NCBI GenBank assembly: GCA_016845065.1
Contig: JAERTG010000080.1
Coordinates: 1 to 36,809, forward strand
Length of the DNA: 36,809 nt
From: Fidelibacterota bacterium
GTDB taxonomy: Bacteria; Fidelibacterota; UBA8477; JABMPR01
Reading direction: 5' to 3'
The notes under the pieces are model-generated. The model was given only the letters and a program-made list of their open reading frames with translations. It was not told the DNA's origin and made no database searches. This document shows positions 1 through 36,809 of the stretch, piece after piece. Position 1 is the stretch's first letter, and every line of letters starts with the position of its first letter. The position numbers and the translations under genes were made by a program.

Positions 1-2
1 AT

Positions 3-116
3 ATTGACATGCTTGATGATGAAGGATCCGAATACTATCAGTGGAATCTGGGTTTCGGCGACTATGAAGACTATGACTGGCCCAAGCAAATCCAGGAATG
101 GGCTCGCATCGACTAA
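3..116 (+). CDS. C-terminal end of an unidentified protein (partial)
   Basis: An open frame enters from the left edge and stops at TAA 114-116, leaving 37 codons. The peptide is acidic and aromatic, with runs such as GFGDYEDYDWPKQIQEW. A rho-independent terminator follows 32 nt after the stop, which supports this frame being the real gene end. The fragment is too short to assign a family. An overlapping longer frame beginning at position 4 runs straight through the terminator and is not credible. Confidence 0.6.
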   Translation: MDMLDDEGSEYYQWNLGFGDYEDYDWPKQIQEWARID

Positions 117-148
117 GCTTGATTTATTCACCCCTCCAAAAATTTTAA

Positions 149-176
149 AGCTCTGCTCATGCAGGGCTTTTTTTTT
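149..176 (+). terminator. Rho-independent terminator of the upstream gene
   Basis: An 8-bp stem, AGCTCTGC pairing with GCAGGGCT with one G-T wobble and a 4-nt loop TCAT, is followed directly by a run of nine T. It ends the gene that enters from the left edge and isolates the following adhesin locus. Confidence 0.85.
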
Positions 177-255
177 ACCCATTCTTTTTACTCAGTTACT
201 TACTTACAAACATCACAACTCAGTGATAATCTGTTATCAACTCATCTGTAGATGT

Positions 256-282
256 ATGACAAATTCGGACAGAAATTGTCAT
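256..282. promoter_or_regulatory. Inverted heptamer pair ATGACAA-N13-TTGTCAT upstream of the adhesin gene
   Basis: ATGACAA (256-262) and TTGTCAT (276-282) form a perfect 7-bp inverted repeat with a 13-nt spacer in the 436-nt gene-free stretch 117-552. The same two heptamers, in the opposite order, flank the -35 box of the third pilin gene at 8112-8142. A shared regulator of the fibre locus is possible. The heptamer also occurs singly at about 18517, so chance is not excluded. Apart from this pair, the terminator and the promoter at 369-398, I see no gene or recognised riboswitch in 117-552. Confidence 0.3.
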
Positions 283-368
283 GAAAATGTGACGCAGATC
301 AATGAGTTCTGTCAGATAATTATGAATGTCTTATGTTAGGGAGCATACCTGACTAAAGTATGTTACTA

Positions 369-398
369 TTGACTCTGTACTTTCGAGAGTGGTATAAT
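369..398 (+). promoter_or_regulatory. Sigma70-like promoter for the adhesin operon
   Basis: TTGACT (369-374) and a perfect TATAAT (393-398) are separated by 18 nt. Transcription would start near 405, giving an untranslated leader of about 150 nt before the adhesin start. The leader is G-rich (blocks around 421-440 and 471-480), but I could not match it to a known riboswitch class. Confidence 0.7.
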
Positions 399-552
399 TA
401 TGATAAGTGTAGTAATAACAAGGGGTGGACTGGTCTGGGGCTTAGGTAAGAATCCTTGAATGTGCTGCCTTGGGAGGATGAGCTTTATTTGGCATATTAG
501 TTGTTTATATGAGGGGTTGGTCTAAACCGTGAGGAAATGAGACATCAGTAAG

Positions 553-3500
553 TTGAATATTATAAGTGCTATGGATTACAAGCAGAAGTTAATCAGGATG
601 CTGTTTGTGCTTCTTTTATTCAACCAAGGACTACATGCTCAGCCAGCTGGATATGAGCATCGGAAATTGCTCACTCTCAATAGTTCCCAGATCAGTGGAT
701 CCACGGCACATGCGAATTTTCCCATTATGGTGGAACTCACGGATACCGATTTAAAATCAACCAGCAATGGGGGCGGGGTTGTTAGTCCCTCTGGATATGA
801 TATCCTTTTCACCCAGAAGGATAGCACGACGCTATTAGATCATGAATTACAGAATTACACAGCCTCAACTGGACACCTGTTGTGTTGGGTCCGTATTCCA
901 TCTCTTTCACCTACGGTCAATGATACCATCTTTCTCTACTACGGAAAAACAGGAGTATATGCAGATCAATCTGACACACTTACCTGGAATAACAACTACC
1001 TCGGGGTATGGCATTTAGAGGATCTCACAGATGCTGCTGGTACCTATACTCTCACAGATCATAGTACGACAGCAAACAGTAGCGGTTATTTGGGAGCTGC
1101 CAGAGAATTTGATGGTGATGGGGATGATCTCGAAGAGCTGAAAGCTGCTACCTATCTGAATGGACTCTCCTCCCTATCTGTCTCCTTATGGGCCAAATCA
1201 GATGTTCTGGGTTCTGATCGAGGATTGATATATGGTGATGATCCCGATGGCTCTGATCGAAGGGTAGGATTTAGGCATGACGCGGCTGGTAATGCAGCGA
1301 CCAATATGTTTCGAACAAGCTTAAGAGTAGATAATGCTGGAACAAAACGAAACCAACGGTCAGAGACCAGTAATTCTTCTGCAACTACATCCTGGCAATT
1401 TCTAACGATGACGAGGGCTGATGGAACTGCAACCGACTTCTATATCGACGGAAGCCCGGACACACCCTCCTGGACCTCAACTACCAGAGCTGGTACAACC
1501 ACTGCCAATGACAAGTTGCTCATCGGAAAGGGTTCAGCCGATGGGGCTGCCCAATCATGGGATGGTCTGATCGATGAAGTTCGTTTATCCAATGTAGAGC
1601 TCTCAGCCGACTGGATTGCCACCGAATTCAACAATATGTCTGACCCAGTCTCTTTTCACACAGTTTCAACTGCTAACGAACTTCCCTGGTTATCCGATTT
1701 GGAAGGTGTTGCCCTTTCCTATCAGGAAAATGATCCTGCCGCTCAATTGACCAACGCAATAACCTGCCACGATTACAGCGATTTCGATATTGATAGTGCG
1801 AAGGTTCAGATCACTGGCAATTATTTGAGCACTGAGGATACGCTTCAGTTTATCACCAACTATGGAATTTCAGCCACATGGCAGTTGAGTAATGGCACTC
1901 TCAGATTGACTGGTACTGCCTCATTGGCTAATTATTCCTCAGCCCTTCAGGAAGTTAAATACTTCAATTCGAATGCTTCTCCATCCACATCAACCCGGAC
2001 GGTGAGCTTCAGTATCAGTGATGGAGTTGGGTTTAGTTCAACTGTTACACGAGACATCACCTTAAATGCCACAAATAATGCCCCTTCCCTGAGTACCATT
2101 GAAGGAACCACATTGGCCTACATCGATGGAGATCCCGATACAATTATTACCTCTACACTTGGGATTACTGACGTAGACGATTCCTACCTGGACTCGGCCT
2201 GGGTAGTTATTTCCAGCGGATACGCCAGTGGTGAGGATAAATTGGAATTTATCACAGCGAATGGAATCGTACCATCCTGGAGCAGTGTCAATGGGATATT
2301 GACTCTGGCAGGGTCATCATCTCTGACTAATTATCAAACAGCGCTCAGATCCGTGACCTATGATAATTTGAATCCTGACCCTGACGAAACCTTGCGGACA
2401 ATTGACTTTTATGTGAGCGATGGTGCTGCGCATAGTGACACCCTTAGCAGAAATCTTAGTGTAACTGCAGCTAATGATGCTCCAATTCTGGCAGATATGG
2501 AAGCAGCTGGGTTTGTATATAATGGCGGAGATGGTGCTGTGGTGCTCACGGATTCCATGACAGTCTCAGATGGAGATGATACGATAATTGATAGCGCAAG
2601 GGTTCAAATAACATCCAACTACATATCAGGCGAGGATAGCCTTGGTTTTGACACCATATACGGAATCACAAGTACCTGGTATCCCGGTGTTGGACTATTA
2701 GTACTAACTGGTAGTAATTCTCTGGCTCAATATGAAATTGCCCTTAGAACGGTTATCTATGAGAATTTACAGGCAACACCCACTACCTCCACTCGCATTG
2801 TCACTTTTACGGTAAGTGATGGAGACGTCTACAGTACCGGTGCGACCAGATCAATTTCATCGGGTGCTCCAGCAACCATCTCAGGGTTAGATCTCTGGTT
2901 GAATGGAAATGAGGGTGTCTACAACGACAATGGAGGTACGGTTCTAGGTTCTGATTCAGACCCTGTATTTGTCTGGAAAGATCAAAGTGGGAATGGCAGA
3001 GATTTTGTGGATATCGGCGGTCAACCGCTCCTACAGACGAATGTTGCGGGATTAAATGGTGCCAGTGCTATTGAATTTTCAGGTACTGGAACAGAATCCT
3101 TGCGAGATGGTGATGGCGAAAACTATATGAAACCACTTTCAGAATTCACCACCTTCTTTGTAGTTCAGTCCTACTCTACAGGAACCGATAAAGGAGTAAT
3201 CTCTTTACGAAATGCTGGAAACGGTGACAAAGAATTTTCGCTTCGATACGATGCGACTGGAGATAATGGCAGCGCGACGAATGTCATCAAAATAGCCGTT
3301 GGATCGGATGTTGTGGCCAATGAGCTTGAGAGTGTAGCACAGGTACAAACTACTGACGCGCAAATCATTTGCATGGATTGGGAAGCTGGTTCAGTTTGGG
3401 ATTTGTATATTGATGGTGTCCTAAACAATCCTTCCTACTCAGGATCTCCTCCCACAGGTACAATAGGTACTGGCACGAGGGTAGAGTTGGGTCGTGGACC

Positions 3501-6500
3501 GAATGACGGAGCAGGAAGCTGGGATGGCCTAATTGCCGAAGTAGTTCACTATGGGAAACACCTCTCCCAAAGTGAACGTGAAACTGTAGAAGACTATCTT
3601 TCTGAAAAATATGCAATTAGTGTCCGGCTTCTTGAACCTGCAACTGGTGGAGATTCCCTCTCAGCAGATGATGCAAATACAACCTTTACTACACTAACAG
3701 GGCCACGTATCACTGAAGATGTATCAGGTGAATTGAGCTCCGGAGGAACCATTGTTCTTAACGCACCTGCAGGCTTCCAGTTTGATACGAATCCTCCTAA
3801 TCCTTCGCTGAGTGTTCAGAAAGCCTACGGTGTCTCCACCGCTTTAGCAATGTCCTATACATCGAGAACATCATCGACCATTACCTTCACAGTCGACACA
3901 CCTTCCAATGGATCGAGTCAGCCAGGTGAAGTCACATTCAGCGGTATTAGAATTCAACCAACATCAGCAACAGTACCCAATACTGGAAACATCACAAATA
4001 CTGGGACCACAGGTGCAACTGGTGCAACAAACTATGGAACCATGAACATGATCGCCGGGAGTGCTACCAAGGTGGTTTATACACAACCACCCACCAATGG
4101 AAGTACAAGTGTGATACTTTCCCCTGCAATCGACGTAGAAGTTAGAGATGTGAATGACAATGTTATTAAGACACCAGGAACTTCAATCAGCATATCAAAA
4201 ACCACAGGAGCTGGAACACTTACTGGAACAACGACTCTGAATACCGATTCTGAAGGATCTGTCTCATTCAGCAATTTAGCCATTGATACTCCGGATACCT
4301 GTCGATTGACGGCAACAAGCTCTGGACTTACATCAGCTGTTAGCGACAGTTTTTACATTACAACTCCTGGCCTTTTTACGACCTTCTTAATTGAAAAGTT
4401 GAGTGGTGGAAATATTCTTACCCAGGATGCTGGTGTAGGATTTAATGTGAAAATATCTGCCGTTGATGGAAGTCAAACTGTGGATACTGACTACACTGAT
4501 TCTGTGGACATCACTTCAACCGGGACTCTGAGCGCTGGTAGTGGGACAACAGCAGCCTTTGTTGCAGGAGTGCTTAGTTCTCATACAGTTGCCATAAGCA
4601 GCGTAGGTAGTTATACCCTCACAGCAACCAATTCAGGAGGAGCAGAGACAGGAAGTAGCAATTCCTTCACTGTCCAGTCAGGCGCAGCCAGTGCCGTTAC
4701 GTCTCAAATTACAGCGTCGCCAATGGTTTTGAAAAATGATGCCTCAAGTACATCAACAATCACAGTCCAGCTTAAAGACGCCGGTGGAAACAATAAGACC
4801 TCTGGGGGGGCAACCGTCAATCTTGTTGCCACAGCAGGCACATTGCTTGGGAGTGTCACAGATAATGCTGATGGTACCTATACCCAATCCCTCCGGTCCT
4901 CATCTTCTGTTGAAGTTTCGGATATATCAGGAGTTCTGAATGGAGTAGGAATGTCCGATAGTGCTCAGGTGGAATTCAATGCATATACTCATATCTGGGA
5001 AAGTGATCCAGGCAATGATCCCTATACAAGCAGATGGGATACCATAGTAAATTGGGATAATGGGATACCTGGAAATACTGATGCAGTACTCATTCCAACC
5101 AACCCAGCAGATGGTACGCGGTATCCGACTATATCAACTGATAATCAACAGGTACTCACATTATCAATAGAATCCGGGGCAGATGTAACCCTATCTGGAA
5201 GTATCAGTTTCGATATTTTGGGTGATCTCTCTGGATTGGGTGACATTAATGGCGGAGCTTCTGATACGATCAGAGTTGGTGGCGATATGAGTATCTCAAC
5301 CAGTACTATCCCCTATGTAGAATTTGATGGTTCAGCATTTCAGACTGTTACAAGTCCACTTACTTTTACAAATATGGTGGTTGATAATACTTCTGGAGTG
5401 AAGGTCGGTGACAATTTTGAGGTCACTGACAATTTAAAGCTCACCAATGGCAGCTTAATAGTCCCCTCAGGAAGATCGTTGATCACAGATACCAAGACTA
5501 TCACATCGGGTGATCTACGCATGGAGCGCGAACTCACAGGCTCCACAGGATGGAGACTATTGGCCTCACCCGTAGCATCAACCTATGGTGACTTTTTTAA
5601 CAACATTTTTACGCAGGGATATACTGGGTCCGACTCTGCCAGTGGTTCACCCTCAGTACTCTATTATGATGAAACTTATACTGGTACTGATAATCAACGT
5701 TGGAGAAAACCCACCAACTCAACCAATTCAACAACAGCAGGCCGTGGCCTTTTTGTATATGTCTTTGGGTCAATAGGTGGTGAGGCTGCCTATTCAAATG
5801 CCTTGCCGATTACGCTTGATGTTAGTGGGGATGAAGAAGAGGGGGTAGCGGGAGTCTTCGATTTTGGAGTGACATACACAGCACTAGCCGATACCGGATG
5901 GAATCTGGTAGGAAATCCTTTTGCGGCAACCATTGATTGGGATGCAGCAGGTTGGACGAAAACCAATTTGGACAATGTCATCTATGTCTGGGACCATACT
6001 GCCAATTCTGGATCTGGAGCCTATTTAACCTGGAATGGGACTGCTGGGTCTCTAGGCAGTGGATTGATACCACCCTTTCAAGGCTTCTGGGTGAAAGCAA
6101 ATGCTGCAGCCCCTTCTCTCAAGGCAACAAAAGCAAATAACACGACTGGAGGCGTTTTTTACAAACAGGCAAGTGAGTATCCTATGCTCACCCTCCTTTT
6201 GGAAACAGACACGCTTAGTACGACCACCCACCTTCATTTTGATGAGACTGGTTCGATCAATAAAGATATCAAAGATGCCTATTATCTTGTGCCTCCAACC
6301 CAAACCTATCTCGAATTGTTTACTGAGAGCTATGACCAGAGCTATCTGTCCATCCAAGCCCATCCTTACCGATTTGGGCTTCCTCTGGAAATCCCCATTT
6401 ACGTGGACGGCTATGTTGATGGAGATCCGCTCTCTGGTCCCTATCGTATATCATGGCCTCGCTTCCAGAGCATGCATTCAAAATGGACCCTCATACTGGA

Positions 6501-6978
6501 GGACCTGGAAACCGGTGAAGAAATCGATCTGACAGATAATGATCACTATGAATTTGAGCATACCAATTTAACCAAAAGGACATTGGATTCTATCCTGCCT
6601 TCGAAAACTCTCACTAGCTCTGCACCCTTCCAATTACTGAAAAAGAGTGGGGGTGAAGGTCCACGTTTTATCCTTCGTATTGATCCTGGTAATGCCTTCC
6701 CTGAGCTACCAAGATTTTTTAATGTTGGGAAAAATTATCCTAATCCCTTTAATAACGGGACCATCATACCATTCTCAGTACCTCTTGAAGCAAAAGTTTC
6801 AGCGACTATTTATGATGTGAGAGGGCGTGTTGTGGAAGAACTCGTTCTGAATAAACCTTACTACGCAGGACATCACAAGTTAAACTGGCAGGCAAATGGT
6901 AGGAGCAGTGGAATTTATTTTTGTCATTTCCAGGTAGGAAGCAAACACTTCACAGAGAAGATGATACTGTTAAGATGA
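553..6978 (+). CDS. Giant secreted multidomain adhesin with T9SS C-terminal sorting domain
   Basis: A 2141-residue surface protein. Seen in order: a signal peptide (hydrophobic core around residues 16-29, ending HAQ); a DUF2341-like region (about 33-132); a LamG/concanavalin-like domain (150-368); three cadherin-like tandem repeats (375-770); a second LamG-like domain (776-1023); several Ig/invasin-like beta domains (about 1050-1476); a region resembling GWRLLASP repeats of surface proteins (from about 1668); and a T9SS type A sorting domain (2055-2141) with the NYPNPFN signature. The family-level expectation is export by Sec and then T9SS, with attachment or release at the surface. The start is TTG 553, preceded by GAGGAAATGAG at a rather long distance; ATG 571 or ATG 598 are alternatives and still leave a signal peptide. 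The stop overlaps the next start (ATGA), so it is translationally coupled to a pilin-like gene. A ligand cannot be inferred. Confidence 0.85.
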   Translation: MNIISAMDYKQKLIRMLFVLLLFNQGLHAQPAGYEHRKLLTLNSSQISGSTAHANFPIMVELTDTDLKSTSNGGGVVSPSGYDILFTQKDSTTLLDHELQNYTASTGHLLCWVRIPSLSPTVNDTIFLYYGKTGVYADQSDTLTWNNNYLGVWHLEDLTDAAGTYTLTDHSTTANSSGYLGAAREFDGDGDDLEELKAATYLNGLSSLSVSLWAKSDVLGSDRGLIYGDDPDGSDRRVGFRHDAAGNAATNMFRTSLRVDNAGTKRNQRSETSNSSATTSWQFLTMTRADGTATDFYIDGSPDTPSWTSTTRAGTTTANDKLLIGKGSADGAAQSWDGLIDEVRLSNVELSADWIATEFNNMSDPVSFHTVSTANELPWLSDLEGVALSYQENDPAAQLTNAITCHDYSDFDIDSAKVQITGNYLSTEDTLQFITNYGISATWQLSNGTLRLTGTASLANYSSALQEVKYFNSNASPSTSTRTVSFSISDGVGFSSTVTRDITLNATNNAPSLSTIEGTTLAYIDGDPDTIITSTLGITDVDDSYLDSAWVVISSGYASGEDKLEFITANGIVPSWSSVNGILTLAGSSSLTNYQTALRSVTYDNLNPDPDETLRTIDFYVSDGAAHSDTLSRNLSVTAANDAPILADMEAAGFVYNGGDGAVVLTDSMTVSDGDDTIIDSARVQITSNYISGEDSLGFDTIYGITSTWYPGVGLLVLTGSNSLAQYEIALRTVIYENLQATPTTSTRIVTFTVSDGDVYSTGATRSISSGAPATISGLDLWLNGNEGVYNDNGGTVLGSDSDPVFVWKDQSGNGRDFVDIGGQPLLQTNVAGLNGASAIEFSGTGTESLRDGDGENYMKPLSEFTTFFVVQSYSTGTDKGVISLRNAGNGDKEFSLRYDATGDNGSATNVIKIAVGSDVVANELESVAQVQTTDAQIICMDWEAGSVWDLYIDGVLNNPSYSGSPPTGTIGTGTRVELGRGPNDGAGSWDGLIAEVVHYGKHLSQSERETVEDYLSEKYAISVRLLEPATGGDSLSADDANTTFTTLTGPRITEDVSGELSSGGTIVLNAPAGFQFDTNPPNPSLSVQKAYGVSTALAMSYTSRTSSTITFTVDTPSNGSSQPGEVTFSGIRIQPTSATVPNTGNITNTGTTGATGATNYGTMNMIAGSATKVVYTQPPTNGSTSVILSPAIDVEVRDVNDNVIKTPGTSISISKTTGAGTLTGTTTLNTDSEGSVSFSNLAIDTPDTCRLTATSSGLTSAVSDSFYITTPGLFTTFLIEKLSGGNILTQDAGVGFNVKISAVDGSQTVDTDYTDSVDITSTGTLSAGSGTTAAFVAGVLSSHTVAISSVGSYTLTATNSGGAETGSSNSFTVQSGAASAVTSQITASPMVLKNDASSTSTITVQLKDAGGNNKTSGGATVNLVATAGTLLGSVTDNADGTYTQSLRSSSSVEVSDISGVLNGVGMSDSAQVEFNAYTHIWESDPGNDPYTSRWDTIVNWDNGIPGNTDAVLIPTNPADGTRYPTISTDNQQVLTLSIESGADVTLSGSISFDILGDLSGLGDINGGASDTIRVGGDMSISTSTIPYVEFDGSAFQTVTSPLTFTNMVVDNTSGVKVGDNFEVTDNLKLTNGSLIVPSGRSLITDTKTITSGDLRMERELTGSTGWRLLASPVASTYGDFFNNIFTQGYTGSDSASGSPSVLYYDETYTGTDNQRWRKPTNSTNSTTAGRGLFVYVFGSIGGEAAYSNALPITLDVSGDEEEGVAGVFDFGVTYTALADTGWNLVGNPFAATIDWDAAGWTKTNLDNVIYVWDHTANSGSGAYLTWNGTAGSLGSGLIPPFQGFWVKANAAAPSLKATKANNTTGGVFYKQASEYPMLTLLLETDTLSTTTHLHFDETGSINKDIKDAYYLVPPTQTYLELFTESYDQSYLSIQAHPYRFGLPLEIPIYVDGYVDGDPLSGPYRISWPRFQSMHSKWTLILEDLETGEEIDLTDNDHYEFEHTNLTKRTLDSILPSKTLTSSAPFQLLKKSGGEGPRFILRIDPGNAFPELPRFFNVGKNYPNPFNNGTIIPFSVPLEAKVSATIYDVRGRVVEELVLNKPYYAGHHKLNWQANGRSSGIYFCHFQVGSKHFTEKMILLR
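1675..2860 (+). repeat. Three tandem cadherin-like protein repeats of about 132 codons
   Basis: Within the adhesin, three diverged units begin near codons 375, 507 and 640. Each carries the series: (L/I)xxxEGxxLxY, ...DSAxVxI(T/S)xxYxSxEDxLxF...GI(x)xxW, ...LxLxGxxSLxxYxxAL(R/Q)xVxYxN, ...TRTVxFxxSDG. Unit length is nearly constant, as expected for a rod of beta-sandwich domains made by internal duplication. Confidence 0.8.
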
Positions 6979-7469
6979 AATTAGTGATTTACATACTTTC
7001 CCAAATAGTGCTGGCGGCTATGCTCTACGGACAGGATGATAAATCTTCCGTAGATCTTAATATTTCTGCATATGTTGTTGATCAGATTGAGGTCATCACC
7101 ATTTCTGATATTGATGCCGGAATTGTTCTGCCTGGTCAGGAAGAAAAAATCATTTCCCCCATCACGGATGGAGGTGCCGGCGTGCTGAGGTTGGAAGGTC
7201 AAGCTCACTCAAGTATCCAGGTATCCTATTCCAAACAGGTAACCATGACTAATTTGCAGTCGAGTCAACCCCTGCTCATGAACTATATGCTCAGTGGAGG
7301 ATCAGAAAATGATCAGTCCACCTCTATATTGTTTACCACCAATCCCGCCAATGTCATTTTGAATGCACAGGGGATTTATTATTTGTGGGTTGGGTGTAGA
7401 TTTAGTCTTGAAGGTTTGGTTGCAGGTGAATATGATGGTGACTTTATAGTTGAAGTGGATTACAACTAA
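6975..7469 (+). CDS. Small secreted pilin-like subunit (DUF4402-like), first of three
   Basis: A 164-residue protein with a signal peptide ending near residue 20 (MLYGQ-DDK). The mature part is a single beta-rich domain ending in the pattern AGEYDGDFIVEVDYN. That C-terminal pattern (G-x-Y-x-G followed by alternating hydrophobic residues and a terminal aromatic) recurs in the two following subunits and resembles DUF4402 proteins found beside chaperone-usher genes. The start ATG at 6975 overlaps the TGA of the adhesin gene, so the two are translationally coupled. A minor or adaptor subunit linking the adhesin to the fibre is an inference from position only. No catalytic motif is present. Confidence 0.7.
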   Translation: MKLVIYILSQIVLAAMLYGQDDKSSVDLNISAYVVDQIEVITISDIDAGIVLPGQEEKIISPITDGGAGVLRLEGQAHSSIQVSYSKQVTMTNLQSSQPLLMNYMLSGGSENDQSTSILFTTNPANVILNAQGIYYLWVGCRFSLEGLVAGEYDGDFIVEVDYN

Positions 7470-7470
7470 G

Positions 7471-8058
7471 ATGAGATCACAGCATAATAAGTATTTTTCA
7501 TTGGAATGGCAAAAACATGCTCTGGTACTTGTACCTCTGCTGATCACCTTGTCAGCTCAACCAATCCTGGGGCAGACTATTAACTTTAGTGTCCACGTCT
7601 CCAGTTCACTAGATGCCACAAAGGATGCAGACATGACCTTCCCCCAGGTATTCGCAGGAGATGGGATTACAGCAATTGGTAAAGGGGATGGTGGCATGGG
7701 GATATTCGCCATCAGTGGAAATGAGGAACTGGATGTTGAAGTAACTCTTGTTGCACCAGATTCATTGATACATGAAACTTACCCAGCTCAAAAAATGAAA
7801 CTTGATCTCCAGTTTGCTTACGCCAATCATGGTGTTAATGATGTCAATCAGTCGGTAACTGCAAGTGGAAATACTGCCCGTTTCCAAATGAGAGAGAGGG
7901 ATAGTGGACCTGCAGGTGCGCCTCCCACACCACCCAGTAGTGCCCATACACCGCAAATTGTTACGGCCTATTTATATGTTTTTGGTACCATAGATGTAGG
8001 TATGGTTACCTCAGGTGCTTACCTGGGTACAGTAGATTTATACGTTCAGTACTATTAG
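7471..8058 (+). CDS. Small secreted pilin-like subunit (DUF4402-like), second of three
   Basis: A 195-residue protein. ATG 7471 lies one base after the preceding stop. A long basic N-region is followed by a hydrophobic segment and a cleavage-like site near residue 34 (ILGQ-TINFSV). The mature domain contains a Pro-rich insert (around residues 150-160) and ends SGAYLGTVDLYVQYY, matching the terminal strand pattern of its neighbours. The tight spacing makes it part of the adhesin operon. It is probably a minor subunit of the same fibre, by analogy with DUF4402-like proteins in chaperone-usher loci. It has no cysteines that would suggest a disulfide-stabilised pilin. Confidence 0.68.
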   Translation: MRSQHNKYFSLEWQKHALVLVPLLITLSAQPILGQTINFSVHVSSSLDATKDADMTFPQVFAGDGITAIGKGDGGMGIFAISGNEELDVEVTLVAPDSLIHETYPAQKMKLDLQFAYANHGVNDVNQSVTASGNTARFQMRERDSGPAGAPPTPPSSAHTPQIVTAYLYVFGTIDVGMVTSGAYLGTVDLYVQYY

Positions 8059-8111
8059 CAATCACTAAAAAGTCGCAGTTGTCGTATTTTTAAAACAGTT
8101 CGTCAAATGTT

Positions 8112-8152
8112 TTGTCATAGATTGTTGACCCTTTTATGACAAGATTTGTAAT
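8112..8152 (+). promoter_or_regulatory. Promoter of the third pilin gene with flanking inverted heptamers
   Basis: TTGACC (8125-8130) and TGTAAT (8147-8152) are separated by 16 nt. TTGTCAT (8112-8118) and ATGACAA (8136-8142) bracket the -35 box as an inverted pair with a 17-nt spacer, a geometry compatible with an operator. Transcription would start near 8159. This gives the third pilin gene its own transcript, separate from or in addition to the adhesin operon. Confidence 0.45.
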
Positions 8153-8187
8153 TAATGTGAGAATTTTACAAACAAATTCTCCGTAAT

Positions 8188-8274
8188 GCCCTGTGGCACA
8201 GGGCTTTAGACATAGATCACAAGGTTTGGCACCATTGTTGAATATAATGGAGGCGTTCGACGGAGAAACGGACG
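8188..8274 (+). promoter_or_regulatory. Structured 5' leader of the third pilin gene (three hairpins)
   Basis: Three stems can be drawn: GCCCTGT/ACAGGGC (8188-8194 with 8198-8204, 7 bp, loop GGC, followed only by TTT); CCATT/AATGG (8232-8236 with 8246-8250, loop 9 nt); and CGTTCG/CGGACG (8254-8259 with 8269-8274, loop ACGGAGAAA). The first could be a weak attenuator or terminator of the upstream operon. The others sit just before the ribosome binding site. I could not match them to a known riboswitch. Confidence 0.4.
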
Positions 8275-8304
8275 ATAAAAATTGAAAAAAGGATGAATAG
8301 AAAA

Positions 8305-8868
8305 ATGAAAAAGATGACAATCGTAATTTTAATGGTAACTCTCATAGCCAGCTTTGCTTTTGCACAGGATCAAAACCTTGATGTTACTGCTACAGTAACT
8401 GTTACACCTCTTAGCTATACATCTAACACAGATGTAACTGTTGGTGATGTTAGCAAAGGAACAACCGCAACAGTGGATCCAAAAGATGCTGCTCACTTAA
8501 ATGCTCCAGGTGCTGCCGCTGGTAACATCACAATCAGTGGTGAAGAAGGTGCAACAGTAACCGTTGCATTCGATGCTACAGCAATTCTTGGTAACACGAC
8601 TGGCAACATGACTTTTACTGCTTCCGTAATGGGACACGCAGATACACAAGGTTCTGCAACTGCCCTTACATCTGGTGTATCCACAATTGATCTAAGTGGA
8701 ACTGCTGGTAATGGTGGAACAGGTTCATATAACTTCTGGGTTGGTGGTGACCTTCCCGTTGGTGCCGCTCAGAGCCCAGGTGCTTACACAACTACTGCTG
8801 GTGATGGTACAACAGGTTCCGGTGGACATGGTGGTGGAAACTGGTCAATGACCCTGGTTTATCAATAA
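8305..8868 (+). CDS. Likely major pilin subunit (DUF4402-like), third of three
   Basis: A 187-residue secreted protein. The signal peptide is MKKMTIVIL... with cleavage after FAFAQ. The mature domain is very rich in Thr, Gly, Ala and Val, has no Cys, and ends NWSMTLVYQ, the same terminal beta-strand style as the two upstream subunits. Its own promoter, long structured leader, strong terminator and uniform use of GGT, GCT, AAC and ACA codons suggest high expression, hence the major-subunit inference. ATG 8305 is preferred because AAAGGA lies 11 nt upstream; ATG 8293 would leave that sequence touching the start. It is probably exported through the chaperone and usher encoded just downstream. 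Confidence 0.72.
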   Translation: MKKMTIVILMVTLIASFAFAQDQNLDVTATVTVTPLSYTSNTDVTVGDVSKGTTATVDPKDAAHLNAPGAAAGNITISGEEGATVTVAFDATAILGNTTGNMTFTASVMGHADTQGSATALTSGVSTIDLSGTAGNGGTGSYNFWVGGDLPVGAAQSPGAYTTTAGDGTTGSGGHGGGNWSMTLVYQ

Positions 8869-8893
8869 AACAAGACTTCCTAAGCAAAACCGA

Positions 8894-8929
8894 GAAAGGG
8901 CTGTGATTTTCACAGCCCTTTCTTTTTTT
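8894..8929 (+). terminator. Strong rho-independent terminator after the third pilin gene
   Basis: A 13-bp perfect stem (GAAAGGGCTGTGA with TCACAGCCCTTTC, loop TTT) is followed by seven T. It separates the abundant subunit transcript from the chaperone-usher genes, a common way to set subunit levels above assembly factors. Confidence 0.92.
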
Positions 8930-9030
8930 ATGGAATTTGATTTCGTCTTATTTCGGGTGGCTTCCTGCCTCTATCTAGATTAATATATCAAGACACTAGA
9001 GAAATAATTATACAAAACTGAGAGATAGAA

Positions 9031-9861
9031 ATGATTAGCAGAAGAATGACCCTTGTTGTGTTGACCCTCATCATGATGTTTTCAAACCTGTTTTCTCAGG
9101 TAGCTATTTCACCAACCTCAGCATTCTTGGATAGCAAACAACGTTTTGAAACTATTCTAATAATGAATAACTCCAAAGATCCCCAGGAAGTAAAGCTGGC
9201 ATTTAAATTTGCCTATCCCAAAGCGAACGAAGCAGGTGACATTGAACTCATCTATGACGATGCGGAAGAAGAAAAATTACACTCCGCCACAGATTGGTTA
9301 CGTGGCTTCCCCAAAAATTTTGTGCTTGGTCCAGGAGAAAGACAAATTGTTCGAGTTACTGCCAAAGCTCCACGCGGGATAGATCCAGGCATGTACTGGT
9401 CCAGATTAGTTACAACTTCCAGTGCAGTGAGCCCGGAAGTAGGTGCTGTGAATCAGACCGGGATTAGCACCCAGATTACCATGCAATTCAATCAGATTAC
9501 TTCCATATTTTTCAAATCTGGTGAACTCACTACTGGAGTTCTACCATTCAAGCTTCGCCCTGTCATAGAAGATCAGGTGGCTAATATTTTTGTCGACTAC
9601 ACCAAGAGCGGCAACGCTCCCTTCCTGGGTACTATGAGCGCAGATGTATTTAATGCGGACGGTAAATTGGTCCTGAATAAGAAAGTATTCGTCTCTATTT
9701 ATTATGATGGACTACGACGCCTCACCATGGACATAAGTGACCTTCCAACAGGTACCTATGATGTGGTTCTAACTGTGACCTCTGGTAGGTCAGATATTCC
9801 CGAAAGCGAAATTGTCCCGAGTGAACCCCAGACGATCCGAGGCAGTTTCACCAAAGACTAA
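9031..9861 (+). CDS. Periplasmic fimbrial-type (PapD-like) chaperone
   Basis: A 276-residue protein with a signal peptide ending near LFSQ-VAISP. The mature N-terminal Ig-like domain starts with the VxxxPTSAFL pattern of fimbrial chaperones and contains the GPGERQIVRV strand, which corresponds to the conserved chaperone segment used for subunit donor-strand interaction. A second beta domain follows (about residues 170-276). It is slightly longer than typical PapD proteins. It sits directly before an usher-like gene and after three pilin-like genes, which strengthens the call. The role would be to bind and hold subunits in the periplasm for the usher. The start ATG has GAGAGATAG upstream. Confidence 0.75.
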   Translation: MISRRMTLVVLTLIMMFSNLFSQVAISPTSAFLDSKQRFETILIMNNSKDPQEVKLAFKFAYPKANEAGDIELIYDDAEEEKLHSATDWLRGFPKNFVLGPGERQIVRVTAKAPRGIDPGMYWSRLVTTSSAVSPEVGAVNQTGISTQITMQFNQITSIFFKSGELTTGVLPFKLRPVIEDQVANIFVDYTKSGNAPFLGTMSADVFNADGKLVLNKKVFVSIYYDGLRRLTMDISDLPTGTYDVVLTVTSGRSDIPESEIVPSEPQTIRGSFTKD

Positions 9862-12462
9862 TTGAATTCCCTACTTCGATTTTTTATTGCATTCAGCATT
9901 TTATTGACTGGAAGCCTGAGTTTTGCCTCCGAAGCCCAGTACGAATCTGAGTATGAGGAAGAGGTCTACCTGTCCTTTCGCTACCAGGGAATCATTGACG
10001 AAATCCTGGTTGCCATCGCCAAGGATGGTGAGTTTTACTTCCCTGTAACAGAACTATTTGAACTTTTTGCAATAAACTATACCCTGAGCCCGAAATCCTT
10101 TAGTGTGAGTGGATACTATCTTCATGAGGACAATACTTACCTTCTGGATTTTGCCAATTTTGCAGGATATATCCAGGCTGAGAAAACAACCCTGTACGCC
10201 TCAGACTTCTTAATCAAGGATGTAGACTTCTATCTTAAAGCAAAAGTCTTTGAGCAGCTCTTTGGTCTCAAGTTGATAATTGATATGAGCAGACTCGTAC
10301 TAAAACTTGAAACACGAGATGTCCTTCCTATTGTGAGTCGTTATGAAAACAGAAGAACACACCAGAGAAGGATGCAGTATACTCAGGTATCAGACGATTG
10401 GTACCCCCTCATGTATGACCGGGAACGACGATTGCTCGATGGTGGCTTTTTTGACTACACCTTGTTTACAACTGCTGCAAGGGGGGTAAACAGCGCTAAT
10501 TTGAATACCAGTATTGGCGGTGAGGTGCTATTTGGTGATGTTCAGGGGAATATCAGTACCTCAACCAATACTTATGGTGTGAATGTTGAGACAAGCGGTT
10601 TCAGATGGCGCTATGTGGATGATAAAAGTCCCTACTTCACCAAGGCTAATCTGGGAGTTCTGACATCAAAGGGCTTGAATCAAAGAACTATACATGGTAT
10701 AAGTGTATCAAATGATCCAATTTTAGTCAGGTCATCTTTTGATCAATATATTATCGATGGTCACACCGATCCTGAAGCAGAAATTGAATTGTATCAAAAT
10801 GATCGTTTGGTTGAGGTCGGTCGGGCAGATGAGGTTGGGTACTATCGATTTTTTGTCCCTCTGAATTATGGAATCTCAAGATTTAAGATTAGAATTTACG
10901 CCAAACAGGGTCACGTCATCGAACTGGATAGGCAAGTTGACATACCATTTAGTTTCTTGCCACCAGGTGAACTCAGATATCATATGAATGCGGGCCTTCA
11001 GAAAAATGTAGATCCTGATGATACAGAGCAGCGGGACTTATCTCAATTTTCAATCTCTTATGGTGTCAACACCTGGCTAAGTTCAAAATTGGGTGTGGAT
11101 TATGCCAGTCACGAGAACCAAGACAAACCTATCATTTATAATCAGTTTTCCAGCAGGATTGGCGGAGATCTTTTATTGAATCTGGATCTGGTTTATGGCT
11201 CATTTTACAAAATGACGACCCAGGGTCGCGGTTCACAGAATTCATCCTGGAATTTTGATTATACTTATTTCCAAAAAGAAGGACCTCAGAACCCACTGGG
11301 TTATATCCAAACATTGAATACAGGTATGTATTTTCCCATTCCATTGTTGAAAAATCCCTTCATCATGCGTGTAGATGCCAGTTGGAAAAACTATACGGAT
11401 TCAGATACTTATGGTTACAATTTTTACTTAAACAACACGGTCAGGGGATTTCGAATTCGATATGGCCTCAAGGAAGTCAGATCAATTTCTGAATCATTTA
11501 AATCACTCGCCAGTTCTGCTCATTTTAATGTTGTGTATTCAATACCCCGTAATCCCAGATACCACAAGCTGATCCGAGGGACATATATTCGAAACGATTT
11601 ATACTACAACACGGTATTGGGCGATTTTGAATCATTTAATTTCCAGGTTACCCGACAACTCACAAAAAAGGTCAAAGTCAATTTTGCCGTTGGCCAGGAT
11701 TTTTTTAACAACAACCGTACCTTCGAACTTGGTGTATCTTGGGATGCCGATAAGTTTAGAAGCGTGACTTCTGTAAAACATGCCAATCAATCTCATGCCC
11801 TTGCGCAAACACTAAGAGGATCAATTGGTTTGGATAGACCTAATGGTGAGTTTCTGTTTGACAACCGCCAGCAAGTGGGTCGCGCTGGTGCTTCAATACG
11901 TATGTTTGTCGATGATGATAATTCTGGGAGGTACGATGAGGGAGAAGAAATACTCCCTGGGAACGCCCTGAGTATCAAGCGTGCAACAGCCAGACAGCTG
12001 ACCAAGTCTGGAATACCACGATTGTCCCAACTGCAACCCTACCGGCCATATAATTTTGTAATAAATGAAGCGAACATTTCCAATCCACTCCTGCTGCCGA
12101 AGCAGAAAGAATTTTCAATAATTTTTGATCCGAATAGTTTCAAGACTCTTGATATCCCCTTTTTTATGACTGGAATCATTGATGGTCGTGTGGACAAAAT
12201 GACCAACGGGGTATTGCTCCCCATAGCCGGTCTACGTATCCATGTGCATAAAATAGATGGGACTGATGAAGCTACACTGAGGACCTTCTCCGATGGCTCC
12301 TATTATTCAATGGAAATCTCACCTGGCGATTATGAGGTCATGATCGACGAGAGTCAATTGGAATTCCTGGGTGTACAATCTTTCCCTGAAAAAATCAGAT
12401 TTTCAGTCACAGCCACTGCCGACGGTGATTTTGTTGAGGGCTTAGATTTTATTCTGGAGTAG
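9862..12462 (+). CDS. Usher-like outer-membrane assembly protein
   Basis: An 866-residue protein with a signal peptide (MNSLLRFFIAFSILLTGSLSF). After an N-terminal periplasmic domain (about 30-150), a segment around residues 300-375 (YIIDGHTDPEAEIELYQNDR ... GYYRFFVPLNYG) resembles the start of the barrel and plug of PapC-type ushers. Long alternating strands to about 670 fit a barrel. C-terminal domains follow, one with a DxDxSGxxDxGE calcium-like loop (about 680) and one resembling a carboxypeptidase-regulatory fold (about 772-866). The start is TTG, immediately after the chaperone stop with no gap and no clear ribosome binding site, so translation probably depends on re-initiation. The expected role is export and ordered assembly of the pilin-like subunits. 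Divergence from classical ushers is considerable. Confidence 0.72.
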   Translation: MNSLLRFFIAFSILLTGSLSFASEAQYESEYEEEVYLSFRYQGIIDEILVAIAKDGEFYFPVTELFELFAINYTLSPKSFSVSGYYLHEDNTYLLDFANFAGYIQAEKTTLYASDFLIKDVDFYLKAKVFEQLFGLKLIIDMSRLVLKLETRDVLPIVSRYENRRTHQRRMQYTQVSDDWYPLMYDRERRLLDGGFFDYTLFTTAARGVNSANLNTSIGGEVLFGDVQGNISTSTNTYGVNVETSGFRWRYVDDKSPYFTKANLGVLTSKGLNQRTIHGISVSNDPILVRSSFDQYIIDGHTDPEAEIELYQNDRLVEVGRADEVGYYRFFVPLNYGISRFKIRIYAKQGHVIELDRQVDIPFSFLPPGELRYHMNAGLQKNVDPDDTEQRDLSQFSISYGVNTWLSSKLGVDYASHENQDKPIIYNQFSSRIGGDLLLNLDLVYGSFYKMTTQGRGSQNSSWNFDYTYFQKEGPQNPLGYIQTLNTGMYFPIPLLKNPFIMRVDASWKNYTDSDTYGYNFYLNNTVRGFRIRYGLKEVRSISESFKSLASSAHFNVVYSIPRNPRYHKLIRGTYIRNDLYYNTVLGDFESFNFQVTRQLTKKVKVNFAVGQDFFNNNRTFELGVSWDADKFRSVTSVKHANQSHALAQTLRGSIGLDRPNGEFLFDNRQQVGRAGASIRMFVDDDNSGRYDEGEEILPGNALSIKRATARQLTKSGIPRLSQLQPYRPYNFVINEANISNPLLLPKQKEFSIIFDPNSFKTLDIPFFMTGIIDGRVDKMTNGVLLPIAGLRIHVHKIDGTDEATLRTFSDGSYYSMEISPGDYEVMIDESQLEFLGVQSFPEKIRFSVTATADGDFVEGLDFILE

Positions 12463-12474
12463 TATTAATCCTGA

Positions 12475-13464
12475 CTAAAATTGTGGTGGCGGTGCCGGTT
12501 TGTTTCCCAGAATAGCTTCTATTTTTTCCATCACTTCAGGGGTCAGTGCAGGTAAAGCATCCAGAGCCTGCAAATTGTCTATCAGTTGAGACTGCTTTGA
12601 AGCTCCTAAAATTACTGTGCTCACATTAGGATTTGCTGCACACCACGCCAGCGACATATTTGTCAGGGAGTGACCAATATCATCAGCTATCACCTGTAAT
12701 TGTTGAGCCTTTTGGATTTTTGCCTGACCCTCTGGTGATTCAACCATCCTTTTCAGCCACCCGTATCCTGGTAAGTTTACACGGGCATCTTTTGGGATTC
12801 CCTCGCTGTATTTACCGGTGAGTAATCCAGATGCGAGTGGAGACCAGATTGTGGTCCCTAAACCAATTTCTGTATAAAGACGTCGATAATCAGATTCGAC
12901 AAAATCCCGACGGAACATATTGTACTCAGGTTGCTCCATGGTAGGGGGGATAAGTCCATATTGGCGTGCAGTGCCGTAGGCTTCCATTATTTGCTGAGCA
13001 CTCCATTCAGAGGTACCCCAGTAGAGAACTTTGCCCTGATGAATTAAATCAGTCATGACCCGTACAGTTTCCTCAATAGGAGTGGACTCATCAGGTCTAT
13101 GACAGAAAAATAGATCGAGGTAATCGACTTTAAGTCGACCCAGTGCAGCGTGACATGCATCTGTAAGATGTTTTCGGCTTAATCCTCTTTGTGTAGGCAA
13201 TTGTCCACCCCAAAACGCCTTGGATGAAACAATAAATGTATCCCGGCCCCAGCCCAATTGCTTGAGTGCATCACCCATGATCTCTTCAGAAGCGCCATCA
13301 GCATAAACTTCAGCATTATCAAAAAAATTCACACCTGCATCATAGGCTGTTTTCATCATTTCCACTGCTAGCGGTGTATCAACTTGAGCTTTAAATGTGA
13401 CCCATGAGCCAAATGAGAGGGTGCTGACTTTTAAACCTGAATTTCCTAAACGACGATATTCCAT
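12475..13464 (-). CDS. Aldo/keto reductase, potassium-channel-beta-like family
   Basis: A 329-residue soluble NADPH-dependent oxidoreductase. The catalytic tetrad of the AKR superfamily is visible: D49 and Y54 in FFDNAEVY, K82 in SSKAFW and H122 in FFCHRPD. The N-terminus (MEYRRLGNSGLKVSTLSFGSW) and the length fit the KCAB/YghZ branch, which reduces aldehydes and ketones; the substrate is not predictable. AGAGGA lies 7 nt before the ATG on the minus strand. Its 3' end faces the usher gene with only 12 bp between, and its 5' end is divergent from the GntR-ABC operon, so the two may share regulatory DNA in 13465-13621. Confidence 0.9.
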   Translation of the reverse strand: MEYRRLGNSGLKVSTLSFGSWVTFKAQVDTPLAVEMMKTAYDAGVNFFDNAEVYADGASEEIMGDALKQLGWGRDTFIVSSKAFWGGQLPTQRGLSRKHLTDACHAALGRLKVDYLDLFFCHRPDESTPIEETVRVMTDLIHQGKVLYWGTSEWSAQQIMEAYGTARQYGLIPPTMEQPEYNMFRRDFVESDYRRLYTEIGLGTTIWSPLASGLLTGKYSEGIPKDARVNLPGYGWLKRMVESPEGQAKIQKAQQLQVIADDIGHSLTNMSLAWCAANPNVSTVILGASKQSQLIDNLQALDALPALTPEVMEKIEAILGNKPAPPPQF

Positions 13465-13549
13465 ATTTCATTCCTCTTTGAATAAGTAATTTTGGGCAAA
13501 GGATAAAGAGGAGCCTGTCAATTTCCTATCTAAGAAATGAAATAAATGT

Positions 13550-13578
13550 TTGCATTGGGTAATTCTATAGAGTATACT
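13550..13578 (+). promoter_or_regulatory. Sigma70-like promoter of the GntR-ABC operon
   Basis: TTGCAT (13550-13555) and TATACT (13573-13578) are spaced exactly 17 nt. The expected transcription start is near 13585, which leaves 37 nt of leader before ATG 13622 but only about 7 nt before ATG 13592. Confidence 0.7.
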
Positions 13579-13602
13579 GTATATATAAGATATGAACAGT
13601 AT
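13574..13602. promoter_or_regulatory. Candidate operator for the GntR/YtrA-type repressor
   Basis: ATACTGT (13574-13580) and ACAGTAT (13596-13602) form a perfect inverted repeat with half-site centres 22 bp apart, two helical turns. The left half overlaps the -10 box and the right half lies just after the expected start of transcription, the layout expected for autorepression by the dimeric regulator encoded immediately downstream. Confidence 0.55.
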
Positions 13603-13621
13603 TAACATAAAGAAGAATACC

Positions 13622-13996
13622 ATGAAAATAATCATCTCAAATGCGGACCCCACTCCCATATACGAACAGGTCGTAAAGCAGGTACAAAAACAGATCATTG
13701 CTGGCAAGCTGCCCGCTGGATCTGCCTTACCATCAATTAGAAAGCTTGCTCTTGATTTACAGATCAGTGTAATCACTACCAAACGGGCTTATGACGAATT
13801 AGAAAGAGATGGTTTTATCAACACAGTAGGAGGGAAAGGCAGTTTCGTTGCAGAGCAAAGTCGAGAGATGCTTACTGAAAAGAAAATGAGAGAGGTCGAA
13901 AAAATTCTGGCTCAGGCAGTCAAAGAAGCCAGATCATTGGGAATAAAACTTGGAGACATGCAAGTCATGCTCGATCTCATTTATGGAGGTGAATAA
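13622..13996 (+). CDS. GntR-family transcriptional regulator, YtrA-type
   Basis: A 124-residue regulator. The N-terminal winged helix-turn-helix begins DPTPIYEQVVKQVQKQI and continues through LPSIRKLALDLQISVITTKR to the wing GFINTVGGKGSFVA. The short C-terminal helical tail, with no ligand-binding domain, is typical of the YtrA subfamily, which usually represses a linked ABC transporter. ATG 13622 is chosen because ATG 13592 lies inside the operator and only about 7 nt after the likely transcription start. The gene ends with GGAGGTGAATAA, which provides the ribosome binding site of the ABC ATPase gene one base downstream. Confidence 0.9.
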   Translation: MKIIISNADPTPIYEQVVKQVQKQIIAGKLPAGSALPSIRKLALDLQISVITTKRAYDELERDGFINTVGGKGSFVAEQSREMLTEKKMREVEKILAQAVKEARSLGIKLGDMQVMLDLIYGGE

Positions 13997-14851
13997 ATGA
14001 ATGCGCTACAAATCAATGCGTTGACAAAATCATTTTCAAAGTTTTCTCTTGAAAACATAAACCTGGAACTGCCCCAGGGATACATCATGGGGCTTGTAGG
14101 GAAGAATGGTGCTGGAAAAACCACACTCTTTAAAACCATCATGAATCATCTCTTAAAGGATCATGGTGATATCCAAATTTATGGATATGACCATCAGAAA
14201 GATGAGGTTCAGGCCAAATCCCGGATAGCCTATCTCTCAGATGATCCAATAGGAATAGGTGAGATGTCACTGAAGACCCACAAAGATGCATTTGCAGTGG
14301 GCTATCCAACCTGGGATGAAGCAAAATTTCAAGTCCTGCTTAATAGATTCAAGCTCAACCAAAAGGCGAAAGTGAAAACCCTATCCAAAGGTATGAAAGT
14401 CAAGTTTGGTATTTCACTGGCACTCTCTCACAACGCCCAATTAATATTGCTGGACGAGCCAACAGCAGGATTAGATCCTGTAGCCAGAAATGAGGTCATG
14501 GGTTTGCTTCAGGAGGAACTACAGGATGAAAGCAAATCAATACTTTTCTCAACCCATGTTACTTCCGATCTGGAAGGAATCGCAGATTATCTGACTATCA
14601 TTGACCAGGGACATATCATCATGAGTGAGACTGGGGAAACGATCAATGATAACTGGCGCATTTTAAAGCTGGAAGACCTACCTGCGGGCATCTCATCCTT
14701 GGATGTGGTCAAGGGGATAAAACCCACCTCCTTTGGATACTCCCTGCTCACATCCGATTTTGGGAAACTGCAAGAACGTCTACCTGCTGATACAACAAGT
14801 GAAACACCCAACTATGCTGATATAATGATCCATATGGTGAAAGGAGAATGA
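13997..14851 (+). CDS. ABC transporter ATP-binding protein (YtrB-like)
   Basis: A 284-residue ATPase. Walker A is GLVGKNGAGKTTLF (about residues 32-45), the signature is LSKGMKVKFG in place of the usual LSGGQ, Walker B is LILLDEPTAGLDP, and the switch histidine is in FSTHV. The C-terminal 70 residues are an accessory region as in ABC-2 systems. The perfect GGAGGTG ribosome site overlaps the gntR end. With the adjacent six-helix permease it probably forms a small ABC-2 exporter controlled by the GntR protein; YtrA-type operons often respond to cell-envelope stress, but the substrate here is unknown. Confidence 0.93.
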   Translation: MNALQINALTKSFSKFSLENINLELPQGYIMGLVGKNGAGKTTLFKTIMNHLLKDHGDIQIYGYDHQKDEVQAKSRIAYLSDDPIGIGEMSLKTHKDAFAVGYPTWDEAKFQVLLNRFKLNQKAKVKTLSKGMKVKFGISLALSHNAQLILLDEPTAGLDPVARNEVMGLLQEELQDESKSILFSTHVTSDLEGIADYLTIIDQGHIIMSETGETINDNWRILKLEDLPAGISSLDVVKGIKPTSFGYSLLTSDFGKLQERLPADTTSETPNYADIMIHMVKGE

Positions 14852-14854
14852 ATT

Positions 14855-15526
14855 ATGCTTAGCGTTATCAAGAGGGATTGGATGCTGATTCGGCAGAAAT
14901 ATCTATTTCTCATGCCTGTACTATCAATGAGTCTTATCCTCTTATTCCCAAAGGGTGACGAAGGATATTTTATAATAGGTGTTCCCGTTGTCTTTATTTT
15001 TTCCGTTTTCATTTTCATACAAGATGACAACAGTCTTAGACAATTGCTTAGCATGCCCATTAGTCGGGCTGGAATAGCTAGGGCAAGATTCCTATCAGGA
15101 TGGGTGTTTATGAGCGCAGGATTGGTCTATATAGTTGTTTTGGGTTTTGGGCTAGGCTTAGTATACCCTTCTGCGCTCACTGCCTTTATCAGGCATCTTG
15201 ATTTACTCACCCTTTTCACCTACCTCTGGGTTTTATCCGCGATGGCATTCATAGCATATCCGGTTCTTTTTTTGTTTATAGGCAAAGGCGTGCAGGCCCT
15301 GGTTGCTTTTACACTTGGAATGAACGTGCTGCTAGGGGTTTACTTCCTTATGCGATTCAATGCAGCCGGACCTGATATTTTTGAAATCCTGAAGTCACTG
15401 ATCATGTCACTACAGAAATACCATAGTTCGCCTCTGAATTATGTAGCTAGTGCCCTCACACTTCTCATAGTGAATAGCATAAACATGAAGCTTTGTGAAT
15501 GGATATTTACCAGGAAGGAGTTTTGA
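14855..15526 (+). CDS. ABC-2-type transporter permease
   Basis: A 223-residue integral membrane protein with about six hydrophobic segments (near residues 18-33, 38-54, 80-104, 118-142, 146-165 and 190-210). The N-terminus MLSVIKRDWMLIRQKYLF and the DNSLRQLLSMPISRAGIARARF loop resemble the ABC2_membrane_5 family. The start lies 3 nt after the ATPase stop, and GGAGAATG is the ribosome site. It is the transmembrane partner of the preceding ATPase. It ends in TGA, one of the cases here where TGA is an ordinary stop. Confidence 0.85.
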   Translation: MLSVIKRDWMLIRQKYLFLMPVLSMSLILLFPKGDEGYFIIGVPVVFIFSVFIFIQDDNSLRQLLSMPISRAGIARARFLSGWVFMSAGLVYIVVLGFGLGLVYPSALTAFIRHLDLLTLFTYLWVLSAMAFIAYPVLFLFIGKGVQALVAFTLGMNVLLGVYFLMRFNAAGPDIFEILKSLIMSLQKYHSSPLNYVASALTLLIVNSINMKLCEWIFTRKEF

Positions 15527-15595
15527 ACAAATTACACCTCTCAAAATCAATAAAGTGGTGGACTCAGTTTTTGCCCTGTTACTGGCATAATTTCT

Positions 15596-15635
15596 GCTTT
15601 TCTCTTGACTTGCGAGCGGCAAAAGCTATTTTTTT
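15596..15635 (+). terminator. Possible weak terminator of the GntR-ABC operon
   Basis: GCTTTT (15596-15601) can pair with AAAAGC (15621-15626), with a short inner CTC/GAG helix, followed by TA and seven T. The stem is AT-rich and interrupted, so this is tentative. Confidence 0.35.
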
Positions 15636-15705
15636 CGAAAGCATAATATGTGTGACTCAGATCAAATGAGGTACACTTCACTCTTTCCACTTTAAGGGGT
15701 ATACG

Positions 15706-16197
15706 ATGAACAAAATCATGACACTTTCAATTTTACTAACTGCTATTCTTCTGGGATCTTGTTCTACCATGAGCTTTATCCCTACTGAAGGTGGAGCAGC
15801 AAAATTTAATCTGGCTACCGTTGAGTATGTTCAGGCGCAAGGAGAAGCACAAAAAGAAGCATTGGTCTCAGACCTTGCCGGTAGTTTAAGTGCTGTTCTC
15901 GACTCGGTTTTAATGGAAGATCGCGCTGCATTATTGGCCATGACCGCCGAGCTTGATTCGATCAATACTCTTATGCTTGACTTTACCGCACAGATGGACT
16001 CATCTCAGAGGTATGTAGATAAATCTATCAATACCATGCAGAAGGAATTAACCACTGTGAAGACCAATGCCAGTAGCACTCGCATGGTTATCCGTCGTAT
16101 TAATGACAACATTGATGAACTTCCTGTGAAGGCACTCGAAACCTTTAATGAAGCTATCAATGACTATCTGACCAAGGATGAGGCTGTAACTGAATAA
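15706..16197 (+). CDS. Small coiled-coil lipoprotein
   Basis: A 163-residue protein with a lipoprotein signal peptide; the lipobox is LLGSC with Cys19 as the lipidated residue. The remainder is strongly helical with heptad-like spacing of Leu, Met and Ile (about residues 50-140), suggesting an extended coiled coil, somewhat like Lpp or the coiled-coil region of TolC-partner lipoproteins. It is a single-gene unit with its own AAGGGGT ribosome site and its own terminator. I do not recognise a family. A structural or tethering role in the envelope is only a guess. Confidence 0.75.
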   Translation: MNKIMTLSILLTAILLGSCSTMSFIPTEGGAAKFNLATVEYVQAQGEAQKEALVSDLAGSLSAVLDSVLMEDRAALLAMTAELDSINTLMLDFTAQMDSSQRYVDKSINTMQKELTTVKTNASSTRMVIRRINDNIDELPVKALETFNEAINDYLTKDEAVTE

Positions 16198-16226
16198 GTC
16201 ACAGTCCTATTGAAATTATATCTTTT

Positions 16227-16260
16227 AAGTCCCCTGGCTGAATTCAGCAGGGGACTTTTT
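16227..16260 (+). terminator. Rho-independent terminator after the lipoprotein gene
   Basis: A 10-bp stem (AAGTCCCCTG with CAGGGGACTT) encloses a further self-complementary loop, and the second arm runs into five T. Confidence 0.88.
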
Positions 16261-16278
16261 ATTTAACCCCAAATCAAG

Positions 16279-16292
16279 AGAACTCAAGTTCT
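16279..16292. promoter_or_regulatory. Short palindrome before the threonine-degradation genes
   Basis: AGAACT-CA-AGTTCT is a perfect 6-bp dyad ending one base before the GGAGAAGG ribosome site of the dehydrogenase gene. It could be an operator or a small hairpin affecting translation. It is short enough to be chance. Confidence 0.25.
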
Positions 16293-16303
16293 GGAGAAGG
16301 TAC

Positions 16304-17326
16304 ATGCGTAAATCGATTATTTTGATTACAGGTGTAAATGGTGAAATAGGTCATGGGCTGGTAAGTTCACTATATAATCAGGGCATCCGCAATCTCATTG
16401 GTATAGATCTCAGCACATCAGATGAGTTTGTTCAGGAAAGAACCATGGATTGCCTCATCGGAAATATTCTGGATAGAAATCTATTAGAGCGGATCAACGC
16501 CCAGTATAAAATCGAAGCCATTTATCATATGGCTGCATTACTAAGTACCCGAGCAGAATTTTCACCTGTGATTGCCCACGAAGTGAATGTGGATGGAACC
16601 CTGAATCTACTTGACCTCGCCATGGAACAAGCCCAGAGTCATGGGCAGCCGGTAAAATTTTTCTTTCCCAGCTCAATAGCAGTTTATGGAATCCCCTCAT
16701 TGAAGGAAAAGACTTCAATAGGGGCTATTCAAGAAGATGAATATCGCCATCCGCAAACTATGTATGGATGTAACAAGCTTTATTGTGAAAGCTTGGGTGA
16801 TTATTACAGCCATTATTACAAAAGACTTTCAGCCACTGATACAACAGGGCTGGTTGACTTCAGAAGTATCAGGTTCCCTGGAATTATCAGCGCTCACACA
16901 CTTCCTGCTGGAGGAACCAGTGATTATGCACCGGAGATGATCCACGCCGCTGCCAAAGGTGAACAATACAGCTGTTTTGTCCGAGAAGACGCCACTATCC
17001 CATTTATGACCATGAGTGACGCCATCGTTGCCATCGAAATGCTTATGGCTGCACCTAAGGATGGACTGACCCAGATGGTCTATAACGTCAAAGCCTTTAA
17101 TCCTTCTGCAGGTCAGTTCTTGTCCAAGGTCAAATCCTATTATCCCGAAGCCAACATCGATTTTGTAATCAATGATAATCGTCAGTCAATCATTGACAGC
17201 TGGCCATCAGATATCAATGATGATCAGGCTAGAGAAGATTGGGGTTGGAAGGCGAATCATGACCTTGATATGGCTTTTTCAGAATATTTAATGCCCGTGA
17301 TCAGGAGCCGTTATGAACACAACTAA
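16304..17326 (+). CDS. tdh: L-threonine 3-dehydrogenase, NAD-dependent epimerase (SDR) type
   Basis: A 340-residue extended short-chain dehydrogenase. The Rossmann motif GxxGxxG is G10, G13, G16 (ITGVNGEIG), and the catalytic pair YxxxK is Y154 and K158 (YGCNK). The family includes UDP-glucose epimerases, but the adjacent, overlapping kbl gene and similarity to the epimerase-type threonine dehydrogenases of Bacteroidetes point to oxidation of L-threonine to 2-amino-3-ketobutyrate in the cytoplasm. GGAGAAGG precedes the ATG. The last 14 bases overlap the start of kbl, so the two enzymes are made together and the unstable ketoacid can pass to the second one. Confidence 0.85.
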
Positions 17327-18494
17327 AACTCGTCTACAATCTGAACTCGCTGAAATCAAATCAGCCGGGTTATTTAAAGCTGAACGTGTCATTGAATCTC
17401 AGCAAAGTGCTGAAATCCAGGTGGGTGGCACTACTGTGTTAAATTTTTGCGCAAATAATTATCTCGGTCTGGCCAATCATCCTCGTCTCATAAAGGCAGC
17501 TCAAGATGGGCTGGCTGAATGGGGGTTCGGACTTAGCTCCGTCAGGTTCATATGTGGTACCCAGAGCATTCATAAAGAATTAGAAGGTAAAATCGCTGAT
17601 TTCCTGGGGCTGGATGACGCCATCCTCTATAGCTCTTGTTTTGACGCCAATGGAGGATTGTTTGAGACTATTCTGGGACCTGAGGATGCCATTATTTCCG
17701 ATCAACTGAACCATGCTTCTATTATTGATGGTGTTCGACTGTGCAAGGCTCAACGATATCGTTATGCCAACAACGATATGGGTGAGCTGGAAAGCATGTT
17801 GAAGGATTCTCAGGATGCCAGGACTCGTCTTATTTCCACTGATGGTGTTTTTTCAATGGATGGGTATGTGGCGCAAATAGATAAGATTTGTGATCTTGCA
17901 GAAAAGTATGATGCTCTTGTCCATGTTGATGATTCTCACGCCACTGGATTTTTTGGCCCCAATGGCAGAGGTTCCTATGAATTTAGAGGGGCAATGGGAC
18001 GAGTTGATATCATCACTTCAACACTGGGAAAAGCCATGGGTGGAGCCAGTGGTGGTTTCACAGCCGCTCGTCAGGAAATTATCGACTTGTTACGACAGCG
18101 GTCACGACCCTATCTATTTAGTAATACTTTGGCACCAGCTATCACTGCTGCCAGCATTGCAGTTATCGACCTCTTGTCCGAATCTTCAGATCTACGACAG
18201 AAACTGGAAGAGAATACACGCTATTTTCGAGAGAAAATGATCGAGGCAGGATTTGATATCAAAGCAGGGGAGCACCCCATCGTTCCCATCATGTTTGGAG
18301 ATGCGAAACTGGCTGCCGATATTGCTTCTGCAATGCTTGAGAAGGGAATCTATGTCATTGGATTCTCATTTCCTGTAGTACCCAGAGGTGAAGCTAGAAT
18401 TCGAACACAGATAAGCGCTGCTCATAGCCTGGAACATCTGGATCGGGCAATACAAGCTTTCACTGAGGTTGGTACACAATTCGGGGTAATTTAA
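17313..18494 (+). CDS. kbl: Glycine C-acetyltransferase (2-amino-3-ketobutyrate CoA ligase)
   Basis: A 393-residue PLP enzyme of the alpha-oxoamine synthase family, close to the normal length of about 398. The PLP-binding lysine is K240 in TLGKAMGG. Other family motifs visible are FCANNYLGL, the Asp/His of [11 protein letters not shown], and the C-terminal RTQISAAHS. It cleaves 2-amino-3-ketobutyrate with CoA to glycine and acetyl-CoA. Related enzymes (KBL, BioF, HemA, SPT) share the fold; the upstream threonine dehydrogenase makes Kbl the best choice. Confidence 0.95.
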
Positions 18495-18597
18495 AGTTAT
18501 CTCAGCTTGAGAGTTGTCATTAAAGTGAGATGATTTCCCAATCCTGGCCTAGTAATTTCCTTCAAAAACTCACTAACAGGTCATACCAGTTTGTGCT

Positions 18598-19128
18598 ATG
18601 TTTTACCCTACCATGTTAGGGCTCAAAACTATAAAAAAATTGTACATCGTCAGACATTCTAAGGCAGTTGAGGTAGCACCGGACTTCTCTGATTTCAATC
18701 GCTGCTTAGCTGATTATGGTGTTGAAAAAGCAACTCTGATTGCACAGCATCTTGCTCGCGATCAGATGGATGTTGATCTCATGCTCTCCAGTCCCGCCTG
18801 TCGCGCTCTTGAAACTGCAAATATCTTCTCTGAGTATTTAAAGTATCCAAGTTCCGAGATTGTCCAGCTGCAACCACTTTATCATTTTGGTGGTACTGAG
18901 AAAGCCATTGATATCATCTCTCATGTGGATGATGATGTGGAAACCCTCATGCTTTTTGGACACAATCCAACATTTAATGCATTGAGCTGGAATTTGTGCC
19001 AGGAGTTTCGCGAAGGGATGCCGACTTCATCAGTTGTTGGTATCACTTTCAACACGAAAACCTGGGCTAAGGCAGTTAAAAAAGGTGGGAAGCTACATAC
19101 CTATCTTACAAAAAAGAATCTGCGCTAG
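18598..19128 (+). CDS. SixA-like phosphohistidine phosphatase (histidine phosphatase superfamily)
   Basis: A 176-residue member of the RHG superfamily. The catalytic His follows Arg in LYIVRHSKA (R19, H20 with this start), with the second-site residues in SSPACRALETA and LFGHNPT. SixA enzymes remove phosphate from histidine-phosphorylated carriers such as HPt domains. The start is uncertain: ATG 18598 and ATG 18613 both lack a clear ribosome site, and the conserved region begins only at the KKLYIVRH segment (about codon 13). It lies 6 nt before the Ppx/GppA-like gene, so the two are probably co-transcribed with the following dehydrogenase. Confidence 0.82.
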   Translation: MFYPTMLGLKTIKKLYIVRHSKAVEVAPDFSDFNRCLADYGVEKATLIAQHLARDQMDVDLMLSSPACRALETANIFSEYLKYPSSEIVQLQPLYHFGGTEKAIDIISHVDDDVETLMLFGHNPTFNALSWNLCQEFREGMPTSSVVGITFNTKTWAKAVKKGGKLHTYLTKKNLR

Positions 19129-19134
19129 TTCCAT

Positions 19135-20091
19135 ATGGCAAAATCATCCAAGAAGTTTCGTGTAACCAAAAGAGACCCTGAACAAACCTGGGCTCCAGAT
19201 TCCGAACATAAGTATGCTGCCATTGATATTGGTTCTAATGGTGTCAGATTACTTCTATCCAAAGTGATGACCACCGGTGAACACTGTGTTTTTGCCAAGG
19301 AATCTCTGGTAAGAATGCCCATCCGTCTTGGTGCAGATGTGTTTAGGCACCAATCCATTTCTCCTGAAAAAGAAGAGCAGCTTGTTTCCACCCTCATTGC
19401 ATTCTCGCATTTGCTTAAGGCGTATGAACCTGTGGATTATCGAGCCTGTGCAACTTCAGCCATGCGCGAAGCCCTGAATGGGGAGAAAATAGCCTCACGT
19501 ATCAGAGAGGAAAGTCAACTCAACCTGGAAATTATTGATGGGGGTGCAGAAGCTGAAATGATTTTCGCTTCCCATATCGCTGAGACACTTCATCCTGATC
19601 GGGCATATCTCTATATTGATGTAGGGGGAGGAAGTACGGAATTGACCTTTTTTGCCCGAAGTGAGCGCTTGGTATCTCGTTCTTTTCCCATTGGTTCTGT
19701 CCGCTTACTAAATCGTCAGGTTACTCAGTCAGTTTGGGATGAAATGGAAGCCTGGGTTTTGAAATATCGCCCTGTCGATATTCAGCTAAGTGCCATTGGT
19801 TCAGGGGGTAACATGAATAAAATCCTCAGACTTTCCAGTAGTAAGAATGACAGACCAGTTAGTCTTACTGAATTAATTGAGATCGATGCCATGCTCAATT
19901 CCTACAACATTGAAGAGCGTATCAGAGTGTTACATCTACGCCCCGACCGAGCTGATGTTATTGTTCACGCTTCCAAAATATTCAAGTCCATAATGCAATG
20001 GGGTGAGATTGACGAAATTTTTGTTCCTCAATTCGGCCTGGCTGATGGATTGGTGCATTTCATGCACGATGAATACGTAAAAAATCAATAG
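19135..20091 (+). CDS. Ppx/GppA-family phosphatase
   Basis: A 318-residue actin-fold phosphatase domain. The two phosphate-binding loops are clear: AAIDIGSNGVRLLLS (about residues 29-43) and YIDVGGGSTELTFF (about 160-173). The ACATSAMREA segment is also characteristic. The family hydrolyses inorganic polyphosphate or the 5' phosphate of pppGpp. This protein is the short form with only the catalytic core, without the C-terminal HD-like domain of E. coli Ppx, so substrate choice cannot be settled. It sits between SixA-like and FAD-dehydrogenase genes in one apparent operon (6 and 12 nt gaps). Confidence 0.88.
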   Translation: MAKSSKKFRVTKRDPEQTWAPDSEHKYAAIDIGSNGVRLLLSKVMTTGEHCVFAKESLVRMPIRLGADVFRHQSISPEKEEQLVSTLIAFSHLLKAYEPVDYRACATSAMREALNGEKIASRIREESQLNLEIIDGGAEAEMIFASHIAETLHPDRAYLYIDVGGGSTELTFFARSERLVSRSFPIGSVRLLNRQVTQSVWDEMEAWVLKYRPVDIQLSAIGSGGNMNKILRLSSSKNDRPVSLTELIEIDAMLNSYNIEERIRVLHLRPDRADVIVHASKIFKSIMQWGEIDEIFVPQFGLADGLVHFMHDEYVKNQ

Positions 20092-20103
20092 GGGACGCAT
20101 CCA

Positions 20104-22962
20104 ATGAAATCTGAGAACCAATTGCTGGATGATTTAAAAGCCATCCTGCCTGAGGATCGGATTAAAACACGACTGATTGACAGACATAGTTATGCCAGAG
20201 ATGCCAGCTTTTACCGGCTCATACCAAAAGCAATAGTTCAACCGGTGAACGAAACAGAAATCATTCAACTGTTTACATATTCCCAACAAAGTAAGATACC
20301 CCTCGTATTCAGAGCTGCAGGTACATCCCTCTCGGGTCAATCAATCACTGATGGAATCCTGGTTGAGGTAAGCAGGAAATGGCAGGATTTCTTCTTCGAT
20401 GAGGAGCAAGGAACTATTCAGCTGGAACCGGGCTTGATCGGTGGCCAGGTGAATCAGCGCCTGGCTGCATATGGTCGCAAAATAGGTCCTGATCCTGCAT
20501 CTTTGGATGCCTGTATGATTGGTGGAATCATTGCCAATAATGCCAGCGGGATGTGTTGTGGTGTCAGCGACAATGCGTACCACACCATGGATACGGTGCG
20601 TTTTGTCCTTCCCAATGGCCAAACCTATGACACAATTGATGAGAAAAGTGATGAGCAACTTCTAAAGCAATCCCCCAACATCTATCAGGGTCTGCTTGAT
20701 CTTCGAGAGCGTATACTAGCGGATAAATCCCTGTACAAAAGGGTGAGAGATAAATACACCAGGAAAAACACTCAGGGATATTCATTAAACGCACTCATCG
20801 ACTATGAGAAGCCTATTGATATTTTAAGTCATCTTCTGGTTGGATCAGAGGGAACCCTGGGATTCATATCCAAAGTTCGCCTTAAAACCCTGGCTGATGA
20901 CCCGCACAAATCCACTGCGCTCCTTTTCTTCAAGGATATTCGCTCCGCAACTGAAACTGTAGTTTCCCTGCAAAAGTCAGGTGCTCAGGCATTGGAGCTC
21001 ATGGATAGGGCTGCTCTAAGATCCATACAGGATGAAGCTGGTATGCCGGAGGAGATCAAAACCCTGCCAGAGAAGGCCGCTGCGTTGCTCTGTGAATTTC
21101 AGGCACCTCAGGCGAAGAGTCTGGCTCAAAAGGTTGCTGCAGGTCTGGGGGTATTGAACACAGCTAAATTGATTCACCCTGCAGAATTTACGGAGGATGA
21201 AGCTACCCGTATGCTCTATTGGAAGATACGCAAAGGTTTGCTGCCCTCCGTTGGTGCTGTGCGGAAGTCGGGTACAACAGTCATCATCGAGGATATATGT
21301 TTCCGCTTAGAGGATTTAGCAGATGCAACCCTCGAACTTCAGGGTTTGTTTAAAAAACATGGCTACAGCGATGCCATCATTTTTGGTCATGCCAAGGATG
21401 GTAACCTTCATTTTGTAATATCTCAAACCTTTGCTGATGCAGCTGGTCGAGATCAATATACACATTTTATCAAAGATGTTGTGGAGATGACGGTGGGCAC
21501 CTACGATGGTGCTTTAAAAGCCGAACATGGTACTGGTAGAAATATGGCACCATTTCTGGAAACAGAATGGGGCGAAGTAGCTGTTGAGATCATGAGAGAT
21601 CTCAAAGCCCTCATTGATCCCGATATCCTACTAAATCCAGGTGTTATTGTTAATGATGATCCTGAAATTTATCTGAAAAACATTAAACCCACCCCCAGTA
21701 TTGAAGCCGTTGTGGACAAATGCATCGAATGTGGGTTTTGTGAAACCTGGTGTCCCTCGAAGGATTTGACCATGACACCGCGTCGTCGAATTGCTACCTG
21801 GAGAGAAATTCAAATGCTCCAGCAAGGTGACTTTACGGAGCGAGAAACCGCCCAGACATTGCTTAAAGATTATAGTTTTGAAAGTGTTGATACCTGTGCT
21901 GTGGATGGTCTGTGTGCCCTGGGCTGCCCGGTAAAGATTGATACAGGTGACCTGACCCGTCATTTCAGAAAAGAGAAGCACGGTTTAATAGGGCGGAGAA
22001 TCGCCTGGTGGACAGTGCGGTATTTTAGTTTTGTCGTTGAGATGATTCGACTGGGACTCAATGTAGTTACACCTATTGCCAGATTGATTGGTAGTCAGCG
22101 AATCGTAAACCTCTCCATGTTGATACATCGTTGGTCACGGGGCTGGATTCCAGTATGGCATAAATTCATGCCCACTGGTGGAAAGGGCCTACCAGTGATC
22201 AGAATTAAGAATTCTGATGAAAAAGAGGAAATGGTTTATTTCGCTTCCTGTCTCAATCGAGGAATGAGTAAAACCCCAGGAGAAACTAACAAGTTAAGTA
22301 CCCCGGAAGCTTTCATCCAGCTCCTACAAGAGGCCGGTATACATCCAATATATCCAGACCACTTGGAAGACTTGTGTTGTGGAACTCCTTATTCGTCCAA
22401 AGGGTTTGATAAAGCCTACAAACTGATGGCTGAGAATACGGTACGTTCACTCTGGAAAACCTCCCAGGGCGGAAAGCTCCCCATAGTTGTTGATACTTCA
22501 CCATGTACATATAAAATGCAGCATTATGACACTATTCTAGAGGGTGAATATCTCAAGCAATGGCAGGCTTTGAATATCGTCGATATCATTGCCTACCTTA
22601 ATGATACGATCATCCCTCGACTGGATATCAAGCACAAGGCAGACAAAATTATGCTGCACCCTACTTGCTCATCGCGCAAGATGGGTCTGGAAAGCAAGAT
22701 GTTGACAGTGGGACTGGCCTGTGCCCATGAAACCATAATTCCAGAAGATACAGATTGCTGCGGTTTTGCTGGTGATAGAGGATTTCTCGTTCCAGAGCTA
22801 ACTGAAGATGCTACCCGGGATGAGGCAGCCGAAGTGCGCAAGCATCATGGAGTAAATGGTCACTTCTCAACATCCAGGACCTGTGAAATGGGCATGTCAA
22901 ATGCCACAGATGAATCCTATTCATCCCTCATACACCTCGTGCACAAAGCCGTATTTAACTAA
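20104..22962 (+). CDS. FAD- and Fe-S-containing 2-hydroxyacid dehydrogenase (D-lactate/glycolate/D-2-hydroxyglutarate type)
   Basis: A 952-residue fusion of the GlcD-like and GlcF/GlpC-like parts. The FAD_binding_4 domain (about 30-270) contains RAAGTSLSGQS and GGIIANNASG; the FAD-oxidase C domain (to about 530) contains HAKDGNLHF and EHGTGRN. Ferredoxin-type cysteines follow: C540, C543, C546 and C550 (CIECGFCETWCP), then C598, C604 and C608. Two CCG domains contain LCCGTP and TDCCGFAGDRGF, which bind a further cluster. Family members oxidise a D-2-hydroxyacid and pass electrons to the quinone pool or an electron-transfer protein at the membrane; which acid is used here is open. AGGGGACG lies 7 nt before the ATG. 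All cluster ligands are Cys, none is Sec. Confidence 0.92.
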   Translation: MKSENQLLDDLKAILPEDRIKTRLIDRHSYARDASFYRLIPKAIVQPVNETEIIQLFTYSQQSKIPLVFRAAGTSLSGQSITDGILVEVSRKWQDFFFDEEQGTIQLEPGLIGGQVNQRLAAYGRKIGPDPASLDACMIGGIIANNASGMCCGVSDNAYHTMDTVRFVLPNGQTYDTIDEKSDEQLLKQSPNIYQGLLDLRERILADKSLYKRVRDKYTRKNTQGYSLNALIDYEKPIDILSHLLVGSEGTLGFISKVRLKTLADDPHKSTALLFFKDIRSATETVVSLQKSGAQALELMDRAALRSIQDEAGMPEEIKTLPEKAAALLCEFQAPQAKSLAQKVAAGLGVLNTAKLIHPAEFTEDEATRMLYWKIRKGLLPSVGAVRKSGTTVIIEDICFRLEDLADATLELQGLFKKHGYSDAIIFGHAKDGNLHFVISQTFADAAGRDQYTHFIKDVVEMTVGTYDGALKAEHGTGRNMAPFLETEWGEVAVEIMRDLKALIDPDILLNPGVIVNDDPEIYLKNIKPTPSIEAVVDKCIECGFCETWCPSKDLTMTPRRRIATWREIQMLQQGDFTERETAQTLLKDYSFESVDTCAVDGLCALGCPVKIDTGDLTRHFRKEKHGLIGRRIAWWTVRYFSFVVEMIRLGLNVVTPIARLIGSQRIVNLSMLIHRWSRGWIPVWHKFMPTGGKGLPVIRIKNSDEKEEMVYFASCLNRGMSKTPGETNKLSTPEAFIQLLQEAGIHPIYPDHLEDLCCGTPYSSKGFDKAYKLMAENTVRSLWKTSQGGKLPIVVDTSPCTYKMQHYDTILEGEYLKQWQALNIVDIIAYLNDTIIPRLDIKHKADKIMLHPTCSSRKMGLESKMLTVGLACAHETIIPEDTDCCGFAGDRGFLVPELTEDATRDEAAEVRKHHGVNGHFSTSRTCEMGMSNATDESYSSLIHLVHKAVFN

Positions 22963-22985
22963 GTTAGATCTACACAAAAAAATAT

Positions 22986-23014
22986 TTGCGAGGGTTGATA
23001 CTTTTACCTATATT
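22986..23014 (+). promoter_or_regulatory. Promoter of the blaI-M56 operon
   Basis: TTGCGA (22986-22991) and TATATT (23009-23014) are spaced 17 nt. Transcription would begin near 23021, inside the dyad described in the next entry. Confidence 0.55.
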
Positions 23015-23015
23015 A

Positions 23016-23027
23016 CTACAAATGTAG
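23016..23027. promoter_or_regulatory. BlaI/MecI-type operator dyad
   Basis: CTACA-AA-TGTAG is a perfect dyad containing the TACA/TGTA half-sites known for BlaI/MecI repressors. It covers the predicted transcription start and abuts the AGGAG ribosome site of the repressor gene, so autorepression is expected. Confidence 0.65.
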
Positions 23028-23039
23028 GAGAGTGGCGAT

Positions 23040-23420
23040 ATGAGTAGTAGAGCGAATCTGGATGCCTTAAGCCAATATGAATGGTTAATCATGAATCACA
23101 TCTGGGAAGTAGAAAGCGCATCTGCCAGAGAAGTCATGGAAGCTCTGCCTGAAGAGGCTCAACGTGCCTACACTACTATCCAAACCTATATGGAAAGATT
23201 GGTGGATAAGGGCTATCTGACCAAGGAGAAAATAGGGATGGTCAATTTTTACACCACCAATATCCCACGCGAATCTGTAGTGGATGGTGCCACCAACAAC
23301 TTTATTGATAAAGTGTTTCAAGGATCCGGATCAAGTCTTGCTGCCTACCTGCTGAAAAACAATAAATTGAATCAAAAGGATTTAGAAAAGATCAGGGATG
23401 TTCTAGAGAGGGGAGAATAA
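23040..23420 (+). CDS. BlaI/MecI-family transcriptional repressor
   Basis: A 126-residue protein. The winged helix-turn-helix (about residues 10-75) shows the family pattern: LSQYEWLIMNHIWEVESASA, then AYTTIQTYMERLVDKGYLTKEK. The C-terminal dimerisation helices end KDLEKIRDVLERGE. BlaI proteins bind TACA/TGTA dyads and are inactivated by proteolysis triggered by a partner M56 membrane peptidase, which is encoded one base downstream. A matching operator sits at its own promoter. There is no beta-lactamase gene in the window, so the regulated target is probably something other than, or in addition to, antibiotic resistance. Confidence 0.92.
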   Translation: MSSRANLDALSQYEWLIMNHIWEVESASAREVMEALPEEAQRAYTTIQTYMERLVDKGYLTKEKIGMVNFYTTNIPRESVVDGATNNFIDKVFQGSGSSLAAYLLKNNKLNQKDLEKIRDVLERGE

Positions 23421-23421
23421 A

Positions 23422-24762
23422 ATGTTTGATCAAATATTATCCATGCTCATCCAATCATCCTGGCAAATATTAATTCTGGCAGCAATTGTCTGGCCTCTGA
23501 GTAGGCTGAGCAAAAAAGCTTACCCGAATTTTGCATATATCCTGTGGGTGATCATACTTATCAAAGCACTCATACCTATCAATATCACCATGCCTGTTCA
23601 ACAACTTCCCATGGTGGCATTAGCACCCGTATTTACAGGCCAATTTATCCAGTCCTCTGTCGACAATTCAGCTGGTGTGCTCTCAGTTGCTACCATTCTT
23701 ACCCTTATCTGGTTCACCTGTGTTATCCTTCTGACGCTGAGACTAATTGGATCAGAGTACACGCATCGAAAAAGAATGCAAAAGGCGGTGGCAATAACAC
23801 CTGAGACATGGTTTGAGGGCATGAAGGAGGAGTTGGGAATCAAAAAGAAAATCACGATATATGTTGATGAGCATATCCAAAGCCCATTGATGCAGGGGAT
23901 ATGGAGGACCAAAATTTATCTGCCAGTTGATTTCACCAGGTGGTCCCTTCAAGAGCAACAAAGTGTGCTGGCTCATGAACTCACCCATGTGAAGCGATTA
24001 GATATTATCACTATCTATCTCCAGGCTGCAGTAAGGACACTCTATTTCTTCCATCCCATCATCTGGTTAGTGAATGATCAAATTGATCTGGAGCGGGAGA
24101 AAATTTGTGATGATGAAGCAATTGAACTTTCCAGAACCGAACGTAAAGTCTATGGTGATCAATTATTTAGACAATTAGCAACAGAGCAGGGTACCAATCC
24201 TACCCCTGTTTTAGCAGGCGGTTTTTTTATGAGCGACAGTAGTATTGTTAAACGATTTCGATATATCAAAGAAAAGAGGGGAGAAATGAAAAATAAGCTA
24301 AAAATACATCATGTATTAATCATTCTGAGTGTGATCAGTCTGGCATTTCTGATCATGTGTAATTCAGAAAGTCCTAAAGGGACAATTGAACCTATCGGAC
24401 TGGAAAAAACATCCACTACTCAGGAAAGTGACGATTTTCAAGCTTATGACAAACCGCCTGAACCGAAGGGTGGATACACGGCAATTCAAAAGAATGTTCA
24501 CTACCCGGAGTTAGCCAGGAAGGCTGGCATCGATGGAACCACAATTCTCCAGGTGATTATTAACAAACTTGGAGTTGCTCATGATCCAGAAATTTTGAGG
24601 AGTTCAGGGAATGAGTCCCTGGATTCAGCCGCAGTTAATGCTGCCATCCTCACTGAATGGATACCTGCTCAGATTAGGGGTGAGGCAGTCAGTGTGAAAA
24701 TTTCCATACCCATTGTTTTCCGTTTGAAAACGGATGACGTCGCAAAGGAAAAAACCGATTAG
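23422..24762 (+). CDS. M56-family (BlaR1-like) membrane metallopeptidase fused to a TonB C-terminal domain
   Basis: A 446-residue protein. The N-terminal half is a BlaR1/MecR1-type peptidase with several membrane segments (about 10-27, 37-53, 90-110) and the zinc motif HELTH near residue 185, followed by EREKICDDEAIELS, which carries the third ligand. A further membrane segment lies at about 297-312. The penicillin-sensing domain of BlaR1 is absent; instead residues about 350-440 form a TonB_C domain (YPELARKAGIDGTTILQVII ... SLDSAAVNAA). Such fusions are known in Bacteroidetes and relatives. The likely role is sensing an envelope signal through the TonB-like domain and cleaving the BlaI partner, by analogy. 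Confidence 0.88.
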   Translation: MFDQILSMLIQSSWQILILAAIVWPLSRLSKKAYPNFAYILWVIILIKALIPINITMPVQQLPMVALAPVFTGQFIQSSVDNSAGVLSVATILTLIWFTCVILLTLRLIGSEYTHRKRMQKAVAITPETWFEGMKEELGIKKKITIYVDEHIQSPLMQGIWRTKIYLPVDFTRWSLQEQQSVLAHELTHVKRLDIITIYLQAAVRTLYFFHPIIWLVNDQIDLEREKICDDEAIELSRTERKVYGDQLFRQLATEQGTNPTPVLAGGFFMSDSSIVKRFRYIKEKRGEMKNKLKIHHVLIILSVISLAFLIMCNSESPKGTIEPIGLEKTSTTQESDDFQAYDKPPEPKGGYTAIQKNVHYPELARKAGIDGTTILQVIINKLGVAHDPEILRSSGNESLDSAAVNAAILTEWIPAQIRGEAVSVKISIPIVFRLKTDDVAKEKTD

Positions 24763-24798
24763 CGACAGATATTTTCAAATCTCGGATTTATAAATCGG

Positions 24799-24826
24799 CA
24801 GCCTCGCAGATGTGAGGCTGTCTTTT
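24799..24826 (+). terminator. Terminator between convergent genes
   Basis: CAGCCTC (24799-24805) pairs with GAGGCTG (24814-24820), with further partial pairing inside, followed by TCTTTT. It sits in the gap between the M56 gene and the convergent transporter gene. Confidence 0.75.
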
Positions 24827-24832
24827 ATGCCC

Positions 24833-26248
24833 CTAACCTAACATCCAGAATACCCAGAGTACAGCCAGAGCAGGTCCGAGAAGCCCCATTATCAGACCGC
24901 CTCTAACAAAATCTGTGGTTTTCATGTTTCCAGTAGCAAATGCGATGGCATTGGGAGGTGTGGAAATAGGTAAACACATGGCAGCAGAGGCTCCCAGCGC
25001 CAGTGGAATCACGATGATGGGTTCAAAACCAACAGCAACAGCAATACCCAGTGGAGCCAGGATATTCGTTGCAGCTGTATTGCTCATGAAATTAGACAGC
25101 AGTGTGGTGACGTAGGCTAAAACAAAAGCAATGGCCAGAAGACCCATTGTATCCATGGGAATGAGACCCAGTACCCAGGTAGCCAGACCACTTTTTTGAA
25201 TGGCCACTCCAAGGGATAGTCCACCAGCCATGAGCATCAATACATCCCACTGCAAACGGCGGATTTCAGCCACGTTCAGAATACCCGTTACAGCAAAAAT
25301 CGTGATTGGAATAAAAGAGACAACCGCTGTAGGCATACCGTGGAGGGAACCGGTCATCCACAAGAGGACAGTCAAGATGAAAACTGGAAACACCAGCAAG
25401 CGTTTCCACATGGGCAGTAACGAACCCGTTCTGGTTTCCCATTCAAGTCCACGTAGATCCAGAGTTTCTGAATCAGAGGGATGTGCAATTCGTAAATAAA
25501 ACCAGGCGATAAAAAATAGTGCAATGGCTGGTGGTAGTCCTAATGTCATCCACTCAACAAAACTAATGGCATGGGTCTCACTGAGCAATCCTGCTGCAAT
25601 GGCATTTGGTGGGCTACCAATAATGGTCCCCATACCACCGACATTTGCAGCAAATGGGACACCTAACAACAGCGCTTTCACAAAAGGATCCTTTTTATCA
25701 ACCCCGGCAATAACTGGGGCCATAACTGACATCATCATTGCTGTTGTTGCTGTATTCGACATAAACATTGAAAATACAAAGGTCAAGGCCATGGCTCCCA
25801 GCAACACATTCGAGGGACGAGATCCAAACCATTTCAATACAAATCGAGCCATCATCCTATCAAGACCTGTGGTTTGAGCAGCCTGACCCAGTACAAATCC
25901 ACCCATAAAGAGCCACATGATGGGGCTGGCCCATGGATTCACAAACATTTGCCAATCTTTTGGTCCCGTGGCATAGACACCACCTGGCTGACCCAAAATG
26001 AGAATCTCAAGACCAATAATAAGAATGGCAACGGCAAAGGCTGGGATTGCTTCTGTCATCCATAGACCTGCTGCAAAGATCAGGATGAAAAGTGTCCACA
26101 TGGCTGCTGGTTCCAGTCCAGAATATGAAGGTACAAATGCAATGAGTGCAGCGATAATCCCGGTTATCACCAACTTAACAAATCGACGTGTTGAAGAGAT
26201 CTGGAGTTTCCCAAGAACTCTTCTTGCCTGTCTTCTGGTATCAAGCAT
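24833..26248 (-). CDS. DASS/SLC13-family sodium:anion symporter
   Basis: A 471-residue inner-membrane transporter with about 12 hydrophobic segments. The two family substrate/sodium motifs are visible as SNTATTAMMM (first repeat) and SNTAATNIL (second repeat), together with LPISTPPNAIAFATG and the equivalent GSPPNAIAAG. Family members import dicarboxylates (succinate, malate), citrate or sulfate with sodium; the -NT- motifs fit the carboxylate branch, but the substrate is not proven. It is co-oriented with the HDAC-like gene upstream, 114 nt away, so it may share a transcript. Confidence 0.92.
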   Translation of the reverse strand: MLDTRRQARRVLGKLQISSTRRFVKLVITGIIAALIAFVPSYSGLEPAAMWTLFILIFAAGLWMTEAIPAFAVAILIIGLEILILGQPGGVYATGPKDWQMFVNPWASPIMWLFMGGFVLGQAAQTTGLDRMMARFVLKWFGSRPSNVLLGAMALTFVFSMFMSNTATTAMMMSVMAPVIAGVDKKDPFVKALLLGVPFAANVGGMGTIIGSPPNAIAAGLLSETHAISFVEWMTLGLPPAIALFFIAWFYLRIAHPSDSETLDLRGLEWETRTGSLLPMWKRLLVFPVFILTVLLWMTGSLHGMPTAVVSFIPITIFAVTGILNVAEIRRLQWDVLMLMAGGLSLGVAIQKSGLATWVLGLIPMDTMGLLAIAFVLAYVTTLLSNFMSNTAATNILAPLGIAVAVGFEPIIVIPLALGASAAMCLPISTPPNAIAFATGNMKTTDFVRGGLIMGLLGPALAVLWVFWMLG

Positions 26249-26362
26249 GCTGGGTTTCCCAAGGTATATTCCCTGTGATTAATAAATGGAACAGGGAGGT
26301 CTTCCTGACATGTCCATTCAATGTTGCAGTCATGGAATCCGAGGGTCGTATGAGAGTCATGG

Positions 26363-27280
26363 TTAGTCTCTTTCGTGATCGATGAGTGCTTCGGCAACTG
26401 ATCTGGAACAATCAGCAAGGTCGTTCAAATCATATCCACCTTCCAGACCTACAAGCAGGTGTGGGGTAATGTCCAGGCAATATCGGGTAAACTCAGCAAA
26501 ATGCTCAGGGATGAGCAACATACCTCCCAGCGGATCATTTTGACTGGCATCAAATCCCGCACTGACAATAAGCAACTCTGGTTCCCAATTTTTCAGGAAG
26601 GGTAAAACCTTCTTATCAAAGGCATCGAAATATTCATATTTTCCAGAACCGATTGAAAGTGGAATGTTCAGCACATTGCTAAAGTCACCTTTTTCATGCT
26701 CAGCACCTGTGCCAGGATAGTAGGGCCATTGATGCAAGGAACAATAGGCCAGGTTTGGATCTGATTCCAAAATGTGTTGTGTCCCGTTCCCGTGGTGTAC
26801 ATCCCAATCTAATACTGCAACCCGACTTACGCCCTTGACCGTCATCGCATAATTGGCTGCTATGGCACAATTATTAAAAAGGCAGAAACCCATGGCATTG
26901 TCACGCTCAGCATGATGTCCAGGGGGTCTGGAAATTACAAATGATGACTCCTGGTGTCCCACGATGCGATCGACACCATCCAGCCAGGCTCCAGTGCTCT
27001 GCAGGGCAATGTCATAACTCTCTGGGCTTACCATAGTATCAGGATCCATGCTGAAACCACCGCGCTCGGCTGTGTTGCGCACATTAAGAATATGGGCTGA
27101 TGTGTGGACTAGTTTTATCTCCTCCACATCAGCTCTACGCGGTTCGATCCACTTTATCTTGTCCTGAGCTTCACTTTTACGGATTCCATCTGTGCAAGCA
27201 GCTAGCCTCTCCGGTCTTTCGGGATGACCGTATCCAGTGTCGTGCTGCAAAAATCTTTCGCTGGTAATGACATTTATCAT
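26363..27280 (-). CDS. Histone-deacetylase-superfamily hydrolase (AcuC/HDAC-like)
   Basis: About 305 residues of the arginase-fold deacetylase family. The catalytic histidine pair is in SRPPGHHAERDNAMGFC; the zinc ligands are in VLDWDVHHGNGTQ (Asp, His) and SAGFDASQNDPLGG (Asp). GLEGGYDL near the C-terminus completes the set. Bacterial members deacetylate proteins (for example acetyl-CoA synthetase, AcuC) or small molecules such as acetylpolyamines. ATG 27280 is preferred; a TTG at 27298 in the same frame would add six residues. Neither has a convincing ribosome site. No acetoin genes are nearby. Confidence 0.9.
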   Translation of the reverse strand: MINVITSERFLQHDTGYGHPERPERLAACTDGIRKSEAQDKIKWIEPRRADVEEIKLVHTSAHILNVRNTAERGGFSMDPDTMVSPESYDIALQSTGAWLDGVDRIVGHQESSFVISRPPGHHAERDNAMGFCLFNNCAIAANYAMTVKGVSRVAVLDWDVHHGNGTQHILESDPNLAYCSLHQWPYYPGTGAEHEKGDFSNVLNIPLSIGSGKYEYFDAFDKKVLPFLKNWEPELLIVSAGFDASQNDPLGGMLLIPEHFAEFTRYCLDITPHLLVGLEGGYDLNDLADCSRSVAEALIDHERD

Positions 27281-27351
27281 GGCGGGAAAGATATTCAAAT
27301 CTCATGCCTTGTACATGAGTATGTCAGGATAAAGCTAAAATATTTTTAATT

Positions 27352-27364
27352 AGTGATATTCACT
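27352..27364. promoter_or_regulatory. Possible TetR operator upstream of the efflux operon
   Basis: AGTGA-TAT-TCACT is a perfect 5-bp dyad 48 nt before the TetR start codon. TetR regulators of RND operons often bind such dyads at their own promoter. It is short, and no good -35/-10 pair is visible around it. Confidence 0.35.
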
Positions 27365-27412
27365 CTTGCTAATGTGACTCGCGGTGCTTACTTGTGACCC
27401 AGGAGTCATATT

Positions 27413-28030
27413 ATGAATACTGGTTCAAAAAATACTGGTTTAAGCCGCAAGGAAAGAGATAAACTGCGCAACAAGGAAGCTATCTTGAAAGCTGCGGTGC
27501 ATCTATTTGCCCAGAAGGGATTTGTGGAAACGAAACTCGAGGATGTTGCTGCATTGGCAGAATTCGGTAAAGGCACCCTATATAATTATTTTAAGAACAA
27601 GGATGATCTGCTTCTTTCTGCCTTTGATTACGCAGTGGGAAATGTCCTGGATTTCTTATACGATCAATTGGCTTCAGTCTCTGATCCCCTTGATCGGATT
27701 CGTCTCATCGCCAATTCTCAGTTTAATTATTATCACAATAATACTGATTTCATGAATGTGATCATGACGAATCAACAGGTTTTGATGAATCATGCTAGAA
27801 GTAGACAAGTGTTTGATCGTTTTCAGGATTTGAAAAAATTAGTAGTCATTGAAATGCAGGCTGCCATTGATGCAGGTCATTTGCGTCAGGGGAACGCCCA
27901 ACATTATGCCAGCTATCTGAGTGGGATGATTCATGCCCAGGTTCGTTCATTGAATGCAGGGGACATGAAGATGGATGAAATGTATGCTGATGATATAATG
28001 GATATCTTTTTAAATGGAGCTAAATCATGA
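27413..28030 (+). CDS. TetR/AcrR-family transcriptional regulator
   Basis: A 205-residue regulator. The N-terminal helix-turn-helix is clear: NKEAILKAAVHLFAQKGF, then TKLEDVAALAEFGKGTLYNYFKNKDDLL (about residues 21-67). The C-terminal helical ligand-binding domain is variable and gives no ligand. AGGAG lies 8 nt before the ATG. The stop overlaps the TolC-family start as ATGA, so it is the first gene of the four-gene efflux operon and probably its local repressor. Confidence 0.93.
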   Translation: MNTGSKNTGLSRKERDKLRNKEAILKAAVHLFAQKGFVETKLEDVAALAEFGKGTLYNYFKNKDDLLLSAFDYAVGNVLDFLYDQLASVSDPLDRIRLIANSQFNYYHNNTDFMNVIMTNQQVLMNHARSRQVFDRFQDLKKLVVIEMQAAIDAGHLRQGNAQHYASYLSGMIHAQVRSLNAGDMKMDEMYADDIMDIFLNGAKS

Positions 28031-29469
28031 ATAAAAATTTGCTGACAGTGGTAGTCAGCCTCATGTTGATTAACTCAGTGGGGGCAGAAACCCTGGAGCT
28101 TGAGCTTAGCAAGGCTATCAAGCTCGCTCTGGATAACAATGTGAACATGCAAAATGCCCAGGAGGATCTCCTTCAGGCAAAAGCACAAAGGAAAGAAGCT
28201 TTTTCATCAGCTTTGCCTGTGGTTTCTGGCTTTGGTCAAGTCTCCCATAGCTTTGCTATTGGCGCTCAACCTATGGCGTTTCCTGTACCGTTTGGTGTTG
28301 TTGACAATAATGGAGATCCACTCCATTATCTATCCAACCCAATGGATCCAACAAGCACTGTGGAGTACTATGATCAAATGGGCAATCAAGTTGGACATCT
28401 ACAACAAACTGCAATTCGAATGATACCACTTGAGCTCGCTTTTGGATCGGATAATACCATGGTCTACGGTCTTAGCCTGACACAACCCTTGTTTGAAGGT
28501 CGTGTTATTGCTGCCATCAGAGGGGCAAACGTTTATGGGGATCTTGCCACATCTGCAGCTGATGTTACCAGACTCTCGGTTATCGAGAATACTAAGAAAG
28601 CCTATTATGGAGTTTTGCTGGCTGACAAAATGGTTGAAGTCATGCAGAATTCACTTGAAGTGATGAAACAGAACCTGGAGAATGTCACAGCACTTTATGA
28701 GCAGGGAAAAACTGCAGAATTCGATGTGATCCGTGCTGATGTTCAGGTAGCCAACCAAACCACCATGGTGAGTAATGCCCGCAAAATGAAAGAATTGGCT
28801 TATGCTGGATTAAAGCGTAGCTGTGGGCTACAGATTGAGCAGGATCTGGTAATCCAGGGTGAGCTTCGAACTGAAATTGTTGATGACCTTAACCTGGCTG
28901 ATTTAGAGCGTAAGATGATCTCAAATCAACCTCTTTTAAACCAGTTGGAAGCCAATGTGAAACTCATGAAGGAGAACATCCTCATGGTGAAGGCCGAATT
29001 TATGCCTTCAATTGCGCTAACTGGCTCCTACCAGCAGATGAAGTCCTACAATGATGATGGTTTCGACGATGCGGACTTTAATGAATCCTCCTCCTTGGCA
29101 ATAGGTATCAATATGCCCATTTTTAATGGATTTGGATCCACTGCAAGAGTACAAAAAGCTAGAGCTGATCACCGGAAATCTGAGTACCAACAGCATGATA
29201 TGAAGGAAAATCTACTGCTGGAACTGAAGAGTATTTTTCTGAGTATTAAGGAATCCTCACGGAAAATTGATGCTGGACTCAAAGGTGCAGAACAAGCTCA
29301 CAAGGGAGTCGATATGGCTCAAAAACTTTATCAACAGGGCATGGCCAGCCAACTTCAGGTTTTAGATGCCCAAAGCGCTAGTGACCAAGCTGAACTAGGT
29401 CTCTACCAGGCATATTTTGAATATAACAGTGCTCGTGCTTCATTGGCACGTGCCCTCGGAGAAGAATAA
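28027..29469 (+). CDS. TolC-family outer-membrane efflux protein
   Basis: A 480-residue protein with a signal peptide (MNKNLLTVVVSLMLINSVGA). Two structural repeats of long helices begin LELSKAIKLALDNNVNMQNA (about 25-45) and again after residue 290; the closing GMASQLQVLDAQSASDQAEL motif is characteristic of the family. An extended insert (about residues 75-140) sits in the first beta-strand region. It forms the outer-membrane channel for the RND pump encoded two genes downstream. Its start overlaps the TetR gene and its stop overlaps the membrane-fusion gene. Confidence 0.92.
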   Translation: MNKNLLTVVVSLMLINSVGAETLELELSKAIKLALDNNVNMQNAQEDLLQAKAQRKEAFSSALPVVSGFGQVSHSFAIGAQPMAFPVPFGVVDNNGDPLHYLSNPMDPTSTVEYYDQMGNQVGHLQQTAIRMIPLELAFGSDNTMVYGLSLTQPLFEGRVIAAIRGANVYGDLATSAADVTRLSVIENTKKAYYGVLLADKMVEVMQNSLEVMKQNLENVTALYEQGKTAEFDVIRADVQVANQTTMVSNARKMKELAYAGLKRSCGLQIEQDLVIQGELRTEIVDDLNLADLERKMISNQPLLNQLEANVKLMKENILMVKAEFMPSIALTGSYQQMKSYNDDGFDDADFNESSSLAIGINMPIFNGFGSTARVQKARADHRKSEYQQHDMKENLLLELKSIFLSIKESSRKIDAGLKGAEQAHKGVDMAQKLYQQGMASQLQVLDAQSASDQAELGLYQAYFEYNSARASLARALGEE

Positions 29470-30518
29470 TGAAATCGATGAAAACATGGGTAGCAACGCT
29501 ACTACTAATCTCAAGTATACTGGTCCTGGCCAATTGTGGTGGTGAGACTGAAGTCAAAGAAATTGTTGAAACAAAAGTGCCTGTTGCTCTGGATAGTGTA
29601 AGCTTTCAACCCTTCCAGGTTGATTTTCATAGTATTGGTAGAGTTGTATCAGAGAACCAAGTGAATTTACTATTTCAATCTGCCGGACAGGTTGATTCAA
29701 TCTGGGCTAATATTGGCGACTATGTATTCAAGGACCAGCGTCTTGCCAGTATTGAGACCGATGTGTATTCAACCATGTATGCCCAGGCAAAATCTATGTA
29801 TGAGAAATCCAAACGCGATTTAGAAAGCTCGAAAGCTCTCTTTAATTCAAATGTGATTTCATCTGATCAATTTGAAATGGCCCGTATTGGTCTGGACAAC
29901 GCCAGAGCAGCTTACACGCAAGCGAAAAACTCAATGGATAATACAACTCTTCGTGCACCCTTCAGTGGATGGATTGTGGCTAAAAATTTAAATATCGGTG
30001 ATCTCGTAGCTCCAGGGGGAGCTATGCAGCCACCTATGGTGCTGGCTGATATGAATCGCTTGAAAATTATTGTGCCGGTACCGGAGGCTCGCATCGGGCA
30101 GATCAGAAATGGTCAGTTTGCCCAAATTGAATTTAAAACCTTCCCTGATCGCATATTTGAAGGTGCGGTACTCCGTATTGGTATGGCTCCTAAAAACATG
30201 TCCAACAATTATGATGTTGAAGTACGCATGTCAGGCAACATGATGGGCATGAAGCTGGGTCTGGTGGGTGATGTTCGCATTGTGCAGGAATACTATGAAG
30301 AAGCCTTGGTATTACCCCTCAACCTGATACAGGATGACGGACAGAAGAAATTTATTTTCCTTGAGGAAGCGGGTCGTGCAGTGCAAAAAGAGATCAACAT
30401 TCGAGCACTTTCAGGATCACAGGTATTCATCGAAGCAGATGTTGTCCCAGGTGATAGGATCATCGTTAAAGGACACAATGATGTGAAAGATGGTTCTCTT
30501 TTGGATATCGTGGAGTAG
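29469..30518 (+). CDS. RND efflux membrane-fusion lipoprotein (HlyD/AcrA family)
   Basis: A 349-residue periplasmic adaptor. The N-terminus is a lipoprotein signal, with Cys23 in LVLANC the likely lipidation site. The biotinyl-lipoyl-like halves flank a helical hairpin of about 60 residues (around 95-155: MYAQAKSMYEKSKRDLESSK onward), followed by TTLRAPFSGWIVAKNLNIGD. Beta-barrel and membrane-proximal domains complete it. It connects the RND pump to the TolC-like channel. The ATG shares one base with the preceding stop. Confidence 0.93.
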   Translation: MKSMKTWVATLLLISSILVLANCGGETEVKEIVETKVPVALDSVSFQPFQVDFHSIGRVVSENQVNLLFQSAGQVDSIWANIGDYVFKDQRLASIETDVYSTMYAQAKSMYEKSKRDLESSKALFNSNVISSDQFEMARIGLDNARAAYTQAKNSMDNTTLRAPFSGWIVAKNLNIGDLVAPGGAMQPPMVLADMNRLKIIVPVPEARIGQIRNGQFAQIEFKTFPDRIFEGAVLRIGMAPKNMSNNYDVEVRMSGNMMGMKLGLVGDVRIVQEYYEEALVLPLNLIQDDGQKKFIFLEEAGRAVQKEINIRALSGSQVFIEADVVPGDRIIVKGHNDVKDGSLLDIVE

Positions 30519-30533
30519 GGAAGGGATTACCTT

Positions 30534-33500
30534 ATGAAAATATCAAAACAGGCCATCCAGCACCCCATGGCTGTCATGTTTGCATCTCTGGGTATTTTTA
30601 TTGCCAGCATCACAGCCTACGTGTCACTGCCCCTTGAGCTGGTCCCAGTCATTGAAATTCCATATGCTTTCGTCTCTGCCACCTATGTGGGAGCTGCCCC
30701 TTCCGAGGTAGAGACAGAGATTATCAAACCCATTGAAGAGAAACTGGCCCAACTGCAAGATGTAGATGATATCACTGGATATGCCATGCAGAATGTTGGT
30801 TTTATAACCATCAAATTTTCTCCGGAAGCAGATCTTGATTTAAGTATCGATGATCTCAAGGAGAAGGTGAACGAAGCCATACCTGAACTCCGAGATGAGA
30901 TAGATAATGTTACTGTGACCGATATCGATTTCGCAGATACACCCATTAGTATTCTCAATATCTATGGTGACTTCTCACCTCATGACCTGCGTATCCAGGC
31001 TGATCTCATTAAAGATCAGCTAACCCGAGTATCTGGCGTGAACCAGGTTGAAATGTTTGGTGGCGAAGAACGTGAGATCGCCATTGAAATTGATCCAGAT
31101 CTGCTCCTTGCCAATAACCTCAGTATCCCACAGGTATTGATGGCTCTGCGAAGAAGCAATATGAATTTTCCCGGTGGAACTGTGAAGTTGAAAGGCCAGG
31201 ATATCTTTGTGCGAACTGTGGGCAAGTACTCTGAAATCGATGATATCGAGAACACCATTCTCGGTGTAGATCAATCGGGAAATGTCAGTCGCATTCGTGA
31301 TGTAGGGACAGTCACCGATGGATTCGAAATCCCTTCGAGTTATTCCCGGTATCAACAACAGAATAGTGTAACTCTGCTGATTTCAAAAAGAACAGGTTCA
31401 CATATCGTCGAAGCCACTGAGCAAATCGAGGCAGTGGTGGACAAACTCGCTGCAAAATTCCCTCAGGGAATGGAATATGCCTATACAGCTAGACAGGCAA
31501 CGGATATTGAGAAACAAAATAGTCAGCTGAATCAGAATGCAGCATGGGGAATCTTGTTTGTCATTATTGTATTGTTTGCGGGAATTGGGTTCAAGAATGC
31601 TCTCATCGTATCTATTGCACTGCCTTTTGCACTTATGTCCTCCTTTCCTCTCATGGCTGTATTTGACCTGGCGCGGACAGGTATTTCCATGTTTGGCCTC
31701 ATCATCGTGCTTGGAATTGTGGTTGACGGTGCCATCATTGTCGCAGAATCAACCTATAGACACATGGAAGAAGGTCTGAGCCGGAAAGATGCTGCCATTC
31801 AGGCTCTTGATGAAGTCGGTGTTCCCATTATGACTTCGGTGTTGACAACTATGGTCGCGTTTGCACCCATCATTTACATGTCTGGAACCATGGGGCAATT
31901 TCTCTCAGTTATCCCAAAAGTGGTCATTTTCACACTGGTAGGTGCCTTCCTGGCCGATCATTTTTTGATTCCTGTGTTGGCCTCAAAAATGATGATGGTC
32001 ACCAAGCGGGCTGGGATGCTCAGCGGCGAGTGGATAGGTAAACGAGTATACACAAAAATGGTTGGATGGGCTTTATACCATCGATTCCTGGTTATTCTGG
32101 GGATTACAGTTGTTTTCTTTATGTCAATTGCCGCCGTGGGAATTTCTGCAGTCAGTGATACCAAGCTTGTCAAATTGGAAATATTCCCCAAAGTTGCTAA
32201 ACCCAGGATTATTCTGGACATCAACACTCCTGCAGGGAGCCAACTGGAATATACAGATTCTGTAGTCAAGGAGGTTGAAGAATACCTCGTTGGCTTTGAA
32301 GAGGTTGACCGAATTGTTTCTACAGTCGGAGAGAGCGGCGTTCAAAATGTTCGCCTTGCGCAAGGGGGTGGCAAGGGCGCCGAAATTGGACAAATAAATG
32401 TAGATCTGGTTGATGCAAGCGAGCGGGATATTTCTGTGGATGATCTCATGGTCATCATGGATGCTGAGCTCTCCCGGATACCTGGTGTCGATATCGTACT
32501 CCAAACCATTGTCGAAGGTCCACCCATAGCCAGCAATGTGATCATTGATGTCAGTGGTGACGATTTGGATGCCATAGGTTTTGTAGCCGAACAGGTCAAA
32601 CGAGATCTGGCAACCGTGGAAGGTGCCTTGAATGTTGAATCCAGCCTTGGTGTGCGAAGAACTGAATTTCAAGCTATCGTCGATCATGATCGCGCTGCAA
32701 GTTATGGTCTATCCAGTCAGGAAGTGAGTAACACTCTTGCTGCCGCCATGATTGGTTTGGAAGCTACAACCTATTCTGACGGTCTTGAGGATATTCCAGT
32801 TGTGGTACGTCTTGAAACAGATGGTGACGATGCCGTAGATGCTATCCGTAATCTGAACATTATGAATCAAATGGGTCAGATGATCCCCTTTGAGAATGTC
32901 GCATCACTTGAGTTGGGAAGCAGTGAAACTCTGATTAAACACCAGGATTTCAAACGCAATATTTCTGTTTCATGTGATTTGGCGAAGGGCGTGGATGCAA
33001 CGGATATTCGACGTCGTATGGATCCCTTTCTGGCTCAACTGGCTGTACCAAATGGTGTCTCAGTTGAGTATGGAGGTATTGAAGACGAGGCCAGCGAATC
33101 ATTCGCAAGCCTTGGTAGAGCCATGATTATCGGGTTTATTATTATCATGATCATCCTCAGTGCCCAATTTCAATCATTTAAGCAACCTCTGATTATTGGC
33201 CTCGCTATTCCACTTTCATTTATTGGGGTGATTTTTGGTCTCATGGTAACAAGAGTACCATTTGGGATCATGGCCTTTTTCGGAGTCGTCGCGCTTATGG
33301 GGGTGGTGGTGAATGATGCTATTGTGCTCATCGCCTATGTCAATGACCTCAGACGAAAAGGAATGTTGGTCCGGGATGCCTTGATCAAGGCAGGTCGCAA
33401 CAGACTGAGGCCCATCATCCTCACCACAGTGACTACGCTGGCAGGTATGATACCTCTGAGCTTGAATCTGGCAGGTGGGGCTGAATACTGGAGACCTCTG

Positions 33501-33620
33501 GCAGTTAGTCTGATCTTTGGTTTGGCGGTTTCTTCCTTCTTGACTCTCATTGTTGTTCCAGTTTTATATTCGATTATCGAGAGCCGAGCAGAGCGGAAAA
33601 AATTGGAACGCGCTGCTTAA
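30534..33620 (+). CDS. RND-family efflux transporter, inner-membrane pump (AcrB/MMPL superfamily)
   Basis: A 1028-residue protein with the classic duplicated layout: TM1 near residues 11-30, a large periplasmic loop, TM2-6 (about 335-470), a second periplasmic loop and TM8-12 (about 860-1020). The proton-relay region in TM4 reads GIVVDGAIIVAES, keeping one Asp where AcrB has a pair; TM10 reads VVVNDAIVLI. Both variants occur in non-AcrB branches. GRNRLRPIILTT is the conserved motif after TM10. AGGGAAGGGAT precedes the ATG. Substrates cannot be predicted; with TetR, TolC and MFP it makes a complete tripartite pump. Confidence 0.94.
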   Translation: MKISKQAIQHPMAVMFASLGIFIASITAYVSLPLELVPVIEIPYAFVSATYVGAAPSEVETEIIKPIEEKLAQLQDVDDITGYAMQNVGFITIKFSPEADLDLSIDDLKEKVNEAIPELRDEIDNVTVTDIDFADTPISILNIYGDFSPHDLRIQADLIKDQLTRVSGVNQVEMFGGEEREIAIEIDPDLLLANNLSIPQVLMALRRSNMNFPGGTVKLKGQDIFVRTVGKYSEIDDIENTILGVDQSGNVSRIRDVGTVTDGFEIPSSYSRYQQQNSVTLLISKRTGSHIVEATEQIEAVVDKLAAKFPQGMEYAYTARQATDIEKQNSQLNQNAAWGILFVIIVLFAGIGFKNALIVSIALPFALMSSFPLMAVFDLARTGISMFGLIIVLGIVVDGAIIVAESTYRHMEEGLSRKDAAIQALDEVGVPIMTSVLTTMVAFAPIIYMSGTMGQFLSVIPKVVIFTLVGAFLADHFLIPVLASKMMMVTKRAGMLSGEWIGKRVYTKMVGWALYHRFLVILGITVVFFMSIAAVGISAVSDTKLVKLEIFPKVAKPRIILDINTPAGSQLEYTDSVVKEVEEYLVGFEEVDRIVSTVGESGVQNVRLAQGGGKGAEIGQINVDLVDASERDISVDDLMVIMDAELSRIPGVDIVLQTIVEGPPIASNVIIDVSGDDLDAIGFVAEQVKRDLATVEGALNVESSLGVRRTEFQAIVDHDRAASYGLSSQEVSNTLAAAMIGLEATTYSDGLEDIPVVVRLETDGDDAVDAIRNLNIMNQMGQMIPFENVASLELGSSETLIKHQDFKRNISVSCDLAKGVDATDIRRRMDPFLAQLAVPNGVSVEYGGIEDEASESFASLGRAMIIGFIIIMIILSAQFQSFKQPLIIGLAIPLSFIGVIFGLMVTRVPFGIMAFFGVVALMGVVVNDAIVLIAYVNDLRRKGMLVRDALIKAGRNRLRPIILTTVTTLAGMIPLSLNLAGGAEYWRPLAVSLIFGLAVSSFLTLIVVPVLYSIIESRAERKKLERAA

Positions 33621-33660
33621 CGAATCCGCCAGGGTTTATCAATATATTAAATTTGTTTTA

Positions 33661-33692
33661 CAAAGGGCTTTGTGATAGCACAAAGCCCTTTG
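33661..33692 (+). terminator. Long hairpin after the efflux operon, terminator-like
   Basis: A 14-bp perfect stem (CAAAGGGCTTTGTG with CACAAAGCCCTTTG, loop ATAG) lies 40 nt after the RND stop. The following bases, CTTATATA, are not a proper T-run, so termination may be factor-assisted or incomplete. Confidence 0.6.
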
Positions 33693-33752
33693 CTTATATA
33701 TCTTAATCAATATTTTTCTTAAGCAGTCGTATTAAACAACCGTGGAGAGATT

Positions 33753-36374
33753 ATGATTAAGAACAAACTATCCAGCATTTTGATGGTGTTGCTGGCCCTA
33801 TTTGCCCTGGGACATACTGCTGAAAGGCTAGTCCTGGCTGAATATTTTACCAACGCTGGCTGACCTGGTTGTGGCCCCGCAGGGGCAGAGTTGGACGTGT
33901 TCCAACATAATAATCAGGAAGCCTTCACTTCAATTCATTACCACATGTCCTGGCCCGGTAGTGATCCTTTCTATAGCTATAATAGTGCAGATGGGAATGC
34001 TCGTAGAGCTCATTACGGTTTTAATTGGGTCCCTTATTTTGTAGTAGATGGTGGTGATCATTCTGCGCTGAATGAGAATCAGGATGTTTCGCAATGGGGT
34101 GCAGCGGTACTTGCACAAGCTGCTTTAACATCACCACTCTCTATTTCGGCAACCGGTGACATGAATTATCAGGGAGAGGGTTACATTGATGTAACACTAA
34201 CTCCTGAAGCCGGTGTCGATGGTGATTATATCATCCAGGTGGTTTTGGTTGAAGATGGCATTTACTTCATGGGCTCAAATGGTTACCCAAATCATGAAGC
34301 TGTCATGCGACACATGTTCCCTACTCCTGAAGGTACACCAATCAGTTTACAGGCTGGGGTAGAGGTAACAGAAACCATCAGTGTAGAAATAACTCAGGGT
34401 TTTAACGTTGCCAATTGCCGACTTGTCGTATTTGTTGAAGCTGCGGATCAATCAATTCTAAATACTGCTACCTTTAATCTGGTTGAGCTAACCCCTGTAA
34501 ATGTTCCTTATCTACAGACAGTTTCTGGATCCATCCAGGTGATTGACGAAAATGATGATGGCAAACTGAACCCCGGCGAGTCAACAAATTATGCAGTGAC
34601 CATTACAAATCTTTGCGAATGGTCCACTGCCACTGGAATTACGGGATACCTTTCCAGCTCAGACCCATATGTTACAATTACCGATAGTGTTGGGAGTTAT
34701 GACCTGCTCGTAGCCTGTGATATGGGCGCCAATAATGCTGATATGTTTGCTTTTAGCGTGTCTGAAGATGCCCCTGTGATATATGATATGGAGTTTAGCC
34801 TGCGCTTAACGGCAAACCAGGATGGTGAGGTACCATATGAAACCACACTACCCTTGAGTGTAACCATGGATATGTTCCAGAACCATTTTCCTGTAGCAAC
34901 TTTGGATGGTATTGTCGGTGGATCTGCAGTCTTAGATCTTGATGGAGATGCATCACTCGAGGTTATAGTTGGTGGTCTTGATAGTCTTCTGCATGTGTTT
35001 GGTGTAGATGGATTGGATATAGATGGTTTCCCATTTGTCTCAACTGGCAAAATTACCTCAGCACCTGCGGTTGGAGATATCGACAATGACGGTGACCTGG
35101 AAATCGTATTTACAACACTCGGTGGTGGGATCTATGTGGTAGAATCTGATGGAAGCGGTGCAATGGTTGCTCAGGCTACTGGTCAAATCTTGGGTACCTC
35201 TGCCATCGCAGACCTGGATAATGATGGTGATTTAGAAATTGTTACTACTGGTACCGCTTATGACATCACTGTAATCCATCACGATGGGACCGCTCTTGCA
35301 GGTTACCCAAAAATTCTTGATGGCGAGAGGATGGAGGGAGCAGCCGCAATTGCTGATTTGGATGGTGATGGTTTTAACGACATCATCGTTGGTACCAATG
35401 GAGACTTTATTCATGCCTATGATGCCAGTGGAAATAGTCTAGCAGGTTTTCCGGTTAATCTAGCTGCTGATATCAGGACTGCACCTGTTGTCACAGATCT
35501 GACAGGAGATGGTACCCTGGAGATTATTGCTGGTTCACTCAGTGGGACGATGCACGCTCTATCAAGTTCGGGTACTGTGTTGTGGAGTCATCAACAGGTT
35601 CCAATCCCAGTTTTATCCGGTCATTCTGTTTTTGATTACAACCAGGATGGTCTCATGGAAACTGCTTATGTATTGCCTGACGGACGTGTCAGTGTAATAG
35701 ACCACGCAGGAAACATGATGGAAGGCTGGCCACAAACTCTGGCGACCACTTGTTACAGTCAACCCGTTATCGGCGATGTCGATGGTGATGATATTCCAGA
35801 AATCATACTGGGGGATGACTCCGATGTTCTGTATGCATTTCATATAGATGGAACACTCCTGCCCCATTATCCAATGGCACAGGGAGAAAGAGTCCATGCT
35901 GCTGCTACTGTGGCTGATTTGGATCTTGATGGCAATATGGAGATTCTTGTTGGAACCGATGCTGGGCTCAATGTGGTTGATATGCCTGCATTAAGTGAAG
36001 CCGGACCCTTTTGGGTAACCTCACGTGGGAATTATCAGCGGACTGGATATTTCCCCAATAATATTGTGAGTTCTTATTCACAATCGATTCTACCTGAAAC
36101 GTTGACTTTAAAGCAGAATTTCCCAAATCCCTTTAACCCCACTACTACCATTGAATTTGGGATTCCTGGCTCTTCGATGACAAATCTCACGATCTTCGAC
36201 CTTTTGGGAAATGAAGTAACCCGTCTGATCGATAAAAATCTTTCTGCTGGTAACTATTCGCTAGTCTGGCAGGGAGTAGATCATTCAGGAAATCAGGTTG
36301 CTGCAGGTGTATACTTTGCTCGCATCAAATCTGGTGGTGAAGAACAACTCATAAAAATGATGCTATTGAAATAA
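33753..36374 (+). CDS. Predicted exported selenoprotein: Omp28/thioredoxin-like domain, FG-GAP propeller and T9SS sorting domain
   Basis: An 873-residue protein when the in-frame TGA at codon 37 is read as selenocysteine. ATG 33753 follows a strong GGAGAGATT ribosome site. Layout: signal peptide (about 1-23, ending GHTA); a thioredoxin-like redox site U37-P-G-C40 preceded by LAEYFTNAG, as in Omp28-related proteins where Cys is usual; the rest of the Omp28-like domain to about 245, including NWVPYFVVDGG; a beta-sandwich domain (about 255-370); eight FG-GAP/VCBS-type repeats with acidic loops such as DIDNDGDLEIV and DLDGDGFNDIIVG (about 378-766); and a T9SS type A sorting domain (780-873) with NFPNPFNPTTT. 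It should be exported by Sec and then T9SS. The redox partner is unknown. A standard caller would begin at 33891 and lose the signal peptide and active site. A tandem paralogue follows. Confidence 0.88.
33861..33863 (+). other. In-frame UGA, predicted selenocysteine codon 37
   Basis: TGA sits at codon 37 of an otherwise open 874-codon frame, exactly where the first Cys of a CxxC-type redox motif is expected (U-P-G-C). The frame is preceded by a good ribosome site and a signal peptide and continues through recognisable domains. The paralogue at 36586 has TGA at the same codon. TGA is an ordinary stop elsewhere in the window, so general reassignment is excluded. Confidence 0.9.
33864..33906 (+). 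promoter_or_regulatory. Candidate bacterial SECIS element of the first selenoprotein gene
   Basis: Two hairpins lie just after the UGA: GCCCC/GGGGC (33874-33878 with 33882-33886, loop GCA) and GTTGGA/TCCAAC (33890-33895 with 33901-33906, loop CGTGT). The second has a perfect 6-bp stem, a G in the second loop position, and its loop starts 32 nt after the UGA, inside the range known for bacterial SECIS elements. Which stem SelB would use needs folding. Alternative pairings such as CCTG with CAGG are possible. Confidence 0.65.
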
Positions 36375-36394
36375 ACCATTACGTATTACTCAAT

Positions 36395-36423
36395 AAAAAG
36401 GTCATCCATCGGATGGCCTTTTT
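36395..36423 (+). terminator. Rho-independent terminator after the first selenoprotein gene
   Basis: A 13-bp stem (AAAAAGGTCATCC with GGATGGCCTTTTT, one G-T pair, loop ATC) ends in five T. The paralogous gene that follows therefore needs its own promoter, which I could not identify with confidence in 36424-36585. Confidence 0.9.
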
Positions 36424-36585
36424 ATTGTCACGTTTGATCCAGTTCCCGCTCATTTTTTAATTCCTAAATTAATTTTTACTAACGTTTCTTTCACGACCTG
36501 CTTTGTGGTGGCACAGACCCCATCGATCATATATGTTATGCGATGCTTTACTTAGGCATTTAATAGAATTCAATTTGGAGAGATT

Positions 36586-36809
36586 ATGATCAAAAACAGA
36601 TCCGCAAGCGTAGTGATGATACTGCTTGCGCTATTCGCATTGGGGCATACTGCCGAAAGGTTGGTTTTAACAGAATATTTTACCAACGCTGGCTGACCTG
36701 GTTGTGGCCCAACAGGGGCTCAGTTGGACGTGTTCCAACAAAACAACCCAGGAATGTTCACCCAGATTTCTTACCACGTAAGTTGGCCTGGTACAGACCC
36801 ATATTATAG
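36586..36809 (+). CDS. Second predicted Omp28/thioredoxin-like selenoprotein (partial, runs off the window)
   Basis: ATG 36586 follows TTTGGAGAGATT, the same ribosome-site context as the first gene. The first 74 codons are visible and are open except for TGA at codon 37. The protein is closely similar to the first: signal peptide (MIKNRSASVVMILLALFALG), then LTEYFTNAG-U-P-G-C-G, then AQLDVFQQNN and ISYHVSWPGTDPYY. The catalytic motif is again U37-P-G-C40. It continues beyond the right edge, so it is unknown whether it also carries a propeller and a T9SS domain. The two genes are a tandem duplication that has diverged at many synonymous sites but not around the UGA. Because of the TGA and the window edge it would normally escape annotation. 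Confidence 0.85.
36694..36696 (+). other. In-frame UGA, predicted selenocysteine codon 37 of the second copy
   Basis: TGA at codon 37, the same codon number and alignment position as in the first gene, within the same U-P-G-C motif. The 38 bases around it are identical to copy 1. Confidence 0.88.
36697..36739 (+). promoter_or_regulatory. Candidate bacterial SECIS element of the second selenoprotein gene
   Basis: The hairpin GTTGGA/TCCAAC (36723-36728 with 36734-36739, loop CGTGT) is unchanged from copy 1 and at the same distance from the UGA. The nearer stem is retained as GCCC/GGGC (36707-36710 with 36716-36719) although its loop bases differ. Confidence 0.65.

Follow-up and report, generated by a model that had tools for sequence, protein, structure and literature searches.

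Omp28-related selenoproteins are already a known kind of protein, described as the NCBIfam family NF045500, which bears the name 'Omp28-related selenoprotein' and is the same as the GOS_C group. Table 1 of a 2026 review lists 'Hypothetical protein GOS_C', corresponding to NF045500, with a UxxC motif (PMC13188914), and a hypothetical protein GOS_C also figures in Zhang and Gladyshev 2008 (PMC2398784). Searches of one literature library for 'selenoprotein' with 'Omp28', and for the phrase 'Omp28-related selenoprotein', found no paper. The terms 'Omp28' and 'selenocysteine' retrieved only a co-mention in a record whose title concerns Helicobacter pylori strains, and the titles and opening abstract lines retrieved for 'type IX secretion' with 'selenoprotein' or 'selenocysteine' contain nothing on that combination.

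The stretch of DNA analysed here, a 36,809-nucleotide contig from a Fidelibacterota bacterium (the window), carries a predicted member of this broader kind (Table 1). Its frame runs from the ATG at 33753 to a TAA at 36372-36374, and the sole stop inside it is a TGA at codon 37, after which 836 codons follow; the start, the ribosome site and the interrupted frame described by the sequence-only reading are thus borne out. The residues around Sec37 read ...LAEYFTNAG-U-PGCGPAG.... In both the window protein and NF045500, Sec stands first in UxxC at the same site of an Omp28/thioredoxin-like domain, with NF045500 loci reading EDFTGLN-U-PYC. The window protein nevertheless scores 26.8 bits against the NF045500 cut-off of 200, which is below membership, and a short relative (P0003) scores 63.3 bits. 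NF045500 is found over its cut-off in 24 of 245 genomes of the phylum and in none of the window's order. The listed NF045500 frames over cut-off are mostly ~350-440 residues long, with some of 545-611 and three of 700-1177, whereas the window protein has ~870 residues and a propeller; the loop of the likely SECIS begins 32 nt past the UGA in the window gene versus 19 nt in the NF045500 group. At least one NF045500 member over cut-off (L168) likewise carries a tail for type IX sorting (39.1 bits over 27), and because of this tail and the three frames of 700-1177 residues, neither type IX tails nor large size are sure to be confined to the window clade. It is the combination of a thioredoxin/Omp28 domain, an FG-GAP propeller, a type IX tail and a SECIS farther from the UGA that sets the window protein apart from the NF045500 kind.

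Table 1. Features of the predicted selenoprotein gene and its tandem copy, numbered from the first nucleotide of the window.
Feature	Position	Strand	Basis or remark
Shine-Dalgarno-like GGAGAG	33744..33749	+	Read from sequence; GGAGA kept in 6/6 relatives compared
Coding sequence, predicted selenoprotein, 873 residues, Sec at 37	33753..36374	+	Frame reading and order-wide conservation
Likely N-terminal signal peptide, residues 1-22	33753..33818	+	Hydrophobic stretch by eye; helix 2-20 in model
Thioredoxin-like and Omp28 beta domain, residues 23-246	33819..34490	+	
Predicted selenocysteine codon 37 (UGA), opening the U-P-G-C motif	33861..33863	+	Frame and homologue alignment
RNA hairpin 1, 5 bp, less strictly conserved	33874..33886	+	91.9% of cells paired, 27 distinct rows
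RNA hairpin 2, likely SECIS: 6-bp stem, loop CGUGU, invariant G at loop position 2	33890..33906	+	Covariation
All-beta domain, residues ~254-372	34512..34868	+	Strands in full-length model, 10-residue pLDDT means 80-96
FG-GAP/VCBS beta-propeller, residues ~385-750	34905..36002	+	PF13517 83.9 bits, PF01839 43.9 bits, both over cut-off; model
C-terminal type IX secretion sorting domain, residues 785-873	36105..36371	+	33.1 bits with TIGR04183 (over its cut-off of 23)
Second tandem copy, truncated by the contig end after 74 codons	36586..36808	+	TGA at own codon 37 (36694-36696)
SECIS-like hairpin of second copy, same sequence GUUGGACGUGUUCCAAC as that of first copy	36723..36739	+	Sequence and alignment

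The fold of the window protein, as predicted by the model, places Sec37 in a thioredoxin-like domain. The domain of residues 23-246 was modelled alone because the PDB matches of the full-length model, propellers among them, seem dominated by that type. Sec37 aligns with C48, a catalytic residue of HBP35, the Porphyromonas gingivalis thioredoxin (PDB 5y1a) that shares the fold and the aligned redox pair but has Cys instead of Sec, 344 residues and no propeller. HBP35 is reported to bind hemin (PMC2907840). Also among the nearest known proteins is Atu2684 / AGR_C_4864 (PDB 2axo), a hypothetical protein of 270 residues, likewise of the Cys type, that we take to be DUF1223-like. The Pfam family PF11551, represented by Omp28 of P. 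gingivalis (PDB 2r2c; an outer membrane lipoprotein according to the depositors), matches the window protein with 68.1 bits, over the gathering cut-off of 34.9. This match covers residues 85-242 only, and the profile match with P. gingivalis Omp28 (profile 109-246) likewise begins after the redox motif; of the earlier placement of U-P-G-C in an Omp28/thioredoxin-like protein, the thioredoxin-like part stands, and the motif lies in front of the Pfam Omp28 model. The all-beta domain behind it may be Ig-like, which is our own interpretation; no family match named it.

Further observations bear on export. The C-terminal tail, besides its TIGR04183 match, reaches 26.1 bits with PF18962, just under the cut-off of 27, and 34.0 bits with FlgD_ig, over 27. 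The source genome also encodes a PorU-family sortase (682.8 bits, over 420). A search of that genome with the window protein returns 123 matches, most of them over the C-terminal tail, which indicates a very large set of type IX substrates.

Our main reading, to which we give a probability of roughly 0.8, is that Sec37 is the leading active-site residue of a thioredoxin-fold (Omp28-type) domain in an 873-residue protein that would be exported by means of its signal peptide and type IX tail and would play a thiol-disulfide redox role at the cell surface. We infer Sec insertion, export, surface location and redox substrate along the following lines. Firstly, SelA, SelD and tRNA-Sec would make Sec-tRNA, and SelB, attached by way of the loop guanine to the hairpin at 33890-33906, would deliver the Sec-tRNA to the UGA; without Sec insertion, translation would end after 36 residues. 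Secondly, Sec37 and Cys40 of UPGC would form the redox pair in place of C48/C51 of HBP35, while the propeller and the all-beta domain may hold or recruit partners. Finally, recognition of the C-terminal domain would fall to the type IX machinery, whose sortase PorU has a gene in the source genome. If true, these bacteria would carry selenocysteine extracellularly, on substrates of type IX secretion. A selenoprotein of this kind could instead work in the periplasm, for instance as a disulfide isomerase for exported proteins, as DsbA- and DsbG-like selenoproteins are on the list of the review (PMC13188914) and an hbp35 plasmid is reported to have complemented an E. coli dsbA mutant (PMC2907840). 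We consider that unlikely, given a type IX sorting domain over its cut-off, the recurrence of this tail on many ORFs elsewhere in the genome and the PorU-family sortase.

Hairpin 2 is the likely SECIS. Two hairpins are predicted from an alignment of 28 sequences (27 distinct) that spans 60 nt starting at the UGA. In all 27 distinct sequences hairpin 2 (columns 30-35 with 41-46, that is, 30-46 nt from the UGA) is 100% paired, and four of its six pairs have changed on both sides, for example from G-C to C-G and from U-A to C-G. The G at loop position 2 is invariant in 28 of 28 rows, and the loop starts 32 nt after the UGA. A bacterial SECIS model given in the review asks for a loop of 3-9 nt, a stem of 4-16 bp, a G in the first two loop positions, a spacing of 16-37 nt and an MFE of -7.5 kcal/mol or lower (PMC13188914). 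Hairpin 2, with a loop of 5, a stem of 6, G at loop position 2 and a spacing of 32, lies inside the shape part of this model. When codons are drawn synonymously by local usage (2000 draws over the 27 distinct sequences), the number of hairpin 2 pairs formed averages 123 and never exceeds 140, against 162/162 observed, and complete hairpins number 4.5 on average and 12 at most, against 27/27. In four Cys-type relatives tested, 2-4 of the six pairs form.

Folding energy discriminates less well. The bare hairpin 2 of the window copy has -5.4 kcal/mol, compared with the -7.5 or lower of the review's model, and wider stretches reach -16.2 (nt 4-48 counted from the U of the UGA) and -25.0 (57 nt after the UGA). 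When nt 4-48 of the window copy are shuffled synonymously, 14 of 200 shuffles match or exceed its stability, and over the 27 rows the energy of that stretch is only moderately below the shuffled energies (mean z -1.85). Across the wider set, the -7.5 kcal/mol limit separates poorly when used on the bare hairpin, being passed by 21 of 73 Sec rows and 0 of 27 Cys rows, and the energies overlap, with the weakest Sec row at -2.8 and the strongest Cys row at -3.3. That SelB binds hairpin 1 (33874-33886) rather than hairpin 2 is quite improbable: in its favour, hairpin 1 stands closer to the UGA, and a loop distance of 16-20 nt is what the best consensus-type hairpin shows in 45 of 46 other Sec rows, but the loop of hairpin 1 starts at 15 nt, its loop G is not conserved and its pairs break in some rows, in contrast to the invariant loop G and complete pairing of hairpin 2.

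Comparison with relatives bears on the identity of codon 37. The first 246 residues, used as a query against 23 genomes of the order, find 47 matching places in 20 genomes. A TGA interrupts 28 of these (17 genomes), as the only stop in 27 and together with a TAG in one (G014), and 19 have no stop. The alignment puts the TGA in the codon-37 column in all 28 TGA-bearing copies, and four of the no-stop relatives aligned there (L139, L140, L141 and L151) have TGT. The tandem copy and the 28 of 47 order matches, all with TGA in the same column, make the TGA at codon 37 more than chance. A wider set of 113 loci of the phylum, hand-picked from search listings and including eleven that repeat a gene already in it, has TGA in 82, TGT in 22, TGC in 8 and a gap in 1. 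With U written as C, position 37 and Cys40 are invariant in two alignments (30/30 and 61/61 rows), so that codon 37 falls on a conserved Cys column, with TGA, TGT or TGC in 112 of the 113 loci, in agreement with the earlier placement of Sec where related proteins carry Cys.

Coding constraint is found on both sides of the in-frame UGA. In six comparisons with relatives, codons 1-36 differ by 13-16 synonymous versus 4-7 nonsynonymous codon changes, and this mostly synonymous change indicates that the stretch before the TGA is translated and selected as protein. Since relatives have Cys exactly at this place and a conserved RNA hairpin lies downstream, codon 37 is very likely Sec, and the window gene is, judged from sequence, very likely a true selenoprotein; taken alone, the claim that UGA codon 37 encodes Sec is in our estimation nearly certain. 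The sequence-only reading had proposed a selenoprotein from the frame and motif, and the covarying bacterial SECIS-like hairpin, absent from that reading, adds support.

Were the TGA an ordinary stop, the gene would be a pseudogene or carry a sequencing error, and the downstream ORF would begin at an internal start. A standard-code ORF from 33891 does exist, shortened versions of this type are in databases (all of the best 41 examined), and the G014 relative also has an internal TAG. This possibility is nevertheless very remote, considering that the same TGA recurs in the 28 TGA-bearing copies and in other groups of the phylum, next to the constraint upstream of the TGA, the covarying hairpin and the Cys of non-TGA relatives; we reject a sequencing error or pseudogene on the strength of the TGA shared by 28/28 copies. 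Reading of the UGA as another amino acid (e.g. Trp) or by general read-through has a negligible probability, for although the frame is open with TGA as any residue, in 27 of the 28 copies a single TGA is the only stop within the region searched and a tRNA-Sec with a TCA anticodon is present. We reject recoding to Trp given that TGA ends 4 of 24 window ORFs tallied and that the site is Cys, never Trp, in the 30 loci with neither TGA nor gap. The TAG of the G014 copy (L133, G014:C58) lies ~58 codons after the UGA and may reflect decay, error or another story.

The selenocysteine machinery that the Sec reading calls for is present. The source genome, 93% complete, contains a tRNA-Sec (72 bits, anticodon TCA by ARAGORN) as well as matches over cut-off to SelB, SelA and SelD, so that selA, selB, selD and selC, whose absence the sequence-only reading would have taken as refutation, are all found. 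Among 14 control genomes, the cut-offs for tRNA-Sec, SelB, SelA and SelD are passed in 5, 2, 1 and 2, respectively. SelD of the source genome has its own TGA, in AAGUAGK. Of the 23 genomes of the order, 21 have selB over cut-off (all but G003 and G017) and 21 have tRNA-Sec (all but G002 and G004), such that each of the 23 has one or both. Six of the 23 have no TGA copy yet contain selB or tRNA-Sec over cut-off; in these six the Sec trait is therefore not kept by this protein. The source genome also has a Cys-type relative (L211, TGT), which suggests that a Cys form can serve related needs. Short Sec-type paralogues occur in the order too (L149:1492-2424, which is P0003, and L135, L136, L138 and L148), with 270-274 codons after the UGA; the C-terminal end of P0003 carries a weak dockerin-like repeat (PF00404, 19.9 bits, under the cut-off of 22.9).

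In the rows sampled, Sec and Cys have been exchanged repeatedly at this site. A tree was built, with the site masked, from 100 of the 113 hand-picked loci (73 Sec, 27 Cys); the others are one locus with a gap at the site, eleven repeated genes and the short second copy of the window. This tree implies a minimum of 7 Sec/Cys changes (5 without eight long-branched or odd rows) and gives no direction to them. The tree has long branches, two of which meet (L233 and L223), and with these in play the AU test rejects one clade shared by all Sec rows (p 8.7e-7). The window clade, with 27 Sec rows, holds together as a group (98/89), next to which stands the Cys-type L151 (100/98). In 26 of these 27 rows the loop of the best consensus-type hairpin is 32-33 nt from the UGA, and L131 has a stronger one at 25 nt. 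Among the other Sec rows, one has no such hairpin, and of the Cys rows 12 of 27 have a candidate, at best -3.3 kcal/mol. These hairpins fit the consensus by construction, since the scan admits only hairpins of that kind. Further TGA-type Omp28-like groups of the phylum (L239-L245 and L229-L236) have hairpin positions of their own and stand apart from the window clade and NF045500 in the tree. Hairpin placement and tree together fit repeated SECIS gain or relocation. We tentatively suggest, with somewhat less than even confidence, that Omp28-type thioredoxins of the phylum acquired Sec at a single site on several independent occasions, the SECIS being new and differently placed on each (32 nt here, 16-20 elsewhere), and that in the window clade the protein became a giant propeller-bearing selenoprotein shown on the cell surface through type IX secretion. 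Such repeated exchange between Sec and Cys at one catalytic position, with hairpins in different places, provides a natural series on SECIS gain and loss inside coding sequence.

In the protein collection searched, the family is represented by shortened proteins. Among 186 protein matches, the best 41 (P0004-P0044) all start after the UGA and lack the motif, and the entry for the window protein itself (P0004) has 809 residues from Met65 at 33945. The prediction that annotation would give a truncated protein from 33891 is correct as to the truncation, and a TTG at 33891 does open an ORF, but the database start is the later one. Because these entries have neither export signal nor active site, the redox role is invisible to annotation. 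A family of large proteins predicted to be surface selenoproteins is thus seen in that collection only as headless fragments, as judged by the best 41 matches.

The genomic surroundings add several observations. Rfam models give nothing over gathering scores in the window, ARAGORN finds no tRNA there (selC is on another contig), and a plasmid collection yields no match. A promoter scan of 33500-36809 returns three sites, fewer than in shuffles (mean 7.2), with none just before either copy. Directly upstream, at 27413-33620, lie genes for a TetR regulator and TolC-type, HlyD-type and AcrB-type efflux components, and a relative (G011) has ORFs of nearly matching size in the same order ahead of its own tandem pair. 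A 14-pair terminator-like repeat at 33661-33692 separates the AcrB-type gene from the selenoprotein gene, and the two may well be separate units for that reason. A shorter repeat at 36395-36424 lies between the tandem copies; the scan gives it on the minus strand only (36415-36403), and a T run is visible by eye on the plus strand too. The rest of the second tandem copy probably sits at the start of contig C145, where a 497-residue frame matches the copies of two relatives (L147 and L144) with 90-91% identity along 365 residues.
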